Below are positions 1 to 64,000 of a stretch of 64,000 bases of DNA, piece after piece. The position numbers and the translations under genes were made by a program. Each line of letters begins with the position of its first letter. The first letter of the stretch is position 1. The stretch spans positions 20,399 to 84,398 of the forward strand of contig JABDKX010000076.1 in the NCBI GenBank assembly GCA_013001975.1. The letters run 5' to 3'. The notes beneath the pieces were generated by a model. The model was not told the origin of the DNA, did no database searches, and was given only the letters and a program-made list of their open reading frames with translations. Source of the DNA: Saprospiraceae bacterium. Lineage in GTDB: Bacteria > Bacteroidota > Bacteroidia > Chitinophagales > Saprospiraceae.

Positions 1-228
1 GAGGCTTTTAAATCGAAATCTGATAGCATCGCCTTAAATTCAAAAGCAAACTTTACAGTGTCAAATCAAGATTATAACAGCATCTATAATAATCATCTTG
101 GTGTCTTTTGCAAACTTGAAAATAAAGTTCTTAAAACGAGTCATATACCGTTAAGAATGAGATTGGGATCCAAAGACTATGTTGATCAACTTGAACAAAA
201 AGTGCCTCTTTATAAGATTCCAAAATAG
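1..228 (+). CDS. Partial CDS (C-terminal 75 aa), hypothetical protein, truncated by window start
   Basis: Frame 1 is open from base 1 to TAG at 226-228 (EAFKSKSDSIALNSKANFTVSNQDYNSIYNNHLGVFCKLENKVLKTSHIPLRMRLGSKDYVDQLEQKVPLYKIPK*); convergent with the next gene. Confidence 0.7.
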   Translation, partial: EAFKSKSDSIALNSKANFTVSNQDYNSIYNNHLGVFCKLENKVLKTSHIPLRMRLGSKDYVDQLEQKVPLYKIPK

Positions 229-232
229 AAAC

Positions 233-727
233 TTAAAATTTAATTACTGACTTCAGCTTTTCTACCACATCATAAGCCGCTGGACAAATTGCGACATTCT
301 TCATGGTGAGGTTTCCGATCTGCTCAAACTTTCTTCTATCTGTATGAGGGAATTCCTTACAAGCTTTTGGACGATGATCATAAACGCTGCAATAATTATC
401 AACTCCTAAAAAAGCACAAGGTACTTGTTGTAAAACATAATCTCCTTCTTCATCCATTTTTAAATAAGTCTCAATAAATGCAGAAGGTCTCACCTTTAAA
501 TGTTTTGACAAGCGATCAATATCTTTATCAGTAAACAAAGGTCCTGTTGTCTTACAACAATTGGCACAAGTAAGGCAATCGGTATTTGCAAATACTTCCT
601 CATGCAACTTTATCATTGTCCCATCCAAATTTTTTGGAGGTCTTTGTTTTAGTTTTCTGAAAAACTTCTTGTTTTCTGATTTTTTATTTGCAGACTGTTC
701 CTTTATAAATGAAAGTTTATCTTCCAT
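233..727 (-). CDS. YkgJ family cysteine cluster (zinc/iron-chelating) protein
   Basis: Cys-cluster motifs CLTCANCCKTTGP, CAFLG...YCSVYDHRPKACKEFP. Confidence 0.85.
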   Translation of the reverse strand: MEDKLSFIKEQSANKKSENKKFFRKLKQRPPKNLDGTMIKLHEEVFANTDCLTCANCCKTTGPLFTDKDIDRLSKHLKVRPSAFIETYLKMDEEGDYVLQQVPCAFLGVDNYCSVYDHRPKACKEFPHTDRRKFEQIGNLTMKNVAICPAAYDVVEKLKSVIKF

Positions 728-1452
728 TAAAGAATTTTTGTAATATCATCAATCCCAATATAGGATGACGATGTAAAACCTTCTGCATATTTGACATTTA
801 TTCTCCTGCCAAATCCTGCTGCTCTGCCTCGTAAATGTTCCAAAAATGATTTTGAGGATATTGGCGTTTGTTCACCAATGTCTTTTGGATTATAAAATTG
901 TGATTTAAAACAAAGAACCATTTCAATTTTTCTTTCAAAATGATCTGAGATGTCAACTACAAAATCAGGTTCAAGTTGATAATCTTGGATATAATTATAC
1001 ACCTTTTTAGGCCTCCACTTATCTTGTCGTTCGCCATCAATTTGTGTTTCAATTTTAATTAACCCTGATAAGAAACAAGCTTCACTAATCATTTTACTTG
1101 CATTTCCATGATCAGGATGTCTGTCCATAATGGCATTTGACAAAATGATATCAGGCTGGTATTTTCTGATGACTTTTATAATTTCAATTTTATGTGCCTT
1201 ATCATTTATAAAAAAACCATCAGCAAATCCTAAGTTATCTCGGACTTGAATACCGGCAAACTCTTTGGCTGCATTGGCTTCTTGTAATCTTAATTCAGCT
1301 GAACCATTTGTCCCTAATTCTCCTTTCGTCAAATCCAAGATGCCAATTTTATACCCTAGATCTAGGTGCTTTAAGAGCGTTGCTCCACAACCTAATTCTA
1401 CGTCGTCAGGATGTACACCAATTGCTAATATGTCTAACTTATTTTTTACCAT
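727..1452 (-). CDS. bshB1: Bacillithiol biosynthesis deacetylase BshB1 (PIG-L/LmbE family)
   Basis: LDILAIGVHPDDVELGCGATLLK and DRHPDHGNAS motifs of LmbE/PIG-L deacetylases; start moved from the ORF call (1503) to MVKNKLDILAIG at 1452. Confidence 0.85.
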   Translation of the reverse strand: MVKNKLDILAIGVHPDDVELGCGATLLKHLDLGYKIGILDLTKGELGTNGSAELRLQEANAAKEFAGIQVRDNLGFADGFFINDKAHKIEIIKVIRKYQPDIILSNAIMDRHPDHGNASKMISEACFLSGLIKIETQIDGERQDKWRPKKVYNYIQDYQLEPDFVVDISDHFERKIEMVLCFKSQFYNPKDIGEQTPISSKSFLEHLRGRAAGFGRRINVKYAEGFTSSSYIGIDDITKIL

Positions 1453-2507
1453 CTTATTAATGCGCTTCCCCAAGTAAAACCAGATCCAAAAGCTGCTAAG
1501 CAAACCAAGTCACCTTCTTTAATTTTACCTTTTTCCCACGCTTCAGTCATTGCAATAGGAATTGAAGCAGCCGTTGTATTTCCATATTTCTGAATGTTAT
1601 TATACACTTGATCATCATTAAGTCCAAATGACTTTTGTACAAATTGACTGATTCTTAAGTTTGCCTGATGAGGCACCAAAAGTGAAATATCATCTTGACT
1701 TAATCCAGTCTTTGCCAATGCCTCTTTTATAACTTGGGCAAATTTTACAACTGCATTTTTAAAAACCAATTGTCCGTTCATATTTGGATAAAAGTAGCCA
1801 TTATCAAACATATTTTGGGTTGCAAACATGCCACCCAGTTCATTGACATCGGGATATCCATAGTCTTTTTTTACTTCATCGTGATATCCTCCGTGGCAGC
1901 CTGGATTTATCATAGCCAATTCTTCAGCATATGTACCGTTAGAGTGGAGATGGGTTGTCAAAATTCCTCTGCCCTCTTCTTCTGTTGGTTGAAGAACAAC
2001 TGCTCCAGCACCATCACCAAAAATAACCGTAACATTCCTACCAGATGTATTAAAATCGAGCCCCATGGAATGCATTTCTGATCCTACTAACAATATGTTT
2101 TTATACATACCAGTTTTGATAAATTGATCGGCTACTGATAATCCATAAATGAAACCAGAACATTGATTTCTAATATCTAGAGCACCTATTTCCGTTCCTG
2201 TAATGCCAAGTTCTCTTTGCAACAGCACACCACAACCAGGAAAATAATAATCTGGGCTTAAGGTTGCGAATACTATAAAATCAATGTCTTCTTTTTCTAT
2301 CCCTGCACGTTTAATTGCCACCTCGGCTGCTTTTTTTGCCATCGATGAGGTCGTTTCCTGATGTTTGGTCGCGTATCTTCTCTCCTTTATACCCGTTCTT
2401 TCTTGGATCCATTCATCAGAAGTATCCATATGTTTGGTCAATTCATTATTTGTAATAACATTTTCAGGAACATAATATCCCAATCCAGCAACTTTTGTTT
2501 TAACCAT
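1446..2507 (-). CDS. fabH: 3-oxoacyl-ACP synthase III family protein (KAS III)
   Basis: KAS III fold: active-site Cys in DIRNQCSGFIYGL, PHQANLRI His, YGNTTAASIP Asn. Confidence 0.8.
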   Translation of the reverse strand: MVKTKVAGLGYYVPENVITNNELTKHMDTSDEWIQERTGIKERRYATKHQETTSSMAKKAAEVAIKRAGIEKEDIDFIVFATLSPDYYFPGCGVLLQRELGITGTEIGALDIRNQCSGFIYGLSVADQFIKTGMYKNILLVGSEMHSMGLDFNTSGRNVTVIFGDGAGAVVLQPTEEEGRGILTTHLHSNGTYAEELAMINPGCHGGYHDEVKKDYGYPDVNELGGMFATQNMFDNGYFYPNMNGQLVFKNAVVKFAQVIKEALAKTGLSQDDISLLVPHQANLRISQFVQKSFGLNDDQVYNNIQKYGNTTAASIPIAMTEAWEKGKIKEGDLVCLAAFGSGFTWGSALIRW

Positions 2508-2641
2508 ATTTTCTAGCTTTGCGACACAAATTTGCTAATAATTTATACTTAGTGTAAAAAAAAACCTCAACAATATTAAAAATGAGTAATTAAAGTATAA
2601 ACTTCGATGCGTGAAATATTAATTTATAATATTTGCAAAAT

Positions 2642-3343
2642 ATGAACAAAACGAAAGCCAAATTACAAGATTTAGCATATAAATTACTTGATCCTTTTGT
2701 CAAATTGCTAATAAAACTGGGCGTTACGCCTAATATGATTACCTTTTTAGGCTTTCTTATTACTGTACTCTCTACTGCATTATTAATCTATGGCGCTGAA
2801 ATTGGAGATCGCAGTGATCATAGTTTTTTAGGCTATGCCGGAATAATAATTCTTTTAGCTGGTGCCATGGATATGGTTGATGGCCGTTTGGCAAGACTAA
2901 ATAATCAGGCACACCCATTTGGAGCACTTTATGATAGCGTTGTTGACAGATACAGCGAATTGGTGATGTTTTTCGGCTTTTGTTATTATACAGTCACTCA
3001 AAACTACTTATTTACTTCATTATTTTGCTTTCTTGCCATGATCGGATCAATTATGGTAAGTTACACCAGAGCAAGAGCCGAAGGTTTAGGTGTCAATGCA
3101 AGCGTCGGTTTGATGCAAAGGCCAGAAAGAATCGTTTTAGTTTCTGTTGCCAGCATTTTAACTAGCATAGTATCAAGTCTAATTGGAGGTGATTTTAAAA
3201 TCGAAGTTCCTTGGTTATCACAGCCAGCCTTTGAAACCATCTCTATCTTCAGTTGGTCTATTTTTTTCCTTGCCATTTCAGCAAATATTACAGCTTTAAG
3301 GAGACTCACATTTGCAAAAAAAGAACTATTCAAACAAGATTAA
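2642..3343 (+). CDS. CDP-alcohol phosphatidyltransferase family protein, candidate phosphatidylinositol-phosphate synthase
   Basis: Exact CDP-OH-P motif D-x2-DG-x2-AR-x8-G-x3-D-x3-D in DMVDGRLARLNNQAHPFGALYDSVVD; ORF listed from TTG at 2633, ATG at 2642 preferred. Confidence 0.9.
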   Translation: MNKTKAKLQDLAYKLLDPFVKLLIKLGVTPNMITFLGFLITVLSTALLIYGAEIGDRSDHSFLGYAGIIILLAGAMDMVDGRLARLNNQAHPFGALYDSVVDRYSELVMFFGFCYYTVTQNYLFTSLFCFLAMIGSIMVSYTRARAEGLGVNASVGLMQRPERIVLVSVASILTSIVSSLIGGDFKIEVPWLSQPAFETISIFSWSIFFLAISANITALRRLTFAKKELFKQD

Positions 3344-3486
3344 AATTAAGTTCTTTTCCAATTCAAATAGATTCTATCCCAATTAGATGTTATATTATGA
3401 CGTTTGTCATAAAATAATGCGTTCAATATATAGCACTTAAATTCAAGTCACTATATTTGATAATAATTTATCCTTGCCAATAAACT

Positions 3487-4002
3487 ATGTTTAAAAAACT
3501 AGATAAATCCCAGTTTAAAGTAATAGGAGAAAAAGGTCTTCCTGAACATTACCCTATACCCAAAAATATAGCTGGTTTATTATTTTATATTCAAAGAAAT
3601 TTAAACAAAAATACCGTTGTATATGCTATTAACAAGGATGCCAATGGTTATCTAAATGAAACCTTCCCCATGAAGGTGTTTTGGATTAAATATGACAACG
3701 GAGCTGTAATTGCTGAATTAAATAAGCTTCAAACAAAAGCTTTTGGCTACTCTTCAAAAAAAATTAATAATACAACATTTGAGTTTGTGATGGATTCACA
3801 CAAACAACTCCGTTTTTTCATCGCTCAGAATGAACAAAATGAGTTTAACATTATTACAAAGATAAATTCTAAAGATGCATTGCTATCTAACATTTATGTT
3901 TATGCCAATGAATTTGGATTGTTTCCAAAAGTTGAATACATAGAGTTATACGGCAACCATATAGACAGTGATCTGCCCAGTTATGAAAAAATTCTGATTT
4001 GA
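3487..4002 (+). CDS. Hypothetical protein, 171 aa, embedded in inositol-sphingolipid cluster
   Basis: Intact ORF, co-directional, 8 bp upstream of the PAP2 gene. Confidence 0.75.
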   Translation: MFKKLDKSQFKVIGEKGLPEHYPIPKNIAGLLFYIQRNLNKNTVVYAINKDANGYLNETFPMKVFWIKYDNGAVIAELNKLQTKAFGYSSKKINNTTFEFVMDSHKQLRFFIAQNEQNEFNIITKINSKDALLSNIYVYANEFGLFPKVEYIELYGNHIDSDLPSYEKILI

Positions 4003-4010
4003 CTTAACCT

Positions 4011-4949
4011 ATGACTGACTTAACGCAATTCGATAGACTCTCAAAACCATGGGTCAAATGGTTTATGATTTTATCCATCCTATATTGGTTATGGTTTGCA
4101 GTTGTCGTTGGCATAGATGATCTGAATATCTACTTCTATATAATGATTACCTTCTTTTTCTTCAACAGTGCGAGAACTAGGAAGTTACTGGTAGTATTTA
4201 GTCCCTTTTTCATTTACATGATACTCTACAGCTCCCTTAAGGTACTGCATAAGTTTAATGTTTTCACTATTCATATTGAAGATTTATACGAACTTGAAGT
4301 CAAATTATTTGGCATTTGGTATAATGGCAAAAAAGTACCTGTCAGTGAATATTTTGTTGAAAACCTCAACCCCTTTTTGGACTTTTATGCAGGTGCCAGC
4401 TATATCACTTGGGTCCCTTTTCCGATTTTGTTTGCCCTCATTCTGTTTTTTAGTAACAAACCAAAAATTGCGTTCAATTTTTGGGTATCATTCTTAATTG
4501 CCAACCTATTGGGATTTATCGGTTATATAACCTATCCTGCAGCTCCGCCATGGTACTATTTTGAGTATGGCAGTCAATTAATAGTTGATCTGAAAGGTAA
4601 TGCCGCTGGTTTGGCTCGATTTGATGATATTATCGGTATGCCTATTTATAAAAACATGTACAGTGAAGGCACCAATACTTTTGGCGCTATGCCCTCAATG
4701 CATGCTGCATTTCCATTGCTTTTAACCTATTTTTCTTTAAAATTTGGCAAAAAGTGGATAACAATAGTTGCAATCATCAGTATGGTAGGTATTTGGTTTG
4801 GAGCTGTTTATACTGCCCATCACTATATTATTGACATAATTTTTGGAATTCTATGTGGTATTCTTGCAATAATTATCACAGAATCCCTCATAAATCGTAA
4901 ATTTGCGGTTCGATGGTACGAATCAGCCATTGATTTTATAAGAAAATAG
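4011..4949 (+). CDS. PAP2 superfamily membrane protein, Aur1/inositol-phosphorylceramide-synthase-like
   Basis: Multi-TM protein with FGAMPSMHAAFP (C2) and AVYTAHHYIIDIIFG (C3, HHYxxD) typical of sphingolipid headgroup transferases. Confidence 0.8.
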   Translation: MTDLTQFDRLSKPWVKWFMILSILYWLWFAVVVGIDDLNIYFYIMITFFFFNSARTRKLLVVFSPFFIYMILYSSLKVLHKFNVFTIHIEDLYELEVKLFGIWYNGKKVPVSEYFVENLNPFLDFYAGASYITWVPFPILFALILFFSNKPKIAFNFWVSFLIANLLGFIGYITYPAAPPWYYFEYGSQLIVDLKGNAAGLARFDDIIGMPIYKNMYSEGTNTFGAMPSMHAAFPLLLTYFSLKFGKKWITIVAIISMVGIWFGAVYTAHHYIIDIIFGILCGILAIIITESLINRKFAVRWYESAIDFIRK

Positions 4950-6173
<1,224 letters not shown>

Positions 6174-6318
6174 TTTTTAGATTCCTAAAGAATCTTCTGT
6201 ATAAAATTAACTCATTTTATATTGGTGTCATTTTAGTGTTTATTCATTTTGGGGAACACGGCAATTATAAATGTGAGTACATTTAAAAGATAAATTCTAA
6301 GCCAATAAACAGTATAAT

Positions 6319-7449
6319 ATGAGTCTCGTCATTAGAGAAGCCAATTCAAATAAAGACATTAAAAAGTTTATTGATTTTGCTCATGATCTTCATGCGAATG
6401 ATAAAAACTATGTCCCCGAAATCTATGTAGCGCAAAGAGAATTTTTTGATAAAAAAAAATATCCTTTTTATGAATATGGTGAAGCACAATGCTTCCTAGC
6501 CTATGAAGATGATAAAATTGTTGGTCGCATAGCAGCTATTAAAAACAAGAGATATAATGACTATCACAATTCCAATATTGGTTTTTTTGGCTTTCTAGAA
6601 TTTATCGAATCGAAAGAAGTCGCTCAGGCATTATTAGAAAAAGCTGGAGAATGGTTGTCTGATGAAAATTATGATTACTTGATGGGACCTACCAACTTTA
6701 CGACCAACGAAACATCCGGTTTTTTAGTTGAAGGATTCGATACGCCACCTATGATTATGATGGCACACAACCCATCTTACTATGATGGCATCTTAAAAGA
6801 AATTGGCCTTAAAAAAGAAATGGACATGTTTGCATACATGATCTATTCTGAAAAAGCTTCAGACAAGTCAATCAAGCTTTCTCAAATGCTTGAAGAACGT
6901 TTAAAAAGGTCAAATATCACCATTCGAAATCTCAGCCTTAAAAACTTCAAAACTGAAGTAAAGAATATAAAGGAAGTGTATAATGAAGCTTGGGAGAATA
7001 ACTGGGGCTTCGTGCCATTTACAGATCGTGAATTTGATCACATTGCTTCTGGATTGAAAATGTTAGCAGATGAAAAGTTTGCTTATATCGCAGAAGATGA
7101 TGGCAAAATGATTGGCTTTTCAATATCTGTTCCCAATCTGAATGAAATCACAATTAACTTCAAAAAAGGTCGACTACTTCCATTTAATATTTTTAAAATC
7201 TTATTAAACAAGAAGAAGCTGAAGACCGTTAGAATCATGGCAACAGGAATCAAAGAAGCTTATCGAAGAAAAGGTATTGAAGCCATATTTTTTGCTAAGA
7301 ATATTCTTGAAGCCAGAAAAAGGAAATTAATTGGAGGTGAAGCTTCATGGATTCTTGAAAGCAATCAAGAAATGGTTGTTTCAGCTGAAAAATTAAATGG
7401 CATTAAATATAAAACCTACAGACTTTACAACTATCCACTTAAAGGTTAA
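6319..7449 (+). CDS. GNAT-like N-acyltransferase, candidate bacterial ceramide synthase
   Basis: 376-aa GNAT-like protein (MGPTNFTTNETSGFLVEGFDTPPMIMMAHNPSYY...); lies between SPT and an NAD-dependent epimerase. Confidence 0.7.
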   Translation: MSLVIREANSNKDIKKFIDFAHDLHANDKNYVPEIYVAQREFFDKKKYPFYEYGEAQCFLAYEDDKIVGRIAAIKNKRYNDYHNSNIGFFGFLEFIESKEVAQALLEKAGEWLSDENYDYLMGPTNFTTNETSGFLVEGFDTPPMIMMAHNPSYYDGILKEIGLKKEMDMFAYMIYSEKASDKSIKLSQMLEERLKRSNITIRNLSLKNFKTEVKNIKEVYNEAWENNWGFVPFTDREFDHIASGLKMLADEKFAYIAEDDGKMIGFSISVPNLNEITINFKKGRLLPFNIFKILLNKKKLKTVRIMATGIKEAYRRKGIEAIFFAKNILEARKRKLIGGEASWILESNQEMVVSAEKLNGIKYKTYRLYNYPLKG

Positions 7450-7461
7450 TTAGGATTCCCA

Positions 7462-8454
7462 ATGAGTAAAAAAGTTTTAATTACCGGTAGTAATGGTTTT
7501 TTAGGCAGCTTCATAGTTGAAGAAGCTTTAAAACAAAATTACCTTATACATGCAGGTGTTAGAAAATCAAGCAACCTCCAGTATTTAACTGATCCACGAA
7601 TCAACTTTCTTTACTACGACTTTGATAATGAAAATAACTTAAGAGAACAACTGAGATCTCACAGATTTGATTATATCATTTTAAATGCAGGCATTACAAA
7701 TGCTTTAAACCGCGAAACATACTTTAAAGTTAATTCAGGTTATACCAGAAAGTTCTGTAAGATATTGATTGAAGAAAATGTAATTCCTGAAAAACTTATA
7801 TTCATTAGCAGTTTGGCATCTTACGGTCCAGCTGAGAATCAAGCAAATCAAATTCTAGACGGACAATCTGTTCCTCATCCAGCTACTTGGTATGGTGAAT
7901 CAAAATTGCAAGCTGAGCAATTTATTCAATCTTATAACACCATACCCAGCATCATTTTCAGACCAACAGCTGTATTTGGACCTCGAGATACAGATATGGT
8001 AGCTGTTTATAAAACGATAAAAAGTGGTATTGAAGCGAAAATTGGCTTTGGAAATCAAGATCAATCTTTTATTTATGTAAAAGATCTGGCGCACTTAATC
8101 GTAAATTCACTTCAAGTAAAGGCCGTAAATAAAGGGTATTTTGTCTCAGATGGCAATATTTATCCGAGTAAACAATTATTTGATATACTAAAGAAAATCC
8201 TTTCCAAGAAAACAATTAAATTCACGATCCCAATTCCAGCCATGAAAGTTATAGCTGGAATAAGCGAACTCGTTGGAAAGGCCAGAGGGGTAACACCTTT
8301 GTTAAATAGAAATAAGGTAAAAGAATATTTTGCAAGGTCTTTTGCTGTAGATATTGATGACTTAAAAAAAGATTTTAACTTCGCACCAAAATATGACCTT
8401 GAGTCGGGTCTTCAAGAAACGATTGCTTGGTGTAAACAACAAAAACTACTATAG
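7462..8454 (+). CDS. NAD-dependent epimerase/dehydratase family protein, candidate ceramide/3-ketosphinganine reductase (CerR-like)
   Basis: Rossmann motif ITGSNGFLGSF, YxxxK in WYGESKLQAE; neighbourhood with SPT and acyltransferase. Confidence 0.78.
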   Translation: MSKKVLITGSNGFLGSFIVEEALKQNYLIHAGVRKSSNLQYLTDPRINFLYYDFDNENNLREQLRSHRFDYIILNAGITNALNRETYFKVNSGYTRKFCKILIEENVIPEKLIFISSLASYGPAENQANQILDGQSVPHPATWYGESKLQAEQFIQSYNTIPSIIFRPTAVFGPRDTDMVAVYKTIKSGIEAKIGFGNQDQSFIYVKDLAHLIVNSLQVKAVNKGYFVSDGNIYPSKQLFDILKKILSKKTIKFTIPIPAMKVIAGISELVGKARGVTPLLNRNKVKEYFARSFAVDIDDLKKDFNFAPKYDLESGLQETIAWCKQQKLL

Positions 8455-8459
8455 ATAAT

Positions 8460-9785
8460 ATGGCTAAGAAAAGCACAAAAAACGTATTAGCTGCTCCAGC
8501 AAAAGGAAAACTTGGTATTCTAATGCCAGGAATGGGTGCAGTAGCAACAACTTTCATGGCAGGAGTTTTAGCCGTGAATAAAAATTTAGCTCAACCAATT
8601 GGTTCTTTATCTCAAATGGGAAGAATCAGAATTGGCAAAAGGACTAATAAGAATAACCAACCACTTATGAAGGACGTAGTGCCTATTCAAGATTTAAAGA
8701 AAGTTGCTTTCGGAGGTTGGGATATTTTTAGAGACAATATGTATGAAGCAGCAGTACATGCTGATGTACTAGACATCAACCTTCTTAATAAGCTTAAAGC
8801 ACCATTATCTAAGATAAAGCCAATGAAAGCTGTTTTTGATAAGCAATATGTCAAAAAATTAGATGGCCCTCACGTCAAAAAGGGGAAAACTAAGATGGAT
8901 TTGGCCAAGGCAGTTATGGCTGATATCAAAAAGTTTAAAAAAGAAAACAAGTGTGACAGATTGGTTATGGTTTGGTGTGGATCCACTGAGATTTACATTG
9001 AAGAATCTGCTGTACACAAAACAATTGCCGCATTCGAAAAAGGCTTGGAAAAGAACAGCAAATTAATTGCACCAAGTATGATTTATGCATATGCAGCTAT
9101 TAAAATGGGAATTCCATATGCTAACGGTGCGCCTAACCTTTCTTGCGATGTTCCTGCACTTGTTGATCTTGCTAAAGAAACACAAACACCTATTGCAGGT
9201 AAAGATTTCAAAACAGGACAAACTTTAATGAAAACCATTCTTGCGCCAGGTTTAAAAGCCAGAGCACTTAAAATTGATGGTTGGTTTTCAACAAACATAT
9301 TAGGTAACAGAGATGGAGAAGTACTTGACGATCCAGATAACTTTAAAACTAAAGAAGTTTCTAAATTAGGTGTATTGGAACAAATACTTGAGCCTAAGTT
9401 ATATCCAGAACTTTATAAAGATTTCTATCATAAAGTGAGAATCAATTATTACCCGCCACGTGGTGATAACAAAGAAGGTTGGGATAACATCGATATCGCT
9501 GGTTGGTTAAATTATCCGATGCAAATCAAAATCGATTTCTTATGTAGAGATTCTATTTTAGCTGCACCGATCGTATTAGACCTAGCCTTATTTTTAGATC
9601 TGGCTAAAAGATCAAATATGTCAGGAATTCAAGAATGGTTATCTTTCTACTTGAAATCACCACAGGCACCTGCAGGTCGCTACCCTATTCACGACATATT
9701 TAAGCAATTACATAAATTAGAAAATACAATTCGCCACATTGGTGATGAGGATTTAATCACGCATTTGGGATTAGATTACGAATAA
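8460..9785 (+). CDS. ino1: Inositol-3-phosphate synthase (myo-inositol-1-phosphate synthase)
   Basis: MIPS family: GILMPGMGAVATTFMAGV, GGWDIFRDNMYEAA, IPYANGAPNLSCDVPAL, GQTLMKTILAPGLKAR, STNILGNRDG. Confidence 0.93.
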   Translation: MAKKSTKNVLAAPAKGKLGILMPGMGAVATTFMAGVLAVNKNLAQPIGSLSQMGRIRIGKRTNKNNQPLMKDVVPIQDLKKVAFGGWDIFRDNMYEAAVHADVLDINLLNKLKAPLSKIKPMKAVFDKQYVKKLDGPHVKKGKTKMDLAKAVMADIKKFKKENKCDRLVMVWCGSTEIYIEESAVHKTIAAFEKGLEKNSKLIAPSMIYAYAAIKMGIPYANGAPNLSCDVPALVDLAKETQTPIAGKDFKTGQTLMKTILAPGLKARALKIDGWFSTNILGNRDGEVLDDPDNFKTKEVSKLGVLEQILEPKLYPELYKDFYHKVRINYYPPRGDNKEGWDNIDIAGWLNYPMQIKIDFLCRDSILAAPIVLDLALFLDLAKRSNMSGIQEWLSFYLKSPQAPAGRYPIHDIFKQLHKLENTIRHIGDEDLITHLGLDYE

Positions 9786-10247
9786 ATGTGGCTTCATAAA
9801 GCTGTAACAACCGTTTTCGGTTTAGGATTTGCTCCTTTTGCACCAGGTACTTTTGGCGCACTTGGAGCAATTCTTTTTTATTATATTTTATTAATGTCCG
9901 GTATCGACTTGTCTTTACCTATTCTTATTTTTCTCATCGTTTCCATTACTCTACTAGGAGTTTACTCAACCAAAAAGGTAATTCCCGAATGGGGAGATGA
10001 TCCTTCAAAAGTAGTAGTTGATGAATTCGTAGGCATCTTGGTCACAATGATTTTGATTCCTGTTACACACACCAATCTTTGGCTTGGTTTTATCTTATTT
10101 CGTTTTTTTGATATCTTAAAACCCTTAGGTATCAGGTGGGTTGATAAAAACCTAAAAGATGCTTGGGGTGTCATGCTTGATGATGTATTAGCAGGCGTCT
10201 ATGCATGTATCTCGCTACACGCTTTGAATTACTTTTTTAATTTTTAA
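9786..10247 (+). CDS. pgpA: Phosphatidylglycerophosphatase A family protein, candidate phosphatidylinositol-phosphate phosphatase
   Basis: PgpA motifs GLGFAPFAPGTFGALGA, VVDEFVGILV, FRFFDILKPLGIRWVDK; directly abuts ino1. Confidence 0.85.
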   Translation: MWLHKAVTTVFGLGFAPFAPGTFGALGAILFYYILLMSGIDLSLPILIFLIVSITLLGVYSTKKVIPEWGDDPSKVVVDEFVGILVTMILIPVTHTNLWLGFILFRFFDILKPLGIRWVDKNLKDAWGVMLDDVLAGVYACISLHALNYFFNF

Positions 10248-10648
10248 TTCAGTTAGCTATCAGCAATGTACCTTTCATAAAATCCTTTTTCAGATCTCAA
10301 ATTGGGGCCATTACTGCTACAGGAGTTGACATTTCTAGTCTGTTCATCCTAACTGAATATCTTAAAATCTATTACGTCATTTCTGCAGGCATTGCAAGCG
10401 GTCTCGGAGCCATCGTCAGTTTTACTATTTTAAGATATTGGGCTTTCGAAAAAAGAGATAAACCCATCATATCACAAATTTCAAAATACATCATTGTAAG
10501 TATTTTAATTCTGCTGCTAAACATGGGAGGTATTTATATTTTTACTGACATAGCAGGCTTCAATTATCTTATCGCTAAAATTATCATTGCTGTTTTAATT
10601 GGTGTTTTTATAAGCTTTCCATTATTCAGATATTGGGTGTATAAATAA
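10247..10648 (+). CDS. GtrA family membrane protein, apparently with non-canonical start (ATT at 10247 or later ATC/ATA)
   Basis: Open frame from the stop at 10238 to TAA at 10646-10648: IQLAISNVPFIKSFFRSQIGAITATGVDISSLFILTEYLKIYYVISAGIASGLGAIVSFTILRYWAFEKRDKPIISQISKYIIVSILILLLNMGGIYIFTDIAGFNYLIAKIIIAVLIGVFISFPLFRYWVYK; GtrA-like 4-TM pattern; absent from the supplied ORF track. Confidence 0.65.
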   Translation: MQLAISNVPFIKSFFRSQIGAITATGVDISSLFILTEYLKIYYVISAGIASGLGAIVSFTILRYWAFEKRDKPIISQISKYIIVSILILLLNMGGIYIFTDIAGFNYLIAKIIIAVLIGVFISFPLFRYWVYK

Positions 10649-10718
10649 AGATTCTCATCTATTTTTAACATCAGAATAAATTGCAAACTTGTATTTTTAG
10701 AATTCTTAACACTAAACA

Positions 10719-11192
10719 ATGGAAAACGCTATTCAATTAGCAAACAGATTTAGGGAGGTTCTTTTAAATGGTAAGTGGGTCGCCAATACAAATTACAACG
10801 AGCAAATTTCTCAAGTAACGTTTGAGCAAGCCATTAAAAAAGTGGGCACACTCAATACAATTGCCTTATTGACTTACCACATCAATTATTACTTAGAAGG
10901 TGTGCTAAATTTTTTCAATACTGGAAAAATGGAAATCAGCGATAAATTCAGCTTTGAAATGCCCCCATTAAATCATGATTCTGATTGGATTCAATTAAAA
11001 AGTAATATTTTAAAGAATGCTGAAAATTTTGCGCTAGCAATAGAACAAATGTCTGATACAAAATTAGAATCTGTTTTTCTTGATAAAAAATATGGGACCT
11101 ATAGAAGAAATATTGAAGGCATGATTGAACATTGTTACTATCATCTTGGACAGATTGTTCTTATAAGGAAAATGATTAATGATCAACCATAA
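10719..11192 (+). CDS. DinB-like / DUF1572 domain-containing protein
   Basis: C-terminal HCYYHLGQIVLIRKMI and helical bundle pattern typical of the DinB superfamily. Confidence 0.6.
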   Translation: MENAIQLANRFREVLLNGKWVANTNYNEQISQVTFEQAIKKVGTLNTIALLTYHINYYLEGVLNFFNTGKMEISDKFSFEMPPLNHDSDWIQLKSNILKNAENFALAIEQMSDTKLESVFLDKKYGTYRRNIEGMIEHCYYHLGQIVLIRKMINDQP

Positions 11193-11275
11193 TCTCAAAC
11201 CCACTTAGCAAACTGCAATCAGATATGATTAATTATCAATTAGAAAATGCAATTTAATTTTTACCACAACAATTT

Positions 11276-11443
11276 TTAATAATACTCATCTTGAGTTCTC
11301 GTATTAATAAATAAAGCTGCCAAAACACCAGGCGCCCAAGCGCAAAGCGTCAGCATAAAAACTATAAAAATAGAACCGCAACCTTTATCAATAACAGCTA
11401 AAGGTGGAAACAATACACAAATGATGGATCGGAATAATGACAT
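11276..11443 (-). CDS. YqaE/Pmp3 family small membrane protein
   Basis: 55-aa ORF read on the minus strand: MSLFRSIICVLFPPLAVIDKGCGSIFIVFMLTLCAWAPGVLAALFINTRTQDEYY; below the ORF track size cutoff. Confidence 0.8.
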   Translation of the reverse strand: MSLFRSIICVLFPPLAVIDKGCGSIFIVFMLTLCAWAPGVLAALFINTRTQDEYY

Positions 11444-11537
11444 TAAATTTTGTTTTAATTATGACTTTCAAACCAATAACATAATGTCTAATAATCATTG
11501 TTTCCAGAAAAGCGGTTATTAGATCAACTTAAGATTA

Positions 11538-12023
11538 TTAAGGATTAATATCTTCAGTTTTCACAGAAACCTTGGAAGTGTTTTCTACTTCAGACCATGT
11601 TGACCAAATATCATCAACCAGTTTTTTAAAGGTTGTACTATCAGGAGTAAGATATATTTTGTCAAATAAGACATGCATCTCTCCTCTCAATTTCGGATAA
11701 TCATCAGTAACTGATTTAGCTTTTTTCCAAGCTTCAATGTGATTTAAAAAAGCCTCTTTAAATGTAATTGGGCAATCTTCAAATGGTAAAGATTCTAACT
11801 TTTGTGTGTAATAATCTATTGTGAAACTTAACGATAACTTTTCACACATTTCATTCCTGATTTTACCAAGCTGGCTATCCACTAATAATACATGATCTAT
11901 ACAAGCTTGATCAGGTTCAACCTGTGTCTTATTATTTAAATAAGAATTTGTCTTACTTTGACATGATTGATTGAGCGTGAGTACGCCCAGAAATAATAAA
12001 AACAGACTGCTTAATTTTTTCAT
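11538..12023 (-). CDS. Hypothetical lipoprotein
   Basis: N-terminal MKKLSSLFLLFLGVLTLNQSCQSK lipobox-like signal. Confidence 0.65.
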   Translation of the reverse strand: MKKLSSLFLLFLGVLTLNQSCQSKTNSYLNNKTQVEPDQACIDHVLLVDSQLGKIRNEMCEKLSLSFTIDYYTQKLESLPFEDCPITFKEAFLNHIEAWKKAKSVTDDYPKLRGEMHVLFDKIYLTPDSTTFKKLVDDIWSTWSEVENTSKVSVKTEDINP

Positions 12024-12041
12024 ATAGCCTAAATATTAAAA

Positions 12042-12464
12042 TCATTCTCCAGTATATGGTCTGCCTTGTCCAGTCTCACATAGCAACTTCAAACTTTCCA
12101 TAAATCTGCCCCAATGAAAATTACAAACACCGTAATAATCTGTTTCATGAGCCCAATTTAAATGTGAAAATTTAAGATACGTTTCCCCTTCTAATTCTTC
12201 TAACTCAAACCTAACATCTGTTCCAATCCATTCTTTGTCACCATCTAAACATTTCCACAATACAAACCTGGGAGGATTGAGTTCAACAATTTTCATTTTA
12301 TTAAAATACTTTTCACTAAAGCTGAAGTGATTAACAAATCCAACTTCTGGCTTTGCTGTTGCTTCTATAGTCCACCAACCTCTCAATCCTTCTTGAGTCG
12401 TTATTGCTTTATATACTTCCTGAAGCGTTGCTTTTATCACCAAATTGTGTCGTAAATTTGCCAT
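12042..12464 (-). CDS. SRPBCC/AHSA1 domain-containing protein
   Basis: KATLQEVYKAITTQEGLRGWWT...  typical AHSA1 N-terminus; LKLLCETGQGRPY end. Confidence 0.8.
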   Translation of the reverse strand: MANLRHNLVIKATLQEVYKAITTQEGLRGWWTIEATAKPEVGFVNHFSFSEKYFNKMKIVELNPPRFVLWKCLDGDKEWIGTDVRFELEELEGETYLKFSHLNWAHETDYYGVCNFHWGRFMESLKLLCETGQGRPYTGE

Positions 12465-12638
12465 ACTTATCTGTTATTCCGCACTAATAAAAACTATCAA
12501 GATAATAAAGAGAACATACAAATGCTTAAAAACAATGTAATTTATCCTTGTTTTAATTCTAAAACGCCTAAAATTAATGTGAAAACTATTAGATTTTGAA
12601 TTACCCAAATTTAAGTAATTGACTAAATTTGATAAACT

Positions 12639-13058
12639 TTACGCTAGGATTTGACTTCCTTCACTTTCAGTTGGCATTCTACAAGCGTCCCGCTTTCCGA
12701 ACCATTTATACCTATTTTTTGCGATAAAATTATATACCCTATCACGAATGAATTTCGGCACTACTCGAAATATCAATACAGATTTCCAAAGACCATTTAA
12801 AGAAGAAATGGCTAACAATGCTGCATCAGACCTGTAATATGTTTTACCATCTTTTATATAAATAACTGTATCAATATTTTTTAAATCTGAAGCTGATAAT
12901 GTAGAAGAAGCTGTTTTTCCTTGTAAGGAAGCGAAATATAATTTTCCAGATTTATCACGACTTATGAGAAAGTCAACAAACGAATTGCAAATAGTGCAAA
13001 CACCATCAAAAAAAATAATGTTTTTATCGGTTATGATATTTGAATTCATACTATCCAA
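12639..13058 (-). CDS. Thiol-disulfide oxidoreductase DCC family protein (DUF393)
   Basis: IIFFDGVCTICNSFVDFLISRD motif (DxxCxxC). Confidence 0.85.
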   Translation of the reverse strand: MDSMNSNIITDKNIIFFDGVCTICNSFVDFLISRDKSGKLYFASLQGKTASSTLSASDLKNIDTVIYIKDGKTYYRSDAALLAISSLNGLWKSVLIFRVVPKFIRDRVYNFIAKNRYKWFGKRDACRMPTESEGSQILA

Positions 13059-13176
13059 TCAGATAAAATTCTATTAAATACATTATTACTTTTAAAACAA
13101 GGTTTAGATAAAAAAGATCTCATAATGAATAAGTCTATTGAATTATGAAAAATGAATGTGTCAGAGAAAGTTAATA

Positions 13177-14343
13177 TTACTTATTTGCCCATGCAGATAA
13201 AATGGCCTCTTCTCTATTAAAAACAGTTTCCATATTCTTTAGATACTTATCCCTTCTTTCATTTGTGAGGGCATCAGATTGCCACCAATCATACGTATCC
13301 TTAATCGTTTGGGATAAAGGTCTGAAAGTTAATCCTTGCTCAAGCGCTCTCTTATTATTAATCTTGGCAGATCCAACATTATTACCTACAGGCATAATCC
13401 AAGGTACAATATGATGCACATTTTGCTCAATCAAGAAATCGTAATCATTGACATATGTAAATGTTTTTTCAGACTTAAAATCTTTTTCTGCAGCGTCAAC
13501 AAATTGATACATAGTTTGAGAATTCTGTGGGCCTACAATATTATAGGTTCCGCTACTTTTTGACTCGGCCAATCTGATCATAAATTCTGCAGCGTCTCTA
13601 ACATCTAAATATTGAACCTCATCCGCCTCCTTTCCTGGAACTAAAATATTTCCTCCTTGAGCAAGTCGCAATGGCCAATGAATGAATCTATCTGATTTGT
13701 CACCAGGTCCAATCATATAAGTTGGTCTTGCCAAAATCGTTCGGTCCTTACCAAATATATTTTTTGCTGCTAGTTCTGAATTTGTTTTCATGACGCCATA
13801 CCAATACTCAATTTTCATTTCTTCATCTTCTATCCCCTCTGGTTCTTCCATTAGTAGCTCAGTATCTTCTCCTATATCATTCCCTAGGTAAGGATAATAA
13901 ACACCGGTAGATGACGTATATAGGTATAGTTCAACATTATCCTTCAACAACTCAGCCGACTTATTTGTCCACTCAACATTACGACCAGAATTATCAATCA
14001 CAACATCCCATTTACGATTCTCAAGTGCAGTTAAATTATCAGCCCTGTCACCTATCAGGGACTCAACCTGATCAAATAATGAAGTGTGAATAGTTGGTTG
14101 CGTCTTTCCTCTTGTAAATGTAGTAACTGTATGCCCTCGTTTTAAAGCATAAGCTATTTGGTGAGGACCTAAAAAACTGGTGCCCCCCAATATCAATATT
14201 TTTAAAGGACTGGGCTTCACTTCATCTGTTGGCTTTTTTGATTCCGCAGGTGAGGTACAACTTATCATCTTTGTGCCAAATAATGGAAGACCAACCCCTA
14301 GTAACAATCCTTTTTTAGAAAACTTTCTCCTTGTTATTTTCAT
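13177..14343 (-). CDS. NAD-dependent epimerase/dehydratase with twin-arginine signal (exported, possibly Tat lipoprotein)
   Basis: MKITRRKFSKKGLLLGVGLPLFGTKMISC leader followed by Rossmann motif ILILGGTSFLGPHQIAYAL. Confidence 0.8.
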   Translation of the reverse strand: MKITRRKFSKKGLLLGVGLPLFGTKMISCTSPAESKKPTDEVKPSPLKILILGGTSFLGPHQIAYALKRGHTVTTFTRGKTQPTIHTSLFDQVESLIGDRADNLTALENRKWDVVIDNSGRNVEWTNKSAELLKDNVELYLYTSSTGVYYPYLGNDIGEDTELLMEEPEGIEDEEMKIEYWYGVMKTNSELAAKNIFGKDRTILARPTYMIGPGDKSDRFIHWPLRLAQGGNILVPGKEADEVQYLDVRDAAEFMIRLAESKSSGTYNIVGPQNSQTMYQFVDAAEKDFKSEKTFTYVNDYDFLIEQNVHHIVPWIMPVGNNVGSAKINNKRALEQGLTFRPLSQTIKDTYDWWQSDALTNERRDKYLKNMETVFNREEAILSAWANK

Positions 14344-14363
14344 AATTTAATATTTATAAAAAA

Positions 14364-16223
14364 CTACTCAGACACTATTAAAGATTGACTCGCAATTTTT
14401 GTTCGGCCACTATTCACGGCAATTATATAGTGTCCTGCAGACAAGGTGGAAATATCAAAACTAAATTCATTAAGACCGCTTTTGATTGAAGTCGATGCAT
14501 ATAATTTATCTACTAAAGCTCCATTTTGATTGAATAGTAAAATTTCAATATCAGAACTTAATTCTCCAATTTCAAACGTCATTGAAAACCTTTCAGCTAC
14601 TGGATTTGGGAATACTCTAATTTCATTATTTGAAATCTCTTGTTCTAAAACAGGAGTGGCAGTCGATGGTCTGGTCAGTTTAACTACCCAAGGCATGTTT
14701 ACACGCGCAGAATTGCCATAGAATCCAGAAATCCAACAAGTTCCTGGATCCGAAAAATCTCGTTGAGAACCTGCATAGTCTCCCCATCTTTCTAAGGGAC
14801 CGGAAATCATACCTATATAACCTTCTCCATCTTTAATACTTATGATGTCAGAGTAACCAAATACTGGGTCATAGTAAACTGCAGAGATTCCTGTATTCAG
14901 ATTTTTAGCGGTATGCCCAAAAGTCAATATGACATCATTTTCACCTGGATCAATGCCTGTATGTGTAATACCTGGATATCCGATTTCAAATTCAGGACCA
15001 ATTAAATGACGTAAATTTACATCTCGTCCACCTGAAACATCGAATATAGTTCCGTGATAAATACCGGCTTTATTGTTAGATAAGTTTCTTGTGTTACCCA
15101 CAAATTGAATTTCATTATCTAAGTAAAACGCTTCAAGTACACGTGCATCGTTTGTTTGAAGTTCGCCAAAAAACATCTCTGCATTAGGTGGCACCCCATA
15201 AGCTACATCAGATATAAGCACATCAATTTCAATAGAGGTATTGGGATCATTTATCCCTCCTCTAAGTTCGACTAGAAAGAAAGTATCATTCTCTACTGAA
15301 AAATTTCTATTTGAAAGAAAGTAAGTACTGGCTTCCAGACTTTCGTCCGCACTTTCTACTGGACACAAGTTTCTAATAAAAGTACTCCCAGAAACAATAT
15401 CTTGGTATAAATTAGTTACCAGAGGTACTCCAGCATATCCGTTCGTTTTATCGATTTGCCACAGAACCGTTTCAGCAAATCCAGTTTGCCAAGGTTGGTT
15501 ATCAAAGATCAAATTTCCAGTTACAACTAAATCGGTTTGTGTCACATTTATCATTGGGTAATCAGTCCATGTGGTATCATTATTTGGATTGCCAGTCAGC
15601 TCGTAAACATGCCAATCCCCTGTTGCATCGTTAGTTGCTGAAAATGCTACTATGATATTCGTGTTTTCACTATCAGATCCATGTAGAAAAACAATAATGA
15701 ATCTATCTGCTTCTGTATCATACAGTACTCGAGGATCAAAAAACCTATCTGGAAGATTTAATACCTCTGCCAATGATTCCAATGAAAAGCCAACCAAATC
15801 ATCACCACCAGAAGACTTAATAGCTATCTGAGAATTCATAGCTGAAATGACTTGACCTCCATTTGTTGCTAAATGATTATCTAACGGTATTCCTACATCC
15901 GGAGAAATTAATCCCGAGAAGGAAGATATTGTTTCAGGTGGATTAACAATACTTCTCTTTGAAATGGGAAGATTATTGTTTTTAGGATGACTCAAGGTTA
16001 ATCCTTCCTTAAGTTCGCTCAGATATTTTTTATATGAATTTCCAGATACTGCTGGTGCTTCCAAATTTTTTAGATTTATAAAATAAGGATCATCAATATC
16101 ATTAAAATTTATTGTAGCGATTTTTTGAACACCTTCAAGTCTTTCTTTTTTAAATTCAACTTTTTGGCTATTTAAGCCTGTCAAAATGCTGATACTTAAG
16201 GCGATTACTGTTATTATTCTCAT
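14364..16223 (-). CDS. T9SS type A sorting domain-containing secreted protein of unknown function
   Basis: N-terminal signal; C-terminal RVFPNPVAERFSMTFEIGE...LSAGHYIIAVNSG...SQSLIVSE T9SS CTD. Confidence 0.8.
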   Translation of the reverse strand: MRIITVIALSISILTGLNSQKVEFKKERLEGVQKIATINFNDIDDPYFINLKNLEAPAVSGNSYKKYLSELKEGLTLSHPKNNNLPISKRSIVNPPETISSFSGLISPDVGIPLDNHLATNGGQVISAMNSQIAIKSSGGDDLVGFSLESLAEVLNLPDRFFDPRVLYDTEADRFIIVFLHGSDSENTNIIVAFSATNDATGDWHVYELTGNPNNDTTWTDYPMINVTQTDLVVTGNLIFDNQPWQTGFAETVLWQIDKTNGYAGVPLVTNLYQDIVSGSTFIRNLCPVESADESLEASTYFLSNRNFSVENDTFFLVELRGGINDPNTSIEIDVLISDVAYGVPPNAEMFFGELQTNDARVLEAFYLDNEIQFVGNTRNLSNNKAGIYHGTIFDVSGGRDVNLRHLIGPEFEIGYPGITHTGIDPGENDVILTFGHTAKNLNTGISAVYYDPVFGYSDIISIKDGEGYIGMISGPLERWGDYAGSQRDFSDPGTCWISGFYGNSARVNMPWVVKLTRPSTATPVLEQEISNNEIRVFPNPVAERFSMTFEIGELSSDIEILLFNQNGALVDKLYASTSIKSGLNEFSFDISTLSAGHYIIAVNSGRTKIASQSLIVSE

Positions 16224-16388
16224 TTTCTATATTTGAATAAACTAAATTGGTTTAGGTCTAAATGTTTGATTAACATTTATAACGATAACCACGTGAATTT
16301 AATAAATTACATCTATTTATTAAGCAAGAACGATCAATTCAAATATTTAAACTTGATAAATTGTTCGTGATAACTTATATGAATGGAT

Positions 16389-17330
16389 TTAAAAAGGTAG
16401 GTTGGCAAGATCAACATTGCCGCCTGTCAGTATAATACCAACTTTTTTAAAGGCAAACTTTTCCTTTTCTTTTAAGAGCGCTGCAAAAGGAACAGCTGAA
16501 GATGGTTCTACAATTATTTTCATTCTCTCCCAAATCAACCGCATTGCATTAATGATCTCTTCTTCTTCTACTCTGATAATCCTATCGACATGTTTTTGGA
16601 TAATAGGAAAATTTATGTCACCTAGATGTGTCCTTAAACCATCAGCAATAGTATTAAATGTAATATTCTTTTCAATTTGACCACTTTGTAATGAGCGATA
16701 AGCATCATCAGCTGCCATGGGCTCTCCAGCAATCGTAATACATTCCGAACCAAAAGATTTTACAGAAAGAGATGTTCCAGCTAAAAGTCCACCACCACCA
16801 ACTGGTACCATAACAACTTGAAGGCCATTTATTTCTTCCAATAATTCTTTTGCTGTCGTTCCTTGTCCGATAATAACATTTAAATCATTGGAAGGATGAA
16901 GAAATGAAGCACCCGTTTCATCTGCTATACTATCAGCAGTTGCTTTTCTCGCTTCAATTGTAGATTCACATTCAGTGACTTGCCCACCATATCCAAGTAC
17001 GGCTTCCTTTTTTACTGAGGGCGCATTTTCTGGCATCACTATATAAGCTGGAATATTTAATGAACGTGCGCTTAAAGCAACCGCTTGTGCCATATTTCCT
17101 GAAGAATGTGTGACCACACCTCTTTTTTGTTGTTGTTCTGATAATTGTAAAATAGCATTGGTGGCGCCCCTCATTTTAAAGGCACCCATTCTTTGAAAAT
17201 TCTCACATTTAAAATAGACTTCCGCACCCGACAGTTTATTTAAATAGGTCGAGGTCATCACTGGTGTATTGTGAATGTAAGGTTTAATTCTATTATGACA
17301 ATCTTCTATTTCTTGCTTGTAATTATGCAC
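16389..17330 (-). CDS. Threonine/serine dehydratase or serine racemase-like PLP enzyme
   Basis: PLP-Lys motif FKCENFQRMGAFKMRGA, SSGNMAQAVALSAR, PVGGGGLLAG. Confidence 0.85.
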   Translation of the reverse strand: MHNYKQEIEDCHNRIKPYIHNTPVMTSTYLNKLSGAEVYFKCENFQRMGAFKMRGATNAILQLSEQQQKRGVVTHSSGNMAQAVALSARSLNIPAYIVMPENAPSVKKEAVLGYGGQVTECESTIEARKATADSIADETGASFLHPSNDLNVIIGQGTTAKELLEEINGLQVVMVPVGGGGLLAGTSLSVKSFGSECITIAGEPMAADDAYRSLQSGQIEKNITFNTIADGLRTHLGDINFPIIQKHVDRIIRVEEEEIINAMRLIWERMKIIVEPSSAVPFAALLKEKEKFAFKKVGIILTGGNVDLANLPF

Positions 17331-17355
17331 ACCTTATAATTTAAGATTTCTTTTA

Positions 17356-18405
17356 TCAGTTTTCGTTTTCGTAGAATATCTTATAATATTTTCGGCCATC
17401 ATCATCGACACCTTTTTCAATCATGTTTCGATTACCATGAATATAAATGTGAAAGTTTTTATCCAACTTCAAAACCGATTTGAATATACGTGATTGATTC
17501 TTAACAGCTGCGGGACTAACGTCAAAGTTGTCGTACAATTGTACTTGGTTTTCTTCTTGGTAATCTTTTTTGTATTGCCCAAATTCCCTTTTTACTTTTT
17601 CCTCATCACCAAAAAGTGAATCCAAATAATTTGATTCATCAAAACTTTCTTCTTGCTTTAGATATGACTGAGATGCATTCAAAATATATGCTTCATCTGC
17701 TTTGTCAAGGTCATACAGAGGCTTCAGCCTGTCGTTAACGAATGCCTTGGTTGCTTGGATGTAAACTTTAGTTTTGTAATAATCATCTGATCTGCTTTCA
17801 ACATTTAAGAAATCTTGTCTCCAATAGAGTGCTTCCCTATTTCGATTAGACTTATCCATGACACATAATTTGAAACCATCTTCTTTTTCGGTATTAAAAA
17901 TAACGCAAGCTTTATCCAACTTATTAATATTTATCCCTTTTTGGTGATCGATATTATAATGATCATTTCGTTGGGTCAGTTTTAAAAATGAATCCTTAGC
18001 TTCTGATTTAAAAATAATTATAGCTGAGACCAATTCATCATCGACAATAACATCTTCTATATAACTCATCATAAAATCACCTGATTTGATATTGGGATGT
18101 ACTGATTGATTATAAAGGTATTTTGCTATTATTTGAGACTGCGCATGCAATTGATTGGGATCGTCAAAGATTTCACTCACATATTTATACACAGGATTCA
18201 TTTCAATGTCATCCTCCAAAAATGTGAAGCTGAAAAATTCTGGTTCCTTAAAGTTTTCGAAATAATAATGAAGCAGAAGATTCTTTAAATTGTCATCATT
18301 GACTTTGACAGACGTTGGAGATATTTTAATACCTTCAGATTGGGCATGATCGCCGATGTAATGGATTGAAACTTCATCAAACTGCGCATTTTCATAATTT
18401 ATCAT
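17356..18405 (-). CDS. Nucleoid-associated protein (NdpA/YejK family)
   Basis: NdpA-like pattern: VSIHYIGDHAQSEGIKIS, FMMSYIEDVIVDDELVSAIIIFKSE. Confidence 0.7.
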   Translation of the reverse strand: MINYENAQFDEVSIHYIGDHAQSEGIKISPTSVKVNDDNLKNLLLHYYFENFKEPEFFSFTFLEDDIEMNPVYKYVSEIFDDPNQLHAQSQIIAKYLYNQSVHPNIKSGDFMMSYIEDVIVDDELVSAIIIFKSEAKDSFLKLTQRNDHYNIDHQKGININKLDKACVIFNTEKEDGFKLCVMDKSNRNREALYWRQDFLNVESRSDDYYKTKVYIQATKAFVNDRLKPLYDLDKADEAYILNASQSYLKQEESFDESNYLDSLFGDEEKVKREFGQYKKDYQEENQVQLYDNFDVSPAAVKNQSRIFKSVLKLDKNFHIYIHGNRNMIEKGVDDDGRKYYKIFYENEN

Positions 18406-18453
18406 TTCTCAAATTTAGTTTGTAAATATAACAATGATTTAAATCCAAAGAAA

Positions 18454-18482
18454 AAGCCTTGTCTATAATTCAGACAAGGCTT
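18454..18482 (-). terminator. Intrinsic terminator-like hairpin downstream of the TerB-like gene
   Basis: Perfect 11-bp inverted repeat AAGCCTTGTCT-ATAATTC-AGACAAGGCTT with a minus-strand T-rich tail. Confidence 0.75.
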
Positions 18483-18505
18483 CTAATATATGTTTGAGGT
18501 ACAGA

Positions 18506-18982
18506 TTATTCCTCCTCGTCTATTGAAATTGGCTCAATCATTGGCAATTCCATCAAAAGAGATTCTTCGGTACTGATTGACATCATACCAAGAAATCCTC
18601 CTGAAGCTTTAGCTACATGCTTAGCGAAAGATTTGTATGAATGATACAACTCATATGCCACCGTGTTATCAAGACATGGCAAAATAGCATTGACTTGTTC
18701 TAGTTTTCCAGACAACATAGCTGTGGCTTCATTTTTATCTTCTGGTAAGTTTTTCATCAACCCATCTAAGGTGTCAGAGAATTCTTTTCCTACTTCTTCG
18801 TAAAATGCATTTAAAAATGAAGGATTGTTATAAGATCGAATTTTGGTCAATTTTTGAGCCCATTCTGTTTCCCTTTCATCGATTTTTCCATCTGCATTTG
18901 CAATTATTAGGGTTATCCAAGCAATAGCATCTTTTAGTATCCCAAATTCTTGATCGTTTAATGCTTCAAAACCTTGTGTCAT
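18506..18982 (-). CDS. TerB-like hypothetical protein
   Basis: ITLIIANADGKIDERETEWAQKL TerB-type motif. Confidence 0.55.
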   Translation of the reverse strand: MTQGFEALNDQEFGILKDAIAWITLIIANADGKIDERETEWAQKLTKIRSYNNPSFLNAFYEEVGKEFSDTLDGLMKNLPEDKNEATAMLSGKLEQVNAILPCLDNTVAYELYHSYKSFAKHVAKASGGFLGMMSISTEESLLMELPMIEPISIDEEE

Positions 18983-19041
18983 AATTATTTAAAATAATTT
19001 AAGCCAATTTTGATATCGGCAAAGTGAATAATAATGTAAAA

Positions 19042-21321
19042 TTAATAATTTAATCTGAGTCCGATAGAGGGTATTATAGGTAGTTGATTGACACGCTCAA
19101 ATCTTACTCTGTCGAAGTAAAATATATTATCGCGATCATAAGCATTTGTTACACTTACCACGGCTTCAACATTAAGATTATCAGTCATTTCAAAAGTCTT
19201 TTGAATTGAAGCGTCTAATCTGTGATAATATGGCAACCTTCCACCATTTCTTGTATCTGAGTATATAATACCGACATTATCTGGATTTGATGTGATGTAA
19301 TCGCTGCCAGGGCCTTGTTCAAGATTTAACTGATTGAAGAAGGCTTGAGTTTTAGTAAAAGGAAATCCTGAACCAAAATTCCATCTAATACTGGCTTGCC
19401 AATCCATATTTTGACCAAAACTATATGTGGTTAAAAAATTAATATTATGTCTTCGATCATAGATGGTAGGAAATTCTTGCTCACCGTCAAATCTGTCTAC
19501 AAATCCCAACGTATAAGTTGCCCAAACATAAAACGAAGGTGTTTCAAATTTAGCTGAAAAATCGACACCATAAGCTTGTCCCTCCTCCGTAGAATAATCA
19601 GACTGCAAGTTGCTGGTTTTATTTCTATTGACAACAATCAACTGAGGAAAGTCCTTTATATATCCTTCTACATTTAATTGTAAATGATCGGAAATATCTT
19701 GTTCAACACCCAAAATTAAATGACGAGACTTCTGTAGTTTAGAACTTACTCTTTCCCCTTCAAAATTGTTAAATTGAGATTCTGGACCGGATAGAAATCC
19801 AGTAAATAAACTGACAACATCTCTTTCATTAGATGTGCTGATAACATTCTGTGTATAAAATCCAGCTGCCGCTTTCACCCTCGTTCTTTCAGATACATTC
19901 CACTTCAATCCCAATCGTGGCTCTAATGAAATTTCACCTAACGAAGCATAAAACTGAGTTCTTAAACCAGGCTCAAAAACCAACTTTTCCCATGACTTTC
20001 TAAACTTTAAAAAGCCTGACATTTCTGTTGTATTTTGAAATTGGTTCAATCCCAAACCAAATGGATTAACAAAATTAAACTCAGTTCGGATACTCTTTAT
20101 TTCTAATCCATATTTAAGAGCGAATGAATTACCAAAGTAATTGAAATCTAATCCGAGTAAATATTCTCTGATTAAAGATGAACGAGGATCATCATCTCCT
20201 TCAATAATTGATACATCATATTTTGAATACCCTACTATCCCGTTTAACGTTAAAGAACTGGCATTAGGTAAGAGGTCAAAGGTCATACCACCACCTTCAT
20301 TACTCCAATCCACTCTTGACACAAGTGGATTATCAAATGTGTCATCAAATTTAAATCCAAAGAAATTAAATTTACTTCCGTTTTGTGTCACAAAAGACAG
20401 CTTACCGTAAGTATCTGAAAAACCAAATGGTAAACCTATAGTATCATTTACAGAAGCATATGAATAAATTTCTTTTGAAGTATTCTCAATGATCGATTGC
20501 TTCGTTGATAATACAAAAGAAATACTTCCACTATCATCTTTCAATTTAACTAGTGGTCCTTCGAATAATCCTTTCACCATAAATGGACTAGCAGATAATT
20601 GCCCCCCAAATCTCTTTTTATTGCCTTCTCGAGTAGAGATATCAATAATAGCGGAAATCCTACCGCCATATTCTGCATTAAAACCGCCTGTCAAGACATC
20701 TACGTTTCTGATGAGCTCAGTTTCAAATGTTGAGTAAAATCCAATTGAATGAAATGGATTATATATCGTCAATCCATCTAAAAGTATTTTATTTTGAACT
20801 GGTGATCCACCTCGTATGTAAACTTGTCCTCCTTGATCTCCAGTTGATATGATCCCAGGTAAAACCTGCAAGTACTGCAAGATATCTGCATCGCCACCAG
20901 TTGATGGCAAGGCTTTAATCTGTTTTTGACTTACTCTTAATTTTGAAACACGCACCTCTGTTCTGGCTTGTTCTCTATCACCAGAAATATTTATGACCCC
21001 TAAGTTAATGCCTCCAGAAGTCATGTTTATTTTGTAGTAATTTATCTTCGGTGATTTAAATTCAACTTGCGTTGTATTGTCTTCGTATCCAATATAACTG
21101 ACTTTTAAATCATAGTTTCCTAGAGGAATTCCTGCCAGAGTAAACAGACCATTTTCATCAGTATTTGTTCCATATGTTGTGCCATCCAAAACTACATTTG
21201 CAAAAATGACAGGCTCACCTGATTTTTGATCATAAACATGCCCACGAATACTTCCTTCTTGTGAGAAAAGTGAAAAAGAAACAAAAAAGAAAAGGATAGA
21301 AAGATTAAAGATTTTACTCAT
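19042..21321 (-). CDS. TonB-dependent receptor with carboxypeptidase-regulatory-like domain
   Basis: IRGHVYDQKSGEPVIFANVVLDGT, plug domain GGDADILQYLQVLPGIISTGDQGGQVYIRGGSPVQNKILLDGLTIYNPFH. Confidence 0.92.
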   Translation of the reverse strand: MSKIFNLSILFFFVSFSLFSQEGSIRGHVYDQKSGEPVIFANVVLDGTTYGTNTDENGLFTLAGIPLGNYDLKVSYIGYEDNTTQVEFKSPKINYYKINMTSGGINLGVINISGDREQARTEVRVSKLRVSQKQIKALPSTGGDADILQYLQVLPGIISTGDQGGQVYIRGGSPVQNKILLDGLTIYNPFHSIGFYSTFETELIRNVDVLTGGFNAEYGGRISAIIDISTREGNKKRFGGQLSASPFMVKGLFEGPLVKLKDDSGSISFVLSTKQSIIENTSKEIYSYASVNDTIGLPFGFSDTYGKLSFVTQNGSKFNFFGFKFDDTFDNPLVSRVDWSNEGGGMTFDLLPNASSLTLNGIVGYSKYDVSIIEGDDDPRSSLIREYLLGLDFNYFGNSFALKYGLEIKSIRTEFNFVNPFGLGLNQFQNTTEMSGFLKFRKSWEKLVFEPGLRTQFYASLGEISLEPRLGLKWNVSERTRVKAAAGFYTQNVISTSNERDVVSLFTGFLSGPESQFNNFEGERVSSKLQKSRHLILGVEQDISDHLQLNVEGYIKDFPQLIVVNRNKTSNLQSDYSTEEGQAYGVDFSAKFETPSFYVWATYTLGFVDRFDGEQEFPTIYDRRHNINFLTTYSFGQNMDWQASIRWNFGSGFPFTKTQAFFNQLNLEQGPGSDYITSNPDNVGIIYSDTRNGGRLPYYHRLDASIQKTFEMTDNLNVEAVVSVTNAYDRDNIFYFDRVRFERVNQLPIIPSIGLRLNY

Positions 21322-21368
21322 TGCCTCAGCTCAATTATACAATATTTAAATTCAATACGAAATTTCGC

Positions 21369-21376
21369 CAAAAGTA
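21369..21376 (-). promoter_or_regulatory. Candidate Bacteroidetes -7 promoter element (TAnnTTTG)
   Basis: Minus strand TACTTTTG about 48 bp upstream of the TonB receptor start. Confidence 0.35.
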
Positions 21377-21505
21377 CACATAATACTTATCTAAACGATC
21401 TAATTGAATTACTTCTTACAAGACATTTTGGAATAAATTATGAATTAAACACCAGATCTTATAGCTATTGCGTTTAATCTCAATATCAAATCTGGATATA
21501 TTCAA

Positions 21506-21961
21506 TTACATATCTCTCAGAGACTCAAAAAATACGATTAAACGTTTCCTGTCTTCATCAGTCAACTTAGCCTCTTTATGCGCCCAAGTGTAGCTTTTAA
21601 TGGGCATTCTCTCTTGTTCCAACACTTCAATACATTCATCAATTTTATGTCTCCTTTTCGGGGCATCATACGCTTGCCAGACAGAAAAATTTAAGTGTTG
21701 AAGTCCACCTTTAATATGGCCTTTGATCCACCAAGATATTGGTTCGATATTGGTATACCAAGGATATTTTGAACTGTGCGAATGACAGTCGACACAAGAA
21801 TATTTTAACATGGTATTGACATCCTCGGGAACTTGAACAGTTGAGAAAAAATCTAATTTTTCATCTATTGGAGGGTTGGTTTTATCGATACTAAAAACCT
21901 GCATCACAACAAGGATTATTAATAAACCAACAAGTATATTTTTAAGATTAAGCTTTTTCAA
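21506..21961 (-). CDS. Haem-binding domain-containing protein (CxxCH)
   Basis: YSCVDCHSHSSKYPWYTNIEPISWWIKGHIKGGLQHLNFS. Confidence 0.85.
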   Translation of the reverse strand: MKKLNLKNILVGLLIILVVMQVFSIDKTNPPIDEKLDFFSTVQVPEDVNTMLKYSCVDCHSHSSKYPWYTNIEPISWWIKGHIKGGLQHLNFSVWQAYDAPKRRHKIDECIEVLEQERMPIKSYTWAHKEAKLTDEDRKRLIVFFESLRDM

Positions 21962-22013
21962 AAGTAATTTTTAAGCAAGTTAAGAAAAATTAAAAGGAGA
22001 TCAAATTAGAGGT

Positions 22014-22769
22014 TTAATCTATAATATCTTTCAAGAAAGGAAGTTCATTTCTATATGCGTCTTGTTCAGATTTAATAATATCAGAGTTGATCAATCCCTC
22101 AGCACCATTTATTGACTCAAGAGTCTTCCCTGTAAAATCGTGAATAGTCGACCACCCTTGATATGTATTGTGCCAAGCATCTTCACCAATGCAATTTGAT
22201 CCTATCACAAAAGATTGGTTTTCAATTGCGCGCGCTTTCAATAATGTTTTCCACGCTTCAATGCGCTTGTCTGGCCAATTTGCAGAATAGATTAACAGAT
22301 CATAGTTTGTTTTATTTCTACTCCATATAGGAAATCTAAGATCATAACAAATGTTAATCGAAATTTTCCATCCTTTATATTCAAAAATACCTTTGTTGTG
22401 TCCTTTTGTAAAATACCGATCCTCTCCAGCATATGTAAACAAATGCCTCTTATCATAAGTGGCTATAATCTCTCCATCTGCAATGGCATATGAGCGATTA
22501 TAATAATGTCCATTTTCATTTACAATTAAAGAACCAATTACCAAAGCTGATTTTTCAACACTCCATTTTTTCATGGCGTTAATACCCAAACTGGTTTTTA
22601 CTTTGAACAAATGCGCTTTCATTGTAAATCCAGTTGTCCACATTTCTGGTAAGACGATAATATCAGTTTTTGAAGATTGGGCTATTAGGTGATGACAGTG
22701 CTCAACATTTAATTCTGGCTGGTGCCATGTTAGTTTTGGTTGAACGGATGTTACGGTAATTTTATCCAT
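22014..22769 (-). CDS. Nitrilase family protein / omega-amidase
   Basis: IIVLPEMWTTGF, KRHLF, ISINICYDLRFPIWSRN nitrilase catalytic triad (E-K-C). Confidence 0.88.
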   Translation of the reverse strand: MDKITVTSVQPKLTWHQPELNVEHCHHLIAQSSKTDIIVLPEMWTTGFTMKAHLFKVKTSLGINAMKKWSVEKSALVIGSLIVNENGHYYNRSYAIADGEIIATYDKRHLFTYAGEDRYFTKGHNKGIFEYKGWKISINICYDLRFPIWSRNKTNYDLLIYSANWPDKRIEAWKTLLKARAIENQSFVIGSNCIGEDAWHNTYQGWSTIHDFTGKTLESINGAEGLINSDIIKSEQDAYRNELPFLKDIID

Positions 22770-22780
22770 ATTATAAATGG

Positions 22781-24241
22781 CTAGTAGTCATCAAATATTT
22801 TTCTTGCATTTCTATTAAAACCATCCGGCATATTGCGAGAGTCTATAAAATTATTTGGTTGATCCTGATAGGCGTCACTATACAATTCTAATTCCCAACG
22901 AGGATTGTTTCTTTCTCCGCGACATGTTGAATGCAACAATATAAAATCATTAGTCACCAAAGATGGATTATAGAATAAGAATCGAACGTTCGTTTGTTGC
23001 GTTTCTGCCAAATAGTTGTAAATCCATATCTCATATGGTGGTGCAGTAGGCTCATCCTCAACAAAAATGACGTCATCTGGTTTCCCATATTTTAAAAAGT
23101 AATATCCTCTGTGTGTTTCAAAACCATGACCAACATTGTTAGCATAAGTAATATCTACAGCTTTTGCAACAGTCATATATTGCTCGTATATCTTCTTCAT
23201 ATTATCTGTAGAAAATGAAGACCAAAAATTATATAAGAAATAGCGCTTTGGCAAAAGGTCTTCATTTCTTATAATTTGATTGATCAAGTCACTTCTTAAA
23301 TTTCCTACTCGAGGAAAAATAGCCTTCAATCCATAATTCAACTCATCGCCATCAAGCATATGAACAAAAGATGTTTCAAATGCTTTGTCTCCTTTGAAAT
23401 TTTGACGATAATCTTCTACTGGATTATAAATGGCAAAATGGGCAAAATCTGAAGACACAAGCGACCTGTCTTTTTTATTAATTTCAAAATGCAATTTATA
23501 ATTACCACTCTTTAACTCGCTGACATCAAATTCAATTAACAACGGTTCGAAAGCTTTGGGTTCAATTTTTTTATAACCAGTTTTGGAATATGCTTCAAAT
23601 CCTGACTTATCGAGATTTTCAACAAAATATTTTATAAAATAAGTATCATCAAAAGATAATTCAGCATCATATATTTCTGTATAAAAAATCAAAGTTTCGA
23701 TATTATGATCCAGTAAGTTGTAAGCCAAAGGTTCAAACTTAAATGATGCCTTTTGGAAAGGGAGGCTTGTTTCCAGTGTCCCGACTTCAGTTAGAAATAA
23801 TAAGCTTGAATTAGATACTTTAGTCTTTGAAAAGTTTACTTCAATTTCTTTATCAAAGTTAAACGTATCCAATGGATTATTGAGATCTATGAATTGTAAT
23901 TTAAGATTGTAGAGACCATCTTCAATCGCAAATCTTTTCATATCCCAATAATCAACTTGCTCTTCTAAAGATGGACTTTGAATGTTATATTTTTCCGCAA
24001 CAACAATTTGATCATCTTTTGAAATTAATACAAGGTACTCAAGGTTTGAAATGATGAGACTACTATCAACCTTCTGACTTATCCATTGTACTGATTCGGC
24101 ATTAATGCGATTATATATCTCGATGTACGGATTAGAATTGTTTTTATAAATAGAAGTTGAAACACTTACTTCAAGTGAAAATAAGTTAAGACTGAGAAAT
24201 GTAAACACGATGCAAAATAGAATGCATTTTGAATTATTCAT
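22781..24241 (-). CDS. GWxTD domain-containing protein
   Basis: HRGYYFLKYGKPDDVIF...PPYEIWIYN...RGERNNPRWELELY pattern. Confidence 0.8.
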   Translation of the reverse strand: MNNSKCILFCIVFTFLSLNLFSLEVSVSTSIYKNNSNPYIEIYNRINAESVQWISQKVDSSLIISNLEYLVLISKDDQIVVAEKYNIQSPSLEEQVDYWDMKRFAIEDGLYNLKLQFIDLNNPLDTFNFDKEIEVNFSKTKVSNSSLLFLTEVGTLETSLPFQKASFKFEPLAYNLLDHNIETLIFYTEIYDAELSFDDTYFIKYFVENLDKSGFEAYSKTGYKKIEPKAFEPLLIEFDVSELKSGNYKLHFEINKKDRSLVSSDFAHFAIYNPVEDYRQNFKGDKAFETSFVHMLDGDELNYGLKAIFPRVGNLRSDLINQIIRNEDLLPKRYFLYNFWSSFSTDNMKKIYEQYMTVAKAVDITYANNVGHGFETHRGYYFLKYGKPDDVIFVEDEPTAPPYEIWIYNYLAETQQTNVRFLFYNPSLVTNDFILLHSTCRGERNNPRWELELYSDAYQDQPNNFIDSRNMPDGFNRNARKIFDDY

Positions 24242-24614
24242 TCGATTCTTTTTTTACAGAAGTAAATTTGAAATCAAAGTTTTTAATTTCTGTTTTCAAA
24301 ATCAATGTGTCTGTAGTCAAAAATCGGACAGTAAATACAGATTTCTCTGGGTTCATGACACTTATTTTTCTGCCATCGAAAGAATATGGAAAGGCCTTGG
24401 AGCCATTTAAAAAATTACAAGAAAATGTAGTATCGGTAATATAAAACTCTGAATTGGCTAAAGATTTGGCAATCCTATTATTTCTAGTTGATTCAAGAAC
24501 TGTCCAATCACCAATCATATGTTCAACTATCGAAGCCTTTTTAGCTGGATCTATATCTGTTTTACATGATTGGAAGCCAAAAAACAAAACAAAAAAGCAA
24601 AATATTATTCTCAC
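24234..24614 (-). CDS. Hypothetical lipoprotein
   Basis: MRIIFCFFVLFFGFQSCKTD lipobox; overlaps the next gene start by 8 bp. Confidence 0.6.
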   Translation of the reverse strand: MRIIFCFFVLFFGFQSCKTDIDPAKKASIVEHMIGDWTVLESTRNNRIAKSLANSEFYITDTTFSCNFLNGSKAFPYSFDGRKISVMNPEKSVFTVRFLTTDTLILKTEIKNFDFKFTSVKKESNE

Positions 24615-24710
24615 TATTTCTTATTTATATCAAGTCATAAATTTACTATAATTAAAGTTATCTTCTTATCTATGCTGACAGAATAACATTAAAAAAAAAC
24701 ATAACTCATT

Positions 24711-25571
24711 ATGAAGAAGTTCGTTTTCATAACAGGTGTTTCATCTGGTATTGGACTGGATGCCACAAAAGCTTTGCTTTCAGAAGGATATGCTGTCATT
24801 GGCACAGTTCGAAGTGTTGAGGATAAGGTCCGATTAGAATCAGAATTTAAAGATGATTTTAAAGCTGTCATTTGTGACATAACAGATGACATTGGCTTAA
24901 CGAAATCAATAAATCAAGTAAAAGAATATCTAGGAGATAGATCATTGTTTGGATTAATTAACAATGCAGGCATTGTCAAAGCTGGACCTTTAAATATGAT
25001 TTCTGATGATGACTTCAGTTATCAAATGGAAGTTAATTTGATCGCTACTAGAAAAGTGACGAATAAGATAATTCCGATGTTGAAATCAAATAAGAATTTG
25101 AAGCCGCGAATAATATTTATAAGCTCCATTTCTGGTGTCTTTGCTGCACCATTTAATGGTCCTTATTGTATTTCTAAGCATGCACTCGAATGCATGATAG
25201 ATATTTATCGACGAGAACTAAAATATCTGGGTATTCAAGTTATCGGCATCCAACCTGGGCCAATAAAGACGGAAATATGGCGAAAATCTCTTGGCTCCCT
25301 CAACCAATATTTAGGTGGGCCATATGATAAGATGCTTAAGAATGCGGATCATATAATTAAAAGCACAGAAAAAGCTGCATTAGATGTAGAGGTTATCAGT
25401 CAAAAAATACTCAAAGTGATGAAAATGGAACATCCATCCCATAGGTATATGATACGCAAAGGCAAAGCTTTGTTTAAGCTGATATCGTATTACACCCCAA
25501 AGCATTGGGTAGATAAATTGATTTGGAAAAACTTGGAAAAAGAGAATCCGAAGAACTACAGACCAGTTTAA
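24711..25571 (+). CDS. SDR family NAD(P)-dependent oxidoreductase
   Basis: [36 protein letters not shown]...YCISKHALE. Confidence 0.9.
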
Positions 25572-25927
25572 GACTTTTTAGAATAAGATCTTTCCTTGAT
25601 TTTGGCTTTTTTACCAACAAGCTCTCTTAAGTAGTATAGTTTTGCTCTTCTTACTTTACCTCTTTTTAAAATCTTGATTTCATCAAGAATAGGAGAAGAG
25701 AAAGGGAAGATTCTTTCTACACCTACACCATTTGACATTTTTCTAATTGTAAATGTCTTTGTAGCACCTACGCCATTTATTTGGATGACATTGCCTTTAA
25801 AAGTTTGAATTCTTTCCTTCGCACCTTCAATAATTTTATATGAAACAGCAATGTTATCACCTGGTCTAAAATCAGGTATATTTTTGTTCTCAGTTAATTG
25901 ATCGTGCACGTAATTAATCAAATCCAT
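25568..25927 (-). CDS. rplS: 50S ribosomal protein L19
   Basis: [31 protein letters not shown]...[43 protein letters not shown]. Confidence 0.97.
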
Positions 25928-25971
25928 GGTCAGTATGCTTAAAAATTTTTAAATAGGAGCGCAAAGATATA

Positions 25972-25979
25972 TTATTTTG
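25972..25979 (-). promoter_or_regulatory. Candidate -7 element for rplS
   Basis: Minus-strand TATCTTTG (TAnnTTTG) about 45 bp upstream of the rplS ATG. Confidence 0.4.
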
Positions 25980-26090
25980 ATAATAAATACCCGAATTACA
26001 TACATTTTTTAGAATAATTGTATGTTCTGGGTTGCCGGATCATAAAACTCTCATTTTCATAGCGTTAGGTTGTCAATGTATCTTGATATA

Positions 26091-28394
26091 CTACCTAACA
26101 AGCGTTACATGTCCTTCCAATAGCTTTTTCTCACCTCGTGGATCAACATACGTGGTTTTATAGATATATACGCCTAGCGGCGAATTTGGTCCAGAATTAT
26201 TAATTTGACCATTCCATCCGACATTAGGATCCATCGAGCTAAAGACAACCTCTCCCCATCGGTTATATATGTTCATTGTATAATCCGAAATCGCTACCAA
26301 GTAACCTTTCCCCTTAAATTCATCATTTTTGCCATCACTATTTGGTGTAAATGCATTAGGCATATACAAAGTCGTCAATGGCTTAACATCTATTGTCTTA
26401 ACAATTGTATCAGGACAGCTGGTAACTGGGTGAAAGACAGTCAATTTTACATCATACAATCCTGTATCCGGAAACGAAAAGGTCGGATTCTGAATCAATG
26501 AACTTCCAGCCTCTCCAAATTGCCACTGCCAACCAGCAGCATCAAAGGATAAATCTGTAAACGCAACGTTGTCTGTAAAATTGTTGATTTCATCTGGAGA
26601 AAAAGAAAAATCTGCAATTGGTGAATCAAGTACGCGAATCCATGAATCGAAAGATCTGCTTACTGTACAACCAATGGGAGATGTAATATCAATTGAAACA
26701 GAGTATACTCCAGCATCAGAATATGTATGCGTAGGGCTTATTTCATTGACTGTTGTGCCGTCACCAAAATCCCAAATAACATCATAAGTAGAATCAATTG
26801 GTGTCGATAAATTATCAAAAAAGATATCTGAAGGTAAGCAGCCAACAAAAGTCGTTGGTTCAATGACTATTAATTGAGGGACAGGGAAGTAAGGTACTTC
26901 TTTTTCAATTATGTCTACACATTCATTGGTATCTTCAACTTGAACAGATACCGTCTTTGATCCTGGTTCTGGAAACTGGTATAATGGATTTTGAATAGCA
27001 GACATTTGACCACCACCAAAATCCCACTGAAAATCTATTATACCACCAGGGTCACCTGTTACGGAAAGATCAGTGAAAGAAACTGGTCCTGCTACACATG
27101 TATCGTAATCAAAATTAAAATCAGCCGTGATACTAGGAAATATGTTAACTCTGAAACAAGCTGAATCAGCACATTGTGTTCCTTCATTTAAAATCATCCT
27201 TCCTTCATACTCTCCTATTCCAGGAAAAGTAATATCTACATCTCTTACAGCAGGCCCGCCAACAATATCATCTAATACTGATCCATCAGGATTATAAAAT
27301 GTCCAATGGTATTCAAAAATTTGACTTGGAATTTGGCTGTCATTTATAATTCTAACAACATTTACTCCACAAGAATTAATCTCAAAATTTGTACAGTCAT
27401 CATTTGGGTCAGAAGGCGCCACTTCTTCATAATCAAATTGTGCGATCACATTTGAAACACAAGTGATTATATTAAATTGAAAATCTCTGCGTATCGTACC
27501 AATCAAAACATTATTACGATACTCTTCTGCGCATACACCTACTACATATTGACCAGTTAGCGTTGGAACCCCTGAAATAATACCAGTTAGATTATCAATT
27601 GTTACTACTGGATTACCACCTAAAGGCGCAGCTGCGGTGAAAGGCGGCTTGAAGCTAACATTTTTAAAAGGCGGTGGACATTGACTTGAATTGGGTCTAA
27701 CGCAATCGCAACATCCTAATTGCATTTCTAAATTGGCATCAAATGTACCTCCTGCTTGTGAAGGTGAACAAAAACTGTATCTGATAACATCACCATCAAT
27801 ATCAGTTGCAGAATCATCAAACTCAAAATCTCGATTTGCACACAAAAACAAAGGAGGGAAATCATTAAATTTTGGACTGCTGTTACCTATTTCTTGGGCT
27901 TCTGGTGAAATGGTAATTCTAAATGCTGCTCCAGTATCTCCAGGATCAAAAATATTTGTTATCGAATTATTTCTACAACATCTTTGATAAGCTATTTGAT
28001 AAGACCTGTTAATTACTGGAAAAGTATATTGAAAAGTATAAGTTGTTACTTGTGTCCCAACATTTGTCGGCTCTTGTATACATGGATTATCAATCAAAGG
28101 AATATTCCCTACTGGACCAGGGTTCGCCGTCATTTCATCTATCCAAAACCAAGTGCCTCCTGCATTTTCTTGATATATTCCGAATGCAGCTGGTGCATCA
28201 AATTGAGCCCCTCCACTGAATTGATCTCTGTACATATTAAATTCCAACAAGTAAGTCACTCGCGTTGAATCAGCATTGAAGGAAATAAAAGTATAACTGG
28301 CGTCACCTCCAACAATATGTGCTGCTTGGTTTTCTGTTATACTAATAAATGTGATTAAAAAGAAAGCGTATATTTTAATTTTCATATACTTCAA
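26091..28394 (-). CDS. PKD domain-containing protein with gliding motility-associated C-terminal (T9SS type B) domain
   Basis: PKD repeats VIWDFGDGTTVNEISPTHTYSDAGVYSVSI; C-terminal YMPNAFTPNSDGKNDEFKGKG...YNRWGEVVF...GVYIYKTTY. Confidence 0.92.
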   Translation of the reverse strand: MKYMKIKIYAFFLITFISITENQAAHIVGGDASYTFISFNADSTRVTYLLEFNMYRDQFSGGAQFDAPAAFGIYQENAGGTWFWIDEMTANPGPVGNIPLIDNPCIQEPTNVGTQVTTYTFQYTFPVINRSYQIAYQRCCRNNSITNIFDPGDTGAAFRITISPEAQEIGNSSPKFNDFPPLFLCANRDFEFDDSATDIDGDVIRYSFCSPSQAGGTFDANLEMQLGCCDCVRPNSSQCPPPFKNVSFKPPFTAAAPLGGNPVVTIDNLTGIISGVPTLTGQYVVGVCAEEYRNNVLIGTIRRDFQFNIITCVSNVIAQFDYEEVAPSDPNDDCTNFEINSCGVNVVRIINDSQIPSQIFEYHWTFYNPDGSVLDDIVGGPAVRDVDITFPGIGEYEGRMILNEGTQCADSACFRVNIFPSITADFNFDYDTCVAGPVSFTDLSVTGDPGGIIDFQWDFGGGQMSAIQNPLYQFPEPGSKTVSVQVEDTNECVDIIEKEVPYFPVPQLIVIEPTTFVGCLPSDIFFDNLSTPIDSTYDVIWDFGDGTTVNEISPTHTYSDAGVYSVSIDITSPIGCTVSRSFDSWIRVLDSPIADFSFSPDEINNFTDNVAFTDLSFDAAGWQWQFGEAGSSLIQNPTFSFPDTGLYDVKLTVFHPVTSCPDTIVKTIDVKPLTTLYMPNAFTPNSDGKNDEFKGKGYLVAISDYTMNIYNRWGEVVFSSMDPNVGWNGQINNSGPNSPLGVYIYKTTYVDPRGEKKLLEGHVTLVR

Positions 28395-28627
28395 TGTTAT
28401 TAAATTTCAATACGCAAGATAAAACTACTTCAACTTATATGTAATAATAACTGACTTATAAATTAATTAATTGTCAAAAAAGTTATATTTCCTAAGACAT
28501 TTATAAAATTTAATAGAAATTTCTTGCGTTAATTACCCTAATTAATATCATGAAACAACTTCTATTAAAGCCAGTATTGATTAACTGATATTAACTATGA
28601 CTAACGAAAATCCAGTTTTATCGCTTT

Positions 28628-29200
28628 ATGCAAAATTACTTAGATGATCTAAATTTCGTCGCTGACTTATTACTTGACAACAAGGTAATACTCTCTCCTA
28701 CCGATACCGTATGGGGATTAGGTTGCAATGCCATGAGTCAAATTGCAGTGAATAAGATTTATGAAATCAAACAAAGGGATTCTGATAAGCCATTTATTTT
28801 GTTGGTTAATAGTATTGAACAACTTAAGAAGTATATAAAACATGTTCATCCAAGAATAGAAACATTAATACATTTTCACCAAAGACCACTCAGTATTGTT
28901 TATGAAGCCAATGGTCATCTTCCAACTTATTTAAAGAATAAAGATAACACAGTGGCGATTCGAGTGACGAAAAATCAAATGCTCATTGATTTAATTAATA
29001 AAATAAATCAACCTCTTGTATCTACCAGTGCTAATATTCAAGGATCGCCCACACCTAGTAAATATGAAGAAGTTCAAAGTAATATTTTAGAAAAAGTGGA
29101 CTATATTTTCAAGAGTGAAAGAAAATCTCAGGATTCCAATCCGCCTTCTATGTTGATCAAGTTTGATGAAGAAGGTGAATTAATTTTCCTCCGCAAGTAA
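28628..29200 (+). CDS. tsaC: L-threonylcarbamoyladenylate synthase (Sua5/YciO/YrdC family)
   Basis: VILSPTDTVWGLGCNA, IKQRDSDKPFILL, STSANIQGSPTPS. Confidence 0.85.
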   Translation: MQNYLDDLNFVADLLLDNKVILSPTDTVWGLGCNAMSQIAVNKIYEIKQRDSDKPFILLVNSIEQLKKYIKHVHPRIETLIHFHQRPLSIVYEANGHLPTYLKNKDNTVAIRVTKNQMLIDLINKINQPLVSTSANIQGSPTPSKYEEVQSNILEKVDYIFKSERKSQDSNPPSMLIKFDEEGELIFLRK

Positions 29201-30751
29201 TGCCATTGTGGTTTTCTGATTATTGATAAATTTTAATGCCTCATTGACATAGGCGTCTTTCGCATTAATGGCATCAAGGTAAGCTGCTTCTCCTTCAGAA
29301 ATTCTAATATATCTCGCCTTCAGAAAATCTGAAAAGTCCATATCGCAACCGTTAGTTAATTCTTCGTATGCGTCTCCATAAGTATTAAGAATAAAACTTT
29401 TAAAGGCATCAGTATTCAAAACTTCTAATTCTATATCATCACTTTTAGCTTTAACCATCTCATTGATGATGTAATAATCTGCATAATCTTTCATACTATA
29501 ACAATACTCGCTGAGTGTTGCATCAACAGTAACGTCAGGTATTATCCCTCCACCACCTGCCACTTCTCTTTCAAGGAGTAAGGTTTTGTATTCGTTGCTG
29601 TCTAAATGAAAACTCTTATTAATATTTTGATATGATTTTTGGATCAGTCTTCCACTTGGTGTGTAATATTTTGCAATAGTCAACCTAAGTGCACCACCAT
29701 TTTTAAGCGGGAATATCTCTTGCACCAAACCTTTGCCATAACTTTGTTTGCCAATAACGACCCCTCGATCCCAATCTTGAATTGCACCCGCCAAAATTTC
29801 ACTTCCAGAAGCAGAGTATTCATTTATTAAAACAGCAATTTTTCCAATATTAAAAAAGCTTTTTCCTGTTGAAAAGTATTCCGCTTTTTTTCGATTTAAT
29901 CCTTCTGTGTAGCAAAGCAACCGATCTTTATCTTCAAACAGTTGTGAAAGAATACTGATAGCCTCAGGTAAAAAACCTCCTGGATTATCTCTAAGATCGA
30001 TGATCAAATTCATTCGTTTTTTATCTCCGATCAAAGTTTCGATTGACTTCATAAATTGCTCATAGGTATTTGAGCTAAATCTGGTCATTTCTAAATATGC
30101 TGTTTGCTCGTCTATCAGATAAGAATTATTCGCTGAAGACATTTCAATCGTTTTTGGATTGATTTTTATGATCTCGTTTTCTTCTGAATCGACATGTTTT
30201 AACATGATACTGATTTCTTTGTCAGCATTATTTTTAAAATAAGATCTTATCGTTGAGAATGGCGTATTGTTGCCAGCTATAGTATCTCCATTTATTTGTA
30301 AAAGGGCATCTCCTACTCTTATCCCTGCCTTTTCAGCAGGACCTTCCTCTAATAATCTGCAAATAAAAAAGGTATCTTTTAACATCAAGGTTTCAATGCC
30401 AATTCCATTGTATTCTCCCTCCATTTTTTCATTATGATCTTCCCATTGATCAGGAGAGATATAACTTGAATGCGGATCTAATTGTCTTAAAATGTGTTTG
30501 ATCGCATCAACAGCTATAACGTCATGATTTAAACTGTCGACGTAATTGGTTTCTATAAACCTGAGAATCTCTTCTATCCTTCCATCTTGATGAGAAACAT
30601 TTTGAGACGATCCATTTTGAAAATTGATCAGTGAGTAATCATTATTGTTAAAATTCATATTATAACCAGCCAATAAGCCAATCGCTGCTGAAATCGCGAC
30701 CAATAATGGTTCCCATACTCTATACTTGACTTTGTTATGCTTTTCTGGCAT
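29180..30751 (-). CDS. S41 family C-terminal processing peptidase
   Basis: PDZ region and IIDLRDNPGGFL, NEYSASGSEILAGAIQDWDRGVVIGKQSYGKGLVQ. Confidence 0.93.
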   Translation of the reverse strand: MPEKHNKVKYRVWEPLLVAISAAIGLLAGYNMNFNNNDYSLINFQNGSSQNVSHQDGRIEEILRFIETNYVDSLNHDVIAVDAIKHILRQLDPHSSYISPDQWEDHNEKMEGEYNGIGIETLMLKDTFFICRLLEEGPAEKAGIRVGDALLQINGDTIAGNNTPFSTIRSYFKNNADKEISIMLKHVDSEENEIIKINPKTIEMSSANNSYLIDEQTAYLEMTRFSSNTYEQFMKSIETLIGDKKRMNLIIDLRDNPGGFLPEAISILSQLFEDKDRLLCYTEGLNRKKAEYFSTGKSFFNIGKIAVLINEYSASGSEILAGAIQDWDRGVVIGKQSYGKGLVQEIFPLKNGGALRLTIAKYYTPSGRLIQKSYQNINKSFHLDSNEYKTLLLEREVAGGGGIIPDVTVDATLSEYCYSMKDYADYYIINEMVKAKSDDIELEVLNTDAFKSFILNTYGDAYEELTNGCDMDFSDFLKARYIRISEGEAAYLDAINAKDAYVNEALKFINNQKTTMALLAEEN

Positions 30752-30916
30752 ATCGGATAATGATGTTATTTTTTTAAAAGAATAAAGATATATTAAATGA
30801 CAAATTTGTTATTGTATTGTTCAGTTTAAGTTAAAGTCAAATCGAAAGAAAGTCTGAAAAATTTATAAAAAGAATTTAATCAATTATCGCTTTTTTAAAT
30901 AAAACCTAAAATAAAC

Positions 30917-30924
30917 TAACTTTG
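30917..30924 (+). promoter_or_regulatory. Candidate -7 element (TAnnTTTG) for the Lrp/AsnC gene
   Basis: TAACTTTG about 44 bp upstream of the 30968 ATG. Confidence 0.4.
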
Positions 30925-30967
30925 CATCTCTTTTAATAGATAATTTCTATTCAAAACAGTTAATCTA

Positions 30968-31447
30968 ATGAAAAAAGTTTTTGTTCCTGACGATATTGAT
31001 TTAAAAATTCTATCCATTTTAATGGTAGATGCAAAGAAAACATATGCTGAAATTGGCAAAGAGCTTTTTATTTCAGGTGGTACCGTTCATGTAAGAATAA
31101 AAAAACTCATGGATGCTAATGTTATTCTAAATTCTCAACTGAAAGTAGATTATTCTAAATTAGGATATGACATCACTGCTTTTTTAGGAATGTATCTTGA
31201 AAAAAGTAAGTATTATGATTCTGTTTCTCAGCAACTGGGTGAAATTCCAGAAATTTTGGAAGCACATTACACAACGGGTACTTATAGTATTTTTGCTAAA
31301 GTTATTTGTAGGGATACAGATCATTTGAGAGACATTATTTCTCACCAGATTCAGCAAATAAATGGAATTCAGAGAACAGAAACATTCATATCGTTACATA
31401 ATAGTTATGAGCGTCCGCTAAAGATTACCCTGAGTAGCGACTCATAA
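30968..31447 (+). CDS. Lrp/AsnC family transcriptional regulator
   Basis: DDIDLKILSILMVDAKKTYAEIGKELFISGGTVHVRIKKLMDANVI HTH plus RAM-like domain. Confidence 0.9.
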   Translation: MKKVFVPDDIDLKILSILMVDAKKTYAEIGKELFISGGTVHVRIKKLMDANVILNSQLKVDYSKLGYDITAFLGMYLEKSKYYDSVSQQLGEIPEILEAHYTTGTYSIFAKVICRDTDHLRDIISHQIQQINGIQRTETFISLHNSYERPLKITLSSDS

Positions 31448-31458
31448 TGTAAAACACT

Positions 31459-31878
31459 TTACATAATACTGTCTACTCTACTATCAATGGAGTATTTACC
31501 TGATCCAAGTAGGTATATTGATAAAAATCCAAGCATATATATTAATGCTGGTTCTTTTGAGCCCCCATCCGCGCTTTGCATAAACCATGGATCTCCCGAA
31601 TGAATAACAAATGCGGCAATCAACATTGTAATGATCATTGGTAATGCAGCCAATCTGGTTTTGTATCCAATAATAATCATTATACATGCTATGAATTCAG
31701 CTGCAACGGCTAAAATTAAAGAGATTTTAGGGGGCATTCCCAACACAGAAGGAAATCTTATTTCACCGCCTGCTAAAAGCATATTAAATTTTGATAACCC
31801 ATGGCCCAGTAACATATACAGACCGAAACCAAGCCTCAGAACCAAAGCAGCCAAGTCAGGGTATCGAATAATCATCAT
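31459..31878 (-). CDS. DoxX family membrane protein
   Basis: LRLGFGLYMLLGHGLSKF...AEFIACIMIIIGYKTRLAALPMIITMLIAAFVIH. Confidence 0.85.
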   Translation of the reverse strand: MMIIRYPDLAALVLRLGFGLYMLLGHGLSKFNMLLAGGEIRFPSVLGMPPKISLILAVAAEFIACIMIIIGYKTRLAALPMIITMLIAAFVIHSGDPWFMQSADGGSKEPALIYMLGFLSIYLLGSGKYSIDSRVDSIM

Positions 31879-32255
31879 CCGCCACAGACAATTTGAAGTT
31901 CAGAAATTTGAGAAGCCCACAAATCCATTTGTTCTTGCTCCTCTCCTTTTTCACAAAAATCAGTGATTTCTAAAATCGTTTGGCGCGTTATATCTGATTT
32001 ATACATTCTAAATTCGAAGTACTCGTCAGCAGACTCGTCTTCAATCCATTTAAATTTTAGGCGTTCTTCTTCTATATCATCTATAAGGATGGCTTCTTCG
32101 TCAGAACCTTCCCATGTAAACGTATATATATCATCATTGATATCAACGCCATCGCAAAACCAACGGACTAAATTTTCAGGGGCTGTTAAAAACTGGTAAA
32201 TTATGGCGGGTGAAGCTTTGAATATAAACTCCATCTCTATTTTCACTCTACTCAT
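31875..32255 (-). CDS. START-like domain-containing protein (SRPBCC superfamily)
   Basis: KIEMEFIFKASPAIIYQFLTAPENLVRWFCDGV; 4-bp overlap with the DoxX gene. Confidence 0.8.
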   Translation of the reverse strand: MSRVKIEMEFIFKASPAIIYQFLTAPENLVRWFCDGVDINDDIYTFTWEGSDEEAILIDDIEEERLKFKWIEDESADEYFEFRMYKSDITRQTILEITDFCEKGEEQEQMDLWASQISELQIVCGG

Positions 32256-32473
32256 TAATTAGTTTGTTTATTGATACTTTGTATCTCGTATAAGCGCAAA
32301 ATATATATTTTAATTCCTTCAAATAAAAAAAAAACGAAGAATATTTTCAAAAAGAGCCATAAATAGGAGAAAGTTTGCTACATTTTCCTTTAGAATGAGA
32401 TTTGGTCTTGCGATTAAGCAAGGATAATAATACTTTTGGCAATTGTAATTCGATTGCTAAAATAAACCAGAGG

Positions 32474-33340
32474 ATGAGGCAACTAAAAATAACTAAGTCA
32501 ATTACTAATAGAGAAAGTCAATCTCTAGAAAAATATCTACAAGAAATAGGAAAAGTTGACCTTCTAACACCAGAAGAAGAAGTAGATTTAGCAAAAAAAA
32601 TTAAAGAAGGCGATCAAGAAGCCTTAGAAAAACTTACAAAAGCAAATCTCAGGTTCGTTGTTTCTGTTGCGAAACAATATCAAAATCAAGGCTTATCTCT
32701 TAGTGACCTTATCAATGAAGGGAACTTAGGGCTTATAAAAGCAGCTCAACGATTTGATGAAACCAGAGGATTCAAATTTATTTCTTACGCTGTATGGTGG
32801 ATCAGACAATCTATTCTTCAAGCATTAGCTGAGCAATCTAGAATTGTTAGACTCCCTCTTAACAAAGTAGGATCTTTAAATAAAATTAATAGAGCCTTTT
32901 CTGAACTCGAACAAGAGTTTGAAAGAGAGCCTTCTTCTGAAGAGCTTGCTGAATTATTAGAAATTACATCTGATGAGGTAGAAACAACTTTAGGTGTGGC
33001 TGCAAGACACGTATCTATGGATGCACCATTTGTTGATGGTGAAGATAATTCCTTATTAGATGTGCTGGAAAACAGCGGTACGCCTGGTACTGATACCAAA
33101 TTGGAATATGCGGAATCTCTTAGAAGAGAAATCGAAAGATCTTTAAACACATTGACAGAAAGACAATGTGATGTTATCAAGCTTTATTTTGGAATTGGAA
33201 TTGAGCATCCTATGTCTTTGGAAGATATCGGGGATCGATTTGGATTAACAAGAGAGCGTGTGAGACAAATTAAAGATAAGGCGATTAACAAGTTGAGATC
33301 TGCATCAAGAAGCAAATTACTCAAGCATTACTTAGGGTAA
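32474..33340 (+). CDS. rpoD: RNA polymerase sigma factor RpoD/SigA
   Basis: [76 protein letters not shown]; sigma4 [18 protein letters not shown]. Start adjusted from ORF call 32402. Confidence 0.95.
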
Positions 33341-33494
33341 TAACACCCATTTCTTTTCAATTAAAAAATTTCATCATTTAAGGGTCACCCTTTTAGGTGA
33401 ACGCAAAAGAATGAAATAACTTGAATCACGTATTCAGGGTGTTTTTTAATTAAATACTTATGTGATATTTGATCATAATTAAACACACTTGATT

Positions 33495-34472
33495 ATGAAA
33501 ACAATATCTCAATTAAAATTATTTTACCCGAAAGTAATATTGCTTTTTATATTATGCTTTTCAGCTAATTTTATAACTAGTCAGAACATTATAATTGACG
33601 GAAGTTGTGAGGGTCATAACACCAATGGTTGTGATTATAATAACTCAGATACTAATTTTAATGGACATTTTACTAATCTGACTGCATTCACTTTTAACGG
33701 TTCTGGCGAAATTGATATCATGAGATCAACATCTTGTATTGGTGAAAATCCTCCAGTTGGTGCAACCCATTTAGGAATAGCCCACAATGGTGATCTGAAT
33801 AGATGGGATCAATTTTCGTTTAATTTGACAACTCCTATTGTTGCTGGTGCTGATTATGATATAAGTTTTTGGCTTGATGTAGTACAATATTCTAATCAAT
33901 CAGAAGGAAATTTAGAAATTGGTATATCCACAACAAGTACATCATTTGGAACTTTAGCATTTACTGCAACAGCTCCTCTTATAGATCCTTATACATACAT
34001 CACTGGTTCATTTACAGCACCAATAGCAGGTAATTATCTTACAGTTAGACCTCAGGCAACAGGTGCTACAAATAGGTGTTGGCTGCATGTTGATGGTTTT
34101 GAATTGCTTGGTGAAGTATTACCATTATGTGACGTTGACAATGCCAATTTAGATACAATGATTATGCCTGTTGATACACTTTCGGATTATACATTTGCAT
34201 CTGAAGATTCGATTGTGTTAACTGGCAAAATATTAGCTGGTACAGGTGCCGATACCTTTGTTGATTTGAGAGCGACTTCTGTGATCATTCTAAATGGACC
34301 ATTTGAGTCTGAATTAGGAACACGTGCATTGATTTATATTGGGGCTTGTGATGGCAGTATGCTATTCACAAATGAAGAAGACGAGATTGTTTTGAAAAAA
34401 GCTGAAAACAATGATGCAAAGAAAGAAGATGGCATTGAATTTAAAGGTGATACAGTAGATACCGTGCCTTAA
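33495..34472 (+). CDS. Secreted hypothetical protein with C-terminal 3-coathanger-stack-like region
   Basis: Signal peptide; C-terminal ATSVIILNGPFESELGTRALIYIGACDG resembles Bacteroidetes adhesion-type stacks; ATG at 33495 preferred to TTG 33489. Confidence 0.6.
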   Translation: MKTISQLKLFYPKVILLFILCFSANFITSQNIIIDGSCEGHNTNGCDYNNSDTNFNGHFTNLTAFTFNGSGEIDIMRSTSCIGENPPVGATHLGIAHNGDLNRWDQFSFNLTTPIVAGADYDISFWLDVVQYSNQSEGNLEIGISTTSTSFGTLAFTATAPLIDPYTYITGSFTAPIAGNYLTVRPQATGATNRCWLHVDGFELLGEVLPLCDVDNANLDTMIMPVDTLSDYTFASEDSIVLTGKILAGTGADTFVDLRATSVIILNGPFESELGTRALIYIGACDGSMLFTNEEDEIVLKKAENNDAKKEDGIEFKGDTVDTVP

Positions 34473-34488
34473 TTTTAAATTTCAATTA

Positions 34489-34520
34489 AAAAGGGTTGTA
34501 TAAATAATTACAACCCTTTT
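34489..34520. terminator. Bidirectional intrinsic terminator between convergent genes
   Basis: AAAAGGGTTGTA-TAAATAAT-TACAACCCTTTT, perfect 12-bp stem with T-tails on both strands. Confidence 0.85.
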
Positions 34521-34526
34521 CTATTT

Positions 34527-35480
34527 CTAGTAATTTGGCTTACGATCAAAATGATGTTCTGCTTTGATATGTCTGATTGTTCCAGACTTACTTCTCATAA
34601 CAATAGAATGCGTCATAGCTCCCCAACTTTTAAAGTGAACGCCTTTTAATAAACTACCGTCAGTAACTCCTGTTGCAACGAACATAACATCACCACTCGC
34701 TAATTCATTCATAGTAAACAGTTTGTTGATATCAGCTACACCCATTTTTTTTGCACGTTCTATATCATCATCATTTCTTGGAACCAATACACCTTGAAAA
34801 TCTCCTTTTACACAACGCATGGCTGCAGCTGCAATAACACCTTCTGGAGCTCCTCCTGTACCTAGCAACATATCAATTCCAGAATCAGGTAACGCAGTGG
34901 CAATAGCCGCTGAAACATCACCATCACCAATTAAATATATACGAGCACCTGTATTTCTAACTTCCTGAATTAATTCTTTGTGTCTGGGTCTGTCTAAAAT
35001 GACTGCTGTGAGATCTGACACCGAGCAAGACTTTCTTTGCGCCAATCTTTTTAAATTATTAGTTGGGGTATCTCTGATATCTATCGATCCTACCCCGTCA
35101 GGACCAACAGCTATTTTATTCATATAAATATCAGGAGCATTCAAAAGATTTCCTTTTTTACCAATGGCCATTACAGAAATTGAATTATGACCACCAACAG
35201 CGCAGATGGTTGTTCCTTCCAGAGGATCTAATGCAATTTCCAACTCAGGACCTTGTCCCGTTCCTACTTTTTCACCTATGTAAAGCATAGGTGCTTCGTC
35301 ACGTTCTCCTTCACCGATAACAACGGTTGCGTTACAATCAACAGTATCTAACATTTTACGCATTGCATCCACAGCAGCTTGATCTGCTGCTTTTTCATCT
35401 CCCTTTCCCATCCATCTTGCAGAAGCAATAGATGCCATTTCTGTAACACGAACAAATTCTAAAGCCAGGTTTCGATTCAT
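34527..35480 (-). CDS. glpX: Class II fructose-bisphosphatase
   Basis: ALEFVRVTEMASIASARWMGKGDEKAADQAAVDAMR; GEGERDEAPMLYIGEKVG; DPLEGTTICA. Confidence 0.95.
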   Translation of the reverse strand: MNRNLALEFVRVTEMASIASARWMGKGDEKAADQAAVDAMRKMLDTVDCNATVVIGEGERDEAPMLYIGEKVGTGQGPELEIALDPLEGTTICAVGGHNSISVMAIGKKGNLLNAPDIYMNKIAVGPDGVGSIDIRDTPTNNLKRLAQRKSCSVSDLTAVILDRPRHKELIQEVRNTGARIYLIGDGDVSAAIATALPDSGIDMLLGTGGAPEGVIAAAAMRCVKGDFQGVLVPRNDDDIERAKKMGVADINKLFTMNELASGDVMFVATGVTDGSLLKGVHFKSWGAMTHSIVMRSKSGTIRHIKAEHHFDRKPNY

Positions 35481-35528
35481 TATTTATTGGTTAAAAGATT
35501 AAGTATTTTTTTATAGTAATTCTGGCAA

Positions 35529-35536
35529 CAAATGTA
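35529..35536 (-). promoter_or_regulatory. Candidate -7 element for glpX
   Basis: Minus-strand TACATTTG (TAnnTTTG) about 49 bp upstream of the start codon. Confidence 0.4.
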
Positions 35537-35846
35537 GGAAATAAATTATGAGAAAAAATTAAATATGCATTAATTATTTTAAGTCGAAGTTAGTGTAAAT
35601 GAGACACTTATGTGTAGGGAATCATATTATGATAACAAGAAAGCTATTGATATTTTTGAGAATAAAAAAAGAAGGCGTTTCCTCGATATTGTGTTCCCAT
35701 AGGAGCACTTGTTTTTAATATTTAATAATTCAAGAAGTTTTATATTTAATAAAAACTAATCTCATCTATAGTATAAATTATTTAAAATGGTAAACAAAAA
35801 AGTAGTTAAACTAAAATTTATTTTATTTCTGAGTTTGGTATAAAAA

Positions 35847-35875
35847 AAAAGCGTAACAAAAATTGCTACGCTTTT
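35847..35875 (-). terminator. Intrinsic terminator-like hairpin downstream of the 76-aa ORF
   Basis: AAAAGCGTA ... TACGCTTTT 9-bp stem followed on the minus strand by a T run. Confidence 0.7.
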
Positions 35876-35895
35876 AAGATTTTATTTGTAATGCC

Positions 35896-36126
35896 TTATA
35901 CAGATTCGGCTACTTTTTCAAAGTTATCTTCTTGAAACTTTTTTCCATCCCAAACTCCTAACCAATCACAATTTTCTGGTTGCGTCTTCAAGTATTGTCT
36001 GTAAGCATCAACAGCTTTTTTCTTTTCAATTCTTTTAATGGTAATATTGTTATTATATCCTTTTTTGATATTGAAATAATATATACCTTTTCCAAATTCA
36101 AATTTTTTCGTACGTGGTCTAGCCAT
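35896..36126 (-). CDS. Small basic hypothetical protein (76 aa)
   Basis: MARPRTKKFEFGKGIYYFNIKKGYNNNITIKRIEKKKAVDAYRQYLKTQPENCDWLGVWDGKKFQEDNFEKVAESV; followed by its own terminator. Confidence 0.7.
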   Translation of the reverse strand: MARPRTKKFEFGKGIYYFNIKKGYNNNITIKRIEKKKAVDAYRQYLKTQPENCDWLGVWDGKKFQEDNFEKVAESV

Positions 36127-36482
36127 GTTGAAATATTTTTAACATTAATAAAATAAGATATTCACTCAATAATTGTTTACTCTTTATAGTACCCAGCCTT
36201 ATATTTGAAATAATGTGCTTTTAAATGAAAATCTCGCCATAAAGTACTATTAACGGAAATCCTGAAAAAATAGTTCATTTTTAGCTGTAGAAATTTATAG
36301 TTATTTCAAATTTTTAATATAATAATTGTTTATCATGTTTTTATATATTAAATAAATAATTAATAAGAATAGATCTTGATCACCATAAACAAGGCCCAAT
36401 TGCCATTATGATTACTTATCGTCAGACTTCCTTGCATAGAAAAGTGCTACTTTTATGTTTTTATTTTAAATAAAAATAAGTA

Positions 36483-37667
36483 GTGGCTGAACAGCAAAAT
36501 TCCAGTACAGACAAACTAGAAGTATTTCTTAGTGATTTTTCAAATTCATTTGAAAATGAAAAATTAATATCTGTTAGATTAATGGATAATAAGACTGATT
36601 ACAACGAAGTCAAGCAGATTATAATAAAACCAGTCAATCTAAAAAAAGGTCATTCAGTTCAGTTTGTCTTTAGAAAAGCAACTCAAGATATCACTAAAAA
36701 CCATTCACTAGAAGAATCTGTTTCTATTATAAATGAAAACTTAAAAAATGGTTTTCATCAAGCGGAAATGATCACTAAAGATCAAAATTTTTACTTATCC
36801 AGAACCAATAACTCAAATTGGAAACTGAAGCAGAAAGAAATCAAAAATGAACCAATTTCTATTCAACATGACAAAAATAAAAATAGGTTAATTCCTTCTT
36901 CAGCTCCCTATCTGTTTCATCTTGGCATTACAGATGAAAATGGTAAGATTAAAAAATCTATGCATTCAAAATTTCGACAAATTAATAAGTTTGTAGAAAT
37001 TGTTTCTGGTCTCGTCAATCCAAAAGATTTTGAAGAGCCATTTACAATTTATGACATGGGATGTGGAAAAGGGTATCTCAGTTTTGCTCTTTATGATCAC
37101 TTTTCGAAAAGTGGTGGTGACAACCTTAAATTAAGAGGCATTGAACTTCGTCCAGGATTGGTTGCTTCTTCTAATCAAATAGCTGAAAAATGTGGATGCG
37201 ATAATCTGCTTTTTGAAGAGGGATTCATTCAAGAGTATACAATGGATTCTGCTGCGATGTTGATAGCGCTTCATGCTTGCAATACGGCAACCGACGATGC
37301 CATTCACAAAGGCATCATTTCGAAAGCTAAATATATCATCTGCTCTCCATGCTGTCACAAGCAGGTCAGGCAAAACCTAAATAAAATTGATCCTATTCAT
37401 TCGATTACTAAGTTTGGTATTCTAAAAGAAAGACAAGCTGAAATACTAACAGACACAATAAGGGCTTTAATACTTGAGGCTTTTGGTTACAAAACAAATG
37501 TGATGGAATTTATCTCATCAGAGCACACTTCAAAAAACTTGCTTATTGTTGCCAAGAAAGTTAAAAATGTCAACTCAGCTGACTTAAAGAAACTGGAAGA
37601 GATTAAGCAACTCAAACAAGTATTTGGTCTGGACAAACATCATTTAGAAACACTGTTGTTTACTTAA
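36483..37667 (+). CDS. Class I SAM-dependent methyltransferase with unknown N-terminal region
   Basis: FTIYDMGCGKGYLSFALYDHF, ALHACNTATDDAIHKGI, CSPCCHKQVR; GTG start. Confidence 0.8.
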   Translation: MAEQQNSSTDKLEVFLSDFSNSFENEKLISVRLMDNKTDYNEVKQIIIKPVNLKKGHSVQFVFRKATQDITKNHSLEESVSIINENLKNGFHQAEMITKDQNFYLSRTNNSNWKLKQKEIKNEPISIQHDKNKNRLIPSSAPYLFHLGITDENGKIKKSMHSKFRQINKFVEIVSGLVNPKDFEEPFTIYDMGCGKGYLSFALYDHFSKSGGDNLKLRGIELRPGLVASSNQIAEKCGCDNLLFEEGFIQEYTMDSAAMLIALHACNTATDDAIHKGIISKAKYIICSPCCHKQVRQNLNKIDPIHSITKFGILKERQAEILTDTIRALILEAFGYKTNVMEFISSEHTSKNLLIVAKKVKNVNSADLKKLEEIKQLKQVFGLDKHHLETLLFT

Positions 37668-37761
37668 AGAATTAAGAAAATCATAATTATTAAATAAAGA
37701 TTTCTTAATCAGTTGTTAGATTTTGAAATTAGGTGTAATATTGAGACTAAATTCTAGTTAT

Positions 37762-38094
37762 ATGAAATATCTAATTATTGCTTTATCCTTTTTATACTTC
37801 ACATCTTGTTCTACTGAAGATCCGTTGACGATTACGCAATGTATCGATGATGAAATAAGTGTGTTTTTTCCTCAGGCTTGTGAAGGATCAGGTGATCTTA
37901 CAAAATGGATATTTAACGGTCAAGACGTATTCTGCTTTAATCAAGGAACATGTATTGCTGACGGAATCGCATTAATCTATGACGGGGAATGCAATCTGAT
38001 ATGCACGCTCGGAGGAGTTGATGGTAACGAGATTTGTGATGGTCTTAATTGGTCAGACAATGCAGAGTTTGTAGGTGTTGTCTTCAGATATTAA
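37762..38094 (+). CDS. Hypothetical lipoprotein (DUF6970-like Cys-rich small protein)
   Basis: MKYLIIALSFLYFTSCSTEDP lipobox; start adjusted from 37723; several paired Cys. The DUF label is uncertain. Confidence 0.5.
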   Translation: MKYLIIALSFLYFTSCSTEDPLTITQCIDDEISVFFPQACEGSGDLTKWIFNGQDVFCFNQGTCIADGIALIYDGECNLICTLGGVDGNEICDGLNWSDNAEFVGVVFRY

Positions 38095-38764
38095 GATTTT
38101 CCAATAGAGATATTACTTCCTTCATAGATGATGATTTTTCAGCAACTATTTCAATTTGGTTGTTATCTAGGTTTAATGACAGTTTTTCAGCGTGAAGCAT
38201 CATATTAGTCATGCTCCACTTTTCCTTCCAAAATTTGTTTTGCTTATTACAACCGTGAGGTCTGTCGCCTATGATTGGATGAAAAATATGTGCCATATGT
38301 TTACGTATTTGGTGCATTCGACCGGTCAATGGCTGTAACTCCACTAAAGAATATCTTGATGTTTGATAATTCCCGAAAGGCTCATCAATTTCGTAGTGCT
38401 TTAATGTTTTATAGTTTGTTATAGCTTCTTGAATAACGCCACGATCATTTTTTAAATGATAGTTAATTGTGCCTACTTCTTGCGTATAACCACGTACAAT
38501 TGCAACATACTGTTTTGACATTTTACCTTCCCGAAACAAAGCTGATATTTTGCTTTGGTATTCTTTGTTTAATGCAAATAAGAGCACACCACTTGTTTTC
38601 CTATCCAGTCTATGCACAGGATAAACGTGTTGATTTAGTTGATTTCGAAGTTCTTGAAGCGCGAAAACTTTTGCATCCATTGCCAAAGAAGTTTTATGGA
38701 CAAGCAAGCCATGTGGTTTATTAATAGCCACAATGTTTTCATCTTGATATACTATTTGCAACAA
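38084..38764 (-). CDS. truC: RluA-family pseudouridine synthase (TruC-like)
   Basis: YPVHRLDRKTSGVLLFAL catalytic motif, LTGRMHQIRKHMAHIFHPIIGD. Confidence 0.85.
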   Translation of the reverse strand: MLQIVYQDENIVAINKPHGLLVHKTSLAMDAKVFALQELRNQLNQHVYPVHRLDRKTSGVLLFALNKEYQSKISALFREGKMSKQYVAIVRGYTQEVGTINYHLKNDRGVIQEAITNYKTLKHYEIDEPFGNYQTSRYSLVELQPLTGRMHQIRKHMAHIFHPIIGDRPHGCNKQNKFWKEKWSMTNMMLHAEKLSLNLDNNQIEIVAEKSSSMKEVISLLENLNI

Positions 38765-38766
38765 GA

Positions 38767-39789
38767 CTAATCCTTAATATTAAATTTCAACTGCTGTAAT
38801 AATGTATTTGGGAAATTTTCAACATTGGGAAAACCAAGTTTGATATCACGGCCATTGTGTGGAATTCGAGCAGTCCCAAAAATATAGTCCCAAATTGCTA
38901 ATGTCAAACCAAAATTAATTCCGTATTTCTTATCATCTGGCATATCATGGGCATGGTGCCAAATATGCATTTCAGGACTATTAAAGATCTTTTTCATAAA
39001 AGGTCCTAAGGCAAAAACCCCAAACAAAACGATAACGAAAAATACAAGTATTTTACTCATCATACTCGCTCCTACCATCAATTGAACATCAAGTAAGTTA
39101 TTAACTATAATCAACCCAATTAGAGATGATAATATAGCACCAGTAATTTTGCCATCAATAGTAATATTGGAGTGATTATAATGTCCCCAAGCCAAAGTGA
39201 AAATATGAATTATAAAAAAATCATATAGTCCAATACCAAGTAAAGCAAGAGGTAGATATTCTATTGATCTATAAACTATATTTTCCATCCAATGATACCT
39301 TAAATGCGCAGCAAATCCCATTTGCTCAACACTGTGATGGACCTTATGATAATTCCAAAGAAAAGACGAACGGTGTAGCAGACGATGTATCCACCACTGA
39401 ACAAAATCTCTCACAACAAATCCTACCAACAAAATAACCCATAAGGGCATAGATCGCAATGGATTAACAGCTTGCAAATCAAAACCGTTAAAAACCGATT
39501 TAATGCCGTCATTGAGTAAATTAACTACAACCTCAGAAGCTGCATTATAAATGATTAAAGAGAATAGGAAAAAATTAAAAAACATATAAAAGGCATCAAG
39601 CCAGAAATCTTTTCGAATAGCGCCTTGCTTTTTCCTCCACGGGATTAAGACTTCTAAGAAAAAGAAAAATAACGAAACACCAATTAACCAATAAAAGTAA
39701 TTTTTAATGCCTGGGTTTGTTATTTCATTCCATAAGTAACTTGCATATCCTTCATACGCATTAATAAATATATCCCAATAATTTCCCAT
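38767..39789 (-). CDS. Sterol desaturase / fatty acid hydroxylase family protein
   Basis: His boxes HRLLHRS, HKVHHS, HIWHHAHD in a multi-TM protein. Confidence 0.88.
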   Translation of the reverse strand: MGNYWDIFINAYEGYASYLWNEITNPGIKNYFYWLIGVSLFFFFLEVLIPWRKKQGAIRKDFWLDAFYMFFNFFLFSLIIYNAASEVVVNLLNDGIKSVFNGFDLQAVNPLRSMPLWVILLVGFVVRDFVQWWIHRLLHRSSFLWNYHKVHHSVEQMGFAAHLRYHWMENIVYRSIEYLPLALLGIGLYDFFIIHIFTLAWGHYNHSNITIDGKITGAILSSLIGLIIVNNLLDVQLMVGASMMSKILVFFVIVLFGVFALGPFMKKIFNSPEMHIWHHAHDMPDDKKYGINFGLTLAIWDYIFGTARIPHNGRDIKLGFPNVENFPNTLLQQLKFNIKD

Positions 39790-39804
39790 CAGATCATTTT
39801 GAAC

Positions 39805-41406
39805 TTAAGAATATATGATCATAATTAGTACAACCAATACTATTAATAACAATGCTTGAATTCTATAGTTCTTATACCAAGACAATTGTTTTAATTCTAT
39901 AGTTTCACGGTTAAATTCGTCCCTCGTCCAAACGACTTTAGCCAATGCTGCTGCTGGTTTATTAACTCCAGTGAAACTACCTAAATAGATGACCACACAA
40001 GTAATTATAAAATGCCAAAAAGCGACATATAAAAAGTTATCAAGATATACAGAATTAAACTTATAGCCAGGAGATAGAACAGCAAATAATATTATGGCCA
40101 GCGTTAAGCCTCCACCAATTAAAATGCCAGCCTTAGCTCCATTATCATTTGAATGCTTTGTAAATAAGCCCATGACAAACAAGGCTACTATAGGCGGACA
40201 AAACCAACCTAACGTTTGTTGCAAGTAGTCCCAAAGTTTTTCAAAATTACCAATTTGAGGTGCCCAGAAAATAGCGATCAACATGACGATTGCCGTAATA
40301 TACCTTCCTATTTTCATCAATTTTTTAGATGACAAATTAGGCTTGAATTTATTTACAAAATCCATGGTTATTAAAGTGGAAACAGAATTAAGGCCTGAAT
40401 CTAAGCTTGACATCATAGCTGCTATCAAACCTGCTAAAACGATGCCTAACAACCCAGTTGGCAATAAGTCAAAAAGCATAGTTGGGTAAATCATATCTAA
40501 ATTCTCCATTTCTGGATAAAGCACTTTCGCAAATGCACCTGGAAAAATCATGATAAATAAAATGGACAGTTTTAAAAAACCAGCAAAAATTGCCCCCCAT
40601 TGTCCTTGTCTTATATTTTTAGAAGCCAATGTTCTTTGCGTGATATATTGATTGGTACCCCAAAAGTAAAACCCTATCAGCAATACACCTGTGAAGACCG
40701 ACGGCCAAGGCATTTTTTCATCATCTATCGGTTTCATTATTTTAAAATGATCAGGATTATCAAAAGCAGCTTGTACTGGTTCCCAACCTCCAGCGGCATT
40801 AAAGGCAAAAACTGTAACTAACGTAGATCCTAAAATTAAGATCACTGCTTGTACAGCGTCAGTATACATAACAGCGCTCAATCCTCCTGCAATGGTATAT
40901 ATTCCAGCAATTATAGCCAGCCCCACAATGATTTGCCATAACATAAAACCAGGAAAAATGAGGTTAATAACCAAACCACCGGCGTATAGCGTTGCAGCAA
41001 TATCTACTAATATATTCAGTATAATAGCAATAGAGGATGCATAAGCCCTTACAGTATATGAATACCTTTTTTCAAGATATTCTGGAATTGTAAATATTTT
41101 ATTTTTCAGATAGAAAGGCAGAAAGAAAACAGCAAACAGAATTAATACAAAGACCGCCATCCATTCATAACTGTAAACAGAAAATCCATCAGCATACCCT
41201 GCACCCGCTAATCCTACGAGGCTGTTAGATGACATATTTGAAGCAAACAAAGAGAATCCGATAATTGGCCAAGTCAAATTTCTACCTGCCAAAAAGTAAT
41301 CTTCTGCATCTTCATGTTTACTACTAAAATAAAATCCTAGTAGGATTACTCCAATCAGATATATAACAATGATACTGAGATCTAAATTCCCTAAATTAAA
41401 TTCCAT
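39805..41406 (-). CDS. Sodium:solute symporter (SSS family)
   Basis: DYFLAGRNLTWPIIGFSLFASNMSSNSLVGLAGAGY...GGLSAVMYTDAVQ...LAGLIAAMMSSLDSGLNSVSTL. Confidence 0.92.
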   Translation of the reverse strand: MEFNLGNLDLSIIVIYLIGVILLGFYFSSKHEDAEDYFLAGRNLTWPIIGFSLFASNMSSNSLVGLAGAGYADGFSVYSYEWMAVFVLILFAVFFLPFYLKNKIFTIPEYLEKRYSYTVRAYASSIAIILNILVDIAATLYAGGLVINLIFPGFMLWQIIVGLAIIAGIYTIAGGLSAVMYTDAVQAVILILGSTLVTVFAFNAAGGWEPVQAAFDNPDHFKIMKPIDDEKMPWPSVFTGVLLIGFYFWGTNQYITQRTLASKNIRQGQWGAIFAGFLKLSILFIMIFPGAFAKVLYPEMENLDMIYPTMLFDLLPTGLLGIVLAGLIAAMMSSLDSGLNSVSTLITMDFVNKFKPNLSSKKLMKIGRYITAIVMLIAIFWAPQIGNFEKLWDYLQQTLGWFCPPIVALFVMGLFTKHSNDNGAKAGILIGGGLTLAIILFAVLSPGYKFNSVYLDNFLYVAFWHFIITCVVIYLGSFTGVNKPAAALAKVVWTRDEFNRETIELKQLSWYKNYRIQALLLIVLVVLIMIIYS

Positions 41407-41433
41407 AGCAATATATTTTTAATCCACCACTAT

Positions 41434-42792
41434 CTATGAGTTAGTGTTTTTCGTTTCAAGTTTACTCATGACATAATTGCCAAGTTTCTTACCTTGAGCA
41501 ACGCCATCTGTAATGGCTGGCATGTAATGAATCCCTCCATACAATCTGCTTATAGCAGCTTCATTAGACGCGTCATAAAAAGAATCAAATGCTCTTATTG
41601 GTAGCCCATACTTTGTTTCTACATCATCAACAAAATCAAAATTGTCTCCTAGCAACGTGGTTAATGCAACTGCACTTGCGGTAGAAATTACACTGTGTCC
41701 ACTTGTATGTTCAGGAAAAGGAGGTGTTTGTAAAATGGGAAGCCAATCTGGATCCAAATATTCATTGATGACAGTTTCAGGTCTTATTAAATTAGACCTA
41801 TATTTTTCATCCCAACAACTTATAAAAGCATCAAATAACATAATGGAGACAGTGGTCAAGTTTTCCAAAGCACCCATTAAATTTTGATTACTTTTTCGAT
41901 TGGCAATCATCGTTATGCCCATCCAATGACCGCCAGGTGTTATTTTCTTAGTTGCAAACATCATATGCCCAGTTTGATTCATTACAAAAGGATTACAATC
42001 CCAAAAACTGGCAATCAATTTATGTTCTTCAGTCGCATTATTTACAGCGTCTTTTACTTCTTCTGTTAATTTATAAAACTTACTGCTTTTATCCATACTG
42101 AAAGGTGGCGGAGCAACAGGAGGAAATTGACTTGAAGAATCAATTACCATTGTTCTGACTTCGCGCCAGTTTGGTTCAATGCCTTCCATATATGCGGGAG
42201 GCGTCGGCTTCCAAGTGCCTGGATCGTCATTTATTGAATACTTGGGCATTGACCTTAATTGATTATAATTATCTTCTGACGCCCAATCTAATATCAATGT
42301 TGCTACAGAGTCCCCGTAAGCTAAAGAGTTGTCCCATATGTTTGATGGAATACCGAAGCTATCAAGTTTTGCATAAAATTGGGTTTTAAATTCTTCCATT
42401 TTATCTTCAGAAAAAATGAGTTTTTCTCCAACTGTATTGAAAGCATGCAGAGCAGCTAAAGAGGGAGAATATCCATCTTTATTTTCTGGTTGATAGATAC
42501 CATCAAAACCATTCAATTGTCCTTTTAAGCTGACATAATTTTCATCAGACATTGCCATTATTTCATAGGCAGCAATACAAGGATATACATAAACACGACT
42601 GGCGACAGGTGGAGAAAAAATATCATGGACAATGATATCTGTCAGATTGTTAACTGCATCATGAATGTGCTCATTAACTGCCAGCTTCATTTCTAAATTA
42701 GGATCAAGTTTTGAATCAGCTCTTTCATTACAGTGAGAAAATAATAAAACTAAAAAAAGCACTACAAAACAATACTTAAACTTCATATTCAT
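41434..42792 (-). CDS. Vanadium-dependent haloperoxidase-like PAP2 superfamily lipoprotein
   Basis: Lipobox LLFSHC; PFPEHTSGHSVISTASAVALTTLLG and ISRLYGGIHYMPAITDG. Confidence 0.85.
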   Translation of the reverse strand: MNMKFKYCFVVLFLVLLFSHCNERADSKLDPNLEMKLAVNEHIHDAVNNLTDIIVHDIFSPPVASRVYVYPCIAAYEIMAMSDENYVSLKGQLNGFDGIYQPENKDGYSPSLAALHAFNTVGEKLIFSEDKMEEFKTQFYAKLDSFGIPSNIWDNSLAYGDSVATLILDWASEDNYNQLRSMPKYSINDDPGTWKPTPPAYMEGIEPNWREVRTMVIDSSSQFPPVAPPPFSMDKSSKFYKLTEEVKDAVNNATEEHKLIASFWDCNPFVMNQTGHMMFATKKITPGGHWMGITMIANRKSNQNLMGALENLTTVSIMLFDAFISCWDEKYRSNLIRPETVINEYLDPDWLPILQTPPFPEHTSGHSVISTASAVALTTLLGDNFDFVDDVETKYGLPIRAFDSFYDASNEAAISRLYGGIHYMPAITDGVAQGKKLGNYVMSKLETKNTNS

Positions 42793-44456
42793 ACATTTAA
42801 CAACTTATACAATCTTGCTTCCCATGGAAGTAAAACTTGAGTCATTCGATTATCATAATTTGAGATGACAAGAATCTTGGCTTTGATATGCTCAATATCA
42901 ACAGCGACATGTTCGTCTGAATGATTTAAAACGACAAGATACGCCTCATTTTCGAGATAACGCTTATAAACATACAGATTATCAGATTCCTGATCTATAA
43001 CTTCCCAATTTCCATATATCAAAGCAGGCGCATTCTTTCTAAGATGTAATAATTCTTTATAGAAATAAAAAACAGACCCCCGATCAGACAGAGCTTGTTT
43101 GACATTAATACTTTCATAATTTGAATTGACCCCTATCCATGGCTCGTCATCTGCATCACAAAAGCCTCCATTGGGGCTATCATTCCATTGGATTGGTGTT
43201 CGCGCATTGTCTCTCCCAGTTATATTGGCGATATTAATAAAATCAAAAGTTGACATTCCTTCGGTTACAAATTCCTTGTGGAAATTTATCGTTTCTACGT
43301 CCCTATATTCACTTATATCCTCAGCTCTAACATTGGTCATTCCAATTTCACTACCTTGAAATATACAAGGTGTTCCTCGCATAGTCAATACAAGCATCGA
43401 CAATAATTTAGCGCTTTCAATTCTAAACAACTTATCATTTCCAAAACGAGATACCATTCGAGCAAAGTCATGATTATCAAGAAAAATACTTACCCAACCT
43501 GAATCACCCATTGCATCATACCAATCTTTAAATATATTTTTTACATCATTCCAATTATAGGGAACTTGATCGAATCGGCCCTTAGGACCAAAGCCAAGAA
43601 ACATGTGATCTAAATGAAATATCATATTGAGTTCGCCACGATCATGACCTACATAATCTAAGCCAACATCGGTTGTAATTCCTGGGCCTTCTCCTACAGT
43701 CATGATATCATACTTACTCAATACTGTGTCATACATTTCCTTGATGTATTCATGGACGCGTGGTCCGTTAGAATAAACTTCTTCAACAACTTTTCCAAAC
43801 GTTGGTTGATTAGCATCCACAAAATCAAGCCGTTTAGATATCAAAGATACAACGTCCATTCGGAAACCGTCTACACCTTTATCTAGCCAAAATTCTAATA
43901 TTTTAAATATTTCATTGCGAACTTTCTCATTTTCGAGATTTAAATCAGGTTGCTTTTTAGAAAAAATATGTAAGTAATATTCACCAGTAGTTTTATCCAA
44001 TTCCCAAGCGGATCCTCCGAAAAATGATTGCCAATTATTAGGCGGCCCACCATCTTTACCTTCTCTCCAAAAATAATAATCTCTATAAGGACTGACTTTA
44101 GATTTACGAGATTCTTCAAACCACTTATGTTCATCCGAACTGTGATTAACTACTATATCCATGATCAACTTCATATTCCTATCATGTAATCCTTTTAGGA
44201 GCATATCGAATTCTTCCATTGTTCCAAACTCTGGATGTATTGCATAGTAGTCACTTATATCATACCCATTATCATCATTTGGTGATTGATAAATTGGACT
44301 TAACCAAATAATATCGACACCCAAAAGTTTCAGATAATCAAGTTTAGAAATGATTCCATTTATATCTCCAATTCCGTCTCCGTTACTGTCTTTAAATGAT
44401 CTTGGATAAATCTGGTATATCACTTGTTCTTTCCACCATTTTCTTTCTATTGCCAT
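42789..44456 (-). CDS. Alpha-glucosidase / oligo-1,6-glucosidase (GH13)
   Basis: WWKEQVIYQIYPRSFKDSNGDGIGDINGI, DIVVNHSSDEH, GFRMDVVSLISK, FLDNHDFARMVSRF. Confidence 0.92.
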   Translation of the reverse strand: MAIERKWWKEQVIYQIYPRSFKDSNGDGIGDINGIISKLDYLKLLGVDIIWLSPIYQSPNDDNGYDISDYYAIHPEFGTMEEFDMLLKGLHDRNMKLIMDIVVNHSSDEHKWFEESRKSKVSPYRDYYFWREGKDGGPPNNWQSFFGGSAWELDKTTGEYYLHIFSKKQPDLNLENEKVRNEIFKILEFWLDKGVDGFRMDVVSLISKRLDFVDANQPTFGKVVEEVYSNGPRVHEYIKEMYDTVLSKYDIMTVGEGPGITTDVGLDYVGHDRGELNMIFHLDHMFLGFGPKGRFDQVPYNWNDVKNIFKDWYDAMGDSGWVSIFLDNHDFARMVSRFGNDKLFRIESAKLLSMLVLTMRGTPCIFQGSEIGMTNVRAEDISEYRDVETINFHKEFVTEGMSTFDFINIANITGRDNARTPIQWNDSPNGGFCDADDEPWIGVNSNYESINVKQALSDRGSVFYFYKELLHLRKNAPALIYGNWEVIDQESDNLYVYKRYLENEAYLVVLNHSDEHVAVDIEHIKAKILVISNYDNRMTQVLLPWEARLYKLLNV

Positions 44457-44659
44457 ATTTAAACGTCGGATTCTAATTTATCTTATTAATTATATTAATC
44501 ATGACAAAATAAAGAATCTCAATGTATTATATGGATAAAAAAACAATAATTTATGCTTATATATGATCTTAGTAAGTATTAATTTTTCAAGCATTTTCAC
44601 TAAGAATTCACTAACTTTATTTTGAATTTAAATATTATTATAAAAAGTACAATTCCAAG

Positions 44660-45382
44660 GTGTATTCAAAGTTACTATTATGCATTTTCGCAGTCATCCT
44701 TTTCAGTTGTTCTTCTGAAGAGGTTGAAGATGGCAAGCGCATTTATAATATTGAAGTTGTTGATATAGTGACTAAAGAAAAAGTGCCAAATGTTGAATTA
44801 AAATTGCTTCAGCATTTTGGTGGTTCAGATTTGTTACATATAGCCTATGCTGTTTCTAACCAAGAAGGTCTGGCTACCCTCATTAGTGAAATTGATGAAG
44901 ACTCATTAACTAAACGATTGGAAGACTTAATGATTGATCCATCTGTTGAACCAAATGTTGTATGGCAAGCCCTACATGTTACTTCATCAGATTATGTACT
45001 TCAGAATATTGAACAAAATAATGAGGAATTACCCCATATTAGAACTAAAATTGAAGAAGAAACACTAGCAAGTGTCTTTGTTTGGAAAGCAGGAACATTA
45101 TTCTTAAATTTTGTAGATGTTGAAAATACACACTTATATGACTCAGTCACTGTTGAAATAAGGGCAACAGATGGGTTCAGCACTTTCCTGTATCGCATTG
45201 GTAATCCTGGAAGTCAATCACCAGAATGGGAATTAAAAATTCCTGCAGGTTTTGATGTCAAATTAATTTGGGAGATATACGAAGGACCATCATCTTATGG
45301 TAGTATGGAGTTAGTTAAAACGGAATCGCATACTTTAAATGTAGGTTGGCAAGAATCTACGAGCTTTGTAATTGAACATTAA
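44660..45382 (+). CDS. Hypothetical lipoprotein
   Basis: GTG start; YSKLLLCIFAVILFSCSSEE lipobox. Confidence 0.6.
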   Translation: MYSKLLLCIFAVILFSCSSEEVEDGKRIYNIEVVDIVTKEKVPNVELKLLQHFGGSDLLHIAYAVSNQEGLATLISEIDEDSLTKRLEDLMIDPSVEPNVVWQALHVTSSDYVLQNIEQNNEELPHIRTKIEEETLASVFVWKAGTLFLNFVDVENTHLYDSVTVEIRATDGFSTFLYRIGNPGSQSPEWELKIPAGFDVKLIWEIYEGPSSYGSMELVKTESHTLNVGWQESTSFVIEH

Positions 45383-45387
45383 TAGAA

Positions 45388-45870
45388 TTATATTTTTGAG
45401 CTTCTTCTTTCTAAAATAATAGTGTTTATCCAAACACCATTTCGTTGGCCAATTCTTTCTCTGTATCCTACTTTTCTAAATCCAAATTTTTGATGCAATC
45501 TTAAACTGCGATCATTACTTTCAAATACGCTGGACTGTAAGGTCCAAATGCCATTTTTTTCACTTTCTTCAATTAAGGTTTTCATCAATACAGATCCTAT
45601 TCCTTGGGAAAAGCATTTTCTGCTGACATAAACACTAACCTCTGCAACTCCGCTGTATACTTCTCTTTTGGATACTGGCGAAAGTGCCCCCCATCCCAAA
45701 ATTTGTTGACCATCAAAAACAGCTATTCTGCAGAAGGTATGATGATTTAAATCCCATGATTCCCAGTCCGGTACTTCTGTTTCGAGTGTGGCAATACCCG
45801 TTTGTAATCCTTCTTTATAAATAGAAGAAATCTGCTTGTAATGTCTTTGATCAAAAGGTTTAACGATCAT
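45388..45870 (-). CDS. GNAT family N-acetyltransferase (phosphinothricin acetyltransferase-like)
   Basis: EVSVYVSRKCFSQGIGSVLMKTLIEESEKNGIWTLQSSVFESNDRSLRLHQKFGFRKVGYRERIG. Confidence 0.88.
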   Translation of the reverse strand: MIVKPFDQRHYKQISSIYKEGLQTGIATLETEVPDWESWDLNHHTFCRIAVFDGQQILGWGALSPVSKREVYSGVAEVSVYVSRKCFSQGIGSVLMKTLIEESEKNGIWTLQSSVFESNDRSLRLHQKFGFRKVGYRERIGQRNGVWINTIILERRSSKI

Positions 45871-45875
45871 CTGAC

Positions 45876-47918
45876 CTATTTACTGATCTCATATCTTTTT
45901 TTCTCAATACCGACACCTTCAATAATCAACTTTTGCCAACCATGAGGCAAGTCATAATTTGTTTGTTCTATACCATTGTTAGTTATACTCAGTCCACCAA
46001 AACCTGATAAAACTGCTTGAAGCATACCACCAGCTCCAGTAGCAAAATACGGGTTCGTCCCACCCGCTGTTTCACTGATGACACCAAAAGGTGGTACTTC
46101 ATTTAATTTGTAAGAACTTGAAAATATTGAACTGGCTTTTTCGTTTTCTCCCAACCTATTATATAAGATTGATAAAATAGCAGCACCCATTGCTGGACCG
46201 TTAGGACTCATTCGTGGTTGATAATAATCAAGATCTTTTTTTATTTGGTCTTTATCTGATATAAGACCTAATGGATAAGCCAATAAATTAACATCAGCTT
46301 GTTTTATTTCTTCTCCTTTATATGTTGCGTGTTCATTTGTGACACCATTCTCCATTTTTAATATTGGAATATTAATAGCTACATGATTCCAATCTGGGTC
46401 AGGTTTTTTATTCAATGCTTGTGCTGCCTCCGTTGCATACTTTAATGATAAAATGGCTACTGCATTTGTAAAAGCATTATCATCTATATTTTCTGCCCAT
46501 TCATCTGCCCCTACAACATTTTTAATATTATATGCGCCTGGTCCATTGCGTTCTACCCTGCTTGCCCAAAAGTCAGCTACTGCACTGATAACTGGGTAGC
46601 CTTTTTCTTCCAACCAATCTTTGTCTTTTGTTACTTGATAATACTTCCAAAACGCCCATGCAATACATCCAGAAATATGATGTTCGAAGGGGCCCGTCAA
46701 TGCCCAAACTGGTGTATCTTCTGATCCATCACCTGCAGACTCCCAAGGAAACATTGCTCCCTTATATCCGTGAGAAAAAGCATTTTGTTTAGCCGCTTCT
46801 AATCTTTGAAATCTGTATTCAAGCAATGATTTCGCTATTTCTGGTTTGAGCATTAATAATGGTGGGTACATCCACAGTTCAGTATCCCAAAATACATGGC
46901 CGTTATAGCCCAGTCCTGAAAGTCCCATTGGAGACAAACTGTAAGCTGTTCCTTCTCTTGAAAATGAATACAAGTGGTATAATGCAAAACGTATATCACG
47001 TGTTACATCAATATTGCCTTCTACAGTGATATTAGATGTCCACAAATCATCCCAGGCATTCTTATGTTTCTTTAATAAATTGTCGGCTCCTTCAAGTGCT
47101 GCAAAAATTGTCAACCGCTCTACTTCATTATGAGGATCTTCATATTGAGTTGATGCACAGGCTGAGGCAACGATATAAAACTTATACGATTCACCAGCAG
47201 CAAGATGCTTGTGAAATTTAGTTAGATGCATATTGTAATCCCAATCTTCATGAATCAGATCAGGTTCATTGCCATGGTCTTCGCTAAATATAAAACTGTT
47301 AGAAGCTGCGACTTTTATTCTTCCTGAAGGGCTTAAACCCACAGAAGTCATTAATGGAATTTTTACATGAGGTCGATCAATTTCTGCATAATAATTTCTT
47401 ACATCATTTAAATGATTAGGCGCTTCAATCACGGACATTGGTGTAATCTTAATATCGTCAATAGCAGTAATTTCGACTTCGATCATAGAAGTATATGGTA
47501 AGTGACGTAATGCCATCATGGTGGTCATAACTTTTGCTTTGTTTCCTACTTCAAAAGAAGTATTTAATGACGCGGATTTCATGTCCAATGACTGCTGATA
47601 ATTATTGATATTGTTTTGACTAATTCTCATACCATCAATATCAAGATTCATATTAAGATGGTTAAATGTCTTTAGGATGTTTGAAACGCGGCCTCTTTGA
47701 TAATAATCATATACGCCGTTCAAAATGACATCGCTGACTTTCATGGGTTCGGGTGCTGAAACGACACCGATCACACCATTGGCAACAGTAACTCCATAAT
47801 AATTATTTGGATCAATATCATTTGCTTCAACTACCCAAGGTGATTGCGCATTTATATGATAGAAAAAAATAAAAATTATAATGGTAAGAAAGTATTTCAA
47901 ATATCTCATTGATGTCAT
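45876..47918 (-). CDS. Glycoside hydrolase family 65-like protein, secreted
   Basis: Signal peptide, (alpha/alpha)6 region GHVFWDTELWMYPPLLMLKPEIAKSLLEYRFQRLEAAKQNA, KGAMFPWESAGDGSEDTP, VVGADEWAENIDDNAFTNAVA. Confidence 0.85.
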   Translation of the reverse strand: MTSMRYLKYFLTIIIFIFFYHINAQSPWVVEANDIDPNNYYGVTVANGVIGVVSAPEPMKVSDVILNGVYDYYQRGRVSNILKTFNHLNMNLDIDGMRISQNNINNYQQSLDMKSASLNTSFEVGNKAKVMTTMMALRHLPYTSMIEVEITAIDDIKITPMSVIEAPNHLNDVRNYYAEIDRPHVKIPLMTSVGLSPSGRIKVAASNSFIFSEDHGNEPDLIHEDWDYNMHLTKFHKHLAAGESYKFYIVASACASTQYEDPHNEVERLTIFAALEGADNLLKKHKNAWDDLWTSNITVEGNIDVTRDIRFALYHLYSFSREGTAYSLSPMGLSGLGYNGHVFWDTELWMYPPLLMLKPEIAKSLLEYRFQRLEAAKQNAFSHGYKGAMFPWESAGDGSEDTPVWALTGPFEHHISGCIAWAFWKYYQVTKDKDWLEEKGYPVISAVADFWASRVERNGPGAYNIKNVVGADEWAENIDDNAFTNAVAILSLKYATEAAQALNKKPDPDWNHVAINIPILKMENGVTNEHATYKGEEIKQADVNLLAYPLGLISDKDQIKKDLDYYQPRMSPNGPAMGAAILSILYNRLGENEKASSIFSSSYKLNEVPPFGVISETAGGTNPYFATGAGGMLQAVLSGFGGLSITNNGIEQTNYDLPHGWQKLIIEGVGIEKKRYEISK

Positions 47919-47973
47919 TTATAATTAATTAAAGATACAGAATCAGAAAAAATAATTAGAAAATTATAGTTAT

Positions 47974-49008
47974 TTATTGGGGCCAATAATCTGGCTTCAC
48001 ATAAGATGCGTTTGGAAACAACAGACAATTACAACATTCATCGGGCAATGGATAAGGAGGTATTCCCGCTACGCCACAAAAGGGATTTTGATGACGAGAA
48101 AAATCTGAATTTCTAACAAGTTTTGTACTTCGACTTTTTCCAACTACAGCAAACTGACCAAGGACATCATCACCAGTATCACTTTCTATATTTCCCAATA
48201 ATCGGCCAGGCAGAATATCAGTTATATCTCCATTTTGATCAAACAATGCTTTTAAGTTTTTCCAATAGTCATATTCTTCAAAGTTATAGGAAAGCAAGCC
48301 TACATCCAAACCGTAAACTTCTCCAAATGGAAAATCAATTGCCCTAAAGTAAATATATTGATTAAATGAAATAGGCCGATCTGATTTATCAATATTCAAT
48401 AATTGAATCGATTGTGGACGTTCGTCATTATAAATATAACAAGTGCTGGGTGGATTAAACGGAGAACACACGACTTCAGAAACTCTGTATGTCGTTTCCA
48501 GATCAAACCTCATCAAAAGGTCTTCTTCAATATTATCTGCTGAACCAAAAACTTGAAAATGTACTGCATTGAAAGTCCTTCTCTTACCGTCTTCATCAAA
48601 ATACACCGTCAGAGAATCACTAATGGCGATGCTGTCTAACGGAAAGGATTTTGGTACATTCTGATAATTACTTGTCAATACTCTACCCGTCATAAGCACA
48701 GCTTTCATTCGATACCGATTGCCTCGAGTTGCCTTGGCCATGCTTGTGTATTCCCCAGGAGCTGTCTCTACGAATTGAATTTCTTCTCCATTTTCACTTT
48801 CAACGATAACATCAGCACCAGTTACACTGCTTATCACTTGATTCTCAACAAAAGTAGAATAGGTTAAATTGATAACTTGCTCTTCCAACACATCCGTAAA
48901 AGTGCCATCAACGACTACTTTCCTATCTTCGGTTTCTGTGTTTAAATCAATAGGATCTAAACATGAAAAAAGAAACAAAATTGATAAACAATAGATTGAT
49001 ACTCTCAT
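47974..49008 (-). CDS. DUF4249 domain-containing lipoprotein
   Basis: MRVSIYCLSILFLFSCLDPIDLNTETEDRKVVVDGTFTD; paired with a TonB receptor; start adjusted from 49029. Confidence 0.82.
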   Translation of the reverse strand: MRVSIYCLSILFLFSCLDPIDLNTETEDRKVVVDGTFTDVLEEQVINLTYSTFVENQVISSVTGADVIVESENGEEIQFVETAPGEYTSMAKATRGNRYRMKAVLMTGRVLTSNYQNVPKSFPLDSIAISDSLTVYFDEDGKRRTFNAVHFQVFGSADNIEEDLLMRFDLETTYRVSEVVCSPFNPPSTCYIYNDERPQSIQLLNIDKSDRPISFNQYIYFRAIDFPFGEVYGLDVGLLSYNFEEYDYWKNLKALFDQNGDITDILPGRLLGNIESDTGDDVLGQFAVVGKSRSTKLVRNSDFSRHQNPFCGVAGIPPYPLPDECCNCLLFPNASYVKPDYWPQ

Positions 49009-49010
49009 AA

Positions 49011-51743
49011 TTAAAATGTAAAGTTCCAAGTAAAATTAGGAACTAAGGTTCCGATTATTGAAAACTGAAATGGCGTTATATTTCCTCTAGTGCTTCTTCT
49101 AAAAAATACATTAAATGCATTTCTACGTTTTAAAACATTATAAAATCCCAAATTAAATGAATTTCTAAATCCAGTTTGCTTTGCCTTTCTCATATCTAAA
49201 GTTATGGAAAAATCAAGCCTTGAGTAATAAGGAATTCTTGTTTGATTTCTACCTGAGTAAATCGGAATTAAAAAACCATCTTGTAATATTGTTGATGTAG
49301 GCAAAGTTGTTGGTCTTCCAGACTTATACACATAGGCGAATGATAATGAAACCGTTGGCAGCCATTTATAGCTTGCGATCAAATTCAGCTGATGAGGTAT
49401 GTCAAAATCTGAAGGAAACCTTTCTCCTCCATTAAGAGCGCCTTTTTCATCAATCGTCTGCCTGAATGATCTACTGAAGGTGTAAGCCAAAGACCCAACC
49501 CATTTGCCTTTATTTTTTTCTAGTAAAACCTCAAGGCCATAGCTTGATCCTTTAGTTTTTAAGAATTCGGTTTCAATATGCTCATTTAATATAATTCTGG
49601 GAAATTGCTTGAGGCTTCTTAAGTCTTGAAATTCTTTTACAAATCCTTCTAATGAAAAATTGTAACTCGATTTGTCATTTGTATTAAAAAATCCGATTGA
49701 ATATTGATCAACAACTTGGGGCGGTATGTATCTATCAGAAAAAACCCAAAAGTCAGAAGGTAATGCACTGCCTGAAGTCGTTACTTGAATTAGGTTTTGA
49801 CTCATTTTATTATAACCTCCTCTGATTGAATTATTATCATTCAGTTTAAAGTTGAGTGATGCTCTAGGCTCAACTATCGTATATTTTCCTTCAGGGTCAT
49901 TGCCACTCAATTCATCAAAAGAGATTATACTATCCTCTTTTTGAATATCTCCTTCATAATTATAAATCAATCCAGGTCCTTTGGAAAAGTAATTCGAAAT
50001 TCTTAGAGATGTTTCAAAAATAAGGTTGTCGAATAATTTATAATTTAATGTAAGAAATGGAGATATGACAGATGATGATTTCCGTTGAATTGAGCTTTCT
50101 ACAAGTGTGCTTTCCATTCTTGGCGATAGCATGTCATTACCTGTTTTATAATCTATAAGTTCAACACCACCTTTTAAATATCCATCATTTAAAAGTTGAT
50201 ATGATCCATTAAATAATAGTTTTAAATATTGAATGCTGCTTTCAAAATCACTGGCTTCTGGAGAATTGATTACAAATTGATTGCTTTTATAAGATCCATA
50301 ATTTAGAGAAAGTTTTGAAAAGAAATTATCACTCCATTTGCTTTTCAATTTTAATCCTACATGTTCATTTTGCCATTCAAAACCAAATTCATCATTAAAT
50401 TCAAAAAAGTCATCACTCCTGTATCCGCTAAAAATCAATGTCTGGTCATCAGATATATCATACACTACGCTACCGTTAACATCATAAAAGCTGGCATTAC
50501 TTCTTTTAATTTTAATGTTGGCAATGAGATTTAGAAGGTAATCGTTGAATGATCCTCTTGCAGAAAAATTATATCTCAATTTATTAGAAATGGTGTCTTG
50601 TAAATACACTTTCATAAGCGATGTTCCTAGTCCACCCTTTCCTTTAAAAGATTTCACATTTTCAGCATCTGCCGTTATATCTAAAACAGCAGAACTTCGG
50701 TTTCCAAACTCCCCATCCACATATCCTTTGTATAATGTTGTTTTACTGATCGACTCAGCATTGAAGGCAGAAATAAAACCAACGATGTGCGTTGGATTAA
50801 AAATCATTCCATCATTAAACAAAACCAAACTTTCATCAACATTTCCACCTCTAACATTAAAGCCCACAGAAATATCTCCAACTGAAGTAACGCCTGGTAG
50901 AATTTCCAAAGATTTTATTATATCAACCTCTCCTAATGCTTGTGGTATCCTTTCAATACTTTCTAAATTGATCACTTCTGCACCCACTCTGGAGTCATCC
51001 AATTTATTTCTTACACTGTTAGCTACAATTTCGACTTCAACCAATAGGATGCTTTGAACATCCATTTTCAAATCTAAAGTACTGTCTTCAAAAATGCTGA
51101 TATCTAATTCGATTGTGTGATACCCAGTATATGAAACTGAGAAAACATATTGCTGGGGATTTAATGGCAGAATTATTTCACCATCTAAACCTGACACATC
51201 ACTCACAGACAAATCATCATTTCTCAATACTGCCCCTACTATTGGCTCTCCTGTTGCACCATCATTGATATTTAAATTCAGCATAACTGACTTATTATTT
51301 GGATTTGGTTTTCCAAACGTAAAAGCCACTTTTTTGACATCGTTTGAAATCGGGTATTCCAGTGTTCCATTTTGCCAACTTTCTATTAAGTTGTCGATGT
51401 AAGAAGGGCTAACTTTATCTCGATTGACCAATAATACATTTTGTTCCCCTTTAGGTAGGGTTATCAAATTAGTCCCATTGGTCAGTGTTTGAAGAATTTT
51501 AAAAATTTGAGTACTATCAAATCGGCCTTCTAATTTATAATAAGGTAAATCTTCTGGTTCAAAGTAAAAGTCAACATCATTTTCATTCGACATTTCATAT
51601 AGAACTTGAATCAACGTTTTATTTTCAACTTGGATACTTACTATCTTATCAGAAGCATTTTGACCATTTATTGAGAAGGCGCTCACAACAAAAAAAATAA
51701 GTGTCAAAGCAGTTTTGGTCAAGCAAAATAAATAGGAATTCAT
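49011..51743 (-). CDS. TonB-dependent receptor with N-terminal STN-like and carboxypeptidase-like domains
   Basis: STN-like KIVSIQVENKTLIQVLYEMSNENDVDFYFEPEDLP; plug LGEVDIIKSLEILPGVTSVGDISVGFNVRGGNVDESLVLFNDGMIFNPTH. Confidence 0.9.
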   Translation of the reverse strand: MNSYLFCLTKTALTLIFFVVSAFSINGQNASDKIVSIQVENKTLIQVLYEMSNENDVDFYFEPEDLPYYKLEGRFDSTQIFKILQTLTNGTNLITLPKGEQNVLLVNRDKVSPSYIDNLIESWQNGTLEYPISNDVKKVAFTFGKPNPNNKSVMLNLNINDGATGEPIVGAVLRNDDLSVSDVSGLDGEIILPLNPQQYVFSVSYTGYHTIELDISIFEDSTLDLKMDVQSILLVEVEIVANSVRNKLDDSRVGAEVINLESIERIPQALGEVDIIKSLEILPGVTSVGDISVGFNVRGGNVDESLVLFNDGMIFNPTHIVGFISAFNAESISKTTLYKGYVDGEFGNRSSAVLDITADAENVKSFKGKGGLGTSLMKVYLQDTISNKLRYNFSARGSFNDYLLNLIANIKIKRSNASFYDVNGSVVYDISDDQTLIFSGYRSDDFFEFNDEFGFEWQNEHVGLKLKSKWSDNFFSKLSLNYGSYKSNQFVINSPEASDFESSIQYLKLLFNGSYQLLNDGYLKGGVELIDYKTGNDMLSPRMESTLVESSIQRKSSSVISPFLTLNYKLFDNLIFETSLRISNYFSKGPGLIYNYEGDIQKEDSIISFDELSGNDPEGKYTIVEPRASLNFKLNDNNSIRGGYNKMSQNLIQVTTSGSALPSDFWVFSDRYIPPQVVDQYSIGFFNTNDKSSYNFSLEGFVKEFQDLRSLKQFPRIILNEHIETEFLKTKGSSYGLEVLLEKNKGKWVGSLAYTFSRSFRQTIDEKGALNGGERFPSDFDIPHQLNLIASYKWLPTVSLSFAYVYKSGRPTTLPTSTILQDGFLIPIYSGRNQTRIPYYSRLDFSITLDMRKAKQTGFRNSFNLGFYNVLKRRNAFNVFFRRSTRGNITPFQFSIIGTLVPNFTWNFTF

Positions 51744-51829
51744 AGAGCAGAAAGATATACAAAAAGAATCGAATTACAGGAAAAGAAAATTAAATAAAAA
51801 GACATATTCAAAAGAAATTGCCTTCAAAA

Positions 51830-54800
51830 TTATAAGTTGTAAAAATACATCTTTCCATTTTTAACAACATAGTAAAGGAAGTTCTTATGCACATGCATAT
51901 CTATAACATCGCCTCTTTCAAAAGGTATTGTTTTCCAGTCATTTTTTTCAATCCATGTGTTATCTTCAAACTCAAACAATGAAATAAATCCTCCGTCTTG
52001 ACGACCTAAATTAGGATCAATTTCAGATAAATTTCCAGAAAAGATATAAGTCTCAGTATTACGTTCTATATTAAGAATGGGAAATTTTTGAACTGAACTT
52101 GGAAAAGGATTGAAGGAAGAAAAGCCATTTTCAGTTTGTAAATAGTAACCTGATCTCAATTCAACAACTTCTTTTTTATATGATTCATTCATTTTTTCAT
52201 TACCGACTAAGTCTTCTGCGGTAGCTTTCGCAAAATCTTTAGATTTAAGATAATTTCTCTTGATATACGGCAATTGATCTGTAAATGTTTCATGTCCAAA
52301 ATATGGAATTTCTTTTCCTTCTTCAATGCATGTAATTAAAGTTTCCTTTTGACCATTTAAATCAAAGTCACTATAGTAAGAATTCAAAGGTTTTGCTTTA
52401 CTCACATTCAAATCATGATTCAAACCAAAGTTACCTATTAGAATATCGAGGTATCCATTATTATCCACATCTTCTATTAAACTTTCAAACCATAATCCAG
52501 AGGAATTTGGTATCTCCGTTTTCTTGAGTTGTCCCTCATTATTGTAAAATATGGTAACAGGCATCCAATGACCTGATATAATTAAGTCCTCCCAACCATC
52601 ATTATTGATGTCGATCCAATCTGCGTCATATACGATTCCATTTAAATCTAGCGTAACAAACCCATTTTCAGTAATATTAAATATTCTTGAATCATGTTTC
52701 TGTCCATAGTGCCCTTTTTCATAAGCACCCCCGATAAATAAATCTGGCTTACCATCTTTATTATAATCATTGATAGAAAATACGCTGCTCTGGTTTAAAG
52801 GTAGATCTTCTAAGGTATATTTTGCTTCAAACTCCCTATTAGCATCAAAAATGTATAAGGTGCAATCTGCTCCGTTTTTTCCTATCAATCCAAAAGTATG
52901 CTTATCGATTTTTTCACAATGCAAAATCCTTGTTCCAGTATTTAAAAAGGGTAATGAAATAGCGACTAATTTATTTTCTGTCGTATTTAATAATTGAATT
53001 TCATTATCATTTACAACTAAGATATTATCTTGATCAAATTCGGAAAAAATATCTTGTTTACATTCGGGATCGTAGAGTAACCACTTTTCTGCAACTTGAT
53101 TATTTGCCAACTTATGACTGTGTTTATATCCCTCAATTGAATTATCTGTACTGAAAGAATTTGACCCAACGTGTCTCAGTCCATCTTGCTGCTCAATTAT
53201 AGTTCTTTTGTTTTTAGAAACATTTAAAACAACTTGTCTTATACCGTTAGCCCAAGTAATAACTAGAGAATCAATTGGATCAGGACCAATGCCAAAATGA
53301 GCGATCGGTTCGCTAAATGATTGGAAACCTGATGATGATTTTATATAATTGAGTTGAGCCTTTTCACCTTGATACAATTCAACTTTACTCCCTAGTCCAA
53401 AAGTATTTTTTTCACTACCTTTTAAACCAATACTAATATAATCTGCACTTTCCTTTTGATTATAAGTAAGTACTGTTGCTGGTGCATTAATTTTATTAAG
53501 AACAATATCCAAGATTCCATCATTATTAAAATCTGCAACAGCTGCTCCTGTAGTTGCATTTTTTTCACCTATATAGTTTTTATTAAACTGGTCTTTATCT
53601 GATTCATTACTTACATAAATATTAGGTACAAAACCACTAGGCAAGAATTGGAGTTGACTTAACTTATTTAATGCTTCACCATCAAAATGAAACTTTACAT
53701 AATCCAAATCATTTGGACGTTTGACAATGCCATTTGTAATAAAAATATCTTTATCGCCATCATTATCAAAATCATGAATTAATGGAGACCAACTCCAATC
53801 TGTTGCACTTAAATCATAGTAAGAGGCTTGCTCAGAAAAATAAGGGATATCATTTTTCAAGCCTTCAAAAACTTGGAAACTATTTTTAGGACTTTGATGA
53901 TGGTAACCAAATTTTCTCTTGTAATTATATATTTGCATGGATTCCCAACCACCACTCTTCTTGTAGATTTCTATATCATATGGCTTCATATCCAATGTGA
54001 TAATATCAGGTTGCAGATCATTGTTTAAATCATTGGAGCTACATCCCATTGAAAAATTACTGGTATGACCCGTTGCGGTTTCTATAACTTCACTAAAGGT
54101 TTTGTCTTTGTTATTGATGTAAAGGTAATCTTGCTCATGAAAATCATTCCCAATATAAATATCTTGCCAACCGTCACCATTAAAATCACATACTTCTATC
54201 CCTAGACCAAAACCAATATTTGAAGAATAAATATTCGATGCCTCAGTGACATCAACAAATTGTCCATTTTCATTTTCTAAAAATCGATCTCCAAATAAAG
54301 TATCTCTAATTTGACGAATTTCAGCAGGTTGAAATTGAGAAGGATCTTTTAGAGAGTGATTTAAGAGGTAACAATCAAGATCTCCGTCTTGATCGTAATC
54401 TAAAAATGAAGCTTGGGTAGAAAGCGTTGAGAAATCCAATCCATATTCATTTGAAGCTTCAGTAAATTTTACTCCCTCATTGTTAATGAATAATTTATTG
54501 TGATCTACCAGATGTTTGAATTTACCCACCCTACAAACATATATATCCAAATAACCATCACTATTGATATCTACCATGGTGACGCCAGAAGTCCAACCCA
54601 ACAGATCGTCTTGAGGTAATCGATCAGATACATCGACAAAATTGAAGTTACCTTGATTCAAATACAGTTTATCTGATCCCATATTTGATCCAAAATAAAT
54701 GTCAGGTAAGCCATCATTATTGATATCTCCGGTTGCAACCCCTCCACCATTATAGAAGTACAGATATTCTAGAATATTTAGTGAGTCTGAATCGATCAAG

Positions 54801-54925
54801 TCATTAGAAAAAGTAATTCCTGTAGTCTTTTGTATTAACTCTTTGAATATAGTTGATTCATTTTCTTGAGTGCAACTTAAAGAAAGAAGAGATAGCATTA
54901 GTAATATAAAATAAGGCCTAAGCAT
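51830..54925 (-). CDS. FG-GAP/VCBS repeat and ASPIC/UnbV (CRTAC1-like) lipoprotein, paralogue 3
   Basis: Lipobox LSLLSLSC; repeated GDINNDGLPDIYFGSN / VDINSDGYLDIYV Ca-binding motifs; GLGSKVELYQGEKAQLNYIKSSSGFQSFSEPIAHFGIG. Confidence 0.9.
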   Translation of the reverse strand: MLRPYFILLMLSLLSLSCTQENESTIFKELIQKTTGITFSNDLIDSDSLNILEYLYFYNGGGVATGDINNDGLPDIYFGSNMGSDKLYLNQGNFNFVDVSDRLPQDDLLGWTSGVTMVDINSDGYLDIYVCRVGKFKHLVDHNKLFINNEGVKFTEASNEYGLDFSTLSTQASFLDYDQDGDLDCYLLNHSLKDPSQFQPAEIRQIRDTLFGDRFLENENGQFVDVTEASNIYSSNIGFGLGIEVCDFNGDGWQDIYIGNDFHEQDYLYINNKDKTFSEVIETATGHTSNFSMGCSSNDLNNDLQPDIITLDMKPYDIEIYKKSGGWESMQIYNYKRKFGYHHQSPKNSFQVFEGLKNDIPYFSEQASYYDLSATDWSWSPLIHDFDNDGDKDIFITNGIVKRPNDLDYVKFHFDGEALNKLSQLQFLPSGFVPNIYVSNESDKDQFNKNYIGEKNATTGAAVADFNNDGILDIVLNKINAPATVLTYNQKESADYISIGLKGSEKNTFGLGSKVELYQGEKAQLNYIKSSSGFQSFSEPIAHFGIGPDPIDSLVITWANGIRQVVLNVSKNKRTIIEQQDGLRHVGSNSFSTDNSIEGYKHSHKLANNQVAEKWLLYDPECKQDIFSEFDQDNILVVNDNEIQLLNTTENKLVAISLPFLNTGTRILHCEKIDKHTFGLIGKNGADCTLYIFDANREFEAKYTLEDLPLNQSSVFSINDYNKDGKPDLFIGGAYEKGHYGQKHDSRIFNITENGFVTLDLNGIVYDADWIDINNDGWEDLIISGHWMPVTIFYNNEGQLKKTEIPNSSGLWFESLIEDVDNNGYLDILIGNFGLNHDLNVSKAKPLNSYYSDFDLNGQKETLITCIEEGKEIPYFGHETFTDQLPYIKRNYLKSKDFAKATAEDLVGNEKMNESYKKEVVELRSGYYLQTENGFSSFNPFPSSVQKFPILNIERNTETYIFSGNLSEIDPNLGRQDGGFISLFEFEDNTWIEKNDWKTIPFERGDVIDMHVHKNFLYYVVKNGKMYFYNL

Positions 54926-57900
54926 TAGTTTATTTCAAATATCAAAGCAGTATCATTATTCCTTGCAGCAACCAACATGTCTTTTCCGCTGATGTTGATA
55001 ATGGCCATGTCTCGAACTTCACCTTCCATCATTAAACCAGATTGACTGTTGTCTAAGTATTGAAACTTACCGTCTTTGGTTCCTAGCAATAAGACGCCGT
55101 AATTTGCATCATACCTACCCACCTCAGGTTTGGCGCCGTCAAAATTTCCACCTAGAAGCACATCCTTGATTCCGTCTTTATTAAAATCATAAACAACAGA
55201 ACAATAGACTGGTGAATATTGAACATGATCAGGTAGGTCAACGGACTTAAATCCATCACTTGTATTTAGAAAAATGGAAGTACTCAAATTTTCTGCTTTA
55301 AGCGTCAACATATTTTTGCGTTCTTCCTCAGAGAATATATCTTCTATGGTTTGATTAGCATAATTTTCATACTTAAGATATTTCTTTTTCAGGTGCGGCA
55401 ATTGCTTGACAATATCATGCCGAAGCGCCAGCGGATATGACTTGTCTCCTTCATAACGACAAAGGATTTGTTCGATAGAACCATTTCTATCAAAGTCATT
55501 AATGTGCAAACAAACAGGCTTATCTTTTTGAGCTTTAAATCTTGAATTCAATCCATGATTTCCAGCGATAATATCCAAACGACCATCATTATTCACATCT
55601 ACAATATTGAGATCATTCCACCATCCAGTTAATGAAACTTCTTGCAAACTGTTTTCCCTGCTTGTCCATGAATTATTATCATTCCATAATATACCTACTT
55701 CCATGTAAATTCCACAGTAAACAATATCTTGATCGCCATCATTATCCATATCTGCCCAATGGATATCTGAATAAATTCCTTTTCCTAAAAGTTGCGGTGC
55801 TTGATCAGCAGTAATATTTGTGAATCCTTTCTCTAAATCATTTCTTAAAACATAGGCATTACAAGGTACACCAAATTGACCTGCCTTTTGACGTTCTGCC
55901 AACAGTATATCCATATCACCATCTTCATCAAAATCAGCATAATCAACTGCCACAGAATTTATGAAATTTGATACACCTAATTTAAGATGAGCTTTTTCAA
56001 AATCTCCATTTTTTGTTTGTGTATACAGCCGATCTTTAATTTTTGAAGATTGCTGTGAAAACTCACTGCTGCAAGATGCAAGATAAATGTCAAGTAAATT
56101 ATCGCCATTGACATCAAAGACCATACAATCGACATCTTCACTTTCAGCATTGTCCTTTATAACTTGAGGCGTTATATTTTTCAATGCACCATTTGGTGTT
56201 TGACTGTAAACAGCAGTTTCGGCTCCCGATGCATTTGTAATGATCAAATCATCTAACTTATCATTATTTAAATCAGACACATTAATTGCAGGTCCCAGAT
56301 TAGAGTTCATGTGAAACAATAATCTGTCTTTATCAAAATCTACATAATTACTTTCAACATGGGTAAAGTTCAATAAGTTACTTTCAGCTTTTTTAAATAT
56401 CAACTGAGTTTTAACATCGCTTTTATTAATTGAACGGGTAGAATGAGGCACCTTACTATAATCGATATTCAATAATGTATCAACTGTAGAAACATTTAAA
56501 GAAGAAACTGACAAGTCTGGCCAAAGGATAGAAATAGAATCAACTTCCGTTTGATCACCCAAGCCAAAATGAACTAATTGATCCATAGAAGACTGAAACC
56601 CTTTCATTGGCATAAAATCGAAATATTGTTTTTGGTTTTTTGTATGCAAGGTTACCTTACTTCCAATGCCATTGATGTTGCCTTCCTTGTATTTTAATTT
56701 AAGTTGAAGATAATGTGTAAATGTAGAGCTGTTATTTCTATAAATAAAAGCAGGCATATTGACATTGTTAATCACAAGATCAAGATCACCATCTAAATCT
56801 AAATCTGCATATGCTGAACCATTCGAGTGACTTGGCATATCAAAACCAAATGACGATGATTTATCTTCGAAAGTACGGCCATTAATATTTTTGAAAAAGT
56901 GATTCGGAATTGGTTCTGAAGGGATGGCTTCTATCAGTTTTTCATAATTCACTTTGTTGGATTCAACCATGGATGCCATAACATCTGAATCCGCTATATA
57001 ATTTATAAAGTCTTGATCGGTTAGATCTTGGTATATACCATTTGCTACAAAAATATCCTTAAAGCCATCGTTATCTAAGTCAGCAATGAGTGCACCCCAA
57101 CTCCAATCAGTGGCTTCAACATTACAATATCTTCCAATCTCGGCAAACTTACCACTTGGTTGATTTAAATGAAGCATGTTTCTTGTAAACTGATGGTAGT
57201 AACCATTTTTAAGATTTGATTGGTACTTGTCCCAATCTTCAAAAGTTGTTTTAGTTTTCAGTCTGCGATCTTTAGAAGGCAACATCTCAGTTACGAAAAT
57301 CTCTGGCAGGCCATCATTATTTATATCAGCAAGATCTGCACCCATTGATGCGACAGAAATTGAATTCATTCTGTCTTCCATTTCTTCCGAAAATGTTCCG
57401 TCTCTGTTATTAATGTATAGATAATCCTTTTCAAAGAAATCATTAGAAACATAAATATCATCCCAACCATCATTGTCGATATCTCCGACGGTTACTCCTA
57501 ATCCGAAACCAATGACTGAACCATAAATCCCAGCAGCTTCACTAACATCTGTAAATTTGCCGTTATCGTTATTCAGCAATTTATCTCCACCGATAGGATC
57601 ACGATTTTCACGTACTTGCTTTTTTAAATTAAATGAGCCAATGGCTTGATAAGAATTATTAAGTAGGTAAGCATCTAAGTCACCATCTTTATCATAGTCA
57701 AAGAAGACCGCGTGAGTAGAATATCCTTTATCATCTAATCCAAATAATTTGGCTTGCTCAGAAAAAGTACCATCTCCATTATTGACAAACAATTCATTGG
57801 CTTTAGAGTCGCCGGCCAAATCACCAGAATTACAAACATAGATATCCAACCAACCATCTTGATTAATATCAACCATTGTAGTACCGGTAGACCATTGTTG

Positions 57901-58254
57901 ACTCCCTTTAATTCCTGCTTTTTCAGTTATATCTTCAAATGTAAAATCGCCTTTATTTATATAGAGCTTGTTAGATTCCATATTTGATGTGAAATAGATA
58001 TCAGGTAATCCATCATTATTGATATCTCCGATGGCTACCCCACCGCCATTATAAAAATTTCTATAGGTATAAATATTAAATTCCCTATTGAATGAGAGTT
58101 GATTTATAAAATCAACACCAGTTTGTGATGCAGGTAGTAAATCAAATTTAATATCAGGGGTGCTGATCTGGTCATCCTTATCGCTATCACATGCACTAAA
58201 AAAAAGTACACAAAAGAAGAGACAACAATATGTAATTTTAAAACCCTTACTCAC
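54925..58254 (-). CDS. FG-GAP/VCBS repeat and ASPIC/UnbV lipoprotein, paralogue 2
   Basis: Lipobox CVLFFSAC; IGDINNDGLPDIYFTSNMESNKLYINKG; ASPIC IGSKVTLHTKNQKQYFDFMPMKGFQSSMDQLVHFGLG. Confidence 0.9.
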   Translation of the reverse strand: MSKGFKITYCCLFFCVLFFSACDSDKDDQISTPDIKFDLLPASQTGVDFINQLSFNREFNIYTYRNFYNGGGVAIGDINNDGLPDIYFTSNMESNKLYINKGDFTFEDITEKAGIKGSQQWSTGTTMVDINQDGWLDIYVCNSGDLAGDSKANELFVNNGDGTFSEQAKLFGLDDKGYSTHAVFFDYDKDGDLDAYLLNNSYQAIGSFNLKKQVRENRDPIGGDKLLNNDNGKFTDVSEAAGIYGSVIGFGLGVTVGDIDNDGWDDIYVSNDFFEKDYLYINNRDGTFSEEMEDRMNSISVASMGADLADINNDGLPEIFVTEMLPSKDRRLKTKTTFEDWDKYQSNLKNGYYHQFTRNMLHLNQPSGKFAEIGRYCNVEATDWSWGALIADLDNDGFKDIFVANGIYQDLTDQDFINYIADSDVMASMVESNKVNYEKLIEAIPSEPIPNHFFKNINGRTFEDKSSSFGFDMPSHSNGSAYADLDLDGDLDLVINNVNMPAFIYRNNSSTFTHYLQLKLKYKEGNINGIGSKVTLHTKNQKQYFDFMPMKGFQSSMDQLVHFGLGDQTEVDSISILWPDLSVSSLNVSTVDTLLNIDYSKVPHSTRSINKSDVKTQLIFKKAESNLLNFTHVESNYVDFDKDRLLFHMNSNLGPAINVSDLNNDKLDDLIITNASGAETAVYSQTPNGALKNITPQVIKDNAESEDVDCMVFDVNGDNLLDIYLASCSSEFSQQSSKIKDRLYTQTKNGDFEKAHLKLGVSNFINSVAVDYADFDEDGDMDILLAERQKAGQFGVPCNAYVLRNDLEKGFTNITADQAPQLLGKGIYSDIHWADMDNDGDQDIVYCGIYMEVGILWNDNNSWTSRENSLQEVSLTGWWNDLNIVDVNNDGRLDIIAGNHGLNSRFKAQKDKPVCLHINDFDRNGSIEQILCRYEGDKSYPLALRHDIVKQLPHLKKKYLKYENYANQTIEDIFSEEERKNMLTLKAENLSTSIFLNTSDGFKSVDLPDHVQYSPVYCSVVYDFNKDGIKDVLLGGNFDGAKPEVGRYDANYGVLLLGTKDGKFQYLDNSQSGLMMEGEVRDMAIINISGKDMLVAARNNDTALIFEIN

Positions 58255-58804
58255 CTTGATAATACTTATGTGATATATCTGCTTTCACAATCATCTCATC
58301 AATATCATTATAAACACGGATCATGAGCGGCCCTGCAAATTTGATATGAAACGGTCTGCCATTTGGAGCGGTTCGTTTTTCAAATCCTTCTCCATATTTT
58401 GCTTCCATCAGTTTCATCACTTGAAGAGATAAAGAATCTTGGCTTAATAAATTTTTATTCCATGGCGCCCAGCCGTGAAAATAAAAGCTCATTGGTAATT
58501 TTGAAATTTTGTCGTCTAAAAACTCAGGATAAAAATTAACGATAACCTTGGGATCAAAATTAATGGAATCAACATACATGACATTATTGTCAATGGTTCC
58601 ATGATGTGTCTCTCCCTTCTGATTTAAGTCCCAGCAATGAGAGAAAAAATCTTGCTTATCCATGCCAAAGTAAAGTCCTTTTACCAACTGATCATAAGAA
58701 TCATCATATGACTTAAAATTTAAGGCATCCTTTTTAAACGCGATAACAAGTGCCAATACAATTATCAATAACAGTGTGAGTATATATTTAATCTTCAAGT
58801 TCAA
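58247..58804 (-). CDS. Hypothetical membrane-anchored protein (185 aa) within the VCBS operon
   Basis: N-terminal TM helix KYILTLLLIIVLALVIAF; overlaps downstream gene by 8 bp and starts 2 bp after the upstream gene. Confidence 0.8.
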   Translation of the reverse strand: MNLKIKYILTLLLIIVLALVIAFKKDALNFKSYDDSYDQLVKGLYFGMDKQDFFSHCWDLNQKGETHHGTIDNNVMYVDSINFDPKVIVNFYPEFLDDKISKLPMSFYFHGWAPWNKNLLSQDSLSLQVMKLMEAKYGEGFEKRTAPNGRPFHIKFAGPLMIRVYNDIDEMIVKADISHKYYQGE

Positions 58805-58806
58805 AT

Positions 58807-61800
58807 TTATTTAATCAAGTAAAAACTAATAGATTGGTTATTCTTAACAACACAAAGATAATCTTTGCCGCTGATATGTATGCTTTCTATATCTCTAATT
58901 TGACCCTTTTCTAAAAATCCCGACTCCTCAATCGATAGATGCATAAAACGTCCTGTTTTATCATTAATTAAGACATGACCATATGAGGCTGCATTTATAC
59001 CAATGTGAGGTTGCGCCTCATGTTGATTGCCTCCTACAACCAAGTCATGCCATCCATCATTGTCGATATCACCTATCCAAACGGCTTTTTGGTCAGAGTA
59101 CTGAACTTCTTTTGGAAGTGGCTCAAAAGTAAATTGACCGTTGTTATTATAAAAAATGCCAGATCTAAATTCGTTTATTTTATGAATGATAGATTTGGCC
59201 ATTATCTCAGAAGAAAAGAGATCATTCATAGATGCCTTTGCATAATCGGCATATTTTAATGCCCTCTTTTTTATAATGGGCGTTTGCATTGCCATTTCCT
59301 CTCTCAAATGTATCGGATAATAGTTACCATTTTCTTGATAGCAATAAACATTGTCAACCTGACCGTTTTGATCAAAATCATTTGTTATTAAAAACAGTAC
59401 TCCACCTGTCATATTAAAGAGTCGGTTATTCGTTCCCAAATTAAGTGCTATAATATCCAAATCGCCATCTTTATCGACGTCAGATAATTCTACATCATTC
59501 CAATGACCATGAAATTCTTCCAGATTAGCACTTTCTAAATTTTGTAGTCTTAGATTATTACTCTCTAACGCCAAAATCGAATTAAAGTGTCTTGCTATAA
59601 TTACTTCGCTTTTTTCAGATTCATTGATATTTCCTGATGTGATATCAGTTACCATTCCAGCGTCTTGAATCTCTTGACTCAATCCCTGATCAGTAACAAG
59701 TTGGTTATTAGAATGCTGATATATTTTCAGTTTTGTTGGTAGACCTAAACTATGACCTCTCATTCTTGGGGCAATGATTAATTCTTTCTTGCCATCGTTA
59801 TTTAAATCTAAACTGACACTGCCCACACTATTTGAAAACCTAGAACGAAAAGACTTGTCTTCTGAAAATTTTCCACTAGAATCTTGGATCAATAAATAAT
59901 CGGTTATTTCTGTTGATTCGTTTGAGAATTCAACCCCACCATTCAGCATTAAAATATCCTTGATGCCATCATTATTAAAATCTTCAATTTGAAAATTTAG
60001 TGTTTCACTTTCTTTGTATTTGGTAAAAACGGGAATGTTGATTTTTTTGAATCCTGAATTTGTTTGTTGATATAGAACTGATTCGTAGCCTTTACTTCCT
60101 GTAATTAGAATATCTTCTTTGTTGTCATTATTAATATCTTCCACAAAAATTTCTGGACCTTCATTTGAAATAAAATAGTTTTGCACCCTATTTCTATCAA
60201 AGTCATTAAACTTGTTTTCTTGATGAGTATAGTCAAATATGTAATTGACTTTTTGAAGTAATGATGAACTTATAACTTTCTTATTTACATTACTTTCTTG
60301 ATTTCCAATTTCAGAATATTTGAACTTGAACGTTGTATCAACTGCAACATCATAATGCATAGATATTCTTAGGTTAGGCCATTGAATTTTAATAGAATCG
60401 ATTTTTGAGTATCTCCCTAATCCAAAGTGTAAATTATGATCCGCAGTAGACTGGTATCCTCTCATAGGATGATTTTCTCCCATGTAAATATCATCCTCAA
60501 CAAAGATTGTGACTTTCGTCCCTATGGCTTTCGTGTTATTCGACTCCCCTTCAAGTATGACTTTTAAAAAATGGTCATTTGTTGAATTATTTTTTAGAAT
60601 GGTCGCCTTAGTATCAATATTATTAATGACCAAATCGAGATCGCCATCATTATCGAGATCTCCATATGTTGCGCCATTAGAAAATCCTGGTGTTTGAAAA
60701 CTTGCATTTTGTATAGTAACGAAACTATCTTTTTGTTCTTGCATGAAGAAATAGTTACTTAACGGTTCTGAAGGAAAAGACTCTAACATATTTTTAAATA
60801 CATCTGATGAATTTTCTTTGATTAGCGAACCTATTTTACTTGGATTATAAAAGTTGATATGATCTTGATCTAAGAGATCTCTTCTGATTCCATTCGCAAC
60901 GAATACATCACGTAAACCATTATTATCAAAGTCAGCCATCAGTGCTCCCCAGCTCCAATCCGTGGCTTCCATTTTATGATAGCGTGCTAACTCTGCAAAA
61001 TAAGGCAGTCCGTTTTTAATGCCCATATTATATTGAAGCACATTCCGTCCATATTGATTGTGGTATCCTTTTGAAGCATTCAGCGCTGCTTTATCAAAAG
61101 ATTCAAAAGCTGTTTTGGATTTATATCTTAGGTTTGATTGCGGCAACATTTCAGTAACAAATATTTCCGGTCTTCCATCGTTATTGAGATCTGCAATATC
61201 CGCACCCATAGAGCCCAAACTCATTTCATCGACAACCGAGGTAATCGTCTCATTAAAGGTGCCATCTTTATTATTGATATATAAGTAATCTCTCTCAAAA
61301 AAATCATTACTCACATACATATCATCCCATCCATCTTCATTGAGATCAGCAATACTGACGCCTAGTCCAAATCCAATTGCACTTGAAAATATGCCAGCTT
61401 CATTAGACACATTTTCAAAAACAATTTTACCTGTTTCAACTTCTAGATTTTTAAGCAATTTATTGCCGCCTTTTTCATCAGGTATTTCTCTTAAGCCTTC
61501 TGCAATATCATAACCTCCAACTGAACGTATACTATTATTAAGGAGATAGCAATCCAAATCGCCGTCTTTGTCATAATCAAAAAAAGCAGCGTGAACAGCT
61601 AAGCCAACGAAGTCCAATCCATATGATTTAGAAACATCCGTAAACGTCAAATCTTGATTATTGATAAACATTTGATTGTGTCGATTGGGCATATTGGGCT
61701 GGCCTGATTTACAAACGTAGATATCAAGAAATCCATCGTGATTGATATCAACAAAAGAAACACCTGTTGACCAAACACCTGAACAACTGACGCCTGATTT

Positions 61801-62115
61801 TAGAGTGATGTCTTCAAATTCAAAATTACCTTTATTGATGTACAACTTGTTATCCACCATGTTGCCAGACAAATAGATATCTACGAGGCCATCGTTATTT
61901 ATATCACCAAGGGCAACTCCGCCACCATTATAAAAACTTTTAAAGGTATAAGGATTAAAAGTATCGGTGATGGTTAAATCATTTGAGAAATCTATATTTG
62001 TTTTATTGGAAGGAAGAGCGGTGAATAATGCATTTTCATGAGTATTGATTTCATCATTTTGACATGATGAGATTATCAGGCTCAATAATAATATGATTAA
62101 AAAATGCTTATTCAT
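58807..62115 (-). CDS. FG-GAP/VCBS repeat and ASPIC/UnbV lipoprotein, paralogue 1
   Basis: Lipobox LLLSLIISSC; LGDINNDGLVDIYLSGNMVDNKLYINKG; ASPIC IGTKVTIFVEDDIYMGENHPMRGYQSTADHNLHFGLG. Confidence 0.9.
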   Translation of the reverse strand: MNKHFLIILLLSLIISSCQNDEINTHENALFTALPSNKTNIDFSNDLTITDTFNPYTFKSFYNGGGVALGDINNDGLVDIYLSGNMVDNKLYINKGNFEFEDITLKSGVSCSGVWSTGVSFVDINHDGFLDIYVCKSGQPNMPNRHNQMFINNQDLTFTDVSKSYGLDFVGLAVHAAFFDYDKDGDLDCYLLNNSIRSVGGYDIAEGLREIPDEKGGNKLLKNLEVETGKIVFENVSNEAGIFSSAIGFGLGVSIADLNEDGWDDMYVSNDFFERDYLYINNKDGTFNETITSVVDEMSLGSMGADIADLNNDGRPEIFVTEMLPQSNLRYKSKTAFESFDKAALNASKGYHNQYGRNVLQYNMGIKNGLPYFAELARYHKMEATDWSWGALMADFDNNGLRDVFVANGIRRDLLDQDHINFYNPSKIGSLIKENSSDVFKNMLESFPSEPLSNYFFMQEQKDSFVTIQNASFQTPGFSNGATYGDLDNDGDLDLVINNIDTKATILKNNSTNDHFLKVILEGESNNTKAIGTKVTIFVEDDIYMGENHPMRGYQSTADHNLHFGLGRYSKIDSIKIQWPNLRISMHYDVAVDTTFKFKYSEIGNQESNVNKKVISSSLLQKVNYIFDYTHQENKFNDFDRNRVQNYFISNEGPEIFVEDINNDNKEDILITGSKGYESVLYQQTNSGFKKINIPVFTKYKESETLNFQIEDFNNDGIKDILMLNGGVEFSNESTEITDYLLIQDSSGKFSEDKSFRSRFSNSVGSVSLDLNNDGKKELIIAPRMRGHSLGLPTKLKIYQHSNNQLVTDQGLSQEIQDAGMVTDITSGNINESEKSEVIIARHFNSILALESNNLRLQNLESANLEEFHGHWNDVELSDVDKDGDLDIIALNLGTNNRLFNMTGGVLFLITNDFDQNGQVDNVYCYQENGNYYPIHLREEMAMQTPIIKKRALKYADYAKASMNDLFSSEIMAKSIIHKINEFRSGIFYNNNGQFTFEPLPKEVQYSDQKAVWIGDIDNDGWHDLVVGGNQHEAQPHIGINAASYGHVLINDKTGRFMHLSIEESGFLEKGQIRDIESIHISGKDYLCVVKNNQSISFYLIK

Positions 62116-62131
62116 AGAAACGCTAAAATAG

Positions 62132-62168
62132 AAAAAAGGCCACCTAAATATTAGGTGACCCTTTTTTT
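62132..62168 (-). terminator. Terminator/attenuator-like hairpin between susD-like gene and VCBS operon
   Basis: AAAAAAGGCCACCTAA-ATA-TTAGGTGACCCTTTTTTT, long stem with one imperfection and T-rich minus-strand tail. Confidence 0.75.
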
Positions 62169-62191
62169 ATTTTCCTAAAAACTAAATAATC

Positions 62192-63736
62192 TTAGTATCC
62201 TGGATTTTGAATCAAATTACTGTTAAGTGTAATTTGGTCTGCAGGAATAGGCATTAACTTCTTATTTTCATCAGAAGGTGCTTTTTCCCACCAAGCTTCG
62301 CTCCACTTATCAAATCTTATTAAGTCAGCTCTTCTCTTAGCTTCAAAACATAATTCTCTTCCTCTTTCTGCTAATAAGTTATCAGCATCTAAAGAAGCGA
62401 AAGGAGCAACACCTGCTCTTTCACGAACCATATTAACCATATCTAAAGCTTCTGCACTGCTATTATCCATTCTCCACATAGCTTCTGCTTTGTTCATTAG
62501 AACTTCAGAATATCTGTAAAGAGCAAAATCATTACTCATAGTATTTGGAGATCCAATTTCGTACTCGTACTTAGATAATCTTGCACCACCATCTCTCCAC
62601 GCATTAGGCGCTAATTCGTTGATTTCTGGATCGAAAACAACAACTCTAGCATCACCCTCAAACTCATTATCTGGATACCATGAATCTGCATCATCAGTTA
62701 ATAAGTTTCCGTTTACATCTCTTTGAGGACCATGTAGCATTACACCGTAAGCTCTTGAACCACCCGTTAACCTCACATCATCATCTTCAAAAGAGTGATA
62801 TAAATCAGCAAGCACGCAGTATCCGTTCCATGGTTGATCTACAAGACTGAAAGTCTTTTGAGATTCGTAGTGTAATGTCATTTGAACCAAGTTAAATCCA
62901 CCTGCATTTACATTATCATAAGGGATAACCCAAATATTTTCACTAGATCCAGAATTTTCAACTGCAAAGTTTGCGAAGTAGTTAGATTCTAATGAATAAG
63001 CTCCTGAATTTATTATAGCATCACAAGCAGCAATTGCATCTGCCCATCTTGCAGATCCTGTATAAACTTCAGCATTCATGTATAAAGAAGCCAACATAGC
63101 TTGACCTGCATTTTTGTTTACTCTACCATAAGTCGCTGAAGAAACTTCATCAGTTAAAAGTGGCACTTGAGTAGTTAATTCAGATTCTACAAAATTAAAT
63201 ACAGTTTGTCTGTTTTCAGTTGAAGGTAAAAATCCTTCAGGAACATCAAAAGACTCAATAATAGGCACATTACCAAATACGTCTAATAAGATTAAGTAGT
63301 AATAAGCTCTTAATACTCTTAACTCAGCGATAAAAGCAGCAGAGTTTTCGTTAGCTGCATTTTCAAATGTTGCAATCAATCTGTTACATGTGTTAATACC
63401 ACCATAGCAGAAATTCCAAACATTACCGAAAACACCTTCACCATCAAAAAACTCGTGTCTGTGCATTCTTAACCATTGTCCTCCATCTTCCCAGTCTGGA
63501 CCTTTGTGTGTAACAGCCGCTTCATCAGAAGATGTCACATCTAATGAAAACATTTGGCCATGGTTCATAAAGCCATACATATTTGTATAAGCCGAACCTA
63601 AAGCAGAAATAAAAGCTGCTTCGTTTTGGAAATAATTCTCCTCAGGAATCACATCTGTAAATTCAGGTTCTAGATCAGAACAAGCTGTAAATGTGAAAAC
63701 AAGAGCAAGAAATAATATTTTATTTATATGTCTCAT
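62192..63736 (-). CDS. RagB/SusD family nutrient uptake outer membrane lipoprotein
   Basis: Lipobox LVFTFTACSDLEP; RAYYYLILLDVFGNVPII; C-terminal MNKAEAMWRM...ERGRELCFEAKRRADLIRFDKW. Confidence 0.95.
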   Translation of the reverse strand: MRHINKILFLALVFTFTACSDLEPEFTDVIPEENYFQNEAAFISALGSAYTNMYGFMNHGQMFSLDVTSSDEAAVTHKGPDWEDGGQWLRMHRHEFFDGEGVFGNVWNFCYGGINTCNRLIATFENAANENSAAFIAELRVLRAYYYLILLDVFGNVPIIESFDVPEGFLPSTENRQTVFNFVESELTTQVPLLTDEVSSATYGRVNKNAGQAMLASLYMNAEVYTGSARWADAIAACDAIINSGAYSLESNYFANFAVENSGSSENIWVIPYDNVNAGGFNLVQMTLHYESQKTFSLVDQPWNGYCVLADLYHSFEDDDVRLTGGSRAYGVMLHGPQRDVNGNLLTDDADSWYPDNEFEGDARVVVFDPEINELAPNAWRDGGARLSKYEYEIGSPNTMSNDFALYRYSEVLMNKAEAMWRMDNSSAEALDMVNMVRERAGVAPFASLDADNLLAERGRELCFEAKRRADLIRFDKWSEAWWEKAPSDENKKLMPIPADQITLNSNLIQNPGY

Positions 63737-63756
63737 ATTCGATTTTTTAAATTTTT

Positions 63757-64000
63757 AGAAACTAATGTTAGCACCTAATGTAAAGGTACGTGTGAAAAAA
63801 TAAGTGTTACGTCTGTCAACACCTGGAGCTAAAACATCTGGATTATCTGCATTGTCTCTACCTCCATTATCTACTGAACCAGTATCGCCTAATCTAACTT
63901 CAGGATCAACACCAGTATAACCAGTTAATGTAAATAAGTTTTGACCAGCAACAAATAATCTTACGCTTTCGAATTTAGAATTAGAAGTATCAAAAGTATA
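63757..64000 (-). CDS. Partial SusC/RagA family TonB-linked outer membrane protein (C-terminal end, truncated by window)
   Basis: Minus-strand open frame ending ...FFTRTFTLGANISF* at 63757; sequence RLFVAGQNLFTLTGYTGVDPEVRLGDTGSVDNGG typical of the SusC C-terminus; immediately upstream of susD. Confidence 0.9.

Follow-up and report, generated by a model that had tools for sequence, protein, structure and literature searches.

Work on bacterial inositol sphingolipids has centred on gut Bacteroides, which keep the two half-pathways at separate loci. For example in B. thetaiotaomicron, the inositol genes are BT1522-1526 while the serine palmitoyltransferase (SPT) BT0870 is located elsewhere, and knock-outs in BT1522-1526, the relatives of genes described below, lead to the loss of PI and/or IPC (PMC9246714, PMC8791184). 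As for the ceramide half, the Caulobacter-type set consists of SPT, bCerS, CerR, an ACP and an acyl-ACP/AMP ligase. The Caulobacter CerR is periplasmic and reduces 3-keto-ceramide. In the sphingolipid-producing Bacteroidota, SPT, bCerS and CerR are said not to be neighbours (PMC11334938). Another inositol-lipid locus of this phylum, the Phocaeicola vulgatus type, carries NTP transferase, CDP-OH-PT and HAD genes, and a CDP-inositol route has been proposed for it. In fungi, the PI synthase takes free inositol as its substrate, and AUR1 serves the last step towards IPC.

In the window, namely the whole stretch of 64,000 nucleotides analysed here, nine co-directional genes on the + strand (2642-10648) are highly likely to be a complete chromosomal gene set for inositol-phosphoryl dihydroceramide (bacterial IPC), where the activities and the product are predicted from sequence. 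All nine frames reported by the earlier note are indeed open at these positions and their domains are backed by Pfam. The block and its divergent neighbour are as follows.

1446..2507, - strand: KAS III (FabH-like), divergent gene, a conserved neighbour in the genus
2642..3343, + strand: CDP-alcohol phosphatidyltransferase family, predicted phosphatidylinositol-phosphate synthase (PIPS, BT1523-like), 233 aa; Pfam PF01066
3487..4002, + strand: DUF4833 protein, 171 aa; PF16117, E=1.4e-32
4011..4949, + strand: predicted IPC (phosphoinositol dihydroceramide) synthase of the PAP2/AUR1 type, 312 aa; PhinosDhcerSyn and yeast AUR1 match
4965..6173, + strand: serine palmitoyltransferase (SPT), 402 aa; NCBIfam, PDB, residue and tree
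6319..7449, + strand: tandem-GNAT N-acyltransferase, predicted bCerS-type ceramide synthase, 376 aa; L111 GNAT homology
7462..8454, + strand: extended SDR, predicted 3-keto (ceramide/sphinganine) reductase of CerR type, 330 aa; GSNGFLG and YGESK motifs
8460..9785, + strand: myo-inositol-phosphate synthase (MIPS), 441 aa; PF07994/PF01658
9786..10247, + strand: PgpA-family phosphatase, predicted PIP-DAG phosphatase (BT1525-type), 153 aa; PF04608, E=2e-43
10259..10648, + strand: GtrA-like membrane protein (BT1524-type); PF04138, E=2e-18; apparent start ATC

Like the BT1522-1526 operon, the window has MIPS, PIPS, a PgpA-type PIP phosphatase, GtrA and an AUR1-like IPC synthase in one cluster, whereas the operon has another gene order and lacks SPT as well as a ceramide synthase, a reductase and DUF4833. 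With the Caulobacter-type set it shares SPT, a homologous full-length GNAT and an extended SDR (with locus L111, described below, as the yardstick), but its SPT is of the CFB type, the genes are joined to those for inositol lipids, and there is no dedicated ACP or acyl-AMP ligase. The Phocaeicola vulgatus type is also a Bacteroidota inositol-lipid locus, though the window would follow a PIP route instead of the CDP-inositol one; another cluster, L065, is similar to this type and carries SPT-GNAT-epimerase and DUF4833 in addition. The fungal pathway has the same last step with a homologous PAP2 enzyme, but its ceramide synthase and reductase are unrelated to those of the window.

The short gaps described earlier are found at DUF4833-PAP2 (8 bp), PAP2-SPT (15 bp), GNAT-epimerase (12 bp), epimerase-MIPS (5 bp), MIPS-PgpA (0 bp) and from the PgpA stop to gtrA (~11 bp), but not at PIPS-DUF4833 (143 bp) and SPT-GNAT (145 bp). 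A promoter and terminator scan of the block gave no signal above that of shuffled sequences. For the GtrA-like membrane protein the domain stands, but the frame has no canonical start: there is no in-frame ATG, GTG or TTG before 10523 and the apparent start is ATC at 10259, although the gene is under purifying selection. GtrA would be accessory, perhaps presenting PI to the IPC synthase. The FabH-like gene lies 5' of PIPS in the congeneric loci of sufficient length and is absent there in locus L044; it is not needed for the pathway proposed here.

As for the inositol half, the 2642 frame contains the exact CDP-OH-P catalytic motif previously read in it, DMVDGRLAR...GALYDSVVD, which fits DxxDGxxAR...GxxxDxxxD. 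Its best-scoring family is NCBIfam PIPSynBT1523 with 294 bits, below the curated cut-off of 350, while the models of other inositol-phosphate synthases give 144 and 114 bits, PgsA 36 and PssA 23. The top PDB matches are AF2299/PIPS fusions and PIPS, with a SYxxARAE...RxER segment in common. These scores, together with separate PgsA-like and PssA-like genes elsewhere in the genome, rule out PgsA or PssA and uphold the PIP synthase. The closest PDB entry of the MIPS is 7nwr (E=9e-160), which we take to be BT_1526. The PgpA-family enzyme might be the housekeeping PGP phosphatase and not a PIP phosphatase, considering that it is the single PF04608 protein of the genome and that in one study the BT1525 deletion was not obtained (PMC8791184). 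This is judged unlikely, since PIP-DAG builds up on BT1525 deletion (PMC9246714), and since PgpA occurs in 16 of the 61 relatives examined, 15 of which also have an IPC synthase with the PgpA gene at the locus in all 15, and is absent from most of the remaining ones.

In the ceramide half, the claim that the alpha-oxoamine synthase at 4965 is SPT and not KBL/BioF is borne out: it scores 685 bits with the NCBIfam equivalog SerpalmtaseCFB (cut-off 640), matches PDB 3a2b at E=6e-157, and groups in the tree with this crystallised Sphingobacterium SPT (support 98/95), apart from KBL/BioF. A KBL or BioF identity is ruled out, the other alpha-oxoamine synthase of the genome being the KBL. Bacteroidota also include sulfonolipid makers, and SulA has the same fold as SPT (PMC9304779), so the block might be read as a sulfonolipid (capnine) pathway, with this enzyme as a SulA/CAT cysteate acyltransferase and N-acyl-capnine as the product of the GNAT. 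Such a reading is extremely improbable. At the SulA-diagnostic site (SulA Lys281; Schiff-base Lys +30) the enzyme has Ala270, as 3a2b has Ala too; together with the profile score this rules out SulA. Among PDB entries it reaches 526 bits with SPT against 263 with CAT and 262 with the SulA-like 7u7h, and moreover a sulfonolipid pathway leaves the IPC synthase and the inositol genes without explanation.

The GNAT and the epimerase were assigned against the proteins of a Klebsiella michiganensis plasmid locus, L111 (SPT-ACP-epimerase-FAAL-GNAT, with SPT, ACP and FAAL curated), as the stand-in for Caulobacter bCerS and CerR. Both are reciprocal best matches with their L111 counterparts. The GNAT is 34% identical over 372 aa and is the only match of the L111 GNAT in the genome, which argues for the ceramide synthase role suggested earlier; its predicted fold is a tandem GNAT, a fold that says nothing on substrate. 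For the epimerase, an extended SDR, the case for the CerR type also holds with 27% over 336 aa and the best match in the genome, though it is weaker than that of the GNAT. The GNAT adjoins SPT across the phylum and the epimerase is beside SPT-GNAT in several families; in one annotated Parabacteroides plasmid record neither is found next to SPT.

The enzyme that would connect the two halves is the PAP2 protein, which has the motifs SMH and HHYIID, the latter being the Aur1-type HHYxxD noticed before. Its best-scoring family is NCBIfam PhinosDhcerSyn (E=5e-74, 249 bits), below the cut-off of 480, and in the PDB no sequence other than yeast AUR1 (9vj3, E=4e-17) matches it at E<=1. Hence the expected match to the Bacteroides inositol-lipid enzymes holds at the level of the best-scoring family, but both PIPS and IPC synthase score under the Bacteroides-based curated cut-offs, and because of this a substrate drift of the two is possible. 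The low score may also be taken to mean that the PAP2 enzyme draws its phospho-head-group from a different donor, such as PE, PG or a mannose lipid, and that the final sphingolipid is not inositol-phosphoceramide; in line with this, relatives in L118, L121, L122 and L130 (one genus, same family) adjoin SPT-GNAT-epimerase with no inositol genes alongside. Considering that MIPS, PIPS and the PgpA phosphatase lie within the same block and that nothing in the PDB but AUR1 matches, we regard such a donor as very unlikely.

Altogether, profile, PDB, reciprocal-match, residue and tree tests sustain the proposal that both half-pathways are joined in one locus, and the block very probably makes a yeast-like inositol sphingolipid from start to finish. 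What the sequences show directly is which genes are there, the families and key motifs of their products, the conserved order and the fusions; the activities, whether acylation or reduction comes first, the final lipid and the parts played by GtrA and DUF4833 are inferred. PIPS would attach inositol phosphate, the expected product of MIPS, to CDP-DAG to form PIP-DAG, which the PgpA-type phosphatase would turn into PI-DAG. SPT would condense serine and an acyl thioester, after which the tandem GNAT would N-acylate the product and the CerR-type SDR would reduce the 3-keto group to give dihydroceramide, though these last two steps may be ordered otherwise. Finally the AUR1-type enzyme would transfer phosphoinositol from PI-DAG onto dihydroceramide.

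The conservation of the neighbourhood, proposed earlier as a check, agrees with this pathway. Of 13 congeneric genomes, 12 keep this set of nine genes in unchanged order, one of the 12 losing gtrA at a contig end; in the 13th the locus is cut by the contig end. Moreover, at least 14 more loci, from other genera, combine ceramide genes with those for inositol lipids, in two permuted architectures, and joint loci with permuted gene order occur in other families. The earlier note had not seen this recurrence throughout the taxonomic order. Since the order is kept in the 12 congeners and in other genera despite identities of only 31-54% for several proteins (L044), a chance neighbourhood is excluded. 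One could still suppose two unrelated lipid operons side by side, one for PI-DAG and one for ceramides with other head groups, as the halves are apart in B. thetaiotaomicron and in some relatives (L008, L047). This appears very improbable, because an AUR1-type enzyme bridging both substrates lies between the halves, and the joint arrangement recurs within the genus and beyond it.

The "171-aa unknown" of the earlier note is a real frame, but its family can be named, namely DUF4833. By raw counts with kinship ignored, DUF4833 and IPC synthase co-occur in 57/79 versus 11/317 genomes; DUF4833 adjoins PIPS in most loci and is translationally fused to the PIPS C-terminus in nine. Its N-terminus is not hydrophobic in the window protein and signal-peptide-like in other families. 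The structure prediction is mostly beta, at low confidence (pLDDT 65, four sequences), and a fold search with this model gave no significant match. DUF4833 would be a dedicated partner of the PIP synthase. We lean slightly towards a fuller view, in which this mostly beta protein acts with PIPS as a so far unrecognised, dedicated component of inositol-lipid synthesis, probably exposed beyond the inner membrane where its leader is hydrophobic, and assists in receiving or passing on the inositol lipid, and in which the joint PI and ceramide locus stands for a channelled pathway that is widespread beyond the Bacteroides of the gut.

Each of the enzymes is of a known kind; what is new is that both halves stand in one recurring block, with a DUF4833 partner fused to PIPS elsewhere. 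In the open-licence PMC papers searched, we found no description of the joint locus and no mention of DUF4833, whose link to inositol-lipid synthesis is a new element and names a new protein family for testing in this process. The joint loci are counter-examples to the separation of SPT, bCerS and CerR in Bacteroidota (PMC11334938). It is still under debate which proteins serve as ceramide synthase and reductase in this phylum and which of the two acts first; for both, the block provides strong candidates at the genomic level. The block, which recurs in other Bacteroidota families, would also permit a one-step reconstruction of bacterial IPC synthesis in E. coli.

As the earlier note described, nine closely spaced frames lie on one strand of the window at 2642-10648, and the window sequence together with a domain search confirms both the frames and their spacing. 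The draft genome containing them is of 4.2 Mb, and the block reads:

from 2642, + strand: phosphatidylinositol-phosphate (PIP) synthase, PIPS (CDP-OH_P_transf)
3487-4002, + strand: DUF4833 protein (DUF4833)
+ strand: IPC synthase of PAP2/AUR1 type (PAP2_3)
4965-6173, + strand: SPT, an alpha-oxoamine synthase, AOS (Aminotran_1_2)
+ strand: GNAT acyltransferase (GNAT)
+ strand: epimerase (Epimerase)
+ strand: MIPS (MIPS)
+ strand: PgpA (PgpA)
10241-10648, + strand: gtrA (GtrA)

In the inositol half, the 2642 enzyme had been proposed as a PIP synthase rather than PgsA or PssA, and curated-model scores as well as PDB matches bear this out. Among curated models, that of the BT1523 PIP synthase scores highest, at 294 bits (below the cut-off of 350), followed by other inositol-phosphate enzymes at 144 and 114 bits, while PgsA and PssA score 36 and 23, well under the PIP synthase model; its top PDB matches are inositol-phosphate synthases, and the SYxxARAE...RxER segment is conserved. 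PgsA-like and PssA-like genes are present at other sites in the genome. The nearest PDB entry for MIPS is 7nwr, which we take to be the BT_1526 structure. For the PAP2 protein, yeast AUR1 is the only PDB match at E<=1, and PI-dihydroceramide synthase is the sole NCBIfam match, with 249 bits below the cut-off of 480. PgpA has one copy in this genome and is found in 16 of 61 relatives, 15 of which also carry IPC synthase, and all 15 of these PgpA genes sit at the locus. The same inositol-lipid gene set has been proven in B. thetaiotaomicron via deletions, where one of two studies saw less IPC and more PI on deletion of GtrA (BT1524), and the other a wild-type picture by TLC (PMC9246714, PMC8791184).

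In the ceramide half, the AOS at 4965 was held to be SPT and not KBL/BioF, and score, diagnostic residue and tree all agree. It clears the SPT equivalog cut-off (685 > 640), and it has Ala at the position where SulA, the sulfonolipid-type AOS, has Lys (PMC9304779); in the tree it clusters with the Sphingobacterium SPT crystal sequence, with long branches at BioF, Klebsiella SPT and genome G592, while E. coli Kbl clusters with the other AOS of this genome, apart from the window SPT. In G592 itself, an AOS near an inositol-lipid locus (L126, 16581-17840) carries Lys at the SulA-diagnostic position and is possibly a sulfonolipid synthase. As a yardstick for the acyltransferase and reductase we used a Klebsiella michiganensis plasmid locus; besides a curated SPT (613 > 500) it encodes an ACP, a GNAT, an NAD-epimerase and a fatty acyl-AMP ligase, and these five gene kinds match the Caulobacter ceramide set. 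The window GNAT is 34% identical to its yardstick counterpart over the full length and is the only match in the genome; the epimerase, at 27%, is the best match. Acylation before reduction and the reverse order are both modelled in the literature (PMC11087976, PMC9278070).

The conservation of this neighbourhood across Bacteroidota, which the earlier note had asked about, is borne out within the genus and beyond. The block order, DUF4833 included, is kept in 12 of 13 congeneric genomes, of which one (L035) stops short of gtrA; in the 13th, G007, a contig end cuts the block, and a locus of another genus, L044, has the same order with DUF4833. A strict definition of the joint locus asks for SPT, GNAT, MIPS, PIPS and IPC synthase in a stretch of about 20 kb; 26 of 59 IPC-synthase-gene loci qualify, 12 of them in this genus and 14 in other genera. 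This is no prevalence figure, because the loci were selected for IPC synthase. Two architectures occur, namely type A with the window order, and type B in family f21 and relatives, with the order SPT-GNAT-epimerase-MIPS-PgpA-GtrA-DUF5686/CarboxypepD_reg-PIPS-DUF4833-fatty-acid hydroxylase-IPC synthase. The hydroxylase (PF04116; L071 7730-8365, L068 8135-8761), lying between DUF4833 and IPC synthase, is a candidate for sphingolipid hydroxylation and is missing from the window locus. In genus g183 (L118, L121, L122, L130), an IPC-synthase homologue adjoins SPT-GNAT-epimerase and inositol genes are absent from the loci; these may lie elsewhere, or the head group may be different.

SPT-GNAT adjacency is widespread in the phylum, where the partner of GNAT is a more remote SPT-like enzyme (45-51% identity; loci L088-L110, from many other genomes). 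Parabacteroides and Phocaeicola plasmid records hold a closer SPT (60-64%), and in the annotated Parabacteroides record no GNAT adjoins it. SPT, bCerS and CerR have been stated not to be close neighbours in sphingolipid-producing Bacteroidota (PMC11334938); since SPT-GNAT(-epimerase) genes cluster in the families examined, the statement fails for these families.

The window gtrA frame is open from 10241, with no ATG, GTG or TTG before 10523. An ATC stands near the aligned start in the window and two relatives (G004, G008; loci L032/L005, L033/L006), and the remaining congeneric genes mostly start with ATG, TTG or GTG. Compared with G013, substitutions are strongly synonymous (dN 0.20, dS 2.6), and gtrA is under purifying selection. 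Either the window frame is functional and starts in an unusual way, or this is a quirk of assembly or annotation common to these genomes.

DUF4833 occurs in 57 of 79 genomes with a strong IPC-synthase match vs 11 of 317 without, among 396 genomes of the order (Fisher p about 3e-39, relatedness not corrected for), and in 39 of the 59 IPC-synthase loci, where PIPS is found in 50. At nine loci (L128, L131, L132, L134, L136, L140, L142, L145, L149), CDP-OH_P_transf and DUF4833 share one open frame, giving natural PIP synthase-DUF4833 fusions of 423-450 aa; in the two sequences inspected, L128 and L140, a hydrophobic segment separates the domains. A functional link of DUF4833 to PIP synthase is well supported. 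Unfused DUF4833 proteins of other genera can carry a signal-peptide-like leader (L071, L135), and none is seen on DUF4833 in the window's genus; the predicted structure is of poor quality. At L065 (G248), a Phocaeicola vulgatus-type inositol cluster (NTP transferase, CDP-OH-PT, HAD, PfkB) and SPT-GNAT-epimerase form one locus that includes DUF4833. In family f25 (L069, L072 and similar), DUF4833 adjoins GtrA and a different CDP-alcohol phosphatidyltransferase, with no MIPS or SPT; these loci probably represent another head-group pathway. The open-licence PMC papers searched contain no mention of DUF4833.

Altogether, the block is a variant on a known theme, because its enzymes are all of known kinds, with a chemistry already established for Bacteroides, and the lipid product that we assign to the nine genes is a predicted one. 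The novelty is the joint ceramide and inositol locus, plus DUF4833.
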